Assembly: GCA_022844015.1 (NCBI GenBank)
Contig: JALHMO010000004.1
Coordinates: 1 to 64,000, forward strand
Reading direction: 5' to 3'
From: Reyranella sp.
Lineage (GTDB): Bacteria > Pseudomonadota > Alphaproteobacteria > Reyranellales > Reyranellaceae
DNA length: 64,000 nucleotides
Both the position numbers and the translations under genes were made by a program. The notes below the pieces were generated by a model. It saw nothing but the letters and a program-made list of their open reading frames with translations, searched no databases and was not told where the DNA came from. This document shows, one piece after another, positions 1-64,000 of the stretch (within the stretch, counting starts at the first letter, position 1; every line of letters starts with the position of its first letter).

Positions 1-60
1 CGGACCGCGGGCATCTTGCCCGCTCATGAGCATGATGCGGGCAAGATGCCCGCGGTCCGG
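1..60. repeat. REP-like perfect inverted repeat
   Basis: Arms at 1-23 and 37-59 are exact reverse complements around a 13-base spacer. It lies just past the stop of the LigA-like gene and could end that transcript, but has no T-tract. A related, less perfect copy is at 43271-43330, so it is probably a dispersed palindromic unit. It may extend left of the window. Confidence 0.8.
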
Positions 61-83
61 AAGACCATGAGCGCCCATCAGCG

Positions 84-392
84 CTACCCCACCGCGCCCT
101 TGCCTTGCAGCGACTCGACCAACTTGTTGACGGCAATCGTCGCCCCCTTGCCGGCCTCGTTGCCGAAGATCAGGCGGGCGAGTTGACCGCCGAGGTAGGG
201 GTGAAGGCCCATGTCGTAGAGCGCCAGGAAGTTCCTCGTCTCGATGGCGCGCCGTTCGTCCTCGCGCAGCGGATAGCGATCGAGCACGCCGGCCTCGTTG
301 GCGGCGAACTCCGCGCGCAACTCGACCGACCATTTCAGGTCCTGGATCAGGTCGTGAATCGCCAGCGCGGGGTTGAACTTCTCAAGTCCCAT
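84..392 (-). CDS. LigA-type small subunit of class III extradiol dioxygenase
   Basis: A 102-residue all-helical protein resembling the alpha (LigA) subunit of protocatechuate 4,5-dioxygenase-type enzymes, which caps the active site of the catalytic LigB subunit. The family pattern is visible: N-terminal F-N-P-A-L-A-I-H-D-L, then a helical bundle with R-N-F-L-A-L-Y-D-M-G and H-P-Y-L-G. The ATG at 390-392 is preferred over upstream in-frame codons because family similarity begins there; the upstream extension is arginine-rich and unlike the family. It follows the LigB-like gene by 11 bases on the same strand, so the two are almost certainly co-transcribed. Subunit type is well supported; the aromatic substrate is not. 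Confidence 0.85.
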   Translation of the reverse strand: MGLEKFNPALAIHDLIQDLKWSVELRAEFAANEAGVLDRYPLREDERRAIETRNFLALYDMGLHPYLGGQLARLIFGNEAGKGATIAVNKLVESLQGKGAVG

Positions 393-403
393 GCCGGCTG
401 CCC

Positions 404-1279
404 CTACGCCGCCCGCCGCTTCGGCAGGTTGGCGTTCATGTCCCACAGCACGGCGCCGACGCCGCATTTGAAATCCCGATGAACCGTGTAGCCGAAGCTC
501 TTGCCGGGCTTAGAGCCGATCGCGCCGAGCACGACCACCCACGACAGCAGCTCCGCGGTACCGCCGGAGCCGGCGGCTTCCATCTTCTCCAAGGTCAGCT
601 CTCTCAACAGCTTCTGGTGGTCGCCGGAGGCCACGAGCTCGAGGAACCAGCGGTCGAAGGCCTCGTCGATGAAGTAGTAGCGCGCGCCGCCGGGCTCGTG
701 GCTGAGGCCCCCGGAACCGAGCAGCGCCACGCGCATACCGGCCGGCAGGTCGTTGCGGATGAAGTCGCCGAGCGCCTCGCCGGCGGCGTAGCAGCGATGC
801 TGGTCGGGGATCGGCGGAACGGTGCAGTTCTGCAGGACCGGCACCATCGGAATCCCCAGGCTCGCAAGGTTGGTGAGCTGGACCGGCACCGAGATGTTGT
901 CGTCGAACTTGAGGTTCTCGCCCTGGGCGAACATGCGGATACCGCGTCGGGTCATTCCGTTGAACAACGCAGCGGCAACTTCTGGCGCGCCTTGCACGAT
1001 GTAATCCTCGCAGCCGATCCATGGCTTGAACCACTCGAACGGGCCGCGGTGCTCGGCGGCCATGCCGATCAGGAAGTCCGGATAGGCGCGGATGCGACTG
1101 TTGGCGAGATGATCGTTGGCGAACACGATCAGGACGTCCGCCCTGGACGAGACCATCGCGCTGGCGAGACTGCGATAGGTGGTGACGACGATGTCCTTGA
1201 CGTCGGCCGGTGCGGCGTCGAGCAGGCCGATCAGGCCAGGCGCGTGCGGCGCGCCAGCCGCGAACACGATCTCTGCCAT
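404..1279 (-). CDS. LigB-type catalytic subunit of class III extradiol dioxygenase
   Basis: A 291-residue non-heme Fe(II) extradiol dioxygenase large subunit, cytoplasmic, expected to open a catecholic ring next to the diol using O2. Family metal ligands are recognisable: His12 (A-P-H-A-P-G), His57 (A-N-D-H-L-A-N) and Glu243 (G-T-A-E-L-L-S-W). His194 (G-L-S-H-E-P-G) matches the acid/base histidine of LigB. Full length for the family. It lies 27 bases downstream of the aminotransferase and 11 upstream of the LigA-like gene. Order is B then A. The substrate could be protocatechuate, gallate, another catechol or a non-aromatic analogue; nothing here decides. Confidence 0.88.
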   Translation of the reverse strand: MAEIVFAAGAPHAPGLIGLLDAAPADVKDIVVTTYRSLASAMVSSRADVLIVFANDHLANSRIRAYPDFLIGMAAEHRGPFEWFKPWIGCEDYIVQGAPEVAAALFNGMTRRGIRMFAQGENLKFDDNISVPVQLTNLASLGIPMVPVLQNCTVPPIPDQHRCYAAGEALGDFIRNDLPAGMRVALLGSGGLSHEPGGARYYFIDEAFDRWFLELVASGDHQKLLRELTLEKMEAAGSGGTAELLSWVVVLGAIGSKPGKSFGYTVHRDFKCGVGAVLWDMNANLPKRRAA

Positions 1280-1306
1280 TCGCGCTCTCCCCTCGCCGTG
1301 CCCCTT

Positions 1307-2692
1307 TCAGCTGAAATCCACGGCCGACAAGGCGCGATCCAGCGTGTCGACAATCCGGTCGCACTCGGCGCGGGTGATCACCAGCGGCGGCGACATCGTG
1401 ATGGTGTTGCCGTAGCGTCGCCCGCCGCCGGATCGGCCCACCAGCAGGCCGTTGTCGCGGCAGAAATCCACGATGGCCGTGATGGCTTGCGGACCGACCG
1501 GCTCCTTGCTGGCACGATCCTTCACCAGCTCGACGCCCAGCAGCAGACCCTTGCCGCGGACATCGCCGACGGCCTGGTGCTGCTTCATCAAGCCCTTCAG
1601 CCCGTCCAGCAGATAGCCGCCGACATCGGCGGCGCGCTCGGCCAGCTTCTCGCCTTCCAGGATCTCGATGTTGCGGACGGCGACCGCGGCGGAAACCGGG
1701 TGGCCGCCGTAGGTGTTCACCTGCCCGACCTGCCGGTTCTCCGAAACCTCGCCGTAGAAGCTGTCGAACACGCTGTTCTTCACCACCGTCGCGGCGATCG
1801 GCAGGTAGGCGCTCGAGATGCCCTTGGCGATCGCGATGATGTCGGGAGCCACGTCGTAGTGCTGGTGGGCGAACATCTTGCCGGTCCGGCCGAAGCCGTT
1901 GATCACCTCGTCGACATGCAGAAGGATGCCGTACTTCCGGCAGAGCTTCTCCACCTCGGGCAGGTACTCGTCGGGCGGCACCGCCACGCCGACCCCGCTC
2001 ATGATCGGCTCGACGAGCACCTCGGCGATCGTCTCGGGGCCTTCGCCGAGGATCGCCGTCTCCATGTTCTTCACGCAGGCCATCCCGCAGCTCGGGTACT
2101 CGAGGCCGAACGGGCAGCGATAGCAGTAGGGGTGGGCGACGTGGACGAAGTCGCCGGAGAACGGCTCGAACTTCGCCTTGCGCTCACCCATTCCGCCGGC
2201 GTCCAGGGTCGCGAGCGTCGTGCCGTGATAGGAGAAGTAGCGGCTGATGGTCTTGAAGCGATAGTGCTGCGGGTGCTCGTGCTTCATATACTGGCGGGCG
2301 ATCTTGAAGCCCGCCTCGTTCGCCTCGGACCCCGAGTTGACGAAGTAGGTGTGGTAGCCGCCGCCCAGCAGCTCGTTGATCTTCTCGGCCAGCGCCGCTG
2401 CCGGCACGTTCATCGACGTGTGCGGGAAGTACGCCAATTGCCGAAGCTGCTCCGCCGCCACCCCGGCGAGCTCGGCGCGGCCGTAGCCGATGTTGACGCA
2501 CCACAGCCCGGCCATCGCGTCGAGATAGGCGGTTCCGTCGGCATCATAGATCGTCGATCCCTCGGCGCCGGTCACCACGATCTGCCGGGACTCCAGCGCC
2601 TTGTGCTGGACGATGGGGTGCAGGACGTTCTCCAAATCCTGGCGCACGACGGCCTGACGAACGGCGGGATCGGGTGCATTGGTGAGTGACAT
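1307..2692 (-). CDS. class III (omega) aminotransferase, PLP-dependent
   Basis: A 461-residue fold-type I aminotransferase moving an amino group between an omega-amine or amino acid and a keto acid. Visible elements: N-S-G-S-E-A-N-E at about 119-126 (cofactor phosphate), H-V-D-E-V with Asp261, and the Schiff-base lysine Lys290 (A-I-A-K-G). Residues about 186-206 hold a cysteine-rich insert (H-P-Y-C-Y-R-C-P-F ... C-G-M-A-C), seen in some omega-amino acid:pyruvate and taurine:pyruvate enzymes. The ATG at 2690-2692 gives the usual family N terminus. It is first in a run with the LigB and LigA genes, suggesting it supplies or clears an amine linked to the ring-cleavage step. Substrate unknown. 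Confidence 0.85.
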   Translation of the reverse strand: MSLTNAPDPAVRQAVVRQDLENVLHPIVQHKALESRQIVVTGAEGSTIYDADGTAYLDAMAGLWCVNIGYGRAELAGVAAEQLRQLAYFPHTSMNVPAAALAEKINELLGGGYHTYFVNSGSEANEAGFKIARQYMKHEHPQHYRFKTISRYFSYHGTTLATLDAGGMGERKAKFEPFSGDFVHVAHPYCYRCPFGLEYPSCGMACVKNMETAILGEGPETIAEVLVEPIMSGVGVAVPPDEYLPEVEKLCRKYGILLHVDEVINGFGRTGKMFAHQHYDVAPDIIAIAKGISSAYLPIAATVVKNSVFDSFYGEVSENRQVGQVNTYGGHPVSAAVAVRNIEILEGEKLAERAADVGGYLLDGLKGLMKQHQAVGDVRGKGLLLGVELVKDRASKEPVGPQAITAIVDFCRDNGLLVGRSGGGRRYGNTITMSPPLVITRAECDRIVDTLDRALSAVDFS

Positions 2693-2848
2693 CACTGCCT
2701 CTTGAGGTCGAAGGACGGGCAACTATCTCGACAAGATCGGCATCATCGGCGATCGGGAGATCGCCGGCGTCGCGAACACGATACAGATGCACCGTGCACT
2801 GTCCATGCCGATATCGTCCTGATCGATTCAGGAGGTGTCGAGCCGGCG

Positions 2849-2953
2849 TCACGAGGGCAACAGCGGCACCCGGCTCTTCCGGGCCGCTGCGCGCAGAGCC
2901 CGGTCCAGGGTGGCGAGCGGCAAGTCGTGCCTGATCGCCAGATCGAGGTACAT
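2849..2953 (-). pseudogene. C-terminal remnant of a VapC-like PIN toxin
   Basis: Between the aminotransferase and the acetyltransferase, the minus strand reads a 34-residue frame that looks exactly like the end of a VapC PIN-domain ribonuclease: Y-L-D-L-A-I-R, then L-P-L-A-T-L-D, R-A-L, A-A-A-R and a terminal V-P-L-L. In intact toxins this block carries the last acidic motif and final helix. The N-terminal two thirds is absent, because coordinates above 2953 belong to the neighbouring gene, and no antitoxin is seen. Best read as a decayed toxin-antitoxin fragment; it cannot be a functional PIN nuclease. Confidence 0.65.
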
Positions 2954-2958
2954 GGTCC

Positions 2959-3630
2959 TCACTGCCGCTCGCTGACCCAGATCCGCAGCTCGTCGCCAAG
3001 CTCGAAGCCCGCATTGACGGCGGCCGTCAGCTCGTTGCCGGATTCGTAGCCGACGATCGGCAGGCCCGGGAAGAGTCCGGCGGCCAGGGCGACGAGATCG
3101 CGGAACACGGCGACGGCGTCGCCGGGCTCGGCGACCACGTTGGACAGGCCGACGACCTTCTCGGCGCGATAGAGGGTGCCGCCGGCGACCACCTCGCCAG
3201 AGCGGGAACCGGCGAACATCGCGAAATTCTCATCGGCGAACAGGTCGGCGGGAAAGTTGTCGCTCGCGTCGACGCGCCGCCACGCGAAGTCTGACGATGC
3301 CCGGGCGATCAGGAGCGGCAGCTGGCGGATCCACCTGGCGTCGAACAGCAGGTCGAAGCCGCGGCGCGACAGGTCGAGCGTCGCGAAGCTGTCCTTGACC
3401 GACCAGCGGCCCGGCGGGTTCGACCTGGCCAGGATGTCGAGCGAGGCGCGCTGCTCGTCGATCGCCGCCACATCGTGTCGCAGCGTCACCGCGTTGGGAT
3501 AGAAGCGCGGCACCGCCTGGGCGTTGACCCACATGTGCGGCAGGAACGTTCCCGGCCGACCGTGCGCGCGGCACACCGCGTCGCACCACCTTGCGTTGTT
3601 GAGCGCCGCCGCCTGGATCCAGTCCTTCAG
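2959..3630 (-). CDS. GNAT-family N-acetyltransferase-like protein
   Basis: A 223-residue protein whose C-terminal half has a GNAT-like pattern (V-V-A-G-G-T-L-Y, then G-L-S-N-V-V-A-E-P-G-D, and G-Y-E-S-G-N near the end). The N terminus (W-I-Q-A-A-A-L-N-N-A-R-W-C-D) resembles a family of uncharacterised GNAT proteins. No ATG suits that start. The best candidate is CTG at 3628-3630, overlapping the TGA of the upstream permease (CTGA) with a GAGGAAG Shine-Dalgarno nearby. This suggests coupling to the ABC operon. Acetyl acceptor unknown; the CTG start is an inference. Confidence 0.6.
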   Translation of the reverse strand: MKDWIQAAALNNARWCDAVCRAHGRPGTFLPHMWVNAQAVPRFYPNAVTLRHDVAAIDEQRASLDILARSNPPGRWSVKDSFATLDLSRRGFDLLFDARWIRQLPLLIARASSDFAWRRVDASDNFPADLFADENFAMFAGSRSGEVVAGGTLYRAEKVVGLSNVVAEPGDAVAVFRDLVALAAGLFPGLPIVGYESGNELTAAVNAGFELGDELRIWVSERQ

Positions 3631-4628
3631 GCTCTTACTTCCTCGCGCTGGAACACCACGTACGCAATGGCGAACACCACGATCATGGCGGCGATCAGGC
3701 CGGTGACCTGCGGCCAGATCAGCAGCAGGCTCTGGTCGAGCGGCAGCGGCGCGCCCATGATCGCCCCGCGCATCTGGCTCGGGATGATGGGGCCGAGCGT
3801 GCGTGTCTCGGGATTGAGCAGGCCGATCACCGCCTCGCCGAACAGCGTGTTGGGCGAGAAGCGCTCCAGGGTCGACTGCATCTGGATCATCGCCAGCGTC
3901 TCGTCGAGCCGGCCCATGCCCATGGCGACGTTGGTCGGCGTCACGGCCAGCACCAGCACGGGAACGACGAGCGGCCACAGGATGGCGAAGAACAGCCAGA
4001 CGCCGAGCGCGCACAAGGCCGACGTCGCCGTGGAGCGGAACACCACCGAGAACAGCATCGCAATGGCCAGCCAGACGCCGCCGAAGGCGATGGCCACGAC
4101 CAGGAAGCCGAGGCCGCGCGCCACCTCGACACCGCGCGGCGGGATGCCGAGCAGCAGCAGGCCGGCGCCGAGCACGATCAGCCACAGCGCGACCAGCGCC
4201 ACGGTGAGCGTCGCCAGCCCGCCGAGGAACTTGCCCAGCAGCAGGGCGTCGCGATAGATCGGCTGCGACAGCACGCGGCTCAGGGTACGGCGGTTGAACT
4301 CGCTGTTCACCGAGTCGAAACCGAGCCCGATCGCCAGCAGCGGGATCACCAGGGTGAGCGAGGCCGTGAAGGAGAACGGCACGCGCTGCGGCGCCGAGGT
4401 AAAGATGCGCAGGAACAGGAACGGGTCCGATTCGGTGACGTTGCGCAGCTCCTGCAGCGACAGCCCCACCGGCAGCGCGCCGAAGGCGATCACGAACAGC
4501 ATAAGCACCATCATGCGGGCGCTGCTCAGGTGATCGGAGAATTCCTTCATGAAGACCGGCCCGAGGCCGGTGAAGGGCGAGCCCTCACGGCGGGCGGCGA
4601 CGCGTCGTGCTGTGGTGCTAGGCGGCAT
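3627..4628 (-). CDS. ABC-2 type transporter permease (NosY-like)
   Basis: A 333-residue polytopic membrane protein with about six hydrophobic segments: near 36-56, 95-115 and 145-165, two or three between 175 and 245, and a last one near 305-325. The soluble loop after the second segment ([12 protein letters not shown]) is typical of ABC-2 permeases, where it contacts the ATPase. The start overlaps the ATPase stop by 11 bases, indicating coupling. With the ATPase and the NEW3 exoprotein it forms a likely export or membrane-maintenance complex. Substrate unknown. Confidence 0.82.
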
Positions 4629-5568
4629 TGCGGGCCTGCTCGAAATAGGCGGTGTAGACCTCTTCCAGGCTGGGCTGGAGGTCGTCCAGCCGCAGCAGCG
4701 AGCCGCCCGACGTCACGATGCGCTGCGCCACGGCGGCACGCACGTCGCGGTCGGCGACGACCCGCCAGGTCGCGGCGCGTTCCTGCGTGACCTTCTGGAC
4801 GCCGGCGACACTGCCGAGCGCCGCCGGCACGTCGATGCCCGACGCCTCGACCAGGATCGGATGGCCCGCGCCCAGCACCTGGTTGGCAAGCTCGACCACG
4901 GTGCCGATCAGGGCGATGCGGCCGCGATTGAACAACGCCACCCGGTCGCAGACGCTCTGCACGCGATCGAGCAGGTGCGACGACAGCAGCACCGCCACCC
5001 CCGCTTCCTTGAGGCGGCGGATCATTTCCAGCAGCTCGAACGTGGCATGCGGATCGAGGCCCGAGGTGGGCTCGTCGAGGATCGCCACCTCGGCCTTCTT
5101 CATCACGATCTCGGCGATGCCGAGCCGCTGGCGCATGCCACGCGAGTAGGTCGACACCCGCTTGTCGATCACGTCGGCGAGATTGACGCTCTTCAACGCC
5201 TCCTCGATCCGCGCCTCGGTCTGGCGCCGCGGCAGGTCGAGCAGGCGCGCGGTGTAGCGCAGGTTCTCGCGCGCCGTCAGATGGTCGTAGAAGCCGACCG
5301 CATCCGGCAGGTAGCCGACGCGGCGCTTGACCTCGAGCGGCTGGCGCACCGGGTCGAAGCCCAGCACGCTCACCGTCCCGCCGCTGATCTCGGTGAGCCC
5401 GAGCATCATCAGGATGGTCGTCGTCTTGCCGGCGCCGTTCGGCCCGAGCAGGCCGAAGATCTCGCCGCGCCTTATGTCGAGGTCGATGGCGTCCACGGCA
5501 CGCTGCGTGCCGTAGAGCTTCAGGAGCCCACGCGCCTCGACGACATTGGAGGCCTCCGAGTTGGCCAT
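4618..5568 (-). CDS. ABC transporter ATP-binding protein
   Basis: A 316-residue ABC ATPase of the CcmA/NosF type. Walker A is G-P-N-G-A-G-K-T at 42-49, the signature is Y-S-R-G-M-R-Q-R at 141-148, Walker B is V-A-I-L-D-E-P at 161-167, and a D-loop (S-G-L-D-P) and switch histidine (S-S-H) follow. The C-terminal 90 residues are the accessory domain usual in exporters of this class. The start at 5566-5568 was chosen because ABC homology begins directly after it; the open upstream extension is low complexity. It follows the NEW3-domain gene by 10 bases and overlaps the permease. Confidence 0.9.
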
Positions 5569-5578
5569 CGCCGCCGGC

Positions 5579-6748
5579 TCAGCGCCTGCCGAAGCGCGCC
5601 ACCGCGCCCAGCAGCACCAGCAGGGCGACGGCGATGATGCCGATGCCCGCGATGCCCCACAGGGTCGAGGTGGTGACGGTGATGCGGAAATCGGCCGACG
5701 CCGATTCGCCGCGACCGTTGGCGCGGAACGAGGCGACATAGTCGCCGGCGATCGCCTTGTCGCCCGGGGTCACGACGACTTGCACGTCCTTCTTCTCGTT
5801 GGGTGCGATGCTGGCGAGGGTCTTGGGGTTGAACTCGACCTTCCAGTTGGCCGGCACGGTGCCCGACATCTCGACCTCGTCGATCGCCGCGGTGCCGTCG
5901 TTGCTCACGACCAGCGTGTAGGTCGAGCTCTTGCCGACCTCGGCCTCGCCCGACAGGCGGCCGTCCTTGGTGCCCAGCGCGAGACGCCCCTGCCCGCTGA
6001 TCTGCAGGGTGACCCGCAGCTCGGCGGTGGCACCTTCCGATGCCACGCGGATCAGCACGGGGTAGTCGCCTGCCTTGACGTCGCGCGGCGGCGTCACCTT
6101 GACCTTGATGTCCTTGGTCTGGCCGGCCTCGATCGGAATCGAGCTGATCTCGTTGCTGCCGTAGCCTTCGCTGAAGGTCGTCTGGAAGTTGGCCGGGCCC
6201 TGCGCCGACAGCGCCACCGTCAGGTCCTTGCCGCTGTCGTTGCCGACCGTCACCGTGTACTCGAACGAGGAGCGCGGCGTGCCGCGCAGCGACGGCAGGC
6301 GCGACTTCAGGCTGAGCTTGGCGGGCGCCTCGCTGCCCACCGTGAGCGTCATCACCAGGTCGGGCGCCTGCGCGATCGGTCCTTTGGCGCTGAGGGTGAT
6401 CTTCTGCGAGCCCGCCGGGGCGTCCTTCGGCACCTCGACGCGCAGCTGCAGGCTGACGCTTTCGTTGACGCCCGGCATGGCCGAGGCGACCGGCAGGCCG
6501 CCGCCCAGCAGGTCGACCTTCCAGCCCTGCGGGACGCCCGAAAGCGCCAGAGCCACCGGTTCCGGTGGCAGGCCGCTGTTGTTGAGCTTGAGGCGGATGG
6601 TCGCCGTCTCGCCCGCGCGCACGGTCTGCGACGGGTAGTCCGTCATCAGGAACAGGCCGCGCGGCGGCGGATCGGCCGCCTGCGCGAGCGCGCCGCCGGC
6701 GACCATCGAGGCAGCAATGAACGCAAGAAGAACCAGCAGGCGATGCAT
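5579..6748 (-). CDS. exported NEW3 / NPCBM-associated domain membrane protein
   Basis: A 389-residue envelope protein. Residues 1-22 form a signal peptide (hydrophobic core [11 protein letters not shown], ending A-L-A-Q-A). Three or four immunoglobulin-like beta repeats follow, with the recurring N-x-G/S and D-x-x-V/I-x-V-T-P-P pattern of NEW3 domains. A C-terminal transmembrane helix (about 362-383) ends in R-F-G-R-R, so the protein is anchored with its beta domains outside the cytoplasm. It is the first gene of the run with the ABC ATPase and permease and probably an accessory of that transporter. Molecular role unknown. Confidence 0.75.
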
Positions 6749-6762
6749 CGTCGGAGTCTCCG

Positions 6763-7377
6763 TCAGGCGGCGGCGCTGGGACGCGCCTTCATGCGGCCGA
6801 ACCACGCCGTGAGATTCTTGCAGGCAGGATCGAGCGGCTGGCCGACCTGGCCCATGAAATCGAGGAAGGCGAACAGCAGGATGTCCGCCATGGTGAGCTT
6901 GTTGCCGGCAATGAACGGCTTGTCGCCCATCTGCCCGTCGAGCCACGCCAGCCTCTCGCGCGCCGTCGCCTTGAGGTCGTCGGCAGCCTGCGGAATGCAA
7001 CGGACCCGGTTCTGGAAAATCTTCAGGCCTTCGGCGAAGCGGAAGCCATTGGCCGCCGGCTCGCAGATGTTGAGATCGATCCGGCGGGTCCACATGCGCG
7101 TCCTGGCGCGTTCCGCGGCCGTATCGCCGATCAGCGACGGAGTGTCCTTCTTGGCCTCGTCGACGTACTCGCAAATCGCCGTGATCTCGGCGATCACGGT
7201 GCCGTCGTCGAGCTCGAGCGCCGGGCATTGGCCCGACGGGTTGACCTTGAGATAGTCCTCGCGCCGGTTCTCGCCCGTCATCAGGTCGATCTTCACGCTG
7301 GGAACCTCGAACCCCTTCTCGGCCATGAACATGCGAACCATGTGTGGGTTGGGCCCGATGGAATTGTAGAACTTCAT
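6763..7377 (-). CDS. glutathione S-transferase family protein
   Basis: A 204-residue cytosolic GST-like protein: an N-terminal thioredoxin-fold domain (about 1-80) with N-P-S-G-Q-C-P-A-L, where the cis-proline of the glutathione site sits, then E-I-T-A-I-C-E-Y before the linker. The helical C-terminal domain contains A-G-N-K-L-T-M-A-D-I, the conserved N-capping/hydrophobic staple motif. The ATG at 7375-7377 begins M-K-F-Y-N-S at the first beta strand; a longer in-frame start adds unlike residues. It sits 14 bases upstream of the NEW3 gene and may be co-transcribed. Electrophile substrate unknown. Confidence 0.85.
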   Translation of the reverse strand: MKFYNSIGPNPHMVRMFMAEKGFEVPSVKIDLMTGENRREDYLKVNPSGQCPALELDDGTVIAEITAICEYVDEAKKDTPSLIGDTAAERARTRMWTRRIDLNICEPAANGFRFAEGLKIFQNRVRCIPQAADDLKATARERLAWLDGQMGDKPFIAGNKLTMADILLFAFLDFMGQVGQPLDPACKNLTAWFGRMKARPSAAA

Positions 7378-7770
7378 TGCATCCTCCCTTGCGGCCGAAC
7401 CGCTAACAATCGGCCGGCCTGCGGTCAACTCTACTCGTGTCTCTCTCCCCCGCCAGGGCAGGGCATTCGCATATGGCAGAAAACACCGTCATCCCGACCG
7501 GAGCGGAGCGCAGCGAGGCGTAGTGGAGGGACCTTTCTTGTTGCGGCACCAGCAAGAGAGGTCCCTCGACTGCGCCGCCAATGGCGCTGTAAACAGCGCC
7601 TAATCGGGCGGCTCCGCTCGGGATGACGGAGAAATGTGCCATATGCGAATGCCCTGCCCGCTAGGGGGAGAGGTTGGATGAGGGGGCTTCGAAGGTTGCG
7701 CGATCACGTGCACCCCCCTCACCCAGCCTCCCCCCTAGCGGGGGAGAGGAGCATGAAATGAGATGGGTGC
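7378..7770. repeat. 393-base gene-free stretch filled by two palindromic elements
   Basis: No gene seen. Element 1 (7455-7660): outer arms at about 7455-7478 and 7637-7659 are reverse complements containing GCATTCGCATATGGCA. Inside are inner arms (about 7488-7510 and 7611-7628) with CGTCATCCCGA / TCGGGATGACG. Element 2 (7661-7736): arms beginning CTAGGGGGAGAGG and ending CCTCCCCCCTAG around a GATCACGTGCA centre. A related outer arm pair flanks a different interior at 16374-16566, and a part-copy of element 2 is at about 26529-26607. These look like small non-coding mobile or REP/MITE-type units. Confidence 0.75.
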
Positions 7771-8790
7771 TCACCGCCACGGCTCGACGAGAATCTTCGT
7801 GTGGCGCTCGGGGTTGCCCAGCTCGGCAAAGGCCTGCCTGACCCCGTCCAACCCGACCTTGCCGGTGATCAGCGCCTCGCCGTCGACCTCCCCCTCGGCC
7901 AGCAACCGTAGCGAGCGCGCGAATTCCTCCGGCGTGTAGCCCAGCACGAACTGCAGGCTGAGCTCCTTCACGATGCCGAACATCGGCTCCAGGGCGTCGG
8001 GCTCCATGCAAACTCCTACCACGACGACCCGGGCGTCGCGCGGTGCCGCCTCGAACATCTGCTGCAGCATGCCGGGCACGCCGACACATTCGAAGATCGC
8101 CGCCCGCTTGTCGGCGGCCAACCGGGCATAGGGCGATTCCGTGGCCGGATCGACGACCACGTCCGCTCCCATCCTCACCGCCAGAGCCCGCCGTGCCGGC
8201 GAGAAATCGGCCGCCACGATCGGCCGGATGCCCTTCAGCCGCAGGGCCGCGATCACGGCAAGGCCGACCGGCCCGCAACCGATCACCAGCGGCGCCTCCC
8301 CTTGCGCAACAGCCCCCTTCTCGACCGCATGCACGCCGACCGCCAGCGGCTCGGTCAGGGCGGCGTGCTCGGTCGGCAGGCCGTTCGGCACCTCGAGCAT
8401 CAGGGGCGCCGACAGCACCATCTGCTCGGCATAGCCACCGACATAGGTGTTCGAGTAGCCCATGCCCTTGGGGCCGTCGGCCTCCATCATCAGGGGCATG
8501 GAGCAGACGCGAGTGCCGGGCTTCAGCCGGCGTTCCGTGTCGGGACCGTAGTCGAGCACCTCGCAGCAGAACTCGTGCCCGAACACGACGTCGCGCGACA
8601 GGTCCATCGGCACCCGGCCCGGGATGCGCCGGCTCACCTCGACCATGCGATGAGAATGCCGGGCGGCGTGCAGGTCGGAACCGCAGATGCCGCAGGCCAG
8701 GGTCTTCACCAGCACCTGGCCGCGGCCCGGCACCGGCTCGGGCAGCGTGTCGACAACGATGTCGCCGCCGCGAAAGATTGCTGCCTTCAC
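7771..8790 (-). CDS. zinc-type alcohol dehydrogenase (MDR family)
   Basis: A 339-residue medium-chain dehydrogenase. Catalytic zinc ligands are visible as Cys36 (C-G-I-C-G-S-D-L-H) and His72/Glu73 (G-H-E). The nucleotide-binding glycine run is G-C-G-P-V-G near residue 168. The usual four-cysteine structural zinc loop is absent: the expected region (about 90-115) has a single cysteine, so it probably carries only the catalytic zinc. The start is GTG at 8788-8790, overlapping the upstream hydrolase stop as GTGA with no fitting ATG; the two are translationally coupled. Substrate unknown, probably a sorbitol- or threonine-dehydrogenase-like secondary alcohol. Confidence 0.85.
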   Translation of the reverse strand: MKAAIFRGGDIVVDTLPEPVPGRGQVLVKTLACGICGSDLHAARHSHRMVEVSRRIPGRVPMDLSRDVVFGHEFCCEVLDYGPDTERRLKPGTRVCSMPLMMEADGPKGMGYSNTYVGGYAEQMVLSAPLMLEVPNGLPTEHAALTEPLAVGVHAVEKGAVAQGEAPLVIGCGPVGLAVIAALRLKGIRPIVAADFSPARRALAVRMGADVVVDPATESPYARLAADKRAAIFECVGVPGMLQQMFEAAPRDARVVVVGVCMEPDALEPMFGIVKELSLQFVLGYTPEEFARSLRLLAEGEVDGEALITGKVGLDGVRQAFAELGNPERHTKILVEPWR

Positions 8791-9671
8791 TTGATGAACT
8801 CCCGCGCCAGGTCGACGAAATCGTTCAGCCGGTCGTGATGCACCCAGTGGCCGGCGCGATCGAGCTCGACCACCTTGGCGCCCTTGAAGTGCTTCAGCCG
8901 TCCGTCCTTCTCGGGATTGGAGGCCCAGCTTTCCTTGCCGTAGATCAGCAGGGTCGGGCAGGTGATCTGCGCCCACAGCAGCTCGATGTCCTCGTAGCTC
9001 ATGTCGTACGGCGGCCAGGTGCGGACGTAGTTGTCGAACTTCCAGCTGTAGGTGCCGTCCTCGTTCTGGTTGACTCCCTGCTGTGTCAGGTGGCGGGCCT
9101 GCGCGGCCGAAAGGTGGGTGTTCTCCTCCTGCATGCGCTTGAAGGCATCCTCGATCGTCGGATAGCGCCGCGGCAGACGGCCCGACAGCTTGCGCTGCTC
9201 CTCGACCCATTGGCGCATGCGCTGGCCGATCGTCTTGGTGCCGCGCTCGGCGATCGCCTTGGGCGACGGCCCCAGCCCCTCGATGGCGACCAGCTTGCGC
9301 ACCTTCTCCGGATAGACGCCGGCATAGCGCAGGCAGATGTTGCCACCCAGCGAATGGGCGATGATGGTGACCGGCGCCAGCCCCTGCTGATGGACGAGCT
9401 GGTCGAGGTCGTAGATGTACGAGGACATCGCGTAGTTGCCATCGGGTGACCACTGGCTGTCGCCATGGCCACGCAGATCCGGGCAGATCACGTGCCAGTC
9501 GTGACGGAAAGCGTCGGCCACCCAATCCCAGTTGCGGCAATGATCGCGCCCGCCGTGCACCAGGAGCAGCGGCGGGGCTTCGGGATTGCCCCAGTCGACG
9601 TAATGAAGACGCAGCCTTTGCGAGACGAAGTGCCGGGAGGTCGGACCGGGCATGCCGTTTGAGTGGGTCAT
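8787..9671 (-). CDS. alpha/beta hydrolase
   Basis: A 294-residue alpha/beta-fold hydrolase without a signal peptide. The oxyanion region is L-L-V-H-G-G-R-D, the nucleophile elbow A-H-S-L-G-G supplies Ser, the acid lies after the last core strand (L-L-I-Y-G), and the catalytic His is in R-A-G-H-W-V-H. Overall it resembles meta-cleavage-product hydrolases and related esterases. Translation probably starts at 9669-9671; an ATG six codons later is also possible. It is coupled by a GTGA overlap to the alcohol dehydrogenase and diverges from the Rieske oxygenase across 88 bases, which may hold a shared control region. Confidence 0.82.
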   Translation of the reverse strand: MTHSNGMPGPTSRHFVSQRLRLHYVDWGNPEAPPLLLVHGGRDHCRNWDWVADAFRHDWHVICPDLRGHGDSQWSPDGNYAMSSYIYDLDQLVHQQGLAPVTIIAHSLGGNICLRYAGVYPEKVRKLVAIEGLGPSPKAIAERGTKTIGQRMRQWVEEQRKLSGRLPRRYPTIEDAFKRMQEENTHLSAAQARHLTQQGVNQNEDGTYSWKFDNYVRTWPPYDMSYEDIELLWAQITCPTLLIYGKESWASNPEKDGRLKHFKGAKVVELDRAGHWVHHDRLNDFVDLAREFIK

Positions 9672-9759
9672 GACCTCTCTATAGCGAGGGCCGGCTCACT
9701 TTGAAATCTGGCCGCGTACCCGGTGGCATCTGATCCCGGTTTACGCCACTCTCGCGGCC

Positions 9760-11091
9760 ATGATGAGCCCCGAGCAGAACGACCTGATCACCCGCGTCGG
9801 GCCGGGAACGAGATGCGGCGCCCTGATGCGGCACTACTGGCATCCGGTGGCGCTGGCCGACGAGCTGCCCGACGAGCGCCCGGCCAAGGCGGTGCGCCTG
9901 CTCGGCCAGGATTACGTGCTGTTCCGCGACGAGCGCGGCCGGCACGGCCTGCTCGATCGCGACTGCCCGCACCGCGGCGCCGACCTCGCTTATGGCCGGC
10001 TCGAGGACGGCGGCCTGCGCTGCCTGTTCCATGGCTGGCTGTTCGATGTCGACGGCAAGTGCCTGGAGACGCCGGCCGAGCCGGAGGGGAGCGTGCTGTG
10101 CCAGCGGGTGCGCCAGCGCGCCTCGCCGGTCGTGGTCAGGAACGGCATCGTGTTCGCGTTCGTGGGCGACGGCGAGCCGCCGGCCTTCCCCGACCTCGAC
10201 TGCTTCCTGGCACCCGCGAGCCACGCCTTCGCGTTCAAGGGGCTGATCGAGTGCAACTGGCTGCAGGCGCTCGAGGTCGGCATCGATCCGGCCCATGCCT
10301 CGTACCTGCATCGCTTCTATGAGGACGAGGACGCCGGCGCGGCCTACGGCAAGCAGTTCCGCGCCGCTGCGTCCGATTCCGACATTCCGATGACGCGGCT
10401 GTTGCGCGAGTTCACCCGGCCCCGCATCGACGTCGAGGCGACCGACTACGGCCTGCGCCTGTTCGCCTTGCGCCGGCTGAACGAGCGGCACACCCACGTG
10501 CGCGTCACCAACCTGGTCTTCCCCTACGCCTTCGTCATCCCGATGAGCGCCGAGATGACCATCACCCAGTGGCACGTGCCGATCGACGATACATCCTGCT
10601 ACTGGTACGCGATCTTCACCAGCTTCGGCCAGCCGGTCGATCACGCGGCGATGCGCGAGCAGCGCCTCAAGCTCTACCAGCTGCCCGACTACCGTCCGCG
10701 CCTGGGGCGCCACAACGACTACGGCTACAACGCGGCCGAGCAGGCGAGCCAGACCTTCACCGGCATGGGCTTCGACATCAACGTGCACGATCAATGGGCG
10801 ATCGAAAGCCAGGGCCGCATCCAGGATCGCACGCGCGAGCATCTCGGCACGACCGACAAGGCGATCGTCGCCTACCGCCGCATGCTGCTGTCGGCGATCG
10901 GCCAGGTGGCCAATGGCGACAAGCCACCGATGTGGCTCGATGCGGCGCGCGCCGCCGGCGTGCGCGGCCCGATCGCGATCGACGGCATGGGGCCGACCGA
11001 GGGCTGGCAATCCTACTGGAAGGATGTCGATGCCCGCCGGCGCGGCAACTCGAGCTGGGCGGCCGCCACCGTGCCGCCCCTGGTGGCGTGA
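9760..11091 (+). CDS. Rieske non-heme iron oxygenase, alpha subunit (phthalate dioxygenase-like)
   Basis: A 443-residue terminal oxygenase component. The [2Fe-2S] ligands are Cys69-x-His71 (D-C-P-H-R-G-A) and Cys88-x2-His91 (C-L-F-H-G-W). The mononuclear iron site fits Asp176, His179 and His184 in G-I-D-P-A-H-A-S-Y-L-H-R. The layout and C-terminal helices resemble phthalate 4,5-dioxygenase and other single-component alpha-type oxygenases, which need a separate reductase; none is in the window. The start is one of two adjacent ATGs at 9760 and 9763. The glutamine-synthetase-like gene begins 4 bases after its stop, strongly implying joint expression. Substrate unknown. Confidence 0.88.
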   Translation: MMSPEQNDLITRVGPGTRCGALMRHYWHPVALADELPDERPAKAVRLLGQDYVLFRDERGRHGLLDRDCPHRGADLAYGRLEDGGLRCLFHGWLFDVDGKCLETPAEPEGSVLCQRVRQRASPVVVRNGIVFAFVGDGEPPAFPDLDCFLAPASHAFAFKGLIECNWLQALEVGIDPAHASYLHRFYEDEDAGAAYGKQFRAAASDSDIPMTRLLREFTRPRIDVEATDYGLRLFALRRLNERHTHVRVTNLVFPYAFVIPMSAEMTITQWHVPIDDTSCYWYAIFTSFGQPVDHAAMREQRLKLYQLPDYRPRLGRHNDYGYNAAEQASQTFTGMGFDINVHDQWAIESQGRIQDRTREHLGTTDKAIVAYRRMLLSAIGQVANGDKPPMWLDAARAAGVRGPIAIDGMGPTEGWQSYWKDVDARRRGNSSWAAATVPPLVA

Positions 11092-11095
11092 GCCC

Positions 11096-12526
11096 GTGAC
11101 GCTGGTCGAACGCGCCGGTCTCTGGAACGAGGACCGCAAGGCAGCAACCCGCGAGGCGCTGCGTCACATGCATGCCGGCGAGATGTCGGTGGTGCGGCTG
11201 GTGTTCGCCGACCAGCACGGCGTGCTGCGTGGCAAGACCTTGACCGCGACCGAGATCGAAGGCGCGCTGAAGACCGGCGTCGGCTTCACCACGACCATGC
11301 TGCTGAAGGACACCTCGCATCGTACGGTGTTCCCGGTGTGGCGGCCGGGTGGCGGCTTCGGCATGAAGGAGCTCGAGGGCGCCGCCGACGTGGTCATGCT
11401 GCCCGACCCGACGACCTTCCGGGCGCTGCCCTGGGCGCCGCACTCCGGCTGGATGCTGGGCGACATCCATTTTCCCGACGGCAGGCCGATGCCGCTCTGC
11501 ACGCGCCAGCTCTACAAGCGCGCGCTCAAGACTCTTGGTGACCGCGGCTACGACTTCATCGCCGGGCTGGAGGTCGAGTTCCATCTGTTCAAGGTCGAGA
11601 AGACCAGGCTCGCGCAGGGCGACGCCGGCCAGCCGGGCGAGCCGATCGACGTGTCGCTGCTCAACCAGGGCTATCAGTATCTGACGGAGCATCGCTACGA
11701 CGAGATGGACCCGATCCTCGAGATCCTGCGCTCCAACATCGTCGATCTCGGCCTGCCGTTGCGCTCGCTCGAGGTCGAGTATGGCCCGAGCCAGGTCGAG
11801 TTCACCTTCCGCGCCGGCGCCGGCATCGCGCCTGCCGATACCATGGTGCTGTTCCGGAGCGCCGTCCGGCAGGTCGCCCAGCGCCACGGCTTCCACGCCA
11901 CCTTCATGTGCCGGCCCAGGATCGAGAACGTCATGTCGAGCGGCTGGCACCTGCACCAGTCGCTGAAGGACAGGAAGACCGGCGCCAACGCCTTCATGGA
12001 CAGGGACGCCGCCTTGTCGTCGACCGGCATGCAGTACATGGCGGGGCTGCTGGCGCATGCCCGGGGTGCCGCCGCCTTCTCGACGCCAACGCTCAACGGC
12101 TACAAGCGCTACCGCCCCTTCTCGCTGGCGCCCGACCGCATCCTGTGGGGGTGCGACAACCGCGGCGTCATGATCCGCGTGCTGGGAGGTCCGGGCGATG
12201 CCTCCACCCATCTGGAGAACCGCATCGGCGAGCCGGCGGCCAATCCGTACCTCTACATGGCGAGCCAGATTGCCAGCGGGCTCGATGGCCTCGACCGCAG
12301 CCTGGATCCCGGCCCGTCGGCCGACACGCCCTACGACTCGGACGCCCCGCTCCTGCCCCGCTCGCTTGCCGAATCGCTGGCTGCGCTGAGCCAAGACGAG
12401 GTCCTGCGCGGGTCGTTCGGCGACTTCTTCGTCGATTACTATCTCAAGCTCAAGCAGGCCGAGATCGACCGCTTCAACATGGAGGTCAGCGACTGGGAAC
12501 AGCGCGAGTATTTCTCGCTGTTCTGA
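11096..12526 (+). CDS. glutamine synthetase-like ligase
   Basis: A 476-residue glutamine-synthetase-superfamily protein. Core motifs are present: G-L-E-V-E-F-H-L-F and S-L-E-V-E-Y-G-P-S-Q-V-E-F (metal-binding strands), S-G-W-H-L-H-Q-S (the nucleotide-site histidines), G-Y-K-R-Y-R-P, and H-L-E-N-R-I-G-E-P-A-A-N-P-Y with the C-terminal catalytic arginine. Length and sequence suit the gamma-glutamyl-amine ligase-like groups rather than housekeeping GlnA. The GTG at 11096-11098 follows the Rieske stop by 4 bases. Known aniline pathways pair a GS-like ligase with a Rieske dioxygenase, so an amine substrate is a reasonable inference, not a demonstrated one. Confidence 0.8.
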   Translation: MTLVERAGLWNEDRKAATREALRHMHAGEMSVVRLVFADQHGVLRGKTLTATEIEGALKTGVGFTTTMLLKDTSHRTVFPVWRPGGGFGMKELEGAADVVMLPDPTTFRALPWAPHSGWMLGDIHFPDGRPMPLCTRQLYKRALKTLGDRGYDFIAGLEVEFHLFKVEKTRLAQGDAGQPGEPIDVSLLNQGYQYLTEHRYDEMDPILEILRSNIVDLGLPLRSLEVEYGPSQVEFTFRAGAGIAPADTMVLFRSAVRQVAQRHGFHATFMCRPRIENVMSSGWHLHQSLKDRKTGANAFMDRDAALSSTGMQYMAGLLAHARGAAAFSTPTLNGYKRYRPFSLAPDRILWGCDNRGVMIRVLGGPGDASTHLENRIGEPAANPYLYMASQIASGLDGLDRSLDPGPSADTPYDSDAPLLPRSLAESLAALSQDEVLRGSFGDFFVDYYLKLKQAEIDRFNMEVSDWEQREYFSLF

Positions 12527-12535
12527 CTCTTCTCT

Positions 12536-12656
12536 CCTCCCCAGCTTCGCTGGGGAGGTGTCCGCGTCTTCGCGGACGGAGGGGTCATGAGTCATGAGAC
12601 TCATGAGCCCTCCGTAGCCATGAGACGGCGACACCTCCTCAGCTTTGCTGGGAAGG
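12536..12656. repeat. compound palindromic intergenic repeat, copy 1
   Basis: Begins CCTCCCCAGCTTCGCTGGGG (a hairpin), then GAGGTGTCCGCG-type stem and GGAGGGGTCATGA. The right half mirrors this in degraded form and ends CCTCCTCAGCTTTGCTGGG. Better copies are at 14047-14174, 16406-16532 and 31326-31484. No gene in this gap. Confidence 0.8.
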
Positions 12657-12686
12657 AAAGCGTGAAGGCAATCCCCATATAGGGGC

Positions 12687-13724
12687 ATGTTCGACTTCCA
12701 CCCTTCCCTCGTCTCCTCCGACGAGGACGCCGCGATGGAGGTACCTGCTTCCCTCGCGGAAACCACCCCGGACGAACGGCCGCTGTTCGATGCCTACTCG
12801 CAGGCCGTCGTCGACGTCGTCGATCGCGTCGGGCCCGCTGTCGTGCGGGTCGAGACGCCGCCCGATCGCGACAAGGGGCAGCGCGGCGGCACGGGTTCCG
12901 GCGTCGTGATCTCGCCCGATGGCCTCGTGCTCACCAACAGTCATGTCGTGCAGGGTGCCAGCGCGGTGCGACTGACCTTGGCCCACACCCGCACCGTCGA
13001 GGCACGCGTGCTGGGCGACGATCCGCATACCGATCTCGCCCTGCTGCGCATCGTCGACGACGTTGCCCTGCCGGCGGCGCGGCTCGGCAACTCGAAGACC
13101 CTTCGGCGCGGCCAGCTCGTCGTTGCGATCGGCAATCCGCTGGGATTCGAATCGACGGTGACCGCGGGAGTGGTCTCGGCGCTCGGCCGCTCCCTGCGAT
13201 CGCGCACCGGTCGGCTGATCGACGACGTGATCCAGACCGATGCCGCGCTCAATCCCGGCAACTCGGGTGGCCCGCTGGTGTCGTCCCAGGGCGAGGTGAT
13301 CGGCATCAACACCGCAGTGATCGCCGGCGCCCAGGGCATCTGCTTCGCCGTCGCCAGCAACACGGCGAGCTACACGGTGAGCGAGCTGGTGCGCCACGGC
13401 CGCGTCCGGCGCGCCTTCATCGGCATCGCCGGCCAGACCGTGCCGCTGCCGCGCCGGCTTGCGCTCGTGCTCGGTCTCAGCCAGACCAGCGGCGTGGCGA
13501 TCGCCAGCCTGGAGCCGGATAGCCCGGCAACCAAGGCGGGCCTGCGGCCCGGCGACATCGTGCTGGCGCTCGACGGCGAGCCGGTGAGCGCCGCAGACGA
13601 CCTGGTTCGGCTGCTGGGGGCCGAACGCATCGGTCTCGCGACCACGCTGGCCGTGATTGCCGGCAACGAGCGCCGGCAGGTCGTGGTCGTGCCCGCCGAA
13701 CGCACCCAGGAGCCGCTCACGTGA
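12687..13724 (+). CDS. HtrA/DegP-like S1C serine protease with PDZ domain
   Basis: A 345-residue trypsin-like protease with the triad His86 (T-N-S-H-V-V), Asp116 (P-H-T-D-L-A-L) and Ser193 (N-P-G-N-S-G-G-P-L), followed by one PDZ domain (about 255-335; S-P-A-T-K-A-G-L-R-P-G-D-I). Unlike DegP/DegQ it shows no signal peptide or transmembrane segment, so a cytoplasmic location is suggested unless the start lies elsewhere. The family degrades or refolds damaged proteins, with the PDZ domain recognising C-terminal tails. The cutA reading frame starts inside its stop (GTGA), so the two are coupled. Confidence 0.88.
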   Translation: MFDFHPSLVSSDEDAAMEVPASLAETTPDERPLFDAYSQAVVDVVDRVGPAVVRVETPPDRDKGQRGGTGSGVVISPDGLVLTNSHVVQGASAVRLTLAHTRTVEARVLGDDPHTDLALLRIVDDVALPAARLGNSKTLRRGQLVVAIGNPLGFESTVTAGVVSALGRSLRSRTGRLIDDVIQTDAALNPGNSGGPLVSSQGEVIGINTAVIAGAQGICFAVASNTASYTVSELVRHGRVRRAFIGIAGQTVPLPRRLALVLGLSQTSGVAIASLEPDSPATKAGLRPGDIVLALDGEPVSAADDLVRLLGAERIGLATTLAVIAGNERRQVVVVPAERTQEPLT

Positions 13725-14038
13725 AGCCCATTGCCGTCGTCACGACAGTCGCCAGGAAGAAGGACGCCCGCGCCCTCGCGCGGGCACTGGTCGAAGCCGG
13801 GCTCGCCGCCTGCGCACACATCACGCGCGTCGAGAGCATCTACACCTGGAAGGACAAGCTGGAGCACGGCAAGGAGTATCGCGTGCTGTTCAAGACCATC
13901 GACGAGCGCTAGGCCGCCGTCGAGAGCGCCATCCGCGACATGCATCCCTACGAGTTGCCATCCATCCACGCCTTCGCCTTCGATCACGTCCTGCCGGCCT
14001 ACGGCGACTGGATCGCCAAGCATTCGGGCAGAGTGTGA
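13721..14038 (+). pseudogene. cutA: CutA1-like protein interrupted by an in-frame TAG
   Basis: Reads as CutA1, a small trimeric protein linked to divalent-cation tolerance, from GTG at 13721 (V-V-T-T-V-A, then A-L-V-E-A-G-L-A-A-C-A-H-I and S-I-Y-T-W). At codon 64 there is a TAG (13910-13912), after which the same frame continues with typical CutA sequence: A-A-V-E-S-A-I-R-D-M-H-P-Y-E-L-P, then G-D-W-I, to a TGA at 14036-14038. Without the TAG it would be a normal-length 105-residue CutA, and the family usually has tyrosine here (D-E-R-Y), one substitution from TAG. Probably a recent nonsense mutation, possibly a sequencing error. The truncated 63-residue product lacks the C-terminal half of the fold. 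Confidence 0.85.
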
Positions 14039-14046
14039 CTTCCTTC

Positions 14047-14174
14047 TCCTCCCCAGCTTCGCTGGGGAGGTGTCAGCGTCTTACGCTGACGGAGGGGTCA
14101 TAGGCCTCAGTCCCGCTGCTCATGACCCCTCCGTCCGCGATGACCGCGGACACCTCCCCAACTCCGTTGGGGAG
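14047..14174. repeat. compound palindromic intergenic repeat, copy 2
   Basis: Starts with hairpin CCTCCCCAGCTTCGCTGGGG, then a TCAGCG/CGCTGA stem, GGAGGGGTCAT, a short centre, and the mirrored ATGACCCCTCCGTC ... CACCTCCCC. It lies between the convergent cutA and VOC genes. No long T-run follows either stem, so terminator activity is possible but not shown. Confidence 0.85.
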
Positions 14175-14183
14175 GACAATGAG

Positions 14184-14651
14184 TTACTCCACCTTGCCGC
14201 CGGACATCATCTTGTCCCAGCGCTTCTGCATCTCGGCCGGGCTGACCTCCTCCTTCCTGGCGGCGAGGAACCAGCGGTAGCCGAAGGGACAGGCGACCAT
14301 GCCGGAGCGGTCGCCGTAGAACTGGTCCTGCACCGGACGGACGACCGTCGCGCCGGCAGCGACGGCGCGGTCGACCGCCTTGTCGGCGTCGGCGACGCCG
14401 ATGTGGAAGGCGACCGGCGAGCCACCCGTCGCCGCCGGGCCGCGCGCGCCGAAGTCCGGATACTCGTCGTTCAGCATCAGGACGCTGTCGCCGATCTGGA
14501 TCTCGGCATGGCCTACCTTCCCCGACGGCTCGGTCAGGCGAAACAGCTCGGTCGCACCGAAGGCCTTGGCATAGAAGGCGATCGCCGCCTTGGCGTCGTG
14601 TACCGTCATGTGGGCTCGCAGGGTTTGCCCGGTCGTGCTCTTTGCGGTCAT
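14184..14651 (-). CDS. VOC-superfamily (glyoxalase/PhnB-like) protein
   Basis: A 155-residue cytosolic protein with paired beta-alpha-beta-beta-beta modules: A-I-A-F-Y-A-K-A-F-G-A in the first half, and D-A-D-K-A-V-D-R-A-V-A-A-G-A-T and G-D-R-S-G-M-V-A-C-P-F-G in the second. It resembles the PhnB/glyoxalase-bleomycin-resistance-dioxygenase group, whose members bind a metal or a small drug-like ligand. Divergently transcribed from the TetR gene with a 45-base gap holding a strong palindrome, so it is the likely target of that regulator. Substrate unknown. Confidence 0.82.
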   Translation of the reverse strand: MTAKSTTGQTLRAHMTVHDAKAAIAFYAKAFGATELFRLTEPSGKVGHAEIQIGDSVLMLNDEYPDFGARGPAATGGSPVAFHIGVADADKAVDRAVAAGATVVRPVQDQFYGDRSGMVACPFGYRWFLAARKEEVSPAEMQKRWDKMMSGGKVE

Positions 14652-14669
14652 GGCTTCACCTGTGCTATA

Positions 14670-14692
14670 TTACGTTACGTAACGTAACGTAA
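14670..14692. promoter_or_regulatory. TetR operator candidate (repeated ACGTAA palindrome)
   Basis: TTACGTTACGTAACGTAA at 14670-14687 is a perfect 18-base palindrome, extended by one more ACGTAA unit to 14692. It occupies nearly all of the 45-base gap between the divergent VOC gene and TetR gene, ending 4 bases before the TetR ATG. This is the position expected for an auto-regulated TetR operator controlling both genes. Confidence 0.75.
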
Positions 14693-14696
14693 ATAG

Positions 14697-15287
14697 ATGC
14701 CTCGTCAACCCTCGTCCGTACCGGCCCGCGGCCGGCCGCGCGACCCGCGAATCCGCAGCACCATCCTCGCCGCCGCACGCGCCCTGCTCGAGCGGGGTGG
14801 CCTCACCGCCGTCACCATCGAGGCAATCGCCGCGAAGGCGGGCGTGAGCCGCCCCACCATCTATCGCTACTGGCCGAATGCGCCGGCGGTCGCCATGGCG
14901 GCCTTTCTCGAGGTGTCGACGCCAACTGCGTCGGGCCCGTCGAGCCGCTCGCCATTGTCGGCGCTCAAGGCCCAGCTCCATGGCGTGGCCGACGCCTTCG
15001 CCGCGCCGACCGGCCGCAGCGTCGCTGCGATGGTGGCTGCGGCCCAGTCCGAGACCGAGCTCGCCAAGGCGTTTCGCAACGACTTCATCGCCCGCAACCG
15101 AGACACCGCACGGTTGCTGCTCGAGCGCTGCATCGCCGATCGGCTGGTCACCGCCCCGGCCGACCTCGACCTCGCGCTCGACCTGATCTTCGGCCCGCTG
15201 TACTACCGGCTGCTGATGGGCCACGCGCCGATAACGCGTGGCTTCGTCGATCAGCTCCTGCAGACCGTCATCCCTGCACGCGCCTGA
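14697..15287 (+). CDS. TetR/AcrR-family transcriptional regulator
   Basis: A 196-residue repressor-like protein. The N-terminal helix-turn-helix is clear: I-L-A-A-A-R-A-L-L, then V-T-I-E-A-I-A-A-K-A-G-V and the recognition helix S-R-P-T-I-Y-R-Y-W. The C-terminal ligand domain (about 75-190) is helical and less conserved, with an L-I-F-G-P-L-Y-Y-R motif common in a subset of the family. The ATG lies just downstream of a repeated ACGTAA palindrome shared with the divergent VOC gene. Its 3' end overlaps the convergent nitronate monooxygenase gene by 20 bases. Confidence 0.88.
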   Translation: MPRQPSSVPARGRPRDPRIRSTILAAARALLERGGLTAVTIEAIAAKAGVSRPTIYRYWPNAPAVAMAAFLEVSTPTASGPSSRSPLSALKAQLHGVADAFAAPTGRSVAAMVAAAQSETELAKAFRNDFIARNRDTARLLLERCIADRLVTAPADLDLALDLIFGPLYYRLLMGHAPITRGFVDQLLQTVIPARA

Positions 15288-16347
15288 GCGCGACGCCGGT
15301 CTGCGCGACCAGCGACGCGACCACTTCCCCAGCCGGCATTTCGCGAGCGAGCACCGCCGACTGACCACTCCACAGCGGCGAGAAGTCCCCGCTGCCCTTC
15401 GCCTCGCCGGCAACGCGCAGCGGCGTAGCCGCACCGGCAGCCAGGGGAAAGCTCGGTGCCTCGGGCGCGATCGGGCCGACCTCCCGCATGATGAGGTTGA
15501 CGACTCCCCGCGCCGGACGGCCCGTGAAGACGTTGGTGAGCGCCGTCACGTCGGCCGTCCTCGACTTCAACGCCGCACGATGCACCGCCGATGTCCTGGC
15601 CTCCGGCGTCAGCAGGAAAGCCGTGCCGACCTGCACCCCGGCGGCGCCCAGGGCGAGCGCCGCGGCGACGCCGCGGCCGTCGGCGATGCCGCCGGCGGCG
15701 ATGACCGGCACCTTCACGGCGTCGACCACCTGGGGCACCAGCGCCATCGTGCCGGGCTGACTGGCGATGTCGTCGGTCAGGAACATGCCCCGGTGGCCTC
15801 CCGCCTCGGCGCCCTGGGCAATCACGGCATCGACGCCGCGTGCTTCCAGCCAGCACGCCTCCTCGACGGTGGTGGCCGAGCTCAGGATCAGGATGCCGGC
15901 GGCGCGCAGCGGCTTCAGCAGCCCCTCCTCCGGCAACCCGAAATGGAAGCTCGCGACCTTGGGCCTGAACTCCAGCAGCAGCTCGCCCATCGCGGCGCCA
16001 TAGGGCATCCGCACCGCGCCGCCGTCCGCCGCCGAGGCCGGCAGGCCGAGCTGGTCGTAGTAGCGCGCCAGCCGCTTGCGCCAACCGGCCTCGCGGCCGG
16101 CATCGACGACGGGCGGCGTGTGGCAGAAGAAATTGACGTTGATCGGCCGGTCGGTGTGCTGCCGCACGGTCTGCAGCTCGGCTCGCAGAAGGTCTGGCGT
16201 CAGCATGGCTGCCGCCAGGGAGCCCAACGCCCCGGCCTTCGACGCCGCGATGGCCATCTGCGGAGTCGTCGGCCCGGCCATCGGCGCCTGGATGATGGGA
16301 TGCTCGATCCCGAACAGGTCGAGCAGACGACGGTCCTGCCACTTCAT
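15268..16347 (-). CDS. nitronate monooxygenase / enoyl-reductase-like FMN protein
   Basis: A 359-residue TIM-barrel flavoprotein of the 2-nitropropane dioxygenase/FabK family. Diagnostic parts: P-I-I-Q-A-P-M-A-G near the N terminus (FMN binding), the A-Q-G-A-E-A-G-G-H-R-G segment containing the conserved histidine, and V-I-A-A-G-G-I-A-D-G-R-G for the phosphate site. Class I and II nitronate monooxygenases oxidise alkyl nitronates with O2; related members reduce enoyl chains, and sequence reading alone does not separate them. The gene overlaps the TetR 3' end tail-to-tail and faces away from the LysR gene. Confidence 0.82.
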   Translation of the reverse strand: MKWQDRRLLDLFGIEHPIIQAPMAGPTTPQMAIAASKAGALGSLAAAMLTPDLLRAELQTVRQHTDRPINVNFFCHTPPVVDAGREAGWRKRLARYYDQLGLPASAADGGAVRMPYGAAMGELLLEFRPKVASFHFGLPEEGLLKPLRAAGILILSSATTVEEACWLEARGVDAVIAQGAEAGGHRGMFLTDDIASQPGTMALVPQVVDAVKVPVIAAGGIADGRGVAAALALGAAGVQVGTAFLLTPEARTSAVHRAALKSRTADVTALTNVFTGRPARGVVNLIMREVGPIAPEAPSFPLAAGAATPLRVAGEAKGSGDFSPLWSGQSAVLAREMPAGEVVASLVAQTGVALRRVQG

Positions 16348-16373
16348 GACGCTTTGCTCCTTCCACTGACGGG

Positions 16374-16566
16374 CGCGGCATTCGCATTTGGCAAAAGGAT
16401 CATCCCCTCCCCAGCGAAGCTGGGGAGGTGTCGCCGTCTTACGGCGACGGAGGGGTCATGAGCACCACCACTGACGCTCATGACCCCTCCGCCCCGTATG
16501 ACGGGGCACCTCCCCAGCGGAGCTGGGGAGGAGAATGAAGAGCGTCGCCGCATGCGAATGCCCTGC
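16374..16566. repeat. nested palindromes between divergent genes
   Basis: Fills most of the 302-base gap between the nitronate monooxygenase-like and LysR genes. Outer arms (GCATTCGCATTTGGCA at about 16379-16394; CATGCGAATGCCCTGC at 16551-16566) match the outer arms of the element at 7455-7660. The interior here is instead copy 3 of the CCTCCCCAG compound palindrome (16406-16532). One element has probably inserted into, or recombined with, another. The remaining bases before the LysR start contain TGAATAATGATTCA (about 16604-16617), an interrupted palindrome and possible LysR site. Confidence 0.75.
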
Positions 16567-16649
16567 ACCACCGCCGGAGATGTTACCGCCACACATGCCA
16601 TCTTGAATAATGATTCATCATGATCACCAGCATCTGATAAATTGATGAG

Positions 16650-17558
16650 ATGGACGCCAAGGACCTGGTGACGTTCGAAACCGTGGCACGGCTCGGCGGC
16701 ATGGGCCGCGCCGCCCGCGAGCTCAACACCGTGCAATCCAACGTGACGCAGCGCGTGCGCCGGCTCGAGGAGGCGCTGGGGGTCACGCTGTTCGCCCGCA
16801 GCCGCGCCGGCGCCAGGCTCACTGCGGCCGGCGAGCGGCTGATGCCCTATGCGGCGCGCATCGGCGTCCTGCTCGAGGAGGCGGCGCGCGCGGCGCGCGA
16901 CGACGGCGCTCCCAGGGGCACGCTCACGGTCGGCTCGCTGGAGACCACCGCCGCCCTGCGGCTGTCGCCCTTGCTCGCCACATACGCCAAGGATCATCCC
17001 AAGGTCGATCTGGTCCTGCGCACCGGCACGACGGCAGAGCTGATCGAGCGCGTTCTCGATCGCGAGCTCGAAGCGGCGCTGGTGTGCGGCCCCGTCTCCC
17101 ATCCCGACCTTACCAGCGCGCGCGTCTTCGAGGAGGATCTGGCGCTGCTGAGCGCCCCGGCGGAACGCTCGGTCGGCAAGCTGCTGGCCAAGCCCGACCT
17201 GCGCATCATCGTGCTGCGTGCCGGCTGTTCCTACCGCCAGCGGCTGGAGGAGCTGCTGGCGCGACGCGGCGTCGTCGGGCTGCGCCGCCTCGAGTTCGGC
17301 ACGCTGGAGGCGATCCTCGGTGCGGTCGCCGCCGGCCTCGGCATCACCCTGCTGCCGCGCGCCCTGGTCGGGCCGGTGTGGCGCGGCGGACGCGTTGCCG
17401 TGCATCGCCTGCCGGCCGCGGATGCGCGCGTGCAGACCGTGCTCGTGCAACGGCGCGACGCCCTGCGCTCAAGCGCGATGTCGGCCTTCCACGATCTGGT
17501 CGCTGGACGGCGCCGCTCGGGAGACGGCACAGTGGTCGTCCGACGAGGGGCCGCCTGA
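16650..17558 (+). CDS. LysR-family transcriptional regulator
   Basis: A 302-residue LysR-type regulator: N-terminal winged helix-turn-helix (about 5-60; L-G-G-M-G-R-A-A-R-E-L-N-T-V-Q-S-N-V-T, then R-L-E-E-A-L-G-V-T-L-F), linker helix, and a two-lobed effector domain (about 90-290; G-T-L-T-V-G-S-L-E-T, later G-L-G-I-T-L-L-P). It is followed 14 bases later by the amidase gene in the same direction, an unusual arrangement that may mean joint transcription. Effector unknown. Confidence 0.88.
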   Translation: MDAKDLVTFETVARLGGMGRAARELNTVQSNVTQRVRRLEEALGVTLFARSRAGARLTAAGERLMPYAARIGVLLEEAARAARDDGAPRGTLTVGSLETTAALRLSPLLATYAKDHPKVDLVLRTGTTAELIERVLDRELEAALVCGPVSHPDLTSARVFEEDLALLSAPAERSVGKLLAKPDLRIIVLRAGCSYRQRLEELLARRGVVGLRRLEFGTLEAILGAVAAGLGITLLPRALVGPVWRGGRVAVHRLPAADARVQTVLVQRRDALRSSAMSAFHDLVAGRRRSGDGTVVVRRGAA

Positions 17559-17572
17559 CGAGGGGACAGTTC

Positions 17573-18976
17573 ATGGAACTCTGGCAGTACGACGCGACCG
17601 ACCTGGCGCGCCTGATCCGCACCGGGCAGGCGTCGGCGCGCGAAGCCGTCGATTCGGTGCTGGCCCGTCTCGACAAGGTCAATCCGGCGATCAACGCGGT
17701 GGTGCGCGTGCTGGCCGACGAGGCGCGCGCAGCCGCCGAGACCGCCGATGCAGCGCGCGCCCGCGGCCACGCGCTGCCGCCCCTGCACGGCGTTCCTGTC
17801 ACGACCAAGGTCAATGTCGACCAGGCCGGCCTGCCGACCGACAACGGGGTGATCCCGCTGAAGGACTTCATCGCCACCGAGGATAGCCCGGTGGTCGCCA
17901 ACCTGAAGCACGCCGGCGCCATCATCGTCGGCCGCACCAATGCGCCGGCCTTCTCGATGCGCATCTTCTCCGACAACGCCCTGCACGGCCGCACGCTCAA
18001 TCCGCGCGACCCCGAGCTGACGCCCGGCGGCTCGAGCGGCGGCGCGGGCGCCGCCACGGCCACCGGCATCGGCACCATCGCGCACGGCAACGACATCGGC
18101 GGCTCCGTCCGCATCCCGGCCTACTGCAATGGCGTGATCGGGCTGCGCACCGGGTTCGGCCGCATCCCGTCCTTCAATCCCAGCGCGCCGGTCGGCCGCC
18201 CGCCCGGCGCCATGCTGATGGCGGTGCAGGGCCCGCACACCCGGTCAGTGCGCGACGCCCGCCTGGCACTGGAGGTGATGGCACGCGGCGACCGGCGCGA
18301 CTGGCGGTGGAACGCCGTGCCGATGCAGGGCCCGCCGCCGGCACGGCCGATCAGGGTCGCGCTGGTTCCGGAAGTGCCGGGCGGCCGCACCAATCCAGCC
18401 CAGGCCGCGGCCGTGCGGCTGGCCGGCAAGCACCTGCGGGCGGTGGGATATGTCGTCGAGGAGGTCATGCCGCCCGACATCGAGCGCGGCATCGAGCTGT
18501 GGCACCTGATCTGCGTCACCGACGTGTTCGGCGGCCTGTGGCCGCAGATGCAGAAGATGGGCGACCCTGACGCCATCGCCGCCATGCAGGGCTGGCTCGA
18601 TCTTTACAAGCCTGCCGACCTGCCGACCTACATCGGCGCCCTGACCGAGCGCGAAGGCCTTCTACTGAAATGGATGGCCTTCTTCCATCAATGGCCCCTG
18701 GTGATCCTGCCGACCCTGTGCGACCTCCCGCCGAAGCAACGCGCCGACACGACCAAGGCCGGACAGGCCGAGGTGCTGGAGTCGATGCGCGTCGCCCTGC
18801 TCGCTCCCCTGCTCGGCCTCCCGGGCCTCGCCGTCCCGGTCGGTAGCCACGGCAAGCTGCGAACCGGCGCGCAGATCATGGCCATGCGCAACCGCGAGGA
18901 CCTCTGCCTCGACGCCGGCGAGGTGATCGAGGCAGCCGAAGGCGTGGTGACGCCGATCGATCCGGTGAGGGGGTAG
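17573..18976 (+). CDS. amidase (amidase signature family)
   Basis: A 467-residue cytosolic amidase with the Ser-cisSer-Lys triad: Lys79 (V-T-T-K-V), a cis-Ser in P-G-G-S-S-G-G (154-155) and nucleophile Ser178 (D-I-G-G-S-V-R). The glycine/serine-rich signature (G-G-S-S-G-G-A-G-A-A) is intact. The start at 17573-17575 follows the LysR stop closely; only frame-extending codons lie upstream. Hydrolyses a carboxamide to acid and ammonia; the substrate cannot be read. Neighbours (LysR upstream, dehydrogenase and amidohydrolase downstream) suggest a degradative pathway. Confidence 0.87.
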   Translation: MELWQYDATDLARLIRTGQASAREAVDSVLARLDKVNPAINAVVRVLADEARAAAETADAARARGHALPPLHGVPVTTKVNVDQAGLPTDNGVIPLKDFIATEDSPVVANLKHAGAIIVGRTNAPAFSMRIFSDNALHGRTLNPRDPELTPGGSSGGAGAATATGIGTIAHGNDIGGSVRIPAYCNGVIGLRTGFGRIPSFNPSAPVGRPPGAMLMAVQGPHTRSVRDARLALEVMARGDRRDWRWNAVPMQGPPPARPIRVALVPEVPGGRTNPAQAAAVRLAGKHLRAVGYVVEEVMPPDIERGIELWHLICVTDVFGGLWPQMQKMGDPDAIAAMQGWLDLYKPADLPTYIGALTEREGLLLKWMAFFHQWPLVILPTLCDLPPKQRADTTKAGQAEVLESMRVALLAPLLGLPGLAVPVGSHGKLRTGAQIMAMRNREDLCLDAGEVIEAAEGVVTPIDPVRG

Positions 18977-18980
18977 TTCT

Positions 18981-19002
18981 CCTCCCCCGTCATCGGGGGA
19001 GG
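18981..19002 (+). terminator. short GC hairpin after the amidase gene
   Basis: CCTCCCCCG and CGGGGGAGG form a 9-bp stem with a TCAT loop just after the amidase stop and before the next gene. No T-run follows, so it is a weak terminator candidate or part of the CCTCCCC repeat family. Confidence 0.4.
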
Positions 19003-19026
19003 AAATCTTGAAAGGGTCCTCCCCCC

Positions 19027-19956
19027 ATGAGCAGCAAGGCATCGCACGACGTCGGCTGGATCGGGCTCGGCCGGATGGGCGAGGCGATGGCGGCGCGCCT
19101 GGTCAAGGCGGGATTCGGGCTCTCGGTGTGGAACCGCACGGCGTCCAAGGCCGATCCACTGGCCAGGATCGGGGCCGAGGTGGTGACCGACAAGATGGCG
19201 ATGGCGCACTGCGCGACCGTCATCACAATGGTGTCGACCACCGACGACCTGAAGGACATCCTGTTCGGCAAGGGCGGCGTGCTGGCCTGCACTGCGCGGC
19301 CCAAGCGCGTGGTCGACATGTCGTCGATCTCCGACACCGGCTCGGCCGAGATCCGCAGGCAGCTCGACGAGGCCGGCGTGGCCTATCTCAGCGCGCCCGT
19401 CTCGGGCAACGCCAAGGTCGCAAAGGCGGGCAAGCTCCTGGTCGTGGCCTCCGGGCCGCGCGCCGAGTACGACGCCGTGCAGCCTCTGCTGGCGGCGCTC
19501 GGCCGTGCGGCAATGTATGTCGGCGAGGGCGAGCTGTCGCGCGTCTGGAAGATCGCCCACAACACGATGTTCGGCGTCATCATCCAGTCCTTGTGCGAGA
19601 TCACCCTGCTGGCCGAGAAGGCCGGCATCCCGCGCCACGTGTTCCTGGAATCGATCAACCAGAGCGTGCTCGGCTCGATGTACACGCGCTACAAGACGCC
19701 GGCGCTGGTCAACCTCGACTTCACCACCACCTTCACGCCCAAGCTCCTGCTGAAGGACATGGAACTCGGCATGTCCGCCGGCCGGACCTACGGCGTCGTC
19801 ATGCCGGCCGCCTCGGCGACGCGCGACAGCATCATGTCGCTGTCGCATCAGTATCCCGGCGACATCGACTTCTCGGTGCTGCTTGTCGAGCTGGCACGCG
19901 CCGCCGGCATGAAGCTCGAGCCCGAGAACGTCGCCGCGAGCGACGGTCTCGCCTGA
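19027..19956 (+). CDS. NAD(P)-dependent beta-hydroxyacid dehydrogenase (HIBADH-like)
   Basis: A 309-residue member of the 3-hydroxyisobutyrate dehydrogenase / 6-phosphogluconate dehydrogenase-like family. The Rossmann motif G-L-G-R-M-G lies at 13-18, the substrate-binding segment S-A-P-V-S-G-N at about 122-128, and the catalytic lysine is Lys175 (W-K-I-A-H-N-T). Oxidises a beta-hydroxyacid or reduces a related semialdehyde. The next gene starts 2 bases after its stop. With the amidohydrolase, Bug receptor and MetE-like gene it forms an apparent operon. Confidence 0.85.
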   Translation: MSSKASHDVGWIGLGRMGEAMAARLVKAGFGLSVWNRTASKADPLARIGAEVVTDKMAMAHCATVITMVSTTDDLKDILFGKGGVLACTARPKRVVDMSSISDTGSAEIRRQLDEAGVAYLSAPVSGNAKVAKAGKLLVVASGPRAEYDAVQPLLAALGRAAMYVGEGELSRVWKIAHNTMFGVIIQSLCEITLLAEKAGIPRHVFLESINQSVLGSMYTRYKTPALVNLDFTTTFTPKLLLKDMELGMSAGRTYGVVMPAASATRDSIMSLSHQYPGDIDFSVLLVELARAAGMKLEPENVAASDGLA

Positions 19957-19958
19957 CC

Positions 19959-21332
19959 ATGCCTCTGCTCCTGAAATCCGGCATCGTCGTCACCCAGGAT
20001 CCGGTGCTCGGCGTGCTGCCCAAGGGCGACGTGCTGATCGACGAGGACCGCATTGCCGCCGTCGCCCCGTCGATCGCCGGCGTCGACGCCGAGATCGTCG
20101 ACTGCGCCGGCCACTTCGTGCTGCCCGGGCTCATCAATGCCCACATGCACACCTGGCAAACGGGGCTGCGCGGCGTCGCCGCCAACTGGACCCTGCTCGA
20201 GTATTTTCGCCACGTTCATGCCGGGCTGGCCACGGTCTTCCGGCCCGAGGACATCCACGTCGCCACCCTCGCCGGCGCGCTCAACCAGCTCGATCACGGC
20301 GTCACCACCCTGGTCGACTGGTGCCACAACAACCCGACGCCCGAGCACACCGACGCCGGCATCGCCGGCCTCGTGGAGAGCGGCATTCGCGCCGCCTTCT
20401 TCCACGGCTCGCCCAAGCCCGACCCGAAGCCCGGCGAGCCGCACTTCTCCGAGGTGCCGCATCCCCGCCGCGAGATCGAGCGCCTGACGAAGGGCCCGCT
20501 GGCCGATCGCACGGGCCTGGTGACGCTCGGCATGGCGGTGCTGGGCCCGCACTACTCGACGCTCGAGGTCAGCGCGCACGATTTCGCCCTCGCGATGGAG
20601 ATGGGCCTGGTCGCGTCGATGCACCAGGGCGGCGGGGAGGCCAAGACGCCCGGCGGCTGGGAGGCGCTCATGGCGAAGGGCCTGGTCGGCCCGCACATCA
20701 ACATCGTGCACGGCAACAACCTCAGCGACGACCAGCTCCGCGCCTTCGTCGACCGCGGCGTCAGCTTCTCGATCACGCCCGAGAACGAGATGGCGCAGGG
20801 CCATGGCCATCCCATCACCGGCCGGCTGCGGGCGCTGGGCTCGGCCCCGTCGGTCGGCATCGATCTCGAATCGGCGATCAGCGGCGACATGTTCGTCGTT
20901 GCACGCATGGCGCTGGCCTCGCAGCGCGCGCTCGACAACGCGGCCGAGCGCGGCCGCAGCGGCGGCATTCCCGCGACCTCGACCGTGCCGGCCGGCGAGG
21001 CGCTGGACTGGGTCACCATGCGGGGTGCAGCGATGCTCGGCATGAGCGAGCGCATCGGCAGCCTGGCGGTCGGCAAGCAGGCCGACATCGCGGTAATGTC
21101 GCTCGGCCCTCTCGCCATGTGGCCGGTCCACGATCCCGTGGCGAGCGTCGTCATGCAGGGCTCGGGCGCCCGAGTGCGCGACGTGCTCGTGGCCGGGCGC
21201 TTCGCCAAGCGCAGTGGTAAGCTGGCGTGGCCCGACCTCGCCGGCCTGCGCGCCAGGCTGGCGGCGTCGGGGGAGCGGATCCTGTCGAGCCTGAACGTAA
21301 GAAGCGCCAGCCGCGAGATAGCGGCGGCATAA
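19959..21332 (+). CDS. amidohydrolase of the TRZ/ATZ (deaminase/chlorohydrolase) type
   Basis: A 457-residue metal-dependent hydrolase. Metal site pieces are His62-x-His64 (N-A-H-M-H-T), a histidine in V-A-S-M-H-Q-G, another in N-I-V-H-G-N-N, and an aspartate in V-G-I-D-L-E. The C-terminal strand set (I-G-S-L-A-V-G-K-Q-A-D-I-A-V) is typical of subtype III amidohydrolases such as cytosine/guanine deaminases and s-triazine hydrolases. The start at 19959 lies 2 bases past the dehydrogenase stop. Reaction class (hydrolytic deamination or dechlorination) is inferred; substrate unknown. Confidence 0.85.
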   Translation: MPLLLKSGIVVTQDPVLGVLPKGDVLIDEDRIAAVAPSIAGVDAEIVDCAGHFVLPGLINAHMHTWQTGLRGVAANWTLLEYFRHVHAGLATVFRPEDIHVATLAGALNQLDHGVTTLVDWCHNNPTPEHTDAGIAGLVESGIRAAFFHGSPKPDPKPGEPHFSEVPHPRREIERLTKGPLADRTGLVTLGMAVLGPHYSTLEVSAHDFALAMEMGLVASMHQGGGEAKTPGGWEALMAKGLVGPHINIVHGNNLSDDQLRAFVDRGVSFSITPENEMAQGHGHPITGRLRALGSAPSVGIDLESAISGDMFVVARMALASQRALDNAAERGRSGGIPATSTVPAGEALDWVTMRGAAMLGMSERIGSLAVGKQADIAVMSLGPLAMWPVHDPVASVVMQGSGARVRDVLVAGRFAKRSGKLAWPDLAGLRARLAASGERILSSLNVRSASREIAAA

Positions 21333-21344
21333 CGGGAGGAAGTC

Positions 21345-22304
21345 ATGTCACGTCTGATCGCGCTTGCGCTCGCCTTGGCGGTCGCCGCCCTGCCCGCTTG
21401 GGCGCAGAACTATCCCGAGAAGCCGGTCCACATCATCGTACCTTTCACGCCGGGCAGCGCTACCGACGTCACGGCGCGCGCCTTGGCGGCGGTCATGACC
21501 AGGAACATTGGCCAGACGGTCATCGTCGAGAACAAGCCGGGCGCCGGCGGCACGATCGGTGCGGCCCAGGTCGCAAGGGCTGCCCCCGACGGATACACCC
21601 TGCTCGCCAACTCCTCGGCGCACACGGTCAATTCGGCGATCTATGCCAACATGCCCTACGACACCGTAAAGGACCTGCCGGGGGTCAGCCTGCTCGCCGT
21701 GCAACCCAACATCATGGTCGCCTCGCCGTCGAAGGGCTGGAAGACCGCGGCCGACTACGCTGCAGCGGCGAAGGCACAGCCAGGCAAACTCACCTATGCA
21801 ACCGCGGGCACCGGCAGCGGCACCCACATGAACGCCGAGAAGTTCAAGCTCGCGGCCGGCATCGACACCGTGCACGTCCCCTACAAGGGCACGCCCGAGG
21901 CGCTCGGCGACACGATGAACGGCCGCACAGACATCTATTTCTGCCCGGTGATCGCCGCCCTTCCGATGATCCGCGACAATCGCGTGGTCGCGCTGGCCAA
22001 CGGCAGCCCCAGGCGTTCGTCGGTGCTGCCCGACCTTCCGACCACCGAGGAGCAGGGATTCAAGGACAGCGGCTACAATTTCTGGGTCGGTCTGTTCGCG
22101 CCAGCCGGCACGCCACCCGCCGTGATCGCCCGCCTCAACGCCGAGGTGAAGAAGGCGCTCGACTCGCCCGAGGTCAAGGAGCGGCTGGCTGCGCTGGGCT
22201 CCGACGCCTCGCCGACCACCCCGGCCGATCTCGACAAGATCGTCGCGAGCGAGGTCAAGGAGAACGCCGAGTTGGCCAAGAAGGCCGGCATCAAGCTGCA
22301 GTAG
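21345..22304 (+). CDS. Bug/TctC-type tripartite tricarboxylate substrate-binding protein
   Basis: A 319-residue periplasmic receptor. Residues 1-20 are a Sec signal peptide (L-A-L-A-L-A-V-A-A-L-P-A-W-A-Q). The mature part starts with the family's P-V-H-I-I-V-P-F-T-P-G-S-A-T-D and V-E-N-K-P-G-A-G-G-T, and has A-P-D-G-Y-T-L-L. A GGGAGGA Shine-Dalgarno sits close upstream. No TctA/TctB membrane subunits are in the window, so it is an orphan receptor, common for Bug proteins. Ligand unknown, probably a carboxylate, perhaps one handled by the neighbouring enzymes. Confidence 0.9.
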   Translation: MSRLIALALALAVAALPAWAQNYPEKPVHIIVPFTPGSATDVTARALAAVMTRNIGQTVIVENKPGAGGTIGAAQVARAAPDGYTLLANSSAHTVNSAIYANMPYDTVKDLPGVSLLAVQPNIMVASPSKGWKTAADYAAAAKAQPGKLTYATAGTGSGTHMNAEKFKLAAGIDTVHVPYKGTPEALGDTMNGRTDIYFCPVIAALPMIRDNRVVALANGSPRRSSVLPDLPTTEEQGFKDSGYNFWVGLFAPAGTPPAVIARLNAEVKKALDSPEVKERLAALGSDASPTTPADLDKIVASEVKENAELAKKAGIKLQ

Positions 22305-22384
22305 AGTCTTGACTCTCCCCCGTGATCGCGGTGCGAGTGCCCTGCGCAATCGGGGGCGAACATGAAACATCAAGGAGCGTAATC

Positions 22385-23416
22385 ATGGCCCCCGCCCTGT
22401 TGCAGACCACGGTCGTCGGCTCGTACCCGCAGCCCGACTGGCTTGTGAATCGCGAGATGCTGAGCAAGATGGTGCCGCGCACGCGCGTGCGCGAGCTCTG
22501 GCGCGTGCCCGAGGCATTCCTCGAGCAGGCGCAGGACGACGCCACCCTGCTCGCCATTCGCGACATGGAGCGGGCCGGAATCGACATCGTGACCGACGGC
22601 GAGATGCGCCGCGAAAGCTACTCCAACCGCTTCGCCACCGCGCTCGACGGCATCGACGACGAGAACCCGGGCGAGATCGTCAATCGCGTCGGCCAGAAAA
22701 CCGCGGTGCCGCGGGTCGTCGGCAAGATCAGGCGGGCCAAACCGATCGAGCTGCGCGACATGCAGTTCCTGCGCGCCAACACCGAGCGGCTGGCCAAGAT
22801 CACCCTGCCCGGCCCCTTTACCATGGGGCAGCAGGTCAAGGACGAGCACTACAAGGATGCCGAGGCGATGTGCATGGACTATGCCGCGGCGGTCAACGAG
22901 GAGGCTCACGACCTGGTCAAGGCTGGCGCCGACGTGATCCAGCTCGACGAGCCGTGGCTGCGCAACAACCCGGAGGAGGCCAAGCTCTACGCCGTCAAGG
23001 TGATCGACCGCGCGCTGCAAGGTCTCGCCGTGCCGACGGTGGTGCATCTCTGCTTCGGCTACGCCGCCGTGGTGCGCGGCGGCAAGCCGACCGGCTACGC
23101 CTTCCTGCCGCAGCTCGCCGACAGCATCGCCCAGCAGATCTCGATCGAATCGGCGCAGCCCCGGCTCGATCTCGGCGTCCTGAAGGACCTGGCGCCGAAG
23201 AAGGTCATGCTCGGGGTGATCGACCTCGCCGATCCCACCATCGAGACGCCGCTTCAGGTCGCCGATCGAATTCGGGCCGGGCTGAAGCATGTCGCGGCCG
23301 ACAAGCTCCTGCCCGCCCCCGACTGCGGCATGAAGTACCTGCCGCGCGCCACTGCGTTCGGCAAGCTGAAGGCGCTCGCGGCGGGCGCGGCGCTGGTGCG
23401 CAAGGAGCTGCTGTAA
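22385..23416 (+). CDS. cobalamin-independent methionine synthase-like (MetE C-domain) protein
   Basis: A 343-residue protein equivalent to the C-terminal barrel of MetE only. Visible landmarks: V-V-G-S-Y-P-Q-P near the start, I-V-T-D-G-E-M-R-R, D-V-I-Q-L-D-E-P-W, the zinc-type V-H-L-C-F-G pair, and A-P-D-C-G-M-K-Y with the last cysteine. The ATG at 22385 has an AAGGAGCG Shine-Dalgarno; a longer frame upstream lacks homology. Stand-alone MetE-C proteins are often not methionine synthases but act on other thiol or methyl substrates, so no gene symbol is given. It ends the run starting at 19027. Confidence 0.8.
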   Translation: MAPALLQTTVVGSYPQPDWLVNREMLSKMVPRTRVRELWRVPEAFLEQAQDDATLLAIRDMERAGIDIVTDGEMRRESYSNRFATALDGIDDENPGEIVNRVGQKTAVPRVVGKIRRAKPIELRDMQFLRANTERLAKITLPGPFTMGQQVKDEHYKDAEAMCMDYAAAVNEEAHDLVKAGADVIQLDEPWLRNNPEEAKLYAVKVIDRALQGLAVPTVVHLCFGYAAVVRGGKPTGYAFLPQLADSIAQQISIESAQPRLDLGVLKDLAPKKVMLGVIDLADPTIETPLQVADRIRAGLKHVAADKLLPAPDCGMKYLPRATAFGKLKALAAGAALVRKELL

Positions 23417-23424
23417 GGGCAGCC

Positions 23425-24378
23425 TCAGCCGCCCGGGACGCCCTGCGCCTCGACGTAGAGCGCGTAGACCGACTGGCTGGCCGTCATGAACAGGCGGTTG
23501 CGCTTGCGTCCGCCGAAGCACAGGTTGGCGCAGCGCTCCGGCAGCAGGATCCGGCCGATCAGTGTGCCGTCGGGCGCGAACACGGCGACGCCGTCCTGCT
23601 CGGAGCCCCCCGAGAAGCCGCACCACACGTTGCCTTCGGTGTCGCAGCGGATGCCGTCGGCGAACCCCGGCGTGGCATCGAAGAACAGCCGGCCGTTGAC
23701 GGGATTGCCGTCGACCATGTCGTAGACTCGCGTCGTGCGCGTCCCGTCGGGCGTGTCGACGACGTAGAGCCGCGATTCGTCGGGCGAGAAGCAGAGGCCG
23801 TTCGGGCGTTCCATGTCACCGATGGCGATGGTGTGCTCGCCGGTCGCGGGATCGAGGCGGTAGACGCGATACGGCATCTCTTTCGGCGCCTTGTCGCCGA
23901 GATAGTGGCCGCGGATGCCAGCGCCGTTGTCGCTGAACCAGATCGAGCCGTCCGACTTCACGACGACGTCGTTGGGGCCGGTGAGACGCGTACCCTCGAA
24001 CGACGAGGCCAGCATGGTGACCGTGCCGTCGTGCTCGGTGCGGGTAAGCGTGCGGCTGCCGAGCTCGCAGCTGATCAGCCGTCCCTGGCGGTCGCGCGTG
24101 TTGCCGTCAGGGTAGCCTGCCGGGTTGCGCAGGGTCGCCACCGCGCCGGTGATCTCGTCCCAGCGCACCAGCGCATCGTTGGGAATATCGGAGAACAGCA
24201 GGTAGCGGCCATCGCCATAGTAGGCCGGTCCCTCGGTGAAGCGGAATCCGGTGGCGATGCGCTCGATCGCCGCCATCGGAACGACCAGCGCGCGGAAGCG
24301 CGGATCGAGAACGATGACATCGGGGTCGGGATAGCGGATCGGCGCCGGGGATTCCCAGCGCGACGGACCTTTGCTCAC
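23425..24378 (-). CDS. SMP-30/gluconolactonase-family protein
   Basis: A 317-residue six-bladed beta-propeller of the SMP-30/gluconolactonase/LRE family, which binds one divalent metal and usually opens sugar lactones. Metal-ligand contexts are visible: F-T-E-G-P-A-Y near residue 49 (Glu), L-T-G-P-N-D-V-V (Asn) and Y-V-V-D-T-P-D-G (Asp). The start appears to be GTG at 24376-24378. It converges on the MetE-like gene with an 8-base gap. The ThDP-enzyme gene precedes it by 25 bases on the same strand, so the two probably share a transcript. Confidence 0.8.
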   Translation of the reverse strand: MSKGPSRWESPAPIRYPDPDVIVLDPRFRALVVPMAAIERIATGFRFTEGPAYYGDGRYLLFSDIPNDALVRWDEITGAVATLRNPAGYPDGNTRDRQGRLISCELGSRTLTRTEHDGTVTMLASSFEGTRLTGPNDVVVKSDGSIWFSDNGAGIRGHYLGDKAPKEMPYRVYRLDPATGEHTIAIGDMERPNGLCFSPDESRLYVVDTPDGTRTTRVYDMVDGNPVNGRLFFDATPGFADGIRCDTEGNVWCGFSGGSEQDGVAVFAPDGTLIGRILLPERCANLCFGGRKRNRLFMTASQSVYALYVEAQGVPGG

Positions 24379-24403
24379 TCTTGTCTCTCCCTTCGACGCT
24401 TCT

Positions 24404-26083
24404 TCAGTGCTTGCGGCTCTCGAACTCGTGGAACTCGCTCATGAACGGCGCCGCCACCGCGGCATTGAGCTTGCAGTCGAGGAACACCGGTCCGTCGGGC
24501 CGCGCCAGCAGCGGCGCGATCCTCTGCAGGTCCTCGAGGGTACGGATGGTCGCCGCCTGGAATCCGAAGGCCTCGGCGACCGGCGCATAGTCGACGTCGG
24601 GGAACACCGACTTGGCGACCGGCAGCTCGCGCATCTTGAGGAAGTGCAGCTCCGCGCCGTAGGCGCAGTCGTTCATCAGCACGATGACCAGCGGCAGGTC
24701 CTCGCGCACCACCGTCTCGAGCTCGCCCATGGTCATGAGGAAGCCGCCATCGCCGATCACCAGCACGGTGGTCTCGTCGGGCCTCGCCCTGGCGACGCCG
24801 AGCGCCGTGCCGAAGCCCAGACCGATCGAGGCGAAGTCGCTGGTCAGCTTGAAGTGGCCCGGTCCGGGCACCGAGAGGTAGGGCACGATGCCGAGGAAGT
24901 TGCCGGCGTCGTAGACCAGGTTGCGATTGGCCGGCAGCAGCTTCTCGAGCGCGACGCCCAGCGAGCGCGGGTCGACGGTACGCGCGGTGTTGGCCGGCTC
25001 GAAGTCGCGCGCGATGTCGAAGCCTTTCAGGAAGCGCAGCGTCTCGTCCGACCGGAACGGCCGCTCCGAGTTCGATCCGGGCGGCAACGCCTCGATCAAG
25101 GCTTCCGCCGCCAGGCGGGCATCGCCCACGACCGCGACGTCGGCGGGGTGCCAGCGGCCGATGTGGCCGCGCTCGGAATCGACCTGGATCAGCGGCACGT
25201 TGGGCAGCGAATGGCCGAAGCTCATGGTCAGCAGGTTGAGCCCGGCGCCGAACACCAGCACGCAGTCCGCCTCGTGGACCAGACGGCGCGCCGCCGAATG
25301 CGAGAACGAGCCGACGATGCCGAGGTTGGCGGGATTGCCGCGGAACATGTCCTTGCCGCGGGCCGAGGTCGCCAGCAGCGCGCCGGTGCGCTCGGCCAGC
25401 TTCTCCAGCGCCTCCTTGGCGCCGGCCCGGTGCGCCCCCATGCCGGCCAGGATCAGCGGCTTGCGGCTCTGGCGAACGACGGCGGTGGCGGCCTCGATTG
25501 CCTGGGCACGCGGTGCCGCGGGCTTGCGCTCGCGTGGCCCCGCCGGCGATGCATCGCTCGTGTCCATGTCGGCAAGCTGGACGTTGACCGGCAGCAGCAG
25601 CGCGGCCGCGCCGCCCTGCATGGCCGCCGCCACGGCATCGGCCAGCACACCGCGCGCCGTCGACGGGCTGGTGGCGGCGAAGGTGCGGATGCCGGCTGCG
25701 GCGAGGACCGCGGTTGCGTTGAAGCCCTTGTAATCGGGACCGATACCGTTGGCAGCGCCCGACGGCACCGCGGCCTCGCCCGAGATGATCAGCACCCTGG
25801 AGCCCGACCGGCTGGCATAGGTCGCAGCGTGCAGGCCGTTGGCCGTCGCCGGGCCACGACCAATGACGGCAATGCCGAGCCCGCCCGAGCGATAGGAGAA
25901 GCCCTCGGCCATGGCGATGGCGTTGTTCTCGTGGCGCGCGCCGTAGAAGCGGATGCCGGCGCTGTCGAGCGCGGTGGCGAACACCGCCGTGTCATCGCTC
26001 ATCAGGCCGAACACCTGCTCGGTGCCCAGCGCCTTGATGTCGTCGACCAGCGCCTGGTAGGTCGGGATGCGGCGATCACTCAT
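24404..26083 (-). CDS. thiamine-diphosphate-dependent enzyme (acetolactate synthase-like)
   Basis: A 559-residue ThDP enzyme with the three-domain layout of acetolactate synthase, benzoylformate decarboxylase and oxalyl-CoA decarboxylase. The catalytic glutamate context is G-A-R-H-E-N-N-A (about 47-54). The ThDP/Mg motif is G-D-G-G at about 457 followed 26 residues later by N-D. The central domain (about 190-330) carries the FAD-type fold but need not bind FAD. Reaction is decarboxylation of, or carboligation from, a 2-keto acid; which one is not determinable. A repeat-rich 5' region (TGCGTC cluster) lies just upstream. Confidence 0.82.
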   Translation of the reverse strand: MSDRRIPTYQALVDDIKALGTEQVFGLMSDDTAVFATALDSAGIRFYGARHENNAIAMAEGFSYRSGGLGIAVIGRGPATANGLHAATYASRSGSRVLIISGEAAVPSGAANGIGPDYKGFNATAVLAAAGIRTFAATSPSTARGVLADAVAAAMQGGAAALLLPVNVQLADMDTSDASPAGPRERKPAAPRAQAIEAATAVVRQSRKPLILAGMGAHRAGAKEALEKLAERTGALLATSARGKDMFRGNPANLGIVGSFSHSAARRLVHEADCVLVFGAGLNLLTMSFGHSLPNVPLIQVDSERGHIGRWHPADVAVVGDARLAAEALIEALPPGSNSERPFRSDETLRFLKGFDIARDFEPANTARTVDPRSLGVALEKLLPANRNLVYDAGNFLGIVPYLSVPGPGHFKLTSDFASIGLGFGTALGVARARPDETTVLVIGDGGFLMTMGELETVVREDLPLVIVLMNDCAYGAELHFLKMRELPVAKSVFPDVDYAPVAEAFGFQAATIRTLEDLQRIAPLLARPDGPVFLDCKLNAAVAAPFMSEFHEFESRKH

Positions 26084-26131
26084 GGGTGTGCTCCGTCTGT
26101 CTTTGCGGGGGACGTTTCCATCGACACGATT

Positions 26132-26246
26132 CTTGCGTCCGTTGCGTCCGTTGCGTCAGGGCCGTTTGATTTCAAGGGCTTGCGACTGACGCAACCGTGG
26201 CTGACGCGGACTCCCATGCGTCAGTCACGGCGTCTTGCGTCAGCCA
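26132..26246. repeat. cluster of TGCGTC / GACGCA repeats
   Basis: Three direct repeats TTGCGTCC/TTGCGTCA at about 26132, 26141 and 26150 are followed by an imperfect inverted repeat: CTGACGCAACCGTGGCTGACGC (about 26185-26206), then TGCGTCAGTCACGG ... TTGCGTCAG (26217-26242). Seven copies in about 115 bases, 50-160 bases upstream of the ThDP-enzyme start. It could be a multi-site operator or a simple-repeat expansion. Confidence 0.55.
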
Positions 26247-26357
26247 GGGCGCTGCTTCGGCGTCGCTCGCCGGCACGACGAACGTCCGGCTCGCCCGCGT
26301 GCCGTGGGCGGCGACGCGGCGGGAAGCGGCCCCGACTGCAATCTCGCGCTCGCGCAT
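26172..26357 (-). CDS. possible small protein, unrecognised
   Basis: A 61-codon frame starting at ATG 26355-26357 with a strong GGAGGAGG Shine-Dalgarno 4-5 bases upstream. The predicted product starts M-R-E-R-E-I-A-V-G-A-A and becomes Ala/Thr/Ser-rich, because its 3' half translates the TGCGTC repeat cluster. No family recognised, no signal peptide or membrane helix. It may be a chance frame; the ribosome-binding site is the only positive evidence. Confidence 0.25.
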   Translation of the reverse strand: MREREIAVGAASRRVAAHGTRASRTFVVPASDAEAAPWLTQDAVTDAWESASATVASVASP

Positions 26358-26528
26358 GGCCCCTCCTCCCCGATGCCGCGCCGTCGCCGGCAACGAGTCG
26401 TCACCAGCATCCGCCACGCTAGGCGCGATTTGCGCGACGTCAATCGGGCCCGGCAGAGGAACGACATGAATGACTCGAATCTGGTCCAGGTGCGTCGATA
26501 TGGCGAGTCTCGAAAGCTCGTTCTCGAG

Positions 26529-26607
26529 GTGAGGGGGCTTCGAAGGTTCGACGATCACCTGCAACCCCCTCACCCAACCTCTCCCCCTGGCGGGCCGATG
26601 ACGGGAG
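26529..26607. repeat. partial copy of the GAGGGGG...CCCCCTC palindrome
   Basis: GTGAGGGGGCTTCGAAGGTT, then a GATCACCTGCA centre, then CCCCCTCACCCAACCTCTCCCCC. It shares the TGAGGGGGCTTCGAAGGTT block and GATCAC centre with the element at 7661-7736, but the left outer arm is missing. Confidence 0.65.
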
Positions 26608-26646
26608 AGGAAGGGCCTCGCTCCTCACAGTTGAATTGGATACCCC

Positions 26647-26910
26647 TCACCGTGCGATCACCTTGCCTTGCGGCGTGACGGTGACGGATTTCCCGACGCC
26701 ACCCTGAGTGGCCTTGCCGGTCCACTGGCCATCGGGGCCGCGACGGAGGCCGTGGACGTTGCCGTAGTGCAGCGCGTTCAGCCGCATCTTCACGCCGGCC
26801 GTGCCGCCGGTGCTGGCCGGCGGCGGCGGTGGCGAGGACTTGGCCTGCGCCATCGCCGCTCCAGGCATGACGACCAGGGCGGCAGCCAGCAGGAGGCTGC
26901 CCCGGCTCAC
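26647..26910 (-). CDS. small exported protein of unknown function
   Basis: An 87-residue protein with a clear signal peptide (about 1-22; L-L-L-A-A-A-L-V-V-M-P, ending A-M-A-Q-A), a proline-rich linker (S-P-P-P-P-P), and a short basic tail with H-Y-G-N-V-H-G-L-R-R, G-Q-W-T-G-K-A and G-V-G-K-S-V-T-V. It starts at GTG 26908-26910, overlapping the stop of the upstream amidohydrolase as GTGA, so it is translationally coupled. That coupling and the signal peptide are good evidence for a real gene. No family recognised. Confidence 0.7.
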   Translation of the reverse strand: MSRGSLLLAAALVVMPGAAMAQAKSSPPPPPASTGGTAGVKMRLNALHYGNVHGLRRGPDGQWTGKATQGGVGKSVTVTPQGKVIAR

Positions 26911-28625
26911 GAGGCCAGCTTTCCTTTCAGCACCTCACCCCGGTAGGTGCCGGTCGCCTCGCCGTTCTCGAAGGCGACCGCGCCGTTGACCAGGGTGGCC
27001 TTGATGCCCTCGGCCTTCTGCACCAGGCGGCGGGCGCCGCCCGGCAGGTCCTTCTCGACTGTCGGCAGGAGTGGCCGGATGCGGTCCTCCTCGAACAGCA
27101 CGAGGTCGGCGCGGAAACCTTCGCGGACCTGCCCGCGGTCATGGAGGTCCCACGCCTGGGCGTTGTCGTGCGTCAGCTTCCTGATCGCCTGCTCGAGCGT
27201 GAAGGCGCCACGCTTGCGCACCCAGTAGCTCAGGAAGTGGGTCTGCAGCGAGGAGCCCATCTCCTGGCAGACATGTGCGCCCGAGTCGGAAAAAGTCGCG
27301 AGCGTGCGCGGATGCTTCAGCATGCCGAGCACGTCCTCCGGCGATTCGTTGACAAGCGGCTGGACGTAGACCTGGTTCTCGTCGGCCAGAGACAGGTCGA
27401 TCATCACCTCGACCGGATGCTGGCCGCGGGCCTTGGCGAGCTGGTCGACCGTGGGATCGTCCCAGTCGGTGCCCTTCAAGGCGAACAGGTTGGAGTAATC
27501 GGGCTTGCGCGGATCGGTGGTCGCCGCGCCGCCGCCCTGGAAGACGCCGTCGCGCGGCTTCATCTTCTCTTCGGCAGCGACCAGCTCACGCCGCACCGCC
27601 GGGTCCCGCAGCCGCTTCTTCTGCTCGTCCATCGGCAAGGCGCGGATTGGCCGCCACGCCGGCAGGACGTCGAACGGCAGGTAGGATTTCAGCGAGAAGA
27701 TGGCGTTGATCGAGCGCGTCGTGCCCTGGCCATACATGCGGCCACCGGCGGCGACCGTGTCGTCGATGTACTTCGTCTGGTACTGCCAGGGGTTGGGATC
27801 CTCACCCTGCCGGGTCGACAGGACGCCGAACATGATCGGCCGCTTGTAGTCCAACGCCACCTTGCGCAGGCGCTCGAGGAAGATGCGATGGCGCGCCCCG
27901 CTCGCGATGTCGGGGCCGATCTGGAAGATGCCGGCATCGAGCGCGGCCATGGCCGCCAGGATGCGGTCGATCTCCTCCCATTCGGCGATACGGCTCGCCA
28001 CCGGCGTGTCGTCTGGCGTGACGTGCGTGGAGGCGCGCGAGCTCGAGAAGCCCATGGCACCCGCCTTCAGCGCCTCCTGCACGGCCGCCGACATGCGCAC
28101 CATGTCGTCCTCGGTGGCCTTCTCTGAGAGCGCCCGCTCGCCCATGACGTACATGCGAAGCGCCGAATGACCGATATACATGCCGTAGTTGATTGCCTTG
28201 GGCAGGCGTTCGACGGTCGCGAGGTACTCGGGGAAGGTCTCCCACGTCCAGTCGATGCCGGCCGCCATCGCCTCGGTCGGGATGTCCTCGACCGCCGACA
28301 GGCAGCGAGCGTACCAGTCGCGATCGGAAGGCTTGCAGGGGGCGAGCGCGAAGCCGCAATTGCTCATCACCACACTGGTGACCCCGTGCCAGCACGAGCA
28401 GCTGCCCAACGGATCCCAGGCGACCTGCGCGTCCATGTGGGTATGGCCGTCGATGAAGCCCGGCGCGACGATCAGGCCATCGGCGTCGATGGTGCGCCTG
28501 GCGGTACCGGCAATGCGGCCGATCTCGACGATACGGCCGTCCTGGATGGCGACGTCTCCCGAGAAACGCGGCTTGCCCGAGCCATCGACGATGGTGCCGC
28601 CGCGGATGACCGTGTCGAAGTCCAT
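26907..28625 (-). CDS. N-acyl-D-amino-acid deacylase-like amidohydrolase
   Basis: A 572-residue metal-dependent amidohydrolase of the D-aminoacylase group: His61-x-His63 (D-G-H-T-H-M-D), a cysteine-containing loop (S-N-C-G-F-A-L-A-P-C), and an aspartate in F-S-D-S-G-A-H. The N-terminal G-T-I-V-D-G-S-G and C-terminal L-V-N-G-A-V-A-F strands form the small beta-sandwich domain. No signal peptide. Its start and the NTF2-like stop overlap as TGATG, and its stop overlaps the small exported gene, so three genes are chained. Substrate (an N-acyl-D-amino acid or cyclic amide) is inferred only. Confidence 0.85.
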   Translation of the reverse strand: MDFDTVIRGGTIVDGSGKPRFSGDVAIQDGRIVEIGRIAGTARRTIDADGLIVAPGFIDGHTHMDAQVAWDPLGSCSCWHGVTSVVMSNCGFALAPCKPSDRDWYARCLSAVEDIPTEAMAAGIDWTWETFPEYLATVERLPKAINYGMYIGHSALRMYVMGERALSEKATEDDMVRMSAAVQEALKAGAMGFSSSRASTHVTPDDTPVASRIAEWEEIDRILAAMAALDAGIFQIGPDIASGARHRIFLERLRKVALDYKRPIMFGVLSTRQGEDPNPWQYQTKYIDDTVAAGGRMYGQGTTRSINAIFSLKSYLPFDVLPAWRPIRALPMDEQKKRLRDPAVRRELVAAEEKMKPRDGVFQGGGAATTDPRKPDYSNLFALKGTDWDDPTVDQLAKARGQHPVEVMIDLSLADENQVYVQPLVNESPEDVLGMLKHPRTLATFSDSGAHVCQEMGSSLQTHFLSYWVRKRGAFTLEQAIRKLTHDNAQAWDLHDRGQVREGFRADLVLFEEDRIRPLLPTVEKDLPGGARRLVQKAEGIKATLVNGAVAFENGEATGTYRGEVLKGKLAS

Positions 28626-29035
28626 CAGAGGCGATCCTTGTGCTCGACGATCTTCCAGTAGGTGTCCTTGGCGCTGATCTTCCCACCGCGGAACGTGTAG
28701 ATGTCGCAGCCTTGGTAGTTGAGGTCCTCGCCGTCGGCGCCCTTGCCCTTCACCGTCCATATCGAGATCGCACGGTTGCCGGCGTAGATGTACTCCTTGT
28801 GATCCCACCGCATGTCGGGGATTACCTTGAAGCGGGCGGCCAGCGTCTTGGCAATGGTCTCCTTGCCCTTCAGCGTGCGCCCGACCGGCTCGGGCCCGCG
28901 CGCCAGCCAGAAGGTGGCGTCGTCGGTGAAAAAGGAAACGATGCGCTCCACGTCGCGGCTGTTGAAGGCCGCGGAGATCGCCTTCATCAGCTCCGGCGTG
29001 GCGATGTCGGGATTTGCGGCTGTAACGTCCGGCAT
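28625..29035 (-). CDS. SnoaL/NTF2-like protein
   Basis: A 136-residue cone-fold protein: I-S-A-A-F-N-S-R-D-V-E-R-I-V-S-F-F-T-D-D-A-T-F near the N terminus, then R-T-L-K-G-K-E-T-I-A and a C-terminal sheet with C-D-I-Y-T-F-R-G-G-K-I, the common SnoaL pattern. The ATG at 29033-29035 is taken because the fold starts about 15 residues later; an upstream in-frame extension is unlike the family. It leads the operon with the D-aminoacylase-like enzyme. Such proteins act as small isomerases, hydrolases or ligand-binding partners. Confidence 0.8.
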   Translation of the reverse strand: MPDVTAANPDIATPELMKAISAAFNSRDVERIVSFFTDDATFWLARGPEPVGRTLKGKETIAKTLAARFKVIPDMRWDHKEYIYAGNRAISIWTVKGKGADGEDLNYQGCDIYTFRGGKISAKDTYWKIVEHKDRL

Positions 29036-29114
29036 ACGAAACCTCCCTTGATGCGACGGCAAACGATTGCAGGCTTGGCCTGCATCGGCAAGGTCGGCAT
29101 GCACATCTCCAATT

Positions 29115-29465
29115 CCTCCCCCGTCGTACGGGGGAGGTGGCCCGAAGGGCCGGAGGGGGAAAGCCGCATCCGAGATTCATGAAGTTCCGACGTCGGAATC
29201 TCAGGAATCTCGCTTGCGGCTTTCCCCCTCCGCCCCGTGTGACGGGGCGCCTCCCCATAGGCGTTAAACTAAAGCGGACCTCACCCTGAGGAGCGGCCCG
29301 GAGGGCCGCGTCTCGAAGGGTCGGCAACAGTGAAGGGGACTGCGACACCGCTTTTCCAACGATCTTCTGTGTGGCCCATCCTTCGAGACGGCCGCTATGC
29401 GGCCTCCTCAGGATGAGGTTTTTGTATTTTAACGCCTATGGGGCACCTCCCCCGACTACGGGGGA
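29115..29465. repeat. outer palindromic element, interrupted
   Basis: Left part: hairpin CCTCCCCCGTCGTACGGGGG, GGCCCGAAGGGCC, then GGAGGGGGAAAGCCGC and an inverted GAGATTC/GAATCTC core. The mirrored GCGGCTTTCCCCCTCC ends at a CCTCCCC block. A second element interrupts there, and CACCTCCCCCG ... CGGGGGA resumes from about 29444. Confidence 0.7.
29253..29443. repeat. inserted palindromic element (family of 34527-34631)
   Basis: Arms CCCCATAGGCGTTAAA (29253-29268) and TTTAACGCCTATGGGG (29428-29443) are exact reverse complements. Inside, CTGAGGAGCGGCCC...GGGCCGCGTCTCGAAGG and CCATCCTTCGAGACGGCC...CTCCTCAGGATGAG match the structure of the free-standing element at 34527-34631. Flanks GGGGCGCCTCCCC and GGGGCACCTCCCC look like an imperfect target duplication. 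Confidence 0.7.
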
Positions 29466-29522
29466 AGATCGAATATGTGTCGACTCGTTGCCTGCATAGC
29501 TGGGGAGATGAATGATCATCGC

Positions 29523-29568
29523 GTTTTCGATCGAAGGGAACCGCTCGCGGTTCCCTTCGATCGAAAAC
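29523..29568. promoter_or_regulatory. perfect 22-bp inverted repeat upstream of the GMC gene
   Basis: Arms at 29523-29544 and 29547-29568 are exact reverse complements with a 2-base spacer, each containing TTTTCGATCGAAGGGAACCG. It ends 37 bases before the GMC oxidoreductase start. TTCGATCGAA is itself palindromic, giving sites within sites. It could be an operator, an mRNA hairpin or a small repeat; its closeness to the start favours a regulatory role. Confidence 0.6.
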
Positions 29569-29605
29569 AGCTCTAGCGTAGCGCCAACAAATCGGGGAAA
29601 CGACC

Positions 29606-31309
29606 GTGTACGACTATATCATCGTTGGTGGCGGCTCGGCCGGGTCGGTCATGGCCAACCGGCTGTCGGCCAGGAGCGCGACCAAGGTCCTGCTGTGCGA
29701 GGCCGGCCAGGACACGCCGCCGGGCGAGGAGCCCAAGGAGATCGCCGACAGCTACTCCGGCACGGCCTATTTCGACCCGCGCTTCCACTGGACCGAGCTC
29801 CGGGTCCACACCCAGGTCGTCTCGCACAACAACCCGCACGAGAACCGCCCGCCGCTGCGCAAGTACGAGCAGGCGCGCGTGCTGGGCGGCGGCTCGTCGA
29901 TCAATGGCCAGATGGCCAATCGCGGCGCGCCGACCGACTACGACGAATGGGCGAGCCGCGGCGCCGAGGGCTGGGGCTGGAGCCAGGTGCTGCCGTTCTT
30001 CAAGAAGGTCGAGCGCGATCTCGACTTCGACGGGCCCTACCATGGCAAGGATGGTCGCATCCCCGTGAGGCGCATTCCCCAGGAGCACTGGACGGGTCAC
30101 GCCAAGGCCGTAGCCAAGGGCTTCGCCGCCAAGGGCTTCAAGTTCCTGCCCGACCAGAACGGCGAGTTCGTCGACGGATACTTCCCGGTGACGCACTCCA
30201 ACGCCGAGGAGCGGCGCGTCTCGGCCGCGATGGGCTATCTCGATGCCGAGACGCGCAAGCGCGCCAACCTGACCATCTCGACCGACACGCAGGTCAAGTC
30301 GCTGCTGTTCGACGGCACGCGATGCGTCGGCGTGACCGCGATCGTCAAGGGCCAGGAGCAGGAATTCCGGGCCAAGGAGGTGATCCTGTCGTCGGGCGCC
30401 ATCCATACGCCCGCCCATCTGATGCGCGCCGGTATCGGGCCGGTCGGCCATCTCGCCGAGCTCGGCATCCCCGTGGTCGCCGGCCTGCCCGGCGTCGGCG
30501 AGCGGCTGATGGACCACCCGTCGATCGCGCTTTCCTCGTTCATCAAGCGCGGCTCGCGCATGAACGAGCACACGCGCCGGCACATCCATCTCGGCCTGCG
30601 CTACTCGTCGGGCCTGCCGGGCGTACCCAAGGGCGACATGTTCGTCGCGGTGGTCAGCAAGTCGGCCTGGCACGCGGTCGGCGAGCAGATCGCCTCCCTG
30701 CTCACCTTCATCAACAAGACCTACTCGGAGACCGGCCAGGTCAAGCTCGCCTCGCGCGACTGGCGCAGCGAGCCGATCGTCGAGTTCAACCTGCTCTCCG
30801 ACAAGCGCGACCTCGACCGGCTGATGAGCGGCTTCAAGCTGATGGCCGCCGTGCAGATGACCGACGCGCTGAAGCAGGTGACGGACGTCCCCTTCCCTGC
30901 CGCCTACAGCGACCGCGTGCGGGCGATCGGCGTGGTCAATACCAAAAACAAGATCCTGACGAAGATCGTGGCGCAATGCCTAGACGGGCCGGCGGCGCTG
31001 CGCCGCTACATGATCGACAAGTTCGTGGTCGAGGGCTACACCTTCGACCAGGTGATGACCGACGACGAGGCGCTCGAAGCCTTCGTGCGCAAGGCGGCGA
31101 TCGGCGTGTGGCACGCCTCGTGCACCTGCCGCATGGGCCGCCCCGACGATCCCATGTCGGTGACCGACACGCAGGGCCGGGTCAAGGGCGTGCAGGGCCT
31201 GCGCGTGGTCGACGCGTCGGTGTTCCCCGTGGTGCCCTGCGCCAACACCAACTTCCCGACGCTGATGACGGCCGAGAAGATCTCCGATGCGATGATGTCG
31301 GCGGCGTGA
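29606..31309 (+). CDS. GMC-family FAD-dependent oxidoreductase
   Basis: A 567-residue glucose-methanol-choline oxidoreductase. The ADP-binding fold G-G-G-S-A-G-S-V-M-A is at the N terminus. The GMC signature region (V-L-G-G-G-S-S-I-N-G) comes near residue 93 and the second signature (S-S-G-A-I-H-T-P) near 265. C-terminal elements include W-H-A-S-C-T-C-R-M-G with the active-site histidine context and a final N-T-N-F-P-T asparagine. The start is GTG at 29606. It oxidises an alcohol using FAD, as a dehydrogenase or oxidase; substrate unknown. Cytosolic, no signal peptide. Confidence 0.88.
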   Translation: MYDYIIVGGGSAGSVMANRLSARSATKVLLCEAGQDTPPGEEPKEIADSYSGTAYFDPRFHWTELRVHTQVVSHNNPHENRPPLRKYEQARVLGGGSSINGQMANRGAPTDYDEWASRGAEGWGWSQVLPFFKKVERDLDFDGPYHGKDGRIPVRRIPQEHWTGHAKAVAKGFAAKGFKFLPDQNGEFVDGYFPVTHSNAEERRVSAAMGYLDAETRKRANLTISTDTQVKSLLFDGTRCVGVTAIVKGQEQEFRAKEVILSSGAIHTPAHLMRAGIGPVGHLAELGIPVVAGLPGVGERLMDHPSIALSSFIKRGSRMNEHTRRHIHLGLRYSSGLPGVPKGDMFVAVVSKSAWHAVGEQIASLLTFINKTYSETGQVKLASRDWRSEPIVEFNLLSDKRDLDRLMSGFKLMAAVQMTDALKQVTDVPFPAAYSDRVRAIGVVNTKNKILTKIVAQCLDGPAALRRYMIDKFVVEGYTFDQVMTDDEALEAFVRKAAIGVWHASCTCRMGRPDDPMSVTDTQGRVKGVQGLRVVDASVFPVVPCANTNFPTLMTAEKISDAMMSAA

Positions 31310-31325
31310 AGAGAATAAGCCTACT

Positions 31326-31484
31326 CCTCCCCAGCGAAGCTGGGGAGGTGTCGCCGTCTAAAGGCCTTTGGCCGCTCTGCGGCCAAAATGCCCAGGCGAC
31401 GGAGGGGTCATGGGCCCGAGACTCGTGGCTCATGACCCCTCCGTCGGCGAAGACGCCGACACCTCCCCAGCTTCGCTGGGGAGG
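31326..31484. repeat. compound palindromic intergenic repeat, copy 4 with an insert
   Basis: CCTCCCCAGCGAAGCTGGGG at the left and CCTCCCCAGCTTCGCTGGGG at the right, with TCGCCGTCT ... GCGACGGAGGGGTCATG between. At the first stem tip it carries 36 extra bases (31360-31395) absent from copy 3, which contain their own hairpin (TTTGGCCG 31367-31374 / CGGCCAAA 31380-31387). Confidence 0.8.
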
Positions 31485-31506
31485 AACATGAAATGAGGAG
31501 CAACCC

Positions 31507-32472
31507 ATGTCAGTGATCCTGGGCAGCGGCGAGCATCGGTATCGCGTGGTCGAGAACTGGGCCAAGCTGCCCGACGGCTGGGAGTTCCGCGACGTCGCGG
31601 CGGTCGCCGTCGACAGCAAGGACCGGGTCTACGTCTTCAATCGCGGCCAGCATCCGATGATGGTGTTCGACCGCGACGGCAACTTCCTGCGCTCGTGGGG
31701 CGAGGGCCTGTTCAATCGCGCCCACGGCATCCACATCGACAGCGACGACATGCTGTACTGCACCGACGATGGCGACCACACGGTTCGCAAGATCACCACC
31801 GACGGCAAGGTGCTGCTGACCATCGGCGTGCCGAACCAGCCGGCGCCGTTCCTGAGCGGCCAGCCTTTCAACCGCTGCACCCACACCGCCCTCTCGCCGA
31901 AAGGCGAGATCTACGTCGCCGACGGGTACGGCAACTCCTGCGTCCACAAGTACACCCCGGATGGTCGCCATCTGATGTGCTGGGGCACCACCGGCACCGA
32001 TCCCGGACAGTTCAATATCGTGCACAATATCGTCACCGACGAGGATGGCTGGGTCTACGTCGCCGACCGCGAGAACCATCGCGTCCAGGTGTTCGACGGC
32101 AACGGCAAGTACGAGATGCAGTGGAACAACATGCACCGGCCTTGCGCGCTCTACTGCTGCGGCGGCGGCCCGAATCCGCGCTTCATCATCGGCGAGCTGG
32201 GGTCCGGCATGCCGGTCAACAGCAAGCACACCAACATCGGCCCGCGCCTCGCCATCGTCGACAAGAAGGGAGGCGTGATCGCCCGCCTGGGCGGCGAGCA
32301 CGGCCCCGGGCAGGAGCCCGGCAAGTTCCTCTCGCCGCACGGCCTCGCGGTCGACAGCAAGGGCGATATCTATGTCGGCGAGGTCAGCTACACCAACTGG
32401 TCGGGCACCCATCCCGGCACGCCGGTGCCGAAGTACCTGCGCTCGCTGCAGAAGCTCGAGAAGGTCGCCTGA
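31507..32472 (+). CDS. NHL-repeat beta-propeller, peptidyl-amidating-lyase-like
   Basis: A 321-residue six-bladed beta-propeller with NHL repeats (recurring G-x-x-Y-V-A-D-x-x-N-H-R-V-Q-V-F pattern, e.g. about 180-200). It resembles the peptidyl-alpha-hydroxyglycine alpha-amidating lyase family; metal-site histidines fit N-R-A-H-G-I-H, N-I-V-H-N-I-V and S-P-H-G-L-A-V. No signal peptide, so the enzyme is cytosolic and unlikely to act on peptide hormones; bacterial homologues have no settled substrate. Its stop overlaps the next gene's start (TGATG), the first of two such overlaps chaining three genes. Confidence 0.78.
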   Translation: MSVILGSGEHRYRVVENWAKLPDGWEFRDVAAVAVDSKDRVYVFNRGQHPMMVFDRDGNFLRSWGEGLFNRAHGIHIDSDDMLYCTDDGDHTVRKITTDGKVLLTIGVPNQPAPFLSGQPFNRCTHTALSPKGEIYVADGYGNSCVHKYTPDGRHLMCWGTTGTDPGQFNIVHNIVTDEDGWVYVADRENHRVQVFDGNGKYEMQWNNMHRPCALYCCGGGPNPRFIIGELGSGMPVNSKHTNIGPRLAIVDKKGGVIARLGGEHGPGQEPGKFLSPHGLAVDSKGDIYVGEVSYTNWSGTHPGTPVPKYLRSLQKLEKVA

Positions 32473-33518
32473 TGGAGAAGCAGGAGCGCCTGCACCTGAT
32501 CGGCAGCATCCCGCTCGACAGCAGCGAGCAGGTGTTCCGCCGGCTGACGGACGAGCTTGGCCCGTTCCTGCGCTGCCTGCCCGACGGCGAGACGGGCGAG
32601 CGCGCACGCTGGGTTTATTTCCAGCGCCAGATGCTGCTCGACCATCCGGCGATGGAGATCGATCCGACTGTGCCGCCCTACAAGTTCGTCCAGTGGGACG
32701 GCAAGCTGGTGCGCGAGATCGAGCAGGTCCGCTTCAAGCCCGGCACCGACCCGCAGGACGTCGTGTTCGAGACCGGCTACGACAAGGCCGCCCTCGCCTC
32801 CTGGGCCGTGTTCCAGCGGCTGCGCGCCGACGGCGCCATCCCGGCGGCGATGCGCTTCCAGGTTTCCCTGCCGACGCCGCAGGCCAGCGGCTATCTCTAT
32901 GTCAGCGGGCCGGCGCGGCAGACGTACTTTGGCGTCTACGAGCGCGCGCTGAAATCGGCGCTGGCCAACATCGTCGCGGCGATCCCGGCCAACGACCTCG
33001 CCATCCAGTGGGATGTCTGCCAGGAGGTCCTGGCGTTCGAGAACTACTTCGTCGATCGTCCGGTCGACTACAAGAAGCAGACCTTCGACATGCTGGGGCG
33101 ACTCGGGGATTCCGGCCCTGCGGGCGTCGAGATGGGCTATCATCTGTGCTACGGCTCGCCGCGCGACGAGCATCTGGTGCAGCCCACGGATTCGGGCATC
33201 CTGGTCGAGATGATGGAAGGCATCGCAGCGTCCATGCGGCGGCGCATCGACTTCTTCCACATTCCCGTCCCGAGGAACCGTACCGATGACGCGTTCTACG
33301 CCCCGCTCGCCGCCTGGAAGCGACCGGCTGGCACCAGGCTCTATCTCGGGCTGCTGCACCATGACGACGATGCCGGTGATCGCACCCGCGTCGCCGTGGC
33401 GCGGCGGCACGTCCAAGGCGATTTCGGCTTGTCGGCCGAGTGCGGCTGGGGCCGCACCGAGCCCGGCCGGCTGCCCGGCCTGCTCAAAGGTCATCGTGAT
33501 GCTGCGGAGGCACTCTAA
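32472..33518 (+). CDS. uncharacterised MetE/UROD-like barrel protein
   Basis: A 348-residue protein with no family named with confidence. Its landmarks mirror the MetE C-terminal barrel: G-S-I-P-L-D near the N terminus, P-D-G-E-T-G-E-R, a G-Y-H-L-C-Y-G pair (His-x-Cys) and S-A-E-C-G-W-G with a late cysteine. These are the same relative features as the protein at 22385-23416, so a zinc-thiolate site is plausible. No signal peptide. The start overlaps the NHL gene stop (TGATG) and the stop overlaps the next start (TAATG), so it is translated in a chain with both. Confidence 0.7.
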   Translation: MEKQERLHLIGSIPLDSSEQVFRRLTDELGPFLRCLPDGETGERARWVYFQRQMLLDHPAMEIDPTVPPYKFVQWDGKLVREIEQVRFKPGTDPQDVVFETGYDKAALASWAVFQRLRADGAIPAAMRFQVSLPTPQASGYLYVSGPARQTYFGVYERALKSALANIVAAIPANDLAIQWDVCQEVLAFENYFVDRPVDYKKQTFDMLGRLGDSGPAGVEMGYHLCYGSPRDEHLVQPTDSGILVEMMEGIAASMRRRIDFFHIPVPRNRTDDAFYAPLAAWKRPAGTRLYLGLLHHDDDAGDRTRVAVARRHVQGDFGLSAECGWGRTEPGRLPGLLKGHRDAAEAL

Positions 33519-34489
33519 TGGTCGAACGCGTACTCGTCGTCGGACCCCGTGACACCATCTCCATGGTCGACGAGCTCGCCCCCAAGGGGTTCGAGATCGT
33601 CAAGGCACTTCACAACTCCGCGGAGATGAAGGCGGCGCTGCCCGGCACCGACTACTTCGTGGGCTTCATCCAGCAGTACGTGACGCCGCAGCTCTTCAAG
33701 GATGCACCCAGGCTCAAGCTCATCCAGATGCTGAGCGCCGGTTACGACCGTGCCGACCTCGATGCGGCGCGCAAGAGCAAGGTGCCGCTGTGCAACAACG
33801 GAGGCGCCAACTCGGTCGCCGTCTCCGAGCACGCCCTGCTGCTGATGCTGGCGGTGTCGCGCCGCCTCATCACCCAGCACAACAACGTCACCGCCGGCCG
33901 CTGGCACGGCAACCAACCGCCGACCGTCCACCAGGTACGCGACAAGGTGCTGGGCATCGTCGGCCTGGGCACCATCGGCAAGAAGGTGGCGCGGCTCGCC
34001 CAGGCGTTCGGCATGATCGTGCACTACTATGACATCAAGCGCCTGTCGGAAGCCGAGGAGGATGCGCTCGACGTACGCTTCCGCCTGCTGCCCGAGATCC
34101 TGCGCGGCTCCGACATCCTGTCGCTGCACGTGCCGCTCAACGCCTCGACCCATCACCTGATCGGCGCCCAGGAACTCGCGCTGATGAAGAAGTCGGCGAT
34201 CATCGTGAACACCTCGCGTGGGCCGGTGATCGACGAGAAGGCGATGACGGCGGCGCTCTCGGCAAACAACCTGTTCGGCGCCGGCCTCGACGTGTTCGAC
34301 GAGGAGCCGACGCCGCCCGACAACCCGCTGCTCAAGCTCGACAACGTGATCCTGACTGCCCATCTCGCCGGCCCGACCTGGGAGAGCAACGTCACCCGCC
34401 TGCGCAACGGCTTCGACAACGTCCAGCGCGTCGCCCGCGGCGAGCCCGCGCTGTGGGTCGTGCCCGAGCTGCTGGAGGGGGCGGCGTAA
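33518..34489 (+). CDS. D-2-hydroxyacid dehydrogenase (NAD-dependent)
   Basis: A 323-residue member of the D-isomer-specific 2-hydroxyacid dehydrogenases. The coenzyme motif G-L-G-T-I-G is at 149-154. The catalytic set reads Arg234 (N-T-S-R-G-P), Glu263 (D-V-F-D-E-E-P) and His282 (T-A-H-L-A-G). It reduces a 2-keto acid to the D-hydroxyacid or the reverse; substrate not determinable. Third and last gene of the coupled run starting at 31507. A palindromic repeat follows before the convergent MFS gene. Confidence 0.88.
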   Translation: MVERVLVVGPRDTISMVDELAPKGFEIVKALHNSAEMKAALPGTDYFVGFIQQYVTPQLFKDAPRLKLIQMLSAGYDRADLDAARKSKVPLCNNGGANSVAVSEHALLLMLAVSRRLITQHNNVTAGRWHGNQPPTVHQVRDKVLGIVGLGTIGKKVARLAQAFGMIVHYYDIKRLSEAEEDALDVRFRLLPEILRGSDILSLHVPLNASTHHLIGAQELALMKKSAIIVNTSRGPVIDEKAMTAALSANNLFGAGLDVFDEEPTPPDNPLLKLDNVILTAHLAGPTWESNVTRLRNGFDNVQRVARGEPALWVVPELLEGAA

Positions 34490-34526
34490 GCAACCTTCAA
34501 GAGGCGAATCGCTCGCCTCAATGCGT

Positions 34527-34631
34527 CCTCATCCTGAGGAGCGCCCGAAGGGCGCGTCTCGAAGGATAGGTAAAGACTGTCGCTGCAGCCATCCTTCGAG
34601 ACGCGCCCTTCGGGCACTCCTCAGGATGAGG
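34527..34631. repeat. CCTCATCCTGAGGAG palindromic element
   Basis: Left arm CCTCATCCTGAGGAGCGCCC...GGGCGCGTCTCGAAGGAT, right arm ATCCTTCGAGACGCGCCC...CACTCCTCAGGATGAGG, around a short unpaired centre. It sits between convergent genes. A diverged copy is the core of the inserted element at 29253-29443. Confidence 0.85.
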
Positions 34632-34667
34632 TTGTGGTTGTTGCTCAACGGTAGGGGCCGCTGAGCG

Positions 34668-35918
34668 TCACAGCAGCGGCTTGCGATATGTTTCCTGAAA
34701 CGTCAGCAGCGCCAGAAACGAGACCGCAGCCGCCGCCATGATCATGAAGCCCGGGCTGTAGTGGTTGCCCGTGCGCTCGACCAGCCAGGTCGCTACCAGG
34801 GGGCTGAGGCCGCCGAACAGTCCCAGGGTGACGTTGTAGCCCAGCGCAATCGCCGTGCAGCGGACCCTCGCCGGCACGGCCTCGACCATGACGGTCGGCT
34901 GGCAGCCGCAGAAGGTCCCGACCACCAGCACGAAGCCGAGCTGCCCGAGCACGACGACGGCCGGGTTGGCGCTGTGCATTAGCCAGAACAGGGGCCATGA
35001 TCCCACGATCGCAAGCAGCGTCGCAGCCATCATCACCGGCCGGCGCCCTATGCGATCGCTCACCCAGCCCATCGCCACCATGAGCGGCAGCAGCACCACC
35101 ATGCTGATGGTGTTGATGCCCAGCGCCCGCGCCGGCTCCACGCCATCGACCACTTGCAGCCAGCTCACGATGTAGACGAACATCAGGTAGAAGCCGACGG
35201 AATTGAAGACCGACAGAGCGGCCAGGCGCAGCAACAGCGAGCCGTGCTCGCGAAACGTCTCGGCCAGCGGCGAGCGCACGTGTTCCTTGGCCGACGCCTC
35301 TTCATGAAGCCCTCGGCGCAGGGCCAGGCCCGCCAGGCCGACCACCAGTCCCGCCAGGAAGGGAATGCGCCAGCCCCACGATTCGAGTGCTTCCGGCGAC
35401 ATGAGCGATGCCAGCAGCGCGCCCGTCGCCGAGCCTGCCAGGATGCCGCCGACCGCGCCGCAGCTCGCGGTGGCACCGATCAGGCCGCGCCGCTCGGCCG
35501 GCGCGTGCTCGACCATGAAGACGACGGACGTGGTGTATTCGCCGCCGACCGACAGCCCCTGGATCATGCGCATCAGAGTGAGCAGGATCGGCGCGGCGAC
35601 GCCCAGCGTGTCGTAGCCCGGCAAGACGCCGACCAGGAACGTCGGGATCGCCATCGCCGCAATCGAGAAGGTGAGCGCGGCGCGACGCCCGAGGCGGTCG
35701 CCGATATGGCCGATCAGCGCACCGCCGACAGGCCGCATGAAGAAGCCGACGGCGAAGATGCCGAAGGCCGCAAGAACCTGCGCCACCGGGTCCTGGCCGG
35801 GAAAGAAGACCCTTCCGATGGCGGCAGCGAAGTAGCCGTAGACCGCGAAATCGTACCATTCGAGCACGTTGCCGACGGCACCCGCCGCGATGACCCTGCC
35901 TGTGTTGCTGCCTGCCAC
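34668..35918 (-). CDS. MFS transporter, metabolite:H+ symporter type
   Basis: A 416-residue, 12-segment major facilitator of the MHS group (citrate, proline/betaine, alpha-ketoglutarate and shikimate symporters). The N terminus G-N-V-L-E-W-Y-D-F-A-V-Y-G is diagnostic, and the loop after segment 2 reads G-H-I-G-D-R-L-G-R-R, with its counterpart D-R-I-G-R-R-P in the second half. The start looks like GTG at 35916-35918. It imports an organic acid or zwitterion with protons across the inner membrane; substrate unknown. Confidence 0.87.
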   Translation of the reverse strand: MAGSNTGRVIAAGAVGNVLEWYDFAVYGYFAAAIGRVFFPGQDPVAQVLAAFGIFAVGFFMRPVGGALIGHIGDRLGRRAALTFSIAAMAIPTFLVGVLPGYDTLGVAAPILLTLMRMIQGLSVGGEYTTSVVFMVEHAPAERRGLIGATASCGAVGGILAGSATGALLASLMSPEALESWGWRIPFLAGLVVGLAGLALRRGLHEEASAKEHVRSPLAETFREHGSLLLRLAALSVFNSVGFYLMFVYIVSWLQVVDGVEPARALGINTISMVVLLPLMVAMGWVSDRIGRRPVMMAATLLAIVGSWPLFWLMHSANPAVVVLGQLGFVLVVGTFCGCQPTVMVEAVPARVRCTAIALGYNVTLGLFGGLSPLVATWLVERTGNHYSPGFMIMAAAAVSFLALLTFQETYRKPLL

Positions 35919-35935
35919 GCCGCCTCCAGACTTTC

Positions 35936-37315
35936 TCAGCGCCTGTGATCGTCGACGCCGACGGGCGAGGACGCCGTCGTCGATTGCACGCGTGGCTCCT
36001 GCCCGGCCATCCTCAGGGCGCGCTCCAGCAGCACCTCGTAGATCGGCCGCCCCTTCAGCTCCTCGGCAACCACGTGCGCCGTCACGCAGGTGATGATCGT
36101 GGGGAGGATCAGCTCATAGCCACCGGTCAGCTCGACCACCAGCACGACTCCGACCAGCGGGGCCCGGATGGTCGCGGAGAACAGACCGCCCATGGCGGCG
36201 ACGGCGAACGCTGCCGCCATCATCGGCGGCACGGGAAGCGAGGTCGCCGTCAGCACGGCCTCGACGATTGCCGCGGCCACGAGGCCGACCACGGTGGCGA
36301 GCGCCAGCAGGGGCGAGAAGATGCCGGCGGGCACGCCCACCGGGTAGCTCGCCATGGTGCCGACGAATCGTACCAGGGCGATCAGCACGAGGCCGAGGAA
36401 GGGCGCGCTGCTGACGACCATCTGCGGGATCAAGGTCTCTCCCCCGCGCACGGCCAGCGGCAGCACGATGGTGAGCGCACCGACGGCACCGCCGACGATC
36501 ACGGGATAGAGCCAGGGCCAGCGCTTGAACGTCACGGCCCGCCAATCGAGGGCAAGCACGAGGGTCCGGTTGAACACGACGCCGAGCACGCCGAGCCCTG
36601 CCCCCAGCAGCATGAAGACCGGCAGCAGGACGAGCGGCATGGCCTGGGTATCCAGGCGCAGCTGCGGTGCCGTGCCGCCGACCAGCTCCATGCTGAACGC
36701 GCTCGCCGCGGACGCGACGATCACCGCGACATAGGACCGGAAAGTGTAGCGGAACTGCTTTCGCGTCTCCTCGACCACGAACAGGATGGCGGCAAGCGGC
36801 GCGTTGAAGGCTGCGGCCAGCCCGGCGGCCGCGCCGGCGGCCAGCATCGTGTGCAGATCGAGGCGCATGAAGCGCAGCCGCTCGGCCAGGAAGGCCGCAA
36901 TGCAGGCGCCCATGTGAATGGTCGGTCCCTCGCGGCCACCCACGAGGCCGGCCGAGAGACTGAGCACGCCGCCGACGAACTTTACCGGGAAGACGCGGCG
37001 CCACCGAATCTCATGGACCCCCTCCAGCGCGCCCTCGACCTGCGGCACGCCGCTGCCCGCCGCTTCGGGGGCGATACGATCGGTGAGGATGAAGGCCAGT
37101 GTCACGGCAATGGCGGCAACGATTGCCGCGACCACGATCGTCAAGGCCGTCGAGCCGATCCAGCCTGCCAGCCAGTCCGGCCAGCCCATGAGCGCATTGA
37201 CGCAGAGATGGAAGGCCGCACCGACGATGCCGGTCAAGAAGCCGCACAGCCCGGCGATCGTGTAGAAGAGGCCGTCGAAGATCGCCGGGTGCTTCGGTCG
37301 ATCCTCTGTGCTCAC
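35936..37315 (-). CDS. CLC-family chloride channel / H+-Cl- exchanger
   Basis: A 459-residue CLC protein. Selectivity-filter motifs are G-S-G-V-P-Q (87-92) and G-R-E-G-P (127-131) with gating Glu129. The second proton glutamate matches Glu183 (V-E-E-T-R-K-Q-F-R-Y), and the central tyrosine fits R-P-I-Y-E near the end. Having both glutamates argues for an exchanger rather than a channel. No CBS domains. The start chosen is GTG 37313-37315 with an AGGAG Shine-Dalgarno seven bases away; longer frames upstream look non-coding. It is followed 17 bases later by the MFS gene on the same strand. Confidence 0.87.
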   Translation of the reverse strand: MSTEDRPKHPAIFDGLFYTIAGLCGFLTGIVGAAFHLCVNALMGWPDWLAGWIGSTALTIVVAAIVAAIAVTLAFILTDRIAPEAAGSGVPQVEGALEGVHEIRWRRVFPVKFVGGVLSLSAGLVGGREGPTIHMGACIAAFLAERLRFMRLDLHTMLAAGAAAGLAAAFNAPLAAILFVVEETRKQFRYTFRSYVAVIVASAASAFSMELVGGTAPQLRLDTQAMPLVLLPVFMLLGAGLGVLGVVFNRTLVLALDWRAVTFKRWPWLYPVIVGGAVGALTIVLPLAVRGGETLIPQMVVSSAPFLGLVLIALVRFVGTMASYPVGVPAGIFSPLLALATVVGLVAAAIVEAVLTATSLPVPPMMAAAFAVAAMGGLFSATIRAPLVGVVLVVELTGGYELILPTIITCVTAHVVAEELKGRPIYEVLLERALRMAGQEPRVQSTTASSPVGVDDHRR

Positions 37316-37424
37316 GGCATGACTCCTGTTCTGGCCGGCTTCTTGGTGGCGTAGCATTGGGATGACGGAGAGACAATGGCCGGCACCGCCGGCCACGGTG
37401 AAGACCGAAGGGAGATGGAGCACC

Positions 37425-38720
37425 ATGTTGATCGATCGTTTTGGTTTGTCCGTCAGCACCAGTTCCGAGGCGGCGCGCGACGCCTACGTCGCCGGTTGCG
37501 ACGGCGTGCTGACGGCCGGGCATGGTGATTCCGACCATCTGTCGCGAGCCGTCGAGACCGATCCCGGGTTCGCCCTGGCGCACGCGGCGCTGGCGCGCGC
37601 GCTGTTCCTGCAGGCCGACGTCGCCGGCGCCCGCGCGGCAGCGGCGCGTGCCCGCGAGCAGGCGCCCGACAAGACGCCGCGCGAGCAGGGCCACATCGAT
37701 GCCCTGTGCCTCGCCATCGAAGGCAAGCCGGTCGAATCTCTGGCCGCCACCCGCGCACACCTCGCCAGGTTCCCGCGCGATGCCATGGTGGCGGCGCCGG
37801 CGACCGGCGTGTTCGGCCTGATCGGCTTCAGCGGCCGTCAGGGCCGCGAGCCCGAGCAGGTCGAGTTTCTCGAGACGCTGCGCCCGCATCTCGACGACGA
37901 TTGGTGGTTCCAGGCCGTCTACGCCTTCGCTCTCGAGGAGGTCGGCCGCCTCGACGAAGCCCTCGACCTGATCGAGCGCAGCATGGCCGCCTGTCCACGC
38001 AACGCCCACGGCGCGCACATCAAGGCGCACGTGCTCTACGAGATGGGCGAGGACAAGCAGGCGCTGAACTACCTGGAAAGCTGGCTGCCGGACTACCCGC
38101 GCCAGGGCCTGATGCACTGCCACATCTCCTGGCATGTCGCGCTGCTCGCCTTGATGCTCGGCGAGACCGAGCGCGCCTGGCAGGTCTACCGGGCCCAGGT
38201 CCATCCCAGCGGCGCCTGGGGGCCGGCGCTCAATGTCGCCACCGATGCGCCTGCCTTCCTGTGGCGCGCCGAGCTGGCTGGCCATCCGAGAAGCGCGGCG
38301 CTGTGGCGCGAGGTGCGCGACTACGCGCTGAAATCCTTTCCCAAGGCCGGCATCGCCTTCGTCGATGTCCATCGGGCGCTGGCCTGCGTCGCCGCCGACG
38401 ACAAGGATGGCATTGTCGGCATCGTCGGCGAGCTGCAGCAGCGCGCCGCGGCGGGCCGCTCGCCAGCCGGCGACGTGGTACCCCGCCTCGCGGTCGGGCT
38501 CGCAGCCTACGGACGCGGCGACTGGCCGGCGGCGATCTCCATCCTCGAGCCGGCGCTGCCGGAAACCGTCCGGATCGGCGGCAGCCGCGCACAGCGCGAC
38601 CTCGTCGAGAACACGCTGCTCGCCGCCTATCTCAAGGCCGGTCGCGTCGACCGGGCCAGGGCGCTGGTCGCCGCACATACCGAGCGGCACCCCTCGGTGC
38701 CCGTCGCCGGCCTCGCCTGA
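37425..38720 (+). CDS. tetratricopeptide repeat protein, TTC38-like
   Basis: A 431-residue soluble helical-repeat protein. The opening (D-R-F-G-L-S-V-S-T, then A-R-D-A-Y-V-A-G-C-D) and TPR-like pairs such as D-P-G-F-A-L-A-H-A-A-L-A-R-A and D-E-A-L-D-L-I-E-R-S, with A-H-V-L-Y-E-M-G-E, match the TTC38 family, a conserved protein of unknown function. A GGGAG Shine-Dalgarno precedes ATG 37425; a longer frame from 37362 is less likely. The antiporter gene begins 1 base after its stop. Confidence 0.78.
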   Translation: MLIDRFGLSVSTSSEAARDAYVAGCDGVLTAGHGDSDHLSRAVETDPGFALAHAALARALFLQADVAGARAAAARAREQAPDKTPREQGHIDALCLAIEGKPVESLAATRAHLARFPRDAMVAAPATGVFGLIGFSGRQGREPEQVEFLETLRPHLDDDWWFQAVYAFALEEVGRLDEALDLIERSMAACPRNAHGAHIKAHVLYEMGEDKQALNYLESWLPDYPRQGLMHCHISWHVALLALMLGETERAWQVYRAQVHPSGAWGPALNVATDAPAFLWRAELAGHPRSAALWREVRDYALKSFPKAGIAFVDVHRALACVAADDKDGIVGIVGELQQRAAAGRSPAGDVVPRLAVGLAAYGRGDWPAAISILEPALPETVRIGGSRAQRDLVENTLLAAYLKAGRVDRARALVAAHTERHPSVPVAGLA

Positions 38721-38721
38721 A

Positions 38722-40365
38722 ATGCTGGAGCACCACACTCCCCTCATCGCCACGATCGCTGCCGGTTTGATGCTCGCGTTCGTGCTGGGTCTGTGTGCCC
38801 ATCGGCTGCGCATCCAGCCGATCGTCGGCTACCTGCTGGCCGGCGTTGCGGTGGGGCCTTTCACGCCGGGCTTCGTAGCCGACCTGTCGCTTGCCGCGGA
38901 GCTGGCGGAGATCGGCGTGATCCTGCTCATGTTCGGCGTCGGCCTGCACTTCTCGCTCAAGGACCTGATGTCGGTGGCGCACATCGCCGTGCCAGGCGCC
39001 ATCGGGCAGATCGTCGTGGCGACCCTGCTGGGAGCAGGTCTCGCCCACCTGCTGGGATGGTCGTTCCAGGCCGGCCTGGTCTTTGGCCTCGCCCTGTCGG
39101 TGGCGAGCACGGTGGTCCTGATCCGTGCCCTGCAGGAACGACACATGCTCGACACCGATCGTGGCCGGATCGCCGTGGGCTGGCTGGTCGTGGAGGACCT
39201 TGCCATGGTGCTCGCGCTGGTCCTCGTGCCTTCGGCCGCCGTCATCTCTGCCGGCGACGGCGTGGCGCCGGGCCGCATGGCGTTCCTGCTGCTGGTGACG
39301 CTGGCGAAGGTCTCCGTCTTCGTCGCCCTGATGCTGCTGGTCGGGCGGCGCCTGATCCCCTGGCTCATGCACTACACGGCGCACACGGGCTCGCGCGAGC
39401 TGTTCCGGCTCGCCGTCTACGCCATCGCGCTCGGGGTCGCGTTCGGGGCAGCCAAGCTGTTCGGCGTCTCCTTTGCGCTGGGCGCCTTCTTCGCCGGCGT
39501 CGTGATGGGGGAAAGCGAGCTCAGCCAGCAGGCGACCGAGGAAGCGTTGCCGTTGCGCGATGCCTTCGCCGTGCTGTTCTTCGTGTCGGTCGGCATGCTG
39601 CTCAATCCGAGCGTCTTCGTGGAGGCCCCTCTGGCGCTGCTGGCCACGGTCGCCATCATCGTGCTCGGCAAGTCGATCGCGGCCTATCTGATCGTGCGCG
39701 CCTTCGGCCATCCGAACGCCACGGCGCTGACGATCTCGGCCAGCCTGGCGCAAATCGGCGAGTTCTCCTTCATCCTGATCGGCCTCGGCATCTCACTCGC
39801 CCTGGTGCCGCCCGAGGCGCGCGACCTCGTCCTGGCAGGGGCCATCGTCTCGATCGTGCTCAACCCCCTGATGTTCGGCATCGTCGATCGCTTGCGCCCG
39901 CGTGCTGCGCAAGGAACGCGCGCGAAGCAACCCGACATTCCGCCGACGACGCTCTCGGGCCATACCGTGCTGGTCGGCTACGGGCGTGTCGGGTCATACG
40001 TCGGCGCCGCCCTGGCAGGACCGGCTGTCCCCTCTGTCGTGATCGAGACCAGCGAACGGGCAATCGAACTGGCGCGCCGTGACGGCTCGGAGGTGATCGT
40101 GGGCAATGCCGCAAGGCCCGACATCCTCGCCGCCGCCAATCTGACGCAGGCCCGTCGGCTCGTCGTCACCATTCCGGAGGCCTTCGAGGCCGGCCAGGTC
40201 GTCGAGCAGGCGCGGGCCGCCAATCCCTCCCTCGAGATCCTCGCCCGCGCCCATTCGGACGCCACGATCGAGCATCTCAATGGCCTCGGCGCCAACCTGG
40301 TCGTCTCCGGCGAGCGCGAGATTGCCGAGCGGATGCTGGAGCGGATTCGCGAGAATGGTGCGTGA
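38722..40365 (+). CDS. Kef/YbaL-type monovalent cation:proton antiporter (CPA2)
   Basis: A 547-residue inner-membrane protein: about 12 transmembrane segments (roughly 8-385) with a CPA2 core (G-W-L-V-V-E-D-L-A-M carries the transport aspartate; G-V-G-L-H-F and G-A-F-F-A-G-V are conserved). A cytoplasmic TrkA-N/RCK domain follows (about 410-545; G-H-T-V-L-V-G-Y-G-R-V-G-S nucleotide motif). The family exchanges K+ or Na+ for protons. The start follows the TPR gene by 1 base, indicating co-transcription. Confidence 0.87.
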   Translation: MLEHHTPLIATIAAGLMLAFVLGLCAHRLRIQPIVGYLLAGVAVGPFTPGFVADLSLAAELAEIGVILLMFGVGLHFSLKDLMSVAHIAVPGAIGQIVVATLLGAGLAHLLGWSFQAGLVFGLALSVASTVVLIRALQERHMLDTDRGRIAVGWLVVEDLAMVLALVLVPSAAVISAGDGVAPGRMAFLLLVTLAKVSVFVALMLLVGRRLIPWLMHYTAHTGSRELFRLAVYAIALGVAFGAAKLFGVSFALGAFFAGVVMGESELSQQATEEALPLRDAFAVLFFVSVGMLLNPSVFVEAPLALLATVAIIVLGKSIAAYLIVRAFGHPNATALTISASLAQIGEFSFILIGLGISLALVPPEARDLVLAGAIVSIVLNPLMFGIVDRLRPRAAQGTRAKQPDIPPTTLSGHTVLVGYGRVGSYVGAALAGPAVPSVVIETSERAIELARRDGSEVIVGNAARPDILAAANLTQARRLVVTIPEAFEAGQVVEQARAANPSLEILARAHSDATIEHLNGLGANLVVSGEREIAERMLERIRENGA

Positions 40366-40370
40366 GTCGG

Positions 40371-40490
40371 GTCGACAACAAGCTGGGCGCCAGCGGCAAG
40401 ATCGCAACCGAGGCCGTCGCCAAGTCGCCGGCCGACGGCCACACGCTGCTGCTCGTCCTGAGGCGGCCAACATCACCCTGGAGTGAGGGG
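40371..40490 (+). pseudogene. remnant of a Bug/TctC-type receptor gene
   Basis: Reads V-D-N-K-L-G-A-S-G-K-I-A-T-E-A-V-A-K, then S-P-A-D-G-H-T-L-L-L-V-L, matching the V-E-N-x-x-G-A-x-G-x-I-G and P-D-G-Y-T-L-L block of Bug receptors (compare 21345-22304). Similarity stops at about 40460. Continuing in the neighbouring frame gives A-A-N-I-T-L-E then a stop, consistent with a frameshift. Both the signal peptide and C-terminal two thirds are missing. It lies between the antiporter and the nitrile hydratase operon, pointing to a lost transport gene. Confidence 0.7.
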
Positions 40491-40508
40491 CGACGATGAT
40501 CCGCTCGC

Positions 40509-40883
40509 TCAGGTCGACGCGCTATCGCCGGCCTGAAGCTCAACCGGCTTGCCGTGCGGCGTGCGCCGATAGGCGGCCTCCCAGGCATCGGTCCGGCCAT
40601 CGAGCGTACCGAGATCGGTCAGGCCCTTGGCGAGGCAGAGCCGTTCCAGGGCGACCAGCCAATGCTCGTAGTAGCGTGAACCGTCGTCCGGGGCGCCACG
40701 CGCGGTCGCCTCGCGCAGCACAGCCGCCAGCATGTCGGCCCATTCGGTCCAGGTGAAGGCGCCGCGGCGGCTGAGCTCGACGGCGAGCGCGAAGGCCTGC
40801 GCCTGCCACGGCTCGGCGAAGACCGGGCCATTGCCATCTTTCGGCAATCCCGGCAGGCCCGCGGCCCGGTCAGGCAGGCTCAA
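40509..40883 (-). CDS. nitrile hydratase accessory (P14K-like activator) protein
   Basis: A 124-residue homologue of the small activator that follows nitrile hydratase alpha and beta genes and helps insert cobalt. Recognisable parts: V-F-A-E-P-W-Q-A-Q-A-F-A-L-A-V, F-T-W-T-E-W-A-D-M-L and Y-Y-E-H-W-L-V-A-L-E-R-L. It resembles a truncated beta subunit, as is known for this family. The start is inferred as TTG at 40881-40883 (L-S-L-P-D-R), with an excellent GGAGG six bases upstream, overlapping the beta 3' end by 14 bases. Third gene of the alpha-beta-activator order. Confidence 0.8.
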   Translation of the reverse strand: MSLPDRAAGLPGLPKDGNGPVFAEPWQAQAFALAVELSRRGAFTWTEWADMLAAVLREATARGAPDDGSRYYEHWLVALERLCLAKGLTDLGTLDGRTDAWEAAYRRTPHGKPVELQAGDSAST

Positions 40884-41529
40884 GGTATTCCTCCCACAGA
40901 TCGACGAGAACGGCATCGGCAGGATTGGCGGCGTCACCCCACAGCTCGCGCGCCGCGAAGCTCACGGTGTAGAGTCGCTGCGGCGCCTCCCCCCGGAAAT
41001 CGGCATTCGAGTCGGGAAAGACGTGCGCCCTGTGGTCGAGCTCGACCGTGCCCGTCCGGCCGCGGACATAGCGCGGAATGCGCGTATGGCCGACAGGATT
41101 GATCTTCCTGGTGCGCACCTTCTGGCCGATCGCGAAGCGCGGCGGCACAGAGGTCTCGCGCTCCGACGAGCCGCGGGCCGTGGCAATCACCGGTATGTCC
41201 GCGGCCTTGACGGGCGGCGTCATCTTCGGTGCCGCGGGATCGGCGCGACCGCTTGCCAGCTCCGCGGCCGTGATCAACCCCCGCTCGACCATCAGCATCT
41301 CGAGCGATTGCAGCCACTTCTCGTAGTAGCTCGTCCGCAGGTACTCCGCCGCCGGCATCCTTTCGATGCTGTGCCTCCCGGCATCGATATTCCAGCGCCG
41401 CCACGCGCCCACGAGGCGGCGCATGGCATAGACCTTCCCCTCCCACGGCGCATGAAACACCGGCTCGTCGGCCTCGGGCCGGACAGGACCAAAGCCATGC
41501 ATCCCGCCCATGTCGTGAACGCCGTTCAT
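40870..41529 (-). CDS. nitrile hydratase beta subunit
   Basis: A 219-residue beta subunit: N-terminal [16 protein letters not shown], the helical central part with [10 protein letters not shown], then the SH3-like C-terminal barrel ([18 protein letters not shown] and [10 protein letters not shown]). It packs on the alpha subunit and provides arginines hydrogen-bonded to the modified cysteines. The start overlaps the alpha stop (ATGA), so the pair is coupled. Full length. Confidence 0.92.
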
Positions 41530-42173
41530 CGCGCCCTCCCTTCCGGAGCCACCGGCAGCGCCACGCCGATCATGGAATCGCGGCTGACCAGGTCGGCGAG
41601 CGCCTCCTCCTCCAGATTGTCGGTGTTCGGTGGACGCAGCGGCAGGACGAGATAGCGGATCTCGGAGGTCGAATCCCAGACCCGGACCGAGACGTCCTCG
41701 GCCAGCGACACGCCGAGTTCCGCGAGGACGCCGCGCGGATCGATGACCGCCCGCGAGCGATAGGCATAGGACTTGTACCAGACCGGCGGCAAGCCGAGGA
41801 CCGGCCACGGGTAGCAGGAGCACAGCGTGCAGACGACGAGATTGTGCACCGACGGGGTGTTCTCGACCACGACCATGTGCTCGCCCTGCGCGCCGCTGTA
41901 GCCCAGCTCGGCGATTGCCGAGGACGCGTCCTTCAGCAGCCGCTGCTTGTAGGCCGGGTCTGCCCAGGCGCGCGCCACGACACGGGCGCCGTTACGCGGC
42001 CCGATCTTCGATTCATAGGTGTCGATCAGCGCGTCGAGCGCCGCCGGATCGACGAGTCCCTTCTCGACGAGCAGCGATTCGAGGGCCTTGACCCTGAGCG
42101 CGGTCGCCGAAGGAACATCCTGCCCGTCGTGATCATGCACGTGGTCATGGTCATGGTCATGGTTGTCGCCCAT
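41526..42173 (-). CDS. nitrile hydratase alpha subunit, cobalt type
   Basis: A 215-residue metal-binding subunit hydrating nitriles to amides. The metal claw is V-C-T-L-C-S-C at 114-120 followed by Y-P-W-P; threonine between the first two cysteines marks the cobalt class (iron enzymes have serine). Cys118 and Cys120 are expected to be oxidised to sulfinic/sulfenic forms. The first 15 residues are an alternating Asp/His tail with six histidines, absent from the catalytic core and perhaps a metal-delivery or storage tail. A strong AAGGAGGG Shine-Dalgarno precedes the ATG. First gene of the alpha-beta-activator operon. Confidence 0.93.
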
Positions 42174-42249
42174 CGTTCCCTCCTTGCACGACGCCGGTAT
42201 CGGAACTCTCCTGCAGGCGCGGCAGCGCCGTCAAGTTTGCAAGCGGCGG

Positions 42250-42465
42250 CTATACTCGCGCCAGATCGAGCAGGAACCCTGGAACCATCAGACCCAGCAT
42301 GATGGCGATCACGACGGCCGCAATCAGCCAGGGGGGAATGGTCCACAGCGACGGCCTGGTGTCGGGAGTCTGGCGGTCGAGCCGCGCAGCCAGCCTGCCC
42401 TCGACCTTCATGAAGGCAGGGGTCCGCCAATTGCGCACCACATCGGATTCGTGCGGGCTGTTCAC
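42250..42465 (-). CDS. small single-pass membrane protein, unrecognised
   Basis: A 71-residue frame from GTG 42463-42465 with a hydrophilic N terminus and one strong transmembrane helix (about 45-66; L-I-A-A-V-V-I-A-I-M-L-G-L-M-V-P-G-F-L-L). No family recognised and the Shine-Dalgarno is weak. It lies upstream of the nitrile hydratase operon on the same strand, 76 bases from the alpha start. Confidence 0.45.
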   Translation of the reverse strand: MNSPHESDVVRNWRTPAFMKVEGRLAARLDRQTPDTRPSLWTIPPWLIAAVVIAIMLGLMVPGFLLDLARV

Positions 42466-42544
42466 GGGATCGATCCTAGCCCATCTCGGGCGCCCTGGCC
42501 TCCTCCCTATCCTCCTCCGTCATCGCAGGAACATGAAAGTGCCT

Positions 42545-43252
42545 CTACGGACTTTTCTGTCGAGCATCGATTGCGAGCGTCCCGCCCGCTTCCTCGCCCG
42601 CCTCGTAGGCGAGCGGTGATATCAGGCGACGGGCCTGCGGAACCATATGCAGCGCAAGGCCCAGCCTTTCGATCTCTCTGTCGACCAGGGACTGCTTCAG
42701 GACGACGATGCTGCGGCCGCTGCCGCGGGCGGCCTGCTCGCGCGCCGCCGTCATCGCCAGGAGCTTGTCAGCGATCGAGGCGACCATGCCGAGCGTGAAC
42801 GACGCATTGGCCAAATGGCGCTCCTGGTGGCGAAATGCCTGATAGGCCGGTGCGGTCTTGTAGCGACCGAGCTCGGTTCGCACCGCGCTGTCGATCATCT
42901 CGGTCAGGCAACAGGCGGCCTCGATGTCGGAGCGCAGGCCGAAGAAAACCCAGCGCACGCCAGACCGATCCTTCTCGCGCCAGACCCGACAGCCGCAGAG
43001 CTCGGCTATGGCACCGATGCACTCGTCGAGCGGGATGCGCTTGTTGCGTTTGACCTCGTAGACCACCTGTTCGCACGCCGACCGGCGGACATCGACATCG
43101 GCCAGCGACAGGTCGTAGCGGTCGAGCAGCTCCGCCACCTTGGCGGCCGCGGCCAGTGCCTCGCCTTCGGTGCAGCCGTTGGCGACCGTCTTCGCGCGCA
43201 AGGCCTGGATGCGTTGGCGCAGCCGATCGAGAACGGTGGTGTCGGAACCCAT
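42545..43252 (-). CDS. DUF2786-domain protein
   Basis: A 235-residue soluble protein whose N terminus (about 8-50; R-I-Q-A-L-R-A-K-T-V, then C-T-E-G-E-A-L-A-A-A and L-L-D-R-Y-D-L-S-L-A-D-V) matches DUF2786, a domain of unknown function often carried on mobile or phage-derived DNA. The rest holds a cysteine-bearing segment (I-A-E-L-C-G-C-R-V-W) and a helical C terminus typical of such proteins. The start is ATG 43250-43252. No neighbour explains it; a leftover of a mobile element is possible. Confidence 0.7.
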   Translation of the reverse strand: MGSDTTVLDRLRQRIQALRAKTVANGCTEGEALAAAAKVAELLDRYDLSLADVDVRRSACEQVVYEVKRNKRIPLDECIGAIAELCGCRVWREKDRSGVRWVFFGLRSDIEAACCLTEMIDSAVRTELGRYKTAPAYQAFRHQERHLANASFTLGMVASIADKLLAMTAAREQAARGSGRSIVVLKQSLVDREIERLGLALHMVPQARRLISPLAYEAGEEAGGTLAIDARQKSP

Positions 43253-43270
43253 GGCGAATCTCATACTTTT

Positions 43271-43330
43271 CCGGACCGCGGGCGTCCCGCTCGCTCGTGA
43301 ATCATGCGGCGAGCGGGACGCTCGCGGTAG
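43271..43330. repeat. REP-like palindrome, relative of the 1-60 element
   Basis: CCGGACCGCGGGCGTCCCGC on the left and GCGAGCGGGACGCTCGCGGT on the right around an ATCATGC-containing centre. Same CGGACCGCGGGC start and size as 1-60, with changed inner bases that keep pairing. It lies between the amidohydrolase stop and the DUF2786 start on the same strand. Confidence 0.65.
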
Positions 43331-43345
43331 AGAAAAGCAATGGGC

Positions 43346-44440
43346 TCAGCCGATTCCCATGAGGCGTGCCGCGGTGCCGCCCAGGATTGCGATGCGCTGG
43401 TCGTCGGTGAGCCCGGGCGTGCCCAGCACGAGGTCGACCTCGGTGCTGGTCCACGGGAAGGGATAGTCGGTGCCGATCATGATCTGGCCAGGGCCGGTTT
43501 CGGCAATCAGATGGCGCAGCGCCTCCGGCGTGAACACGATCGTATCGAAGAACAGCTGGCCGTCCTTGAGATAAGCGGTCGGCTGCTTCTTGGGCAATGG
43601 CCCGACCCGGTTCGGGAAGGTTCGACACACCGCGTCCGAGCGATTGGCATAGGATGGCAGGTAGCCGCCGCCGTGCGCGGCGCAAATCTTGAGCCCCGGA
43701 AATCGATCCAGCGTGCCTTCGAAGATCAGGTGCGACAGGGCGATGGTCGTCTCGAGCGGGTTACCAATCGTGTTGGTGAGCAGGCCGCTGCCGCCCAGCC
43801 GGCCGCTCGTCTCGAGCTCACGCGTGCCGAGCGGGTGCATGAAAACCAGGACGCCCAGCTCCTCGCACTTGGCCCAGAACGGATGGAAGCGCGAATTGGC
43901 CAGTTCCTCGCCAGCAACGCTGCCGCCGACGCCGACGCCCTTGAAGCCGAGCTTCTTCACCGCATGCTCGACCTGCTCGGCCGCCAGCTCAGGGTGCTGC
44001 AGCGCGGCCGTTGCAAAGGCGACGAAGCGATCGGGATTGACGGCGCAGAACTCGACCAGGGTCTCGTTCTGGACCTTGATCAGCTCGGCCGCGATGTCGC
44101 GCTCGGCGCGATACCAGTAGGGATTGATGCTCAACGCCTCGACATCGATCCCTTGCGCATCCATCGCCGCGATCCGGGTGCTGGTGTCGTCCATCAGCAG
44201 CCCTGGCGCCTCTAGGGGATGCTTGATCAGCGCCATCGCCTTGGGGACGCAGCAATGGGCGTGGATATCGATCGTCTTGACCCGCTTGCCGTTGACCGCC
44301 ACCTCGCGTCGCCGCGCATGGGCATGCCCATGATCGTGCGCGCCGGGACCTGCCGCCGACGCCATCATCTCGCAGCCGACGAAACCGATGCCGCCGACAG
44401 GCGGGCCGGCCGATGCTCCTCCACTCACGTGCATGGACAT
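43346..44440 (-). CDS. amidohydrolase-2 / ACMSD-like metal-dependent hydrolase or decarboxylase
   Basis: A 364-residue TIM-barrel protein of the amidohydrolase-2 group (ACMSD, gamma-resorcylate decarboxylase, LigW-type). Metal ligands: H-A-H in I-D-I-H-A-H-C-C, a histidine in V-F-M-H-P-L-G, another in C-A-A-H-G-G-G, and the aspartate in G-T-D-Y-P-F-P-W. The first about 50 residues form a glycine/histidine-rich tail (H-D-H-G-H-A-H) before the barrel, so a later start is possible. Known members use Zn or Mn for non-oxidative decarboxylation of aromatic acids; this one's substrate is unknown. Confidence 0.82.
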   Translation of the reverse strand: MSMHVSGGASAGPPVGGIGFVGCEMMASAAGPGAHDHGHAHARRREVAVNGKRVKTIDIHAHCCVPKAMALIKHPLEAPGLLMDDTSTRIAAMDAQGIDVEALSINPYWYRAERDIAAELIKVQNETLVEFCAVNPDRFVAFATAALQHPELAAEQVEHAVKKLGFKGVGVGGSVAGEELANSRFHPFWAKCEELGVLVFMHPLGTRELETSGRLGGSGLLTNTIGNPLETTIALSHLIFEGTLDRFPGLKICAAHGGGYLPSYANRSDAVCRTFPNRVGPLPKKQPTAYLKDGQLFFDTIVFTPEALRHLIAETGPGQIMIGTDYPFPWTSTEVDLVLGTPGLTDDQRIAILGGTAARLMGIG

Positions 44441-44469
44441 GACGATCCTCGTTGGTCGCTGCGATTTCC

Positions 44470-47400
44470 CTAGACTGCCCTGACATGCGGCACGCGCGCC
44501 TTGGTGAGCGCCTTGTTGAGCTCGGCGACGTCGCCCTCGACGATCGCCTCGAACCTCGCGACCTCGCTGTCGACCTTGTCCATGACCTCGCGCGACACCG
44601 CCCTGGTCTGTGTGGTCGGGGCGGCATCGGCCGTCGTCGCCATGGCGATCATGTCCATGAGCGTGTCGTTGAGGCCGGCCGGATTTCGCAGCACGTCGCG
44701 CACGGACTTGCGCTGCGGATCGACCATCACCTGCTCGATCGCCGACAGCTTGCGAACGATCGCCGCCGCGCGGCCGCGCAAGGCGCGCTCGCCCTTGCCG
44801 ACCCGCTCGGCGACCTCGTCGAGCTGCCGCTTCGTCCGGCGCAGCTTATTGACGGCCTGCTTGAGCTTGGAGATCGACGCCACCAGCTCCTTGTGCAGCG
44901 CGAACTGTGCGGCATAGTCCTCCGGCTTGGTCGAAAGACGCGGATCCTTGACCACGGTGAAGCTCACCACTTCCTTCATCTCGCCGACGCCGAGCTCCAC
45001 GCCATAGGTGCCGGGCACGACGGTCGGCCCCGGAGGGTTCTCCGGGTCGGGGGCCAGCGGCTTGGGCCTGGGCGGCGCCAGCCCGTAGTCGATCCGGGCC
45101 GGCCCGGGATACTTCATGTCCCAGACGAATCGATTGAGGCCGGCCTTGGTGCCCGGCTTGCGTGCCGGCGGGGCGTCCTTGTCGTCGCTCGCATAGGCGA
45201 TGATCTTGCGACCGCCGGAGTCGCGGAAGGTCAGGGTGACCGGCGCGGGCGCATCCTCGGCCAGCCAGTAGTAGACGATCGCGCCGTTGGGCGGGTTCTC
45301 GCCGACGTCGAGATGCTCGCGCACCCGCGTGCCGTCGGGCCGGTCGATCATGACCGTGCTGCCATCGATGCCGAAGGCCGGACCGTAGGCGATGCCGCTG
45401 CGCACGTTGGCGCCGGCGCTCCAGTGCAGCTTGGTGCGGATGGTCGTGCGCGGCGCGAACACGCGCGACTTGCGGCCGCCGTCGACGAGGCCACGCAGGC
45501 CCGTCACGTCGTCGAGGATCCAGAACGACCGGCCATGCGTCGCCGCCACCAGGTCGCTGTCCTTGAGCTTCAGGTCGTAGACCGGCACCACCGGCAGACC
45601 CGACATCGGCAACCAGCTGGCCCCGTCGTCGAGCGAGAAATGGATGCCGGTCTCGGTGCCGACAAAAAGCAGGCCAGCCGCCACCGGATCGGCACGCACC
45701 ACGCGGGTGATCTCCGTCGCCGGCAGGTTGCCGTTGATCGACTTCCAGGACCGCCCGCCGTCAGTAGTCCGGAACAGGTACGGCTTGTAATCGGCGAGCT
45801 TGTAGCGCGTGGCGGCGACATAGACCGTGTCGGGATCATGCGCCGAGACCTCGACGCAGCCGACATAGGCGAGCTCGGGCATGCCCTTGGGCGTCACGTT
45901 CTGCCAGCTCTTGCCGTCATCGCGCGTCACGTGGACCAGGCCGTCGTCGGTCGAGGCCCAGATCTCGCCGGCGCGGTGCGGCGATTCGACGACGCAGGCA
46001 CAGGTCGCGTGCACCTCGGCGCCGGCACTCTCGCGCGTGATCGGGCCGCCGGAAGCGCCCTGGCGTTCGCGATCGTTGAGACTGAGATCGGGCGAGATCT
46101 GCGTCCAGCTCATGCCCTGGTCGCGCGTGCGGAACACACAGTTGCCGCCGACATAGAGCGTGCCCGGATCGTGCGGCGAGAACACGATCGGATAGGTCCA
46201 GGCGAAGCGGTACTTCAGGTCCTTGGGCGCGATGCCGGTCGATTCCTCCGGCCATACGTTGACCAGCTGAAGCTGGCGCGTGCGATGATCGTAGCGCTGC
46301 AGGGCTCCCGCTCCGCCCGGGCTCGAGCCGATGGCGCCGACATAGACGACGTTGTGCTCGCGCGGGTCGACGGCGATGAAGCCGCTCTCGCCGGTGCCCG
46401 GATAGGAGCAGTCGGCCAGCGTGATGACGCCCCATTCGGAGGCGCTCGGCACCGAGATCGAGGTGTTGTCCTGCTGCGTGCCGTAGACCCGGTAGGGGTA
46501 CTGGTTGTCGATGTCGAGCCGGTAGAACTGGGCGGTCTTCTGGTTGTAGATCGTCGACCACGAGGCTCCGCCATTGAACGAGATGTTGGCGCCGCCGTCG
46601 TTGCCCTCGATCATGCGCTGGCTGTCGTCGGGATCGATCCACAGATCGTGATTGTCGCCGTGGCGTGTCGTGATCTCGCTGAAGCTGGCGCCGCCGTCGG
46701 TCGATTTCCACATCTGCAGGTTGGTCACGTAGACAGTGTCGGCATGACCGGTATCGGCGAAGACGTGCGTGTAGTACCAGGGACGGTGCATCAGGTCGCG
46801 ATTGGGCGACACCATGGTCCACCGCGTGCCGTAATCGTCGGAGCGGTAGAGACCGGTCTTGTCCCCTTCCGCCTCGACCAGCGCCCACACCCGACCGGCG
46901 CGCGCCGGCGAGACGGAAACGCCGATCTTGCCCAGCAGGCCGTCCGGCAAGCCCGGCCGCCGCGTGATCTCCTCCCAGGTGTCGCCGCCATCCATGCTGC
47001 GGAAGAGCCCGCTGCCCGGCCCGCCGCTGGAGATGTTCCAGAAGTTGCGTCGCGCTTCCCACATCGAGGCGAACAGGACACGCGGGTTGCTGCCGTCCAT
47101 CGACAGATCGATGGCGCCGGCGACGTCGCTGCGATAGAGGATGCGCTCCCAGGTCTTGCCGCCGTCGCGCGAACGATAGACACCGCGCTCCGGGTTGGGC
47201 CCGAACACATCACCCAGCGCGGCGACGTAGACCAGATCGGGATTGGCCGGATGAACGCAGATGCGGCCGACGAACTTGCTGTTCTTCAGGCCGACATTGC
47301 GCCAGGTGCGGCCTGCGTCGTCGGACTTGTAGACGCCGTCGCCGTAGGAGACGTCGAGACGGATCGCCGTCTCGCCGGTGCCGGCATAGATCACGTTGGC

Positions 47401-47649
47401 GTCCGACGGCGCCACGGCGATCGAGCCGACCGCCGCACTCCCCATGAAGCCGTCCGACACGCATTGCCAGAAGACGCCGCCGTCGACCGTCTTCCAGATG
47501 CCTCCGGCGCAGGCGCCGAAATAGAACACCATCCTGTTGACCGGATCGCCGGATACGGCAACGACGCGACCGCCCCGGGAGGGACCGATGCAGCGCCACC
47601 TCAACGCATCGAAACCCGCCAGGACGGGCGGAACAGTCTTCTTGGCCAT
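44470..47649 (-). CDS. large BNR/sortilin-type beta-propeller protein
   Basis: A 1059-residue protein made mainly of BNR/Asp-box and VPS10-like repeats (recurring S-x-D-G-G-x-x-W, e.g. K-S-T-D-G-G-A-S-F and R-T-T-D-G-G-R-S-W), predicting one or two large propellers in the first about 720 residues. A beta-rich domain (about 720-870) and a helical C terminus (about 900-1059) follow. Related proteins are usually exported, but no signal peptide is visible at the ATG chosen (47647-47649; start A-K-K-T-V-P-P-V). Sialidase activity cannot be assumed: arginine and tyrosine sialidase residues were not found. Function unknown. Confidence 0.8.
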   Translation of the reverse strand: MAKKTVPPVLAGFDALRWRCIGPSRGGRVVAVSGDPVNRMVFYFGACAGGIWKTVDGGVFWQCVSDGFMGSAAVGSIAVAPSDANVIYAGTGETAIRLDVSYGDGVYKSDDAGRTWRNVGLKNSKFVGRICVHPANPDLVYVAALGDVFGPNPERGVYRSRDGGKTWERILYRSDVAGAIDLSMDGSNPRVLFASMWEARRNFWNISSGGPGSGLFRSMDGGDTWEEITRRPGLPDGLLGKIGVSVSPARAGRVWALVEAEGDKTGLYRSDDYGTRWTMVSPNRDLMHRPWYYTHVFADTGHADTVYVTNLQMWKSTDGGASFSEITTRHGDNHDLWIDPDDSQRMIEGNDGGANISFNGGASWSTIYNQKTAQFYRLDIDNQYPYRVYGTQQDNTSISVPSASEWGVITLADCSYPGTGESGFIAVDPREHNVVYVGAIGSSPGGAGALQRYDHRTRQLQLVNVWPEESTGIAPKDLKYRFAWTYPIVFSPHDPGTLYVGGNCVFRTRDQGMSWTQISPDLSLNDRERQGASGGPITRESAGAEVHATCACVVESPHRAGEIWASTDDGLVHVTRDDGKSWQNVTPKGMPELAYVGCVEVSAHDPDTVYVAATRYKLADYKPYLFRTTDGGRSWKSINGNLPATEITRVVRADPVAAGLLFVGTETGIHFSLDDGASWLPMSGLPVVPVYDLKLKDSDLVAATHGRSFWILDDVTGLRGLVDGGRKSRVFAPRTTIRTKLHWSAGANVRSGIAYGPAFGIDGSTVMIDRPDGTRVREHLDVGENPPNGAIVYYWLAEDAPAPVTLTFRDSGGRKIIAYASDDKDAPPARKPGTKAGLNRFVWDMKYPGPARIDYGLAPPRPKPLAPDPENPPGPTVVPGTYGVELGVGEMKEVVSFTVVKDPRLSTKPEDYAAQFALHKELVASISKLKQAVNKLRRTKRQLDEVAERVGKGERALRGRAAAIVRKLSAIEQVMVDPQRKSVRDVLRNPAGLNDTLMDMIAMATTADAAPTTQTRAVSREVMDKVDSEVARFEAIVEGDVAELNKALTKARVPHVRAV

Positions 47650-47802
47650 CGTGCAGCGTCTCCAATCCCCGGACGTCTGGGAGAGTCGACCGTAAGTCAG
47701 GAGCACCGATGCGTGCAATCGACTTTGCCCGAACCCGATGGTTGCCTTCCGCCTCGATTTGCGCCTAGGTCGTCGCCAATTCGCATCACCTTGGACTGTG
47801 CC

Positions 47803-48267
47803 ATGAGACGCGCACTCGCGACCCTGCTCGTCGCCCTGATCATGCCGGCCGGCCTTGCGCAGGCACAGCCGTCGCCTGCCGACATGCGCGCCGTGCAAGC
47901 ATGTCTCGCCTCCCAGGACGGAAAGCTCGGCCTCGGCTGCGTCGGCATCATCGCGGACCCGTGCATCGAGAGCGCCGCTGGCGACCTCGCGAGGTCCCGA
48001 GCGTGCGCGCAGCGCGAGGTCTCCGTCTGGGAAGCCCAGCTCGATGCCGCGTTGAAGAAAGTCAAGCGAGGCGGCTTCAAGGAGATCGACCGGGCGGTGA
48101 CGAAGTCGCAGGAGACCTGGCGATCGTCGCTCAGGGAGCTGTGCCCGGTGTTCGGCAAGATCGATCCCGGGATGCTGCCCGGCAACGACGCCTATTGCGT
48201 CCTCCAGGAGACGGCTTCGCGCGCCCTGCTGCTGCGCCGCCTCGGCGAGGCGGTGAACGAGCATTAG
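47803..48267 (+). CDS. exported LprI-like (DUF1311) protein
   Basis: A 154-residue secreted protein: signal peptide about 1-22 (L-L-V-A-L-I-M-P-A-G-L-A-Q-A-Q), then a mostly helical cysteine-rich domain. The pattern V-W-E-A-Q-L-D-A-A-L-K-K near 85 and T-W-R-S-S-L-R-E-L-C near 117 resembles the DUF1311/LprI family of lysozyme inhibitors. The start is 153 bases from the divergent BNR gene. Periplasmic; inhibitor function inferred from family only. Confidence 0.72.
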   Translation: MRRALATLLVALIMPAGLAQAQPSPADMRAVQACLASQDGKLGLGCVGIIADPCIESAAGDLARSRACAQREVSVWEAQLDAALKKVKRGGFKEIDRAVTKSQETWRSSLRELCPVFGKIDPGMLPGNDAYCVLQETASRALLLRRLGEAVNEH

Positions 48268-48322
48268 GCTTCGCTCTTGCCGCCGGATCCCCGGCAACGA
48301 CGATGAATCAGACGGAGAAGCA

Positions 48323-49093
48323 ATGGACTTCAGGCATCTCGACTACACCGTTCGCGACCGCGTGGCGGAGATCACCATGCGGCGCGAACCGGTCAATGCA
48401 ATCGACCATGCATTGATCGAGGACATCAACGACGCCTACCGCAAGGCCAAGGCGGACCCCGAGGTTCGCGCCATCATCCTCACCAGCGCCTTCGAGCGCT
48501 CCTTCAGCGCCGGCATGGATCTCGCGATGATCCGCAATGCGCGCGGCCTCGATCTGCGTCGCTACCTCGAGAAGCTCTACTTCGAGATGCACGATCTGCA
48601 GTACCGGATGGGCAAACCCACCATTGCCGCGCTGACCGGGCCAGCACGGGCGGCCGGCGTCACGCTTGCCGTGTCGTGCGACGTCCTGGTGGCCAGCGAG
48701 ACGGCGAGCCTCGGATACCCCGAGATCCTGGTCGGGGTGATCCCGGCCATGCACTTCGTGCACCTGCCGCGCCAGATCGGCCGGCACAAGGCCTTCGAGC
48801 TGCTGTTCAGCGGCCGGCCGATCTCGGCCGCCGAGGCCTGCGCCATGGGCCTGGTCAACACGGTCGTCCCGGCCGACCAGGTGATGACCGAAGCCCGCCG
48901 CCTCGCCCGGGACTTCGCCGCCAAGTCTCCCCTGGTGATGCAATTGGCTCGCGACTCCTTCATGCGGGCCAATGATTTCGAGTACCGCCGCGCCATCGAG
49001 AACGTGGTCGAGACGATCTGCAACATCATCGAGACCGACGACGCGAAGGAAGGACTCAATGCCTTCAACGAGAAGCGACAACCCGACTGGTGA
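48323..49093 (+). CDS. enoyl-CoA hydratase/isomerase-family protein
   Basis: A 256-residue crotonase-fold protein. Oxyanion-hole segments are F-S-A-G-M-D-L (about 61-67) and T-G-P-A-R-A-A-G (about 104-111, with A-R-A-A-G in place of the usual G-x-A-x-G-G-G). The acid/base position falls in L-G-Y-P-E-I-L-V-G-V-I-P. Only one family glutamate is recognisable, so the reaction could be hydration, isomerisation or C-C cleavage of a CoA thioester. A 70-base gap separates it from the monooxygenase downstream; the two may share a transcript. Confidence 0.82.
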   Translation: MDFRHLDYTVRDRVAEITMRREPVNAIDHALIEDINDAYRKAKADPEVRAIILTSAFERSFSAGMDLAMIRNARGLDLRRYLEKLYFEMHDLQYRMGKPTIAALTGPARAAGVTLAVSCDVLVASETASLGYPEILVGVIPAMHFVHLPRQIGRHKAFELLFSGRPISAAEACAMGLVNTVVPADQVMTEARRLARDFAAKSPLVMQLARDSFMRANDFEYRRAIENVVETICNIIETDDAKEGLNAFNEKRQPDW

Positions 49094-49163
49094 CGATGGC
49101 AGCGCGGTCACGCTATAGCCCGCCGAGCCAATCAGACCCTCTGCCCGGAAGTACCCCAAGCCG

Positions 49164-50978
49164 ATGACTGCCGACAGTCCAGCCGGATCCGCCAAACCGA
49201 TCGATCGCGAAGCCCTGCGCCTCAAGTATCGTGAGGAGCGCGACAAGCGCCTGCGCGCCGACGGCAATGCGCAGTATCTGCAGGTCGCGGGACGATTCGC
49301 CCGCTATCTCGACGACCCTTACACGCCGGTCGCGCCGAGGGCGCCCAGGACGGACCACGTCACCTTCGCCTTCGTCGGCGGCGGCTTCGCCGGCCTGGCC
49401 ACCGTCGCGCGCCTGGCCGAGGCCGGCGTAACCGACGTCCGCATCGTCGAGAAGGGCGGCGACTTCGGCGGCACCTGGTACTGGAACCGCTACCCCGGGG
49501 CGCAGTGCGACACCGCCTCGATGGTCTACATGCCGCTGCTCGAGGAAACCGGGCACCGGCCGACCGAGAAATACGCCCATGCGCCCGAGATCCTGGCGCA
49601 CTGCCGTCGCATCGGCGAGCATTTCGGGCTGTATGCCAACGCCCTGTTCCATACCCAGGTCGAGGAGCTGTCGTGGGACGACGCGCGCTCGTGCTGGCTC
49701 GTGCGCACCAACCGCGGCGACGCCTTCACGGCGCAGTTCATCGGGCTCGGCACGGGGCCGCTGCACGTACCCAAGCTGCCCGGCATCCCGGGCATCGAGT
49801 CGTTCGCCGGACATTCGTTCCACACCAGCCGCTGGGACTACGCCTACACCGGCGGCGATCCGTTCGGGGCGCCCCTGACCGGGCTGGCCGACAAGCGTGT
49901 CGGCATCATCGGCACCGGCGCGACGGCCGTGCAATGCGTGCCTCATCTCGCCCGGGCGGCACGCGAGCTCTACGTCTTCCAGCGCACCCCCTCCTCGGTC
50001 GACGTGCGTGCCAATGCGCCGATCGACCCGGGCTGGTTCGCCGGCGTCGCCACGCCCGGCTGGCAGCAGCGCTGGCTCGAGAACTTCACCGCCAACCAGG
50101 CCGGCGGCACGGCGACCGAGGACCTGGTGCAGGACGGCTGGACCGATCTGGCGCGCCGCATCCGCCAGCGCATCCTCATGCTGCCCAAGGAGCAGCGGAC
50201 GCGCGACAACATGCTCGCGGCCTTCGAGGATGCCGATCACGAGAAGATGGAGGAGATTCGCAGCCGCGTCGACGCGATCGTCGAGGACCCGGCGACGGCA
50301 CAGAAGCTCAAGGCCTGGTACCGCCAATTGTGCAAGCGGCCCTGCTTCCACGATTCCTACCTGCAGGCCTTCAACCAGCCGGGCACCCATCTCGTCGACA
50401 CCGACGGCAAGGGCGTGGAGCGCATCACGCCGGCGGGTGTCGTGGTGGCCGGCGTCGAGTACCCGCTCGACTGCCTGATCTATGCCTCGGGCTTCGAGGT
50501 CGGCACCGAGTATCGGCGCCGTGCCGGGTTCGACCTCGCCGGCCGCGACGGCATCAGGCTCTCGCAGCACTGGGCCGACGGGATGCGCACCAGGCACGGC
50601 ATCCACGTCCACGGATTCCCCAACGCCTTCTTCGTGCAGCCGACCCAGGGCGCCAACCTGATCTCCAACGTGCCGCACAACCTCACCGAGGCCGGGCGCA
50701 CCATCGCGATCATGGTCCGTCACGCGCTCGACCACGGCTACCGCGAGATCGAGGTGACGCGAGAGTCCGAGGAGGAATGGGTGCGTCTCCTGCTGACCAG
50801 TGCAGGACGAATGACCGGCGGCGCAGACTGCACGCCGGGCTACTACAACAACGAGGGCCAGGACGCCGGCCTCGCCGCCCGCCTCGCCGTCGGCTACCCC
50901 GCCGGTGCCTCGGCCTACTTCAAGTACATCGACAACTGGCGCCGCTCCGGACGCTTCGAGGGGCTGGCTTTTCGCTGA
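49164..50978 (+). CDS. type I Baeyer-Villiger flavin monooxygenase
   Basis: A 604-residue FAD/NADPH monooxygenase. FAD motif V-G-G-G-F-A-G is at 71-77 and the NADPH-binding G-T-G-A-T-A at 250-255. The BVMO fingerprint F-x-G-x-x-x-H-x-x-x-W-[P/D] is present at 214-225 ([12 protein letters not shown]). It inserts oxygen next to a ketone, giving an ester or lactone. The first about 60 residues extend beyond the smallest BVMOs, as in cyclododecanone-type members. The preceding crotonase-like gene could supply or process an acyl substrate; the ketone is unknown. Confidence 0.9.
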
Positions 50979-51065
50979 TAGAGGCGGGTCAAGAGCCTCA
51001 ACATCGAGCCGCAGTGAGCCCTCCGTGATTTGCCTCCACGGCCGGGCCGGGGAGGCAACCTCGAG

Positions 51066-51848
51066 TCAGGTCGTCATGCTCTGGTTGCCGAACCGATCCT
51101 CCATTTGCTGCGACCATGATTTGAGGTCGCCGAAGGGAAAGCCGGTGACGGTTGGACCTTCGAAGCGGAACGTCCGGTTGCCGCCGCCGAACTGGGTGTG
51201 CAGGCCCGCGGTGACTGGCACGCCCCACGTCGTCGCCAGGCGCGCGACCAACTGAGAGCCTCGGCCGCCGCCAACGTCGCATCCCAGGAGCTGAACCGAA
51301 CCGAACGGCAGCATCACCTGCCGGATGCGCCGTATGGTTCCCTCGACCTGGGCGAAGTTCGACAGCGAGATCGCCGCCAGGTGAGGAGCGCCGTTGATCT
51401 CGCCGCCCGTCACGTTCTGCAGGCCCCGATTGCCGTGCCCGTGGAAGCGCAGAAGCATGACGTTCTCCCGCCGCCCGCGGGCGACGATCTGGTTGGTGAC
51501 GAACTCGATGCCGTTCGACATGCCGAACACGACGATGGGATCGCCGCCGGCGGCCCGGACATCGGCGGCCTCGAGGTTCACCAGGGACGGATCGGTGCCG
51601 TCGACGACGTCGATCGTCTGGAAACCGCTCACGTCCATGAACTTGTTCCAGGTGTTCTGGCCGATGATGCCGTCCCGCCCCAGATGGTGAAAGGACTGGA
51701 AGTTCTCGACCGCGCCCTTGGTGCGCGGCCCGAAATGCCCGTCGGGCTTGATCAAGGATTGCGGCCGGTGCCGACGCAGCAGGATCTGCGATGTCGTGAC
51801 ACTCGGCAGGACGTCACCATTCATCAGGAACGTGAAGGGCATGGCCAT
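51066..51848 (-). CDS. peptidoglycan-binding plus caspase-like (DUF4347-type) domain protein
   Basis: A 260-residue two-domain protein. Residues about 15-70 are a PG_binding_1 domain (F-G-P-R-T-K-G-A-V-E-N-F-Q, then D-G-I-I-G-Q-N-T-W). Residues about 100-225 look like a clan CD/DUF4347 caspase-like fold with His136/His138 (R-F-H-G-H-G-N) and Cys190 (L-L-G-C-D-V-G), the spacing of a His-Cys dyad. No signal peptide, odd for a wall-binding protein; another export route or cytoplasmic use is possible. It starts at either of two near-adjacent ATGs (51848 or 51842). No close neighbour on its strand. Confidence 0.65.
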   Translation of the reverse strand: MAMPFTFLMNGDVLPSVTTSQILLRRHRPQSLIKPDGHFGPRTKGAVENFQSFHHLGRDGIIGQNTWNKFMDVSGFQTIDVVDGTDPSLVNLEAADVRAAGGDPIVVFGMSNGIEFVTNQIVARGRRENVMLLRFHGHGNRGLQNVTGGEINGAPHLAAISLSNFAQVEGTIRRIRQVMLPFGSVQLLGCDVGGGRGSQLVARLATTWGVPVTAGLHTQFGGGNRTFRFEGPTVTGFPFGDLKSWSQQMEDRFGNQSMTT

Positions 51849-51991
51849 CTCCTCCCTGTGACAGTCGGCATGGCAATTGTCCGGCATCGCAGAGGAGCGA
51901 TCAAGCAACCCCGCAGCGCGAGCGAGGTATGCGCGCGTGGCTCGGGCCGAGGTCTTGATTGCGCCAATATTCTGTGGGCGGCGGCGCGACC

Positions 51992-53380
51992 TCAGTCGCA
52001 CATCGACGGGCGCCGCTTGCGCCACGGCATGGCGGCTTCGTATGCGTGGGCGGCGCGGAACAGCGTCGGCTCTCCGAACGGCTTGCCGGCAAGCTGCACG
52101 GCAACCGGCAGGCCGCCCTCGCCGTAGCCGGTGCAGATGCTGATCGCGGGAAAGCCGGTGACGTTGAACGGCATGGTGAAGGACGGCTTCTCCATGTTGG
52201 CCCATTTCGGCACGTCCGCGATCCGCGGGGCCTCGCCCGCCTGCGAGGCGCTGACGAGGATGTCGAGATTCTCCATCGCGGCAGTCATCTCCAGGCACAG
52301 CACGCGGCGGCGGCGCATCGCCTGGACGATGTCGGGGCCGCTCACGGTCGCCGCCAGGGCGACCCGGTCACGGAACAGCTCGCCGTAGTCCGTGAAGCGC
52401 TCGCGCAGCCACGGCGCATGCAGGGTGTAGGCCTCCGTGACCATCAGCAGGTAGCCGACCGCATGGTAGTCGGCGGCGGGCGACAGGGTGATGTCGCGCA
52501 CCTCGGCGCCTTCCCGGCGGAAGAAATCCAGGGCACCTTCGATACCGGCGCGCGTCGCATCGGAAGCCCGGTGGTCGGTCTCGTAGAAGTGCCGGACGAC
52601 GCCGATGCGCAGACCCTTCACGCCCTTGCCCAGCTCGGCCGTGAAATCCGCCACCGGGCGGTCGACGCTGGCGGGATCCTCGGGATCGTGGCCGGCCATT
52701 CCCTGCAGGAGGAGAGCACAATCTTCGGCCGTCCAGGCCATCGGCCCGGCATGATCGAGCGTGAAGGCGAGCGGCAGGATGCCCGTGCGGCTCGACAGCC
52801 CGTAGGTCGGCTTGATGCCGGCGATCCCGCACAGCGCCGCCGGTCCGCGGATCGAGCCGCCAGTGTCGGAGCCGGTGCCGCCCAGGATCAGGCCTGCGGC
52901 AATGGCGGCGCCGGTGCCCGACGACGATCCGGCGGTGAAGTGCTCGCGATTCCACGGGTTGCGCGCCGGCGGCCACGGCAAATCGAACGACGGCCCGCCG
53001 AAAGCGAACTCGTGCGTCGCGAGCTTGCCCAGCATGACCGTGCCGGCATCGGCCCACTTCTTCACGGTATGGGCGTCGCGTGTCGGCACGTTGTGCTCGA
53101 GCAGCTTCGAATGCGCCGTCGTGCGGATGCCGGCCGTACCGTAGATGTCCTTGTGGGCAATCGGGATGCCGTCGAGCTTGCCGCGCAGCGTCCCCGCCAT
53201 CTGCCGCGCCTCGGCCGCCCTGGCGTCGGCAAGCGCGCGTTCCTCGGTCACCAGCAGGAACGAATCGATCGCGGGATCGAGGCGCCGGATGCGCTCGAGC
53301 TGCGCCTCGGCGAGCTCGACGGGCGAGAGCTTCCTGGCCGCAATCTGGCTGGCCGCCTCGGCGATGGTGAGGATGCTCAT
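51992..53380 (-). CDS. amidase signature-family enzyme (AtzE-like)
   Basis: A 462-residue amidase with Lys77 (I-A-H-K-D), the cis-Ser region A-G-S-S-S-G-T-G (150-157) and nucleophile Ser176 (S-D-T-G-G-S-I-R). Sequence and the coupled small upstream partner suit the AtzE/GatA-like group that works with a GatC/AtzG-type subunit. It is translated from an ATGA overlap with that partner gene. Substrate (biuret-like, N-acyl or other amide) not determinable. Confidence 0.87.
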   Translation of the reverse strand: MSILTIAEAASQIAARKLSPVELAEAQLERIRRLDPAIDSFLLVTEERALADARAAEARQMAGTLRGKLDGIPIAHKDIYGTAGIRTTAHSKLLEHNVPTRDAHTVKKWADAGTVMLGKLATHEFAFGGPSFDLPWPPARNPWNREHFTAGSSSGTGAAIAAGLILGGTGSDTGGSIRGPAALCGIAGIKPTYGLSSRTGILPLAFTLDHAGPMAWTAEDCALLLQGMAGHDPEDPASVDRPVADFTAELGKGVKGLRIGVVRHFYETDHRASDATRAGIEGALDFFRREGAEVRDITLSPAADYHAVGYLLMVTEAYTLHAPWLRERFTDYGELFRDRVALAATVSGPDIVQAMRRRRVLCLEMTAAMENLDILVSASQAGEAPRIADVPKWANMEKPSFTMPFNVTGFPAISICTGYGEGGLPVAVQLAGKPFGEPTLFRAAHAYEAAMPWRKRRPSMCD

Positions 53381-53571
53381 CGGCCCTGCTCGACGTCGAA
53401 GATCAGCGCGGGCTCGGCTTCGCGCGGTAGCGGCGCATTCACGCGCTCGACCATCCGTCGGAAGATCGCCGCGCCGGGCAGGATGGCCTCGATCTGGGCG
53501 GGCGTGAGCTGGTGGCCGCTTCTCTCCAGGATGCGTCCCAGCTCATCCTTGTCGATCTCCGGTGTGCTCAT
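53377..53571 (-). CDS. AtzG/GatC-like small amidase partner
   Basis: A 64-residue protein (L-G-R-I-L-E-R-S-G, L-T-P-A-Q-I-E-A-I-L-P-G, E-P-A-L-I-F) resembling AtzG, the small partner of the AtzE amidase, which is structurally like GatC. It overlaps the amidase start (ATGA), a classic two-subunit arrangement. Real despite its size because of the coupling and the family-like pattern. Confidence 0.78.
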   Translation of the reverse strand: MSTPEIDKDELGRILERSGHQLTPAQIEAILPGAAIFRRMVERVNAPLPREAEPALIFDVEQGR

Positions 53572-53642
53572 CGTGCGCTGCTCTCGATGGATTGGTGAGC
53601 CCGGACAATAGCCGCGGCCGGGCGCCTGCGCTATTCAGCAGC

Positions 53643-55007
53643 ATGACCGCCGCCGATCGCTTCGCCGCCCACGTCCTCGACGCCCAGTTCGCCGCCCTGC
53701 CGGGCGCCGCTGTGGACGCCGTCAAGGTCTTCGTGCTCGACAGTCTCGGAGTTGGCGTTGCCGGCTCGTCGGTCGACGGCGGCGCGGGTCTGTTGCGCGT
53801 CGCAGCGGGCTGGGGTGCCGGCACCGTGCCTGTCTGGGGCCGCTCGGCGCGGCTGTCGGGTTCGGCCGCGACGTTCGTCAACGCCTGGCAGATGCACAAC
53901 CAGGAATACGATTGCCTGCACGAGGGGGCCGTGGTGCACGCCATGGCGTCCGTGCTGCCGGCGGCCCTGGCCGCCGTCGAGCTGCGTGGAAGCGTCAGCG
54001 GACGAGAGCTGATCGCGGCAGTCGCCGTCGGCGTCGACGTCGCGGCCGCGCTCGGGCTCGCATCGCGGGCCGGCTTCCGATTCTTCCGCCCTGCCACGGC
54101 CGGCGGCTTCGGGGCCGTCGCCGCGGCCGGGCGCGTGCTCGGCCTCGATCGCGACGCCCTGCTGTCCGCCTTTGCCTGGCAGCTGGCGCAAGCCAGCGGC
54201 ACCATGCAGCCTCACCGGGAGGGCAGCCCGATCCTGCCCGTGCAAGTCGGCTTCAACGCCCGCGCCGCCGTGCAATCCTGCGAGCTCGCGACCCTGGGCT
54301 TCGCCCCGGCGCGCGAGGTGTTCGAGGGTCCTTACGGATACCTCGCCGTGTTCGAGGGCGACTTCGACCTCGAGCCCGTGCTCGCGAGCCTCGGTCGCGA
54401 CTGGCGCATCGCCGAGTTCAGCCACAAGCCCTTCCCCGCCGGACGCGCCACCCACGGCGGCGTCGAAGGCGTGGCGACGCTGCAGGCAATTCATCGGTTC
54501 GGCGCCGCCGACGTCGACCGTATCGAGATTCGCGTGCCGCCCCTCACCGCGCGTCTGGTCGGCCGCCCCCTGCTCCCCGGCAGCGGCGCAAGCTATTGCC
54601 GCCTCTGCATGGCCTACGCGGTCGCCAAGGTCGTCCGGAATGGAAAGCTCGACCTTTCCGACTTCCGCGGCGAGGCTTTGTCGGATCCACCGACGCACGC
54701 GCTGGCGGCCCGCGTGCAGACGCTGAGCGACGGCAACCCGGACCCCAACGCTCTCGCCCCGCAGAGCCTTGCTGTGCATTTGAAGGACGGCCGCAGCTTC
54801 GCATGGCGATGCGAGACGATGCTCGCCAACCCGGCGCGTCCCCTCACTCGCCAGCAGCATCTCGACAAGTTCGCGCGCTGCCTCGACTTCCCTGCCGAGC
54901 CGCTCGCACCCGACGCCGGCCTGCGCCTGATCGAGGCAGTCGACCGGCTCGAGGAGATCGAGGACGTCCGGTTGCTGGCGAGCCTGGTCGCTGCACGAGT
55001 TCCCTAA
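53643..55007 (+). CDS. MmgE/PrpD-family protein
   Basis: A 454-residue protein of the 2-methylcitrate dehydratase/cis-aconitate decarboxylase superfamily: V-F-V-L-D-S-L-G-V-G-V-A-G-S near the N terminus, N-A-W-Q-M-H-N-Q-E-Y-D, and G-F-N-A-R-A-A-V-Q-S and F-S-H-K-P-F-P-A-G-R-A-T-H-G mid-protein. Members dehydrate or decarboxylate tricarboxylates, or handle unrelated acids; this subgroup's role is open. The ATG at 53643 follows a 71-base gap from the divergent AtzG gene; an upstream in-frame codon adds unlike residues. The LivJ-like receptor follows 110 bases later. Confidence 0.85.
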   Translation: MTAADRFAAHVLDAQFAALPGAAVDAVKVFVLDSLGVGVAGSSVDGGAGLLRVAAGWGAGTVPVWGRSARLSGSAATFVNAWQMHNQEYDCLHEGAVVHAMASVLPAALAAVELRGSVSGRELIAAVAVGVDVAAALGLASRAGFRFFRPATAGGFGAVAAAGRVLGLDRDALLSAFAWQLAQASGTMQPHREGSPILPVQVGFNARAAVQSCELATLGFAPAREVFEGPYGYLAVFEGDFDLEPVLASLGRDWRIAEFSHKPFPAGRATHGGVEGVATLQAIHRFGAADVDRIEIRVPPLTARLVGRPLLPGSGASYCRLCMAYAVAKVVRNGKLDLSDFRGEALSDPPTHALAARVQTLSDGNPDPNALAPQSLAVHLKDGRSFAWRCETMLANPARPLTRQQHLDKFARCLDFPAEPLAPDAGLRLIEAVDRLEEIEDVRLLASLVAARVP

Positions 55008-55117
55008 CAGGCGACGCGTTCGCCTCCGCGAATTCGCCGCCCGGGAAAGCAACGGTGGCGCCGCCCTCGCCATTGCGTGCTAGGGTCGGGCAAACAAACA
55101 GCGTCTCGGAGGAAACA

Positions 55118-56323
55118 ATGCACATCACAAGGGCCGCCGTGGCGGCGTTGCTCGCTTGCGGCTTATTCGGCGCGACGGCACTGGCGCAGAATCAGGCCGT
55201 CAAGATCGGCGTGCTCGACGACATGTCGGGACCCTATGCCGAGAACACTGGGCCGGGCGACGTTGCCTCCGCCAGGTTCGCCATCGCCGATTTCGGCGGC
55301 TCCGTGCTCGGCAAGCCGATCGAGCTGGTGACCGCCGACTTCCAAAGCAAGGTCGATGTCGGCGTCGGCATCGCCAAGCGCTGGTACGACGACGAGAACG
55401 TCGATCTGGTCGTCGGCATCCCGAACTCCGCGATCGCGCTCGCCCTGGTCAAGGTCGCCGCGGAGAAGAACCGCATCGTCATGCCGACAGCGGCGGCGAC
55501 TTCCGAGCTTACCGGCAAGGCGTGCACAGGGCACAGCATCCACTGGATCTACGATACCTACGGCCAGAGCAAGACCATCGTCACCGCCCTCAGCAAGCAG
55601 GGCGGCGACAGCTGGTACTTCATCACCGTCGACTACGCCTTCGGCCTGGCGGTGGAGTCCGACGCCACGAGCTTCATCAAGGCGGCCGGCGGCAAGGTGC
55701 TGGGCTCGTCGCGGCATCCGCTCAACACGCAGGATTTCTCCTCCTACGTCCTGCAGGCGCAAAGCTCGAAGGCCAAGGGGCTGATGTTCGCCAACGGCGG
55801 CAACGACATCATCAACGGCGTCAAGCAGGCGGCCGAGTTCGGCCTGGTCAAGCAGGGCGTTCGGATCAGCGCCCCCCTGATGCAGTTCCCCGACGTTCAC
55901 GGAGTGGGCCTCAAGATCGCCCAGGGCCTGCTGATGGCGAGCCCGTTCTACTGGGACATGAACCCGGACGCGCGCGCCTTCTCCGACCGCTTCACCAAGC
56001 AGATGGGCCGGCCGCCGAGCTTCATCCAGGCCGGCACCTACGGCGCCGTGCTGCACTACCTGAAGGCCGTGCAGGCCGCCGGCACCGACGAGGCCAAGGC
56101 GGTGATGGCGCAGATGAAGAAGTTGCCGATCAACGACTTCATGACCAAGGACGGCAAGGTGCGCGAGGACGGCCGGGTCATCCGCGACATGTACCTGATG
56201 CAAGTCAAGACGCCAGAGGAGTCGAAGGGGCCGTGGGACCTGGCGAAGATAATCGCCACGGTACCGGGCGACGAGGCATTTCGCCCGCTCAGCGAGAGCG
56301 CCTGCCCGCTGGTCAAGAAGTAG
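55118..56323 (+). CDS. LivJ-type periplasmic amino-acid/amide receptor
   Basis: A 401-residue type I periplasmic binding protein. Signal peptide about 1-23 (A-A-V-A-A-L-L-A-C-G-L-F, ending A-L-A-Q). The mature sequence starts I-G-V-L-D-D-M-S-G-P-Y, typical of branched-chain amino-acid/amide receptors, with D-L-V-V-G-I-P-N-S-A-I-A and Y-G-Q-S-K-T later. A GGAGGAAA Shine-Dalgarno precedes the start. No LivHMGF components are in the window, so it is an orphan receptor. Adjacent to the MmgE/PrpD gene on the same strand; ligand unknown. Confidence 0.88.
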   Translation: MHITRAAVAALLACGLFGATALAQNQAVKIGVLDDMSGPYAENTGPGDVASARFAIADFGGSVLGKPIELVTADFQSKVDVGVGIAKRWYDDENVDLVVGIPNSAIALALVKVAAEKNRIVMPTAAATSELTGKACTGHSIHWIYDTYGQSKTIVTALSKQGGDSWYFITVDYAFGLAVESDATSFIKAAGGKVLGSSRHPLNTQDFSSYVLQAQSSKAKGLMFANGGNDIINGVKQAAEFGLVKQGVRISAPLMQFPDVHGVGLKIAQGLLMASPFYWDMNPDARAFSDRFTKQMGRPPSFIQAGTYGAVLHYLKAVQAAGTDEAKAVMAQMKKLPINDFMTKDGKVREDGRVIRDMYLMQVKTPEESKGPWDLAKIIATVPGDEAFRPLSESACPLVKK

Positions 56324-56338
56324 CGTCGTGATGCTCGG

Positions 56339-56363
56339 GGCCGCGGGCAACACGCCCGCGGCC
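56339..56363. terminator. 10-bp GC hairpin between convergent genes
   Basis: GGCCGCGGGC (56339-56348) pairs exactly with GCCCGCGGCC (56354-56363) across a 5-base AACAC loop. It lies 16 bases past the LivJ-like gene stop and 25 before the end of the receptor-channel gene on the other strand. No clear T-run; possibly a bidirectional terminator. Confidence 0.5.
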
Positions 56364-56387
56364 CGCGAGGCCACGGCTCGCAGGCGC

Positions 56388-57995
56388 TCAGCTGAAGCGC
56401 CAACCCTTGGTCCGGCGCGAGATCGCGACCATCCGGGTGATGAACGCGCCGGCGACCGTGACGACGACACCGAGCACGATCTCCTGCGGCTCCAGCCGGT
56501 CGCCCTCCCAGTCGAGAAACAGGGCGAAGGCGAGACCCCACACGAAGGCAATCTCGGCATAGAGCTCGCCGCGCAGGTTGGCCACCACGCGATCGTGGCG
56601 AAACAGGTCGCGCATCACGCCGCCGAATGCGCTGGTGAGCACCGCGGCGATCGGGCCCCACAGCCACAGCGGCTGGACCCCGGCATCGAGCACCACGACC
56701 ACGCCGGTGACGGTGAAGGCGGCGAGCCCGACCGCATCCGTCACCTCGATCGATCGGCTCGCCAAGGTCGTCGGCAAGACCAAGTGGCGGGCCTGCAGGA
56801 GTTGCGCGCCCCGGATGACCAGCATGCCCGCCAGCACCGTGCCGAACACGACCAGCAGAACGTCGGGATGCCGCACGATCCCGATCGGCTCGCGCTGCAG
56901 GAGGAGGTCGCGCACGATGCCGCCGCCGACCGCCGGCAAGACGGCGAGAAGCATGGCGGCGAACACCGTGTACTTTCCCTCGTGCGCGAGCATCACGCCC
57001 GACAGCGCGAAGGCCACCGTCCCGAGGAACGCCAACAGCGCGAACCAGCCGGTGTCGATCGTCTGGTTGGTCAACACGGGCATGACATAGACGCGCGCGA
57101 TGCGGTGGAACTCGCCGCTGCGCTTCATCTGGTCGATCGCCGCATCGACGCGGGCGACCTGCTCTTGTGTCTGGCTGACGCGGCTCAGCATGAAATGGAT
57201 GTCGGTCGAGACGCGAAGCGGATGCTCCTCGATCAGGGACGCCTCGTTGCGCCGCCACGCCGTGGTGGCCGCGGAAACGCGATCGGCGAGGAAGCCGTCG
57301 ATCACGCCGGCCATCAGGTTCTGGAGATTCCTCGAATCGGTCTCGACGACGACGATGCGGTCCCTGTTGGCAGCGTCGGCGACGAACGCATTGATGCGCC
57401 TGTCGGCGTAGACGTAGCCGCCGATCACGCCGAGCCGGAACTTCTGCTTGCCGAACGTCTCGAGCAATTCGTCGAGCGTCCCGGCGGCAAGCCGCGCGCT
57501 CGTGCCGCGTCGCACGATCAGGACGTTCGTTTCGGTTCGATAGGGTTTGGAGAAGTAGGCGTAGCGCTCGCGCTCCTCGGACTTCGTCGCGCCGGCCGCA
57601 ATGTCGGCGGTGCCTGCGGCGATTGCCGCGAGATGCGGCTCCCACTCGCGCAGCGGCAAATCCATCTCGACGCCCAGGATGCGCGCGATTGCGCGCTCGA
57701 TCTCGATATCGAAGCCGGTCAGGAGGGCGACGCCGCGGCTGTAATCCTGATACTGATAGGGATCCCACGGATACCACCCGCCGCGCAGAATCTCGGCCGC
57801 CGGGCCGGGCCTGGCCGGGGCAGTGGTCTGCGCCGCTGCGCTGGCCGCAAGCACGAGGATGCCGAGGCATCCGGCAATCCAGGCAGCGATGGGTGACAGG
57901 AACGATCGCGCACATCGCGCCGACCCCGCGCGGCGGGAGCCCTGCTCGCCCGGGCGAAGGGCGCGTTGGGCGCCGGCGGTCCGCAGGAAGCGCAA
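56388..57995 (-). CDS. fusion of a periplasmic solute-binding domain with a TRIC/UPF0126-type membrane domain
   Basis: A 535-residue protein with two unrelated parts. After a signal/anchor helix (about 36-56), residues about 66-300 are a family 3 solute-binding domain (G-F-D-I-E-I-E-R-A-I-A-R-I-L-G, then G-T-A-D-I-A-A-G-A-T and Y-F-S-K-P-Y). Residues about 325-530 form a seven-helix TRIC/UPF0126 module with both repeat signatures (P-A-V-G-G-G-I-V-R-D near 365; T-S-A-F-G-G-V-M-R-D near 455). The start is TTG 57993-57995 with a GGGAGGG Shine-Dalgarno 5 bases away; no better codon exists. It follows the quinone-oxidoreductase-like gene by 13 bases. A ligand-controlled cation or small-molecule channel is a fair inference. 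Confidence 0.8.
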   Translation of the reverse strand: MRFLRTAGAQRALRPGEQGSRRAGSARCARSFLSPIAAWIAGCLGILVLAASAAAQTTAPARPGPAAEILRGGWYPWDPYQYQDYSRGVALLTGFDIEIERAIARILGVEMDLPLREWEPHLAAIAAGTADIAAGATKSEERERYAYFSKPYRTETNVLIVRRGTSARLAAGTLDELLETFGKQKFRLGVIGGYVYADRRINAFVADAANRDRIVVVETDSRNLQNLMAGVIDGFLADRVSAATTAWRRNEASLIEEHPLRVSTDIHFMLSRVSQTQEQVARVDAAIDQMKRSGEFHRIARVYVMPVLTNQTIDTGWFALLAFLGTVAFALSGVMLAHEGKYTVFAAMLLAVLPAVGGGIVRDLLLQREPIGIVRHPDVLLVVFGTVLAGMLVIRGAQLLQARHLVLPTTLASRSIEVTDAVGLAAFTVTGVVVVLDAGVQPLWLWGPIAAVLTSAFGGVMRDLFRHDRVVANLRGELYAEIAFVWGLAFALFLDWEGDRLEPQEIVLGVVVTVAGAFITRMVAISRRTKGWRFS

Positions 57996-58008
57996 GCCGA
58001 CCCTCCCG

Positions 58009-58932
58009 TCACCGCAGCTTGAACACCAGCTTTCCCTTGAGATGGCGCGACTCGCTGATCTTCAGCGCCGCGGCGGCGTCGGAAAGTGCGTACTGCGTGA
58101 TCGGCGGCAGGCGGACGGCGCCGATTCGATGGAGCTCGGCAATTCGCTCCAGCGGCGCTCGGGCTCGACTGACCGCAGGCCTCAGCGCGATGACGTCGCC
58201 GCGCTCGGGCTTGGGTGCCTGGGCGCCCGAGGCGATGAAGGCGGCGCGTCCACCGGGCTTGAGGACCGCGAACGACCGCGTCGCCACATCGCCGCCGACC
58301 GTCTCGAACACCGCATCGCACCCTTTCACGACCCTGGTGAAGTCGGCGGCGTTGTAGTCGATCACCTGGTCGGCGCCGAGACCGCGCAGATACTCGAGAT
58401 TCGCCGCGCTGCCCGTCGTGACGACGCGCGCGCCGAGATGCTTGGCGAGCTGGATGGCGAAGCCCGCCACCCCGCCGGCGCCGCCCTGGATCAGGATCGT
58501 CTCCCCGGCCTGGAGCTTGAGCGTGTCCTCGACGGAGCGGATCGCGGTGAGCCCGATCAGGGCGCTCGCCGCGGCCTCGACATACGACAGGCTCGCTGGC
58601 TTCCTCGCAACGATGCCGGCGCCGATCGCGATCTTCTCGCAGTAGGTCCCGTCGCGTCCTGCCTCGAGGACGCCGAACACCTCGTCGCCAACCTTCAGGT
58701 CGTCGACGCCGGCGCCGACCGCGCTGACGACACCGGAGAAGTCGCGACCCAGGATGATCGGGAACGTGGGTGCGCCGGGATACTCGCCCGCCCGCACCTT
58801 CCAGTCGGCACCGTTGACGCTCGCGGCGTGCGTGTCGACGACGACCTGGCCGGCGCCCGGCGTCGGATCGGGAAGATCGCCGTAGTTCAGGGCGTCGAGC
58901 CCGCCGAACTGCTTGATGTAGACAGCCTTCAT
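58009..58932 (-). CDS. NADP-dependent quinone-oxidoreductase-like MDR protein
   Basis: A 307-residue zinc-free medium-chain reductase: V-K-A-V-Y-type start (M-K-A-V-Y-I-K-Q-F-G), N-G-A-D-W-K-V-R-A-G, the I-Q-G-G-A-G-G-V-A-G coenzyme motif near 150 and no zinc cysteine ligands. It reduces quinones or enones with NAD(P)H. It precedes the receptor-channel gene by 13 bases on the same strand; no functional link is evident. Confidence 0.85.
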   Translation of the reverse strand: MKAVYIKQFGGLDALNYGDLPDPTPGAGQVVVDTHAASVNGADWKVRAGEYPGAPTFPIILGRDFSGVVSAVGAGVDDLKVGDEVFGVLEAGRDGTYCEKIAIGAGIVARKPASLSYVEAAASALIGLTAIRSVEDTLKLQAGETILIQGGAGGVAGFAIQLAKHLGARVVTTGSAANLEYLRGLGADQVIDYNAADFTRVVKGCDAVFETVGGDVATRSFAVLKPGGRAAFIASGAQAPKPERGDVIALRPAVSRARAPLERIAELHRIGAVRLPPITQYALSDAAAALKISESRHLKGKLVFKLR

Positions 58933-58992
58933 GATGTGCCGACCTTTGCGGTTGCCGCTATGGTGTGTGTGAGTATTCCGGAGAGCCGCCGT

Positions 58993-60090
58993 TCATGGCC
59001 GCCACGGCTCGGTGTAATTCTCCGCGCCGACCTTGCGCACGTCGGTCAGCCAGTCGCCGTCGTACGGCCAGGCATCGGGCGATTTGGGATCCGGCCCCTG
59101 CCAGAAGCGGGCGAGCGCGTCGCTGCCGACCTTCTCGAGCGACCACGCCTGGCGGCGGAAGGTCCAGCTGTCCGGGACCAGGCGATGGGCCTCGCGGAAG
59201 TGGCGCACCGCTGCGTCGTGATGGCCGTCCGTCTCGAGCTGCGAGGCGAGCTGGAAGTGCGCATGACCGCGCGCCTTGTCCGCGTCGCGCGGCCGCGACC
59301 GCTCGATCACCTGGTCGGGCGAAAGAGCGAAGCGGCTCGCCGCGCCGCGCGCAACCCAGTCGCGCAGCGCCGAATGATAGGCCTCCGTATCGCGCCGGAT
59401 CTTCGCTGCCTCGGCCATGATCTCGACGAAGCGCTGCGGCGCGTCGGCAGGCAACGCCAACCGCGGCCCGCTGGTCGGCTGCGGCGGTGCCGGCGCCGCC
59501 TCGGCAGGCCGCACGATCACGCCGTTCTCGTCGATCCACACGCTGCTCGGGATGTTGATCACCCCGAACAGCTCGGCCAGCACGTGATGCCTGTCGATCA
59601 GCGAAGGATGCGTCGGCCGGGCCGCCTCGATGAAGGCACGGCAGCCGGCGTCGCCCAACGTGTCGAGCCCGACCGTGACCAGCTCGAAGCCGCCGGGATG
59701 CAGCTCGTCGCGCAAGGACCGCCACACGGGCAAGTCTCGCGAGCAGCCTCAATACGGCGCCCAGGCATAAAGCAGGACCTTCCGGCCGCGCTGGCTCGAT
59801 AACCGGAACAGATTGCCGTCGAGGTCGGGCAGGGTCAGATCGGGCGCCTCCGCAGTCGCCAGCGCCCGCGAGCCGACAGCAGCCGGGCCGAGCGCCCATA
59901 GCCCGTGCTCTGCAGCCTCGACCAGGGGCATGCCCATGTCGCCGGCAACCTGCGCGACGTCGACCGTGTCGCCTGCCGGGCGCGACAGCGGGATGCAGAC
60001 GTGGCCCTGGCAGGCGCCCTCCGGCTTCAACGTCCAGCCGGTGCCGGCCTCGAACTCGCTTCTCGACACAGTGAGCGAACGCAGCAACAT
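58993..60090 (-). CDS. ResA/TlpA-like redoxin, probable selenoprotein with in-frame TGA
   Basis: One continuous frame from ATG 60088-60090 to 58993, interrupted only by TGA at 59749-59751 (codon 114). Before it: L-P-D-L-D-G-N-L-F-R, then K-V-L-L-Y-A-W-A-P-Y. After it, in the same frame: G-C-S-R-D-L-P-V-W and V-I-N-I-P-S-S-V-W-I with the thioredoxin cis-Pro. So it is W-A-P-Y-(TGA)-G-C, the position where ResA/TlpA-type homologues place the first redox cysteine. From memory, a selenoprotein family with W-A-x-x-U-G-C exists and this fits it. A SECIS-like hairpin lies downstream. Read through, it is 365 residues: redoxin domain about 80-210, helical C-terminal part 230-365. A plain nonsense mutation is the alternative, but less likely. 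Confidence 0.85.
59703..59744 (-). promoter_or_regulatory. candidate bacterial SECIS hairpin
   Basis: On the transcript strand after the TGA: GCUCG (+5 to +9) can pair with CGAGC (+42 to +46). An upper stem forms from GAC/GUC and GCC/GGC, with a small UU/G internal loop, closed by the loop CGUGU. The first loop G is 22 nt after the UGA, inside the about 16-37 nt range and with the GU-containing loop described for bacterial SECIS elements. Drawn by eye; no folding energy was computed. Confidence 0.6.
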
Positions 60091-60132
60091 CGGTCGCGCC
60101 TCCCCTATTCAATCGCAGGTCGAGCCTAGAGC

Positions 60133-60168
60133 ATATTCCGCCCGGCTGGAATCGGCCGGGGCGAATAT
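60133..60168. promoter_or_regulatory. imperfect palindrome upstream of the selenoprotein gene
   Basis: ATATTC...CCGGC and GGCCGG...GAATAT pair with two internal mismatches around a short centre, 43-78 bases upstream of the selenoprotein start, in a 277-base gap between divergent genes. It could be an operator. The rest of the gap has no recognised feature. Confidence 0.4.
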
Positions 60169-60367
60169 ACCCTGACACGCCGTGGCCACGAGCGAACGCA
60201 AGCCACGAACGGGTCATTCCGATCGTAAGGCCCCTCGCGTCTGGCACGATCCAATGCCGGCCACGTCGGCGGTTGCTCCTAATGAGCGTCGCCCGTACCA
60301 TCCGGCTTGCTGAAACGATGATTGGCCCCGGCGTCCAAGGTTTCCTTTGGCCCGAAGGTCGAGCGGA

Positions 60368-61453
60368 ATGATGGGCCGCCTTCTCCTGTTGCTGGGTTCC
60401 CTGCTTGTTGGCCTGATCTTACTCGAGCTCGGCGCTCGCCTGCTGCGGGGGCCGGAGTGGCTCTGGCAATGGCCCAACCTGGTGACCGTCCAACGTGACG
60501 GAAGCGCCACCGATGTAGCCCGCTACGCAGCGTACGACGACGGGCTCGGCTTCATCCCGCTTCCCGGGGCACGCCTGCTCAACCTGACGCGCGAGAACGA
60601 CGGCACAATCAGGCGAACCAATGCCAGCCACGACGCCCGCGGACTGCGCGTGGCGCCGGCCGGCACCCTGGCTACCCTGCCGGGCCCGGCGATTCTCGCC
60701 GCCGGCGACTCGTTCACCTACGGCGCCGAGGTCGACGACGCAGATACCTGGCCCGTCGCCCTGCAGTCGTTGCTCGGGCGACCGGTCGTCAACGCCGGGG
60801 TCAACGGCTACGGCGTCGATCAGATCGTGCTCAGGGCAGAGAAGGTCGCGCGCACGCTCCATCCGGGCGTGATCGTCGTCGCCATGATCTACGACGACCT
60901 GCGGCGGGCCGAGATGGGCCGTGTGTGGGGCGCCGACAAGCCGTACTTCACTGTCGAGGGCGAGACGCTCTCGCTGCGCAACGTGCCGGTTCCGCCGCCG
61001 ACCACGCAGCAGGCACCGTTGACGCTGGGGCAGCGCGTGCTTGGCCGGTCGATGCTGGTGCAGTTGACGATGCTGGCCGTGGGACTGATGGACGCCTGGA
61101 GTCACGACGACACATTCGTCCACCCCGAGGGCGAGGGCGTACGGATCGCCTGCCTGCTCATGAAGCGCCTCGCCGCGTTCGGCCACGAGGCCGATGCCAA
61201 GGTCGTGGTGGTGGGACTCTACGATGCGGACGCCTGGCGCTGGCGCTGGCTCGGGTCGCTCGCTCGACAGCAGCGGGCGCTGGACGCGACGTTGTCGTGC
61301 GCGGCCCGAGCCGGGATCGAGACGATCGACACTTACGGCCCCTTCGACCGCGCGATCTCGGCCGGAGGAGTCGAAGCCCTCTATCATCGCTGGCATACCA
61401 ATGCCGCCGGCAACCGGCTGATCGCCGAGCTGATCGCGGCACGGTTGCAGTGA
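60368..61453 (+). CDS. SGNH/GDSL-type hydrolase, membrane-anchored
   Basis: A 361-residue protein with an N-terminal signal-anchor helix (about 3-22; L-L-L-L-L-G-S-L-L-V-G-L-I-L-L) and a large outer domain. The GDS block is A-A-G-D-S-F-T-Y-G (nucleophile Ser115), block III fits N-A-G-V-N-G-Y, and the C-terminal catalytic pair falls in Y-H-R-W-H-T-N (His340 and His343, where D-x-x-H is usual). The missing Asp leaves catalytic competence uncertain. The start is ATG 60368 (a second ATG follows at once). It converges on der with a 3-base gap. Function unknown; an envelope esterase or deacetylase is possible. Confidence 0.75.
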   Translation: MMGRLLLLLGSLLVGLILLELGARLLRGPEWLWQWPNLVTVQRDGSATDVARYAAYDDGLGFIPLPGARLLNLTRENDGTIRRTNASHDARGLRVAPAGTLATLPGPAILAAGDSFTYGAEVDDADTWPVALQSLLGRPVVNAGVNGYGVDQIVLRAEKVARTLHPGVIVVAMIYDDLRRAEMGRVWGADKPYFTVEGETLSLRNVPVPPPTTQQAPLTLGQRVLGRSMLVQLTMLAVGLMDAWSHDDTFVHPEGEGVRIACLLMKRLAAFGHEADAKVVVVGLYDADAWRWRWLGSLARQQRALDATLSCAARAGIETIDTYGPFDRAISAGGVEALYHRWHTNAAGNRLIAELIAARLQ

Positions 61454-61456
61454 GCC

Positions 61457-62899
61457 TTACGTCTTGCGCCGCCTCCCCGCATACGGGTTGCTGGGCTTGC
61501 GCATGGTCAGGCGGATCGGCACGCCGGGCAGGCCGAAATCGTCGCGCAGGCGGTTGGTCAGGTAGCGCAGGTAGTCGTCGCCCAACCCTTCCGGCTGGCT
61601 GACCGACAGCACGAAGGTCGGGGGGCGGATCTTGATCTGGGTCATGAAGCGCAGCCGGATGCGCCTGCCCTTGGCGAGCGGCGGCGGATGGAGGATCTCC
61701 ATCTCGCGCAGCCAGCGATTGAGCCTGGGCGTCGGCACGCGCTTGTTCCAGATGTCGAACGTCTCGAACACCTTGGGCATCAGGCGCTCGACGCCTCGCC
61801 CATTGAGTGCCGAGAAGCCAACGATCGGCACATCCTTGACCTGGGCGAACGAGGCCTCGAGCCTGTCGGCGAGCTTGCGCCACGCCCGGCTCGCCGCCGC
61901 CTGATCGTCGGCCAGAAGGTCGGTCTTGTTGACCGCGATCACCAGCGCCCGCCCCTCCTCGATCACCCAGCCGGCGACCGCGAGATCCTGCTTCTCGGCC
62001 ATGTTGGCGGCGTCGAGCACGATGACCACCACGTCGGCGAGCCGGATGGTGTCGAGCGTGTCGGCAACCGAGGCAGCCTCGAGCTTCTCCTCGATGCGGC
62101 TGCGCCGGCGCATGCCGGCGGTATCGACCAGCCGCACCGGCCGGCCGCGCCACTGCCAGTCGACACGAATGGCGTCGCGCGTGATGCCCGCCTCCGGCCC
62201 CGTGAGGACCCGCTCCTCGCCGATCAGGCGGTTCAGCAGGGTCGACTTGCCGACATTCGGCCGGCCGACAATCGCCAGCAGCAGCGGACGTTTGGCCGCG
62301 TCCTCGTCCTCCCCTGGACCTTCCGCCGTCTCGGCGCCTTCGTCCTCGTCCTCCGGCGCGGCGGCGATGTGGCGGATCAGGGCATCATGCAGGTCGCTCA
62401 GCCCCTCGCCGTGCTCGGCCGAGAACGGCACTGGCGCGCCGAGACCGAGGCCATGTGCCTCGGCCAAGCCTTGCTGGCCGGCGCGGCCTTCGCACTTGTT
62501 GGCGATCACGATGACCTTGGAAGCCCGGCGACGCAGCCACGATGCGAAGCTCTCGTCGAGAGGCACGATGCCGGCGCGGGCGTCGATCAGGAAAAGCACG
62601 ACATCGGCGCTGTCGACGGCGCGCTCGGTGAAGCGGCGCATGCGCGCCTCGAGCGTCTCGCCACCCTTGGTCTCCCACCCCGCCGTATCGAGCAGGGTGA
62701 AGGTGAGATCACCGAGCTGTGCAGGCGATTCGCGGATGTCCCGCGTCACGCCGGGCGTGTCGTCGACGATGGCGCGGCGGCGCCCGACCAGCCGGTTGAA
62801 CAGCGTGGACTTGCCGACATTGGGCCGACCGACGATGGCAACCCGAGGCGCCGCGCGCGGCGTCCCCGTCGTCGCGGCGCCGTCCTCACCGGAGGGCAA
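61457..62899 (-). CDS. der: ribosome-assembly GTPase Der (EngA)
   Basis: A 480-residue tandem GTPase needed for 50S ribosome maturation. G domain 1 has G-R-P-N-V-G-K-S at 24-31, D-T-A-G-W and N-K-C-E. G domain 2 repeats G-R-P-N-V-G-K-S near 214, D-T-A-G-M and N-K-T-D. A C-terminal KH-like domain (about 385-470; P-P-T-F-V-L-S-V-S) ends in a basic tail. An acidic linker (E-D-E-D-E-G-A-E-T) joins the G domains. The best available start is TTG 62897-62899, 14 bases inside the bamB 3' end; no ATG or GTG fits. The bamB-der order is common in alphaproteobacteria. Confidence 0.95.
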   Translation of the reverse strand: MPSGEDGAATTGTPRAAPRVAIVGRPNVGKSTLFNRLVGRRRAIVDDTPGVTRDIRESPAQLGDLTFTLLDTAGWETKGGETLEARMRRFTERAVDSADVVLFLIDARAGIVPLDESFASWLRRRASKVIVIANKCEGRAGQQGLAEAHGLGLGAPVPFSAEHGEGLSDLHDALIRHIAAAPEDEDEGAETAEGPGEDEDAAKRPLLLAIVGRPNVGKSTLLNRLIGEERVLTGPEAGITRDAIRVDWQWRGRPVRLVDTAGMRRRSRIEEKLEAASVADTLDTIRLADVVVIVLDAANMAEKQDLAVAGWVIEEGRALVIAVNKTDLLADDQAAASRAWRKLADRLEASFAQVKDVPIVGFSALNGRGVERLMPKVFETFDIWNKRVPTPRLNRWLREMEILHPPPLAKGRRIRLRFMTQIKIRPPTFVLSVSQPEGLGDDYLRYLTNRLRDDFGLPGVPIRLTMRKPSNPYAGRRRKT

Positions 62900-64000
62900 T
62901 GAGCCGGCCCGAATCGGTCAGGAGGTAGATCGTGCGGTTGGCGATCACCGGCCCGAGACGCACGGGGTCGCGCACCGCGACCTTGCCGAGGATCTCGCCG
63001 GTGTAGGGCGAGAGGGCGAGCAGGTCGCCCAGCGTGCCGGCGACCAGCAGGCGATCGCCGGCGAGCACCGGGCCCGACCACAGCACTGGCGTCGTGCGCT
63101 TGGCGTCCTCGTACTGGGTGAGCTGCGTCACCCATTTCACCTTGCCGTTGTTGCGGCCGACGGCGGCGATATCAGCCGCGCTGGTCGTGACGAAAACGAA
63201 GGCGCCGGCGGCCCACGGCGTCTGGCTGCCGCCGATCCCGCGCTCCCACAGGCGTTGCCCGCTATTGAGATCGACCGCGGAGAGCTGACCCGCCGTTCCC
63301 ATGGCCAGGACGACCCCGCGATCGATTACCGGGCGGCCGCGAATGTCGGTGAGGTTGCCGAATGCCCGCACCTCGCCACGCGCGCCGATCAGCGATTCGT
63401 TCCAGGCGGCGCGGCCGTTCTCCAGGCGAAGCCCGACCAGCTCGCCCGAGCTGAAGGGCGCCACGATGTAGTCGCCCGAGCCGGCCGGGCTGTTGCCGGT
63501 GACGAAGCCCGCCGCCTCCTGGAGGGCCGAGTACTGCCACAGGTCACGTCCGTCGACGGCCGCCAGGGTCTGTAGCTTGTTGTCGATCGAGATGACGAAC
63601 ACGCGATCGGCGAAGACCAGGGGCGAGCCGCGCACCGGCGCGCTCACGGTAGAGTTCCAGACCTCGTTGCCGTTGGCGGGATCGAGCGAATAGACCGTGG
63701 CATAGCCGGTGGTGACGAACAGGCGCCCGCCGTAGTAGGCGAGCCCGCCGCCGAACTCGTCGCCGTCACGCGCCTTCTCGGGCTTCAGCGTGACTCGCCA
63801 GATCAGCTGTCCGGTGTCGGCATTGAACGCCGACACGGTACTTTGCGCATCCTTGGCGAAGACCTTGCCCTCGGCGACGATCGGCGGTGTCGTCAGGACG
63901 CGCGACGACGTGGAGCCTGCCCCGACATCGGCAGTCCAGATGATCTGCGGGGACTCGCCGACCGCCAGATTGTGCATGGCGTAGTTGGCAAAGCCGCCCG
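62886..64000 (-). CDS. bamB: BamB-like outer-membrane assembly lipoprotein, 5' part outside the window
   Basis: At least 371 codons of a PQQ-like eight-bladed beta-propeller: recurring blade motifs such as V-S-A-F-N-A-D-T-G-Q-L-I-W, V-Y-S-L-D-P-A-N-G-N-E-V-W and S-A-V-D-L-N-S-G-Q-R-L-W. This is BamB, the accessory scaffold of the BAM complex. The reading frame continues past 64000 (G-G-F-A-N-Y-A before the first in-window Met), so the signal peptide and lipid-modified cysteine are not seen. It overlaps der by 14 bases, consistent with co-transcription. Confidence 0.85.
   Translation of the reverse strand, partial: GGFANYAMHNLAVGESPQIIWTADVGAGSTSSRVLTTPPIVAEGKVFAKDAQSTVSAFNADTGQLIWRVTLKPEKARDGDEFGGGLAYYGGRLFVTTGYATVYSLDPANGNEVWNSTVSAPVRGSPLVFADRVFVISIDNKLQTLAAVDGRDLWQYSALQEAAGFVTGNSPAGSGDYIVAPFSSGELVGLRLENGRAAWNESLIGARGEVRAFGNLTDIRGRPVIDRGVVLAMGTAGQLSAVDLNSGQRLWERGIGGSQTPWAAGAFVFVTTSAADIAAVGRNNGKVKWVTQLTQYEDAKRTTPVLWSGPVLAGDRLLVAGTLGDLLALSPYTGEILGKVAVRDPVRLGPVIANRTIYLLTDSGRLIALR

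What the first reader, a model, noticed from the sequence alone, without database searches (positions are those of the whole stretch)
58993..60090. Probable selenoprotein: redoxin read through TGA at the redox-cysteine position
Both halves of one ResA/TlpA-like redoxin lie in the same frame, separated by a single TGA. The residue context W-A-P-Y-(TGA)-G-C-S is where homologues carry a catalytic Cys. A standard gene caller would report two fragments and lose the active site. This matches, from memory, a W-A-x-x-U-G-C selenoprotein family.
Basis: partly seen in the sequence, partly recalled or inferred. Interest (0 to 1): 0.85.

Follow-up and report, generated by a model that had tools for sequence, protein, structure and literature searches.

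The report
Selenoprotein redoxin of WAxxUGC family
This gene contains a stop-like TGA that the bacterium almost certainly reads as selenocysteine at the active site of a thioredoxin-fold redox protein; it is a clear but ordinary member of an already catalogued selenoprotein family that standard gene finders would cut in two.

Summary
On the minus strand, 60090..58993 is one 365-residue frame broken only by a TGA at 59751..59749 (WAPY-TGA-GCSRDL). Read as Sec it matches NCBIfam NF041054 (WAxxUGC_long) at 507 bits (cut-off 300).

The genome has selC, selB, selA and selD. All 18 family members examined from 289 class genomes carry one TGA in the same column, and all 18 carrier genomes have SelB (41 of 289 do overall). 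Of 80 homologues from a species-wide scan, 74 have TGA and 6 have TGC (Cys). None of the 6 Cys genomes has SelB; 15 of 16 Sec genomes sampled do. Nucleotides +18 to +34 form a conserved hairpin with a CG(U/G)GU loop that fits the bacterial SECIS model, except that its energy is borderline in this sequence. Its loop codons are conserved far beyond what the protein needs.

The protein is a ResA/TlpA-fold domain with U-G-C in place of CxxC, plus an N-terminal domain with an invariant CxxxxC and a helical C-terminus. The kind was published in 2008 as "Prx-like (UGC-containing)". It is a new member of a known kind; its substrate is unknown.

The parts
58993..60090 (-). Selenoprotein gene, WAxxUGC_long / ResA-like redoxin, 365 residues with Sec at 114; ends in TGA at 58995..58993
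   Evidence: translation; NF041054 507.4 bits vs cut-off 300; Pfam AhpC-TSA 49.9 bits, Redoxin 46.1 bits
59749..59751 (-). In-frame TGA read as selenocysteine (Sec114) in WAPY-U-GC
   Evidence: same column TGA in 18/18 class homologues and 74/80 species-wide, TGC in the other 6
59718..59734 (-). Putative SECIS hairpin: nt +18 to +34 from the T of the TGA, five-pair stem UUGCC/GGCGG, loop CGUGU; the five inner pairs form in all 74 distinct Sec sequences
   Evidence: spacing and loop fit the bSECIS model of PMC13188914
60099..60105 (-). Shine-Dalgarno-like GGGGAGG upstream of the ATG at 60090
   Evidence: sequence
59995..60012 (-). N-terminal CQGHVC (C27-x4-C32), conserved as CxxxxC in 98 of 98 members, Sec and Cys forms alike
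59509..59853 (-). ResA/TlpA-like thioredoxin-fold domain (about residues 80-194)
58996..59439 (-). Helical C-terminal region (about residues 218-365) with one weak TPR-like match
   Evidence: TPR_14 match below Pfam cut-off; helices in the AlphaFold model

Best explanation
The gene encodes a single 365-residue selenoprotein of the WAxxUGC_long family. During translation, SelB with Sec-tRNA(Sec) reads UGA codon 114 as selenocysteine, directed by a SECIS hairpin whose loop begins 20 nt downstream, and the second TGA ends translation. The Sec replaces the N-terminal, nucleophilic Cys of a ResA/TlpA-type active site shortened from CxxC to U-G-C. Most likely the selenolate attacks a peroxide or disulfide and is resolved by Cys116 to a selenenylsulfide, which is then re-reduced, possibly by the invariant N-terminal C27/C32 pair or by cellular thioredoxin. 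Shown here: the frame, family membership, Sec machinery, Sec/Cys exchange and RNA-level constraint. Inferred: actual Sec insertion, the chemistry, the resolving and re-reducing partners, and a cytoplasmic location (no evident signal peptide by eye).
For: NF041054 507 bits. selC 72 bits, confirmed as tRNA-Sec with anticodon TCA; selB 447 and selA 563 bits beside it on contig C103; selD 292 bits. 18/18 class homologues with one TGA at the same column. All 18 carrier genomes are among the 41 of 289 with SelB above cut-off (hypergeometric 1e-17 ignoring kinship). 74 TGA and 6 TGC species-wide. 0/6 Cys genomes but 15/16 Sec genomes have SelB (Fisher 9e-5, ignoring kinship). Codons +7 and +8 are synonymously identical in 18/18 against about 0.35 expected. 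Six-pair stem 5.89 of 6 formed against 4.96 after synonymous resampling (maximum 5.19 in 200), loop kept 100% against 16%. Fold: ResA, E 9e-10; Sec aligned to the first Cys of CxxC.
Against: No direct evidence of selenium or of the full-length product. In this particular sequence the hairpin alone is weak (about -7 kcal/mol, near the -7.5 model limit) and the lowest-energy fold of the 48 nt is a different one. One Sec-form genome (L127) gave no SelB at the limit used, perhaps because it is an incomplete MAG. The shuffle test of covariation is only moderately significant, because the stem hardly varies.
Confidence: 0.96

Rival explanations
1. A nonsense mutation or sequencing error has split an ordinary Cys-type redoxin gene into a pseudogene.
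For: A single TGA is one base from TGC/TGT/TGG; the window comes from a draft assembly (240 contigs, 83% complete).
Against: The same TGA is at the same column in 92 Sec sequences across several phyla, with the frame open on both sides in nearly all of them; GC3 stays high in both halves (0.85, 0.89); the SECIS loop is constrained.
Confidence: 0.01
2. The TGA is read through as Trp or another standard residue by a suppressor tRNA or a variant code, or the two halves are separate proteins.
For: The second half has its own possible TTG start a few codons after the TGA.
Against: The replacement residue in homologues is Cys, never Trp; the trait tracks SelB; the genome has all four sel genes; the second half alone would lack the active-site Sec/Cys pair.
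Confidence: 0.02
3. It is a selenoprotein, but its job is peroxidase-like (Prx/AhpC) rather than ResA/TlpA-like disulfide reduction.
For: Pfam AhpC-TSA is the top domain hit and the 2008 survey filed the UGC type as Prx-like.
Against: Best solved-structure matches by fold and sequence are ResA, StoA and TlpA-type reductases; NCBIfam calls it ResA-like. The data do not decide the substrate, and this rival is compatible with the best explanation as far as Sec insertion goes.
Confidence: 0.45

Closest known systems
NCBIfam NF041054 WAxxUGC_long, 'ResA-like WAxxUGC motif-containing protein'
   Same: Whole-length match 1-363 to model 1-352 of 354, 507 bits against a cut-off of 300; Sec at the motif.
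   Different: Nothing of substance; the window's copy is a typical WAPY-type member.
'Prx-like (UGC-containing)' selenoprotein of Zhang and Gladyshev 2008 (PMC2398784); 'UGC-containing TlpA disulfide reductase family protein' in PMC13188914
   Same: UGC motif on an AhpC/TSA or TlpA domain (pfam00578/cd02966); Sec and Cys forms both known.
   Different: Those tables give motif and domain only; sequence identity with their members was not compared here.
ResA / StoA / TlpA thiol-disulfide oxidoreductases
   Same: Thioredoxin-like fold, TM-score about 0.77 over the target; similar active-site context (WATWC); Sec aligned to the first Cys of CxxC.
   Different: UGC instead of CxxC, no evident membrane anchor or signal peptide, extra N-terminal CxxxxC domain and helical C-terminus.

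Membership tests
NF041054 WAxxUGC_long | Score above the curated cut-off (300 bits) over nearly the full model | tested here: met
   507.4 bits, positions 1-352 of 354
NF041054 WAxxUGC_long | W-A-x-x-U-G-C motif with in-frame TGA | tested here: met
   WAPY-TGA-GC
Bacterial selenoprotein | selA, selB, selC and selD in the genome | tested here: met
   all above curated cut-offs
Bacterial selenoprotein | Sec/Cys exchange at the TGA column in homologues | tested here: met
   74 TGA, 6 TGC of 80; Cys forms in genomes without SelB
Bacterial selenoprotein | bSECIS: 3-9 nt loop with G in its first two positions, 4-16 bp upper stem, 16-37 nt from UGA | tested here: met
   loop CGUGU, 5-6 bp stem, 20 nt spacing; model in PMC13188914
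Bacterial selenoprotein | bSECIS free energy at or below -7.5 kcal/mol | tested here: inconclusive
   About -7.1 for the 27-nt hairpin of this sequence; family mean for nt 13-40 -9.3
Bacterial selenoprotein | Selenium in the product | not testable with these tools
   needs 75Se labelling or mass spectrometry
ResA/TlpA thiol-disulfide oxidoreductase | Thioredoxin-like fold of that type | tested here: met
   ResA 2f9s E 9.2e-10, TM 0.77; sequence profile matches
ResA/TlpA thiol-disulfide oxidoreductase | CxxC active site | tested here: not met
   U-G-C, one residue shorter; so ResA-like, not ResA

The most novel reading that the evidence does not exclude
The family is a distinct redox enzyme in which a shortened U-G-C active site works with a second, invariant N-terminal CxxxxC centre in the same chain as a built-in electron relay, an architecture not, to my knowledge, described experimentally.
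Probability: 0.3. Interest if true: 0.45.

Novelty: new member of a known kind. Interest (0 to 1): 0.25.

Why it matters
It is a correct selenoprotein call from raw sequence and shows that a default annotation would report two fragments and lose the catalytic residue. For the family, the Sec/Cys exchange that tracks SelB, and the SECIS loop constraint that relaxes in most Cys forms, give clean comparative support for Sec insertion. The biological role of the UGC redoxins remains open.

Tried and rejected
Conserved gene neighbourhood: flanking genes of 60 loci share no consistent partner and the window's own neighbours do not recur in the top clusters, so it gives no functional clue. Plasmid carriage: no match in the plasmid collection at E 1e-30. 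A second copy in the same genome: none; other hits are weak and lack TGA (the genome is about 83% complete). A phylum-wide sample with a strict limit found only the window's genome and one same-genus relative, because the family is patchy. The pseudogene and recoding-as-Trp readings were rejected on the Sec/Cys column and on the link with SelB.

Full report
Observation. The finding's coordinates are right and the gene is on the minus strand. Codons 1 to 365 from ATG 60090 run to a terminal TGA at 58995..58993, with one internal TGA, codon 114, at 59751..59749, in the context WAPY-TGA-GCSRDLPVW. A Shine-Dalgarno-like GGGGAGG precedes the ATG.

Family. Read with TGA as Sec, the protein matches NCBIfam NF041054, WAxxUGC_long, 'ResA-like WAxxUGC motif-containing protein', at 507 bits over the full model, cut-off 300; each half alone matches its own part of the same model. 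Pfam gives AhpC-TSA and Redoxin for residues 80-194 and only sub-threshold TPR matches in the C-terminal part.

Machinery. The window's genome has one strong tRNA-Sec with selB and selA beside it on the same contig and selD elsewhere, all above curated cut-offs.

Homologues. In 289 genomes of the class, 18 genomes hold clear members. All 18 loci read have a single TGA in the same column, followed by invariant G and C. The same 289 genomes searched for SelB gave 41 above cut-off, and all 18 carriers are among them (1e-17 by hypergeometric, ignoring kinship). A scan of one genome per species kept 80 homologues (Alpha-, Beta- and Gammaproteobacteria, Acidobacteriota, Actinomycetota, 'Deltaproteobacteria'): 74 with TGA and 6 with TGC at the column, nothing else. 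The six Cys forms come from Actinomycetota and Burkholderiales and form one side of a branch in the tree (98/80). None of their genomes has a SelB, whereas 15 of 16 sampled Sec genomes do (Fisher 9e-5, ignoring kinship). The exception, L127, may be an incomplete assembly.

SECIS. Nucleotides +18 to +34 from the TGA form a hairpin with a five-base CGUGU (or CGGGU) loop. The five inner pairs form in all 74 distinct sequences, with CG, UG and UA alternatives at the fifth pair. In the class sample, codons +7 (CCC or TCC) and +8 (GTG) are identical within each amino acid in every sequence, against about 0.35 expected from codon usage. Resampling synonymous codons keeps the loop in only 16% and forms 4.96 of six pairs, against 100% and 5.89 observed. 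Most Cys forms have lost the loop (CCGCTG, CCGCTC, TCCGGC); one, Patulibacter, keeps CCCGTG. The hairpin meets the published bacterial SECIS constraints on loop size, loop G, stem length and spacing. The energy constraint is borderline for the window sequence itself, and its lowest-energy fold over 48 nt is another structure.

Structure and mechanism. An AlphaFold model (mean pLDDT 80) has a thioredoxin-type core whose nearest solved structures are ResA and related thiol-disulfide oxidoreductases. A profile comparison aligns the Sec with the first Cys of CxxC, with a one-residue gap before the second Cys; the active site is therefore U-G-C. Two N-terminal cysteines in a CxxxxC arrangement are present in 98 of 98 members. 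I infer a selenolate attack resolved by Cys116, with re-reduction by the C27/C32 pair or by thioredoxin; none of these steps is shown. There is no evident signal peptide, unlike ResA and TlpA (by eye; no predictor was run). The neighbourhood is not conserved.

Known or new. The kind was reported in 2008 as 'Prx-like (UGC-containing)' with 46 Sec and 855 Cys sequences in ocean samples (PMC2398784), appears as 'UGC-containing TlpA disulfide reductase family protein' in a 2026 review (PMC13188914), and has its own NCBIfam model. This is a well-supported new member of a known kind, of modest interest. What stays open is its substrate and the role of the CxxxxC domain.

Evolution, in passing. Sequences fall into a WAPY type (this gene) and a WASW type. 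The window's gene and two Reyranella-like sequences sit inside a group otherwise made of betaproteobacterial sequences (100/99), while two genomes of the window's own genus carry the WASW type instead. This suggests horizontal transfer.

Noticed in passing
58993-60090, compared with L019, L027, L029, L049, L051: The window's WAPY-type copy groups with Burkholderiales/Betaproteobacteria copies (100/99 support), whereas two genomes of the same genus carry the diverged WASW type; likely horizontal transfer or replacement.
   Followed up: partly
L020, L021, L036 genomes (G091, G123, G227): These three genomes carry two TGA-containing family members each, and have a SelB that scores much lower (about 300 bits) than that of the other carriers.
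   Followed up: no
60090-59860, minus strand: N-terminal TGWxLKPEGxCxxxxCxPL domain with invariant CxxxxC in 98 of 98 members; no Pfam family hit it.
   Followed up: partly
56388-57995, minus strand: A 535-residue protein that fuses a solute-binding domain (SBP_bac_3) to a PF03458 (Gly_transporter) membrane domain.
   Followed up: no
L057, L128: Public MAG records titled Bordetella parapertussis and Klebsiella pneumoniae carry this gene but look like mislabelled environmental MAGs, judging from their isolate names and near neighbours in the tree.
   Followed up: no
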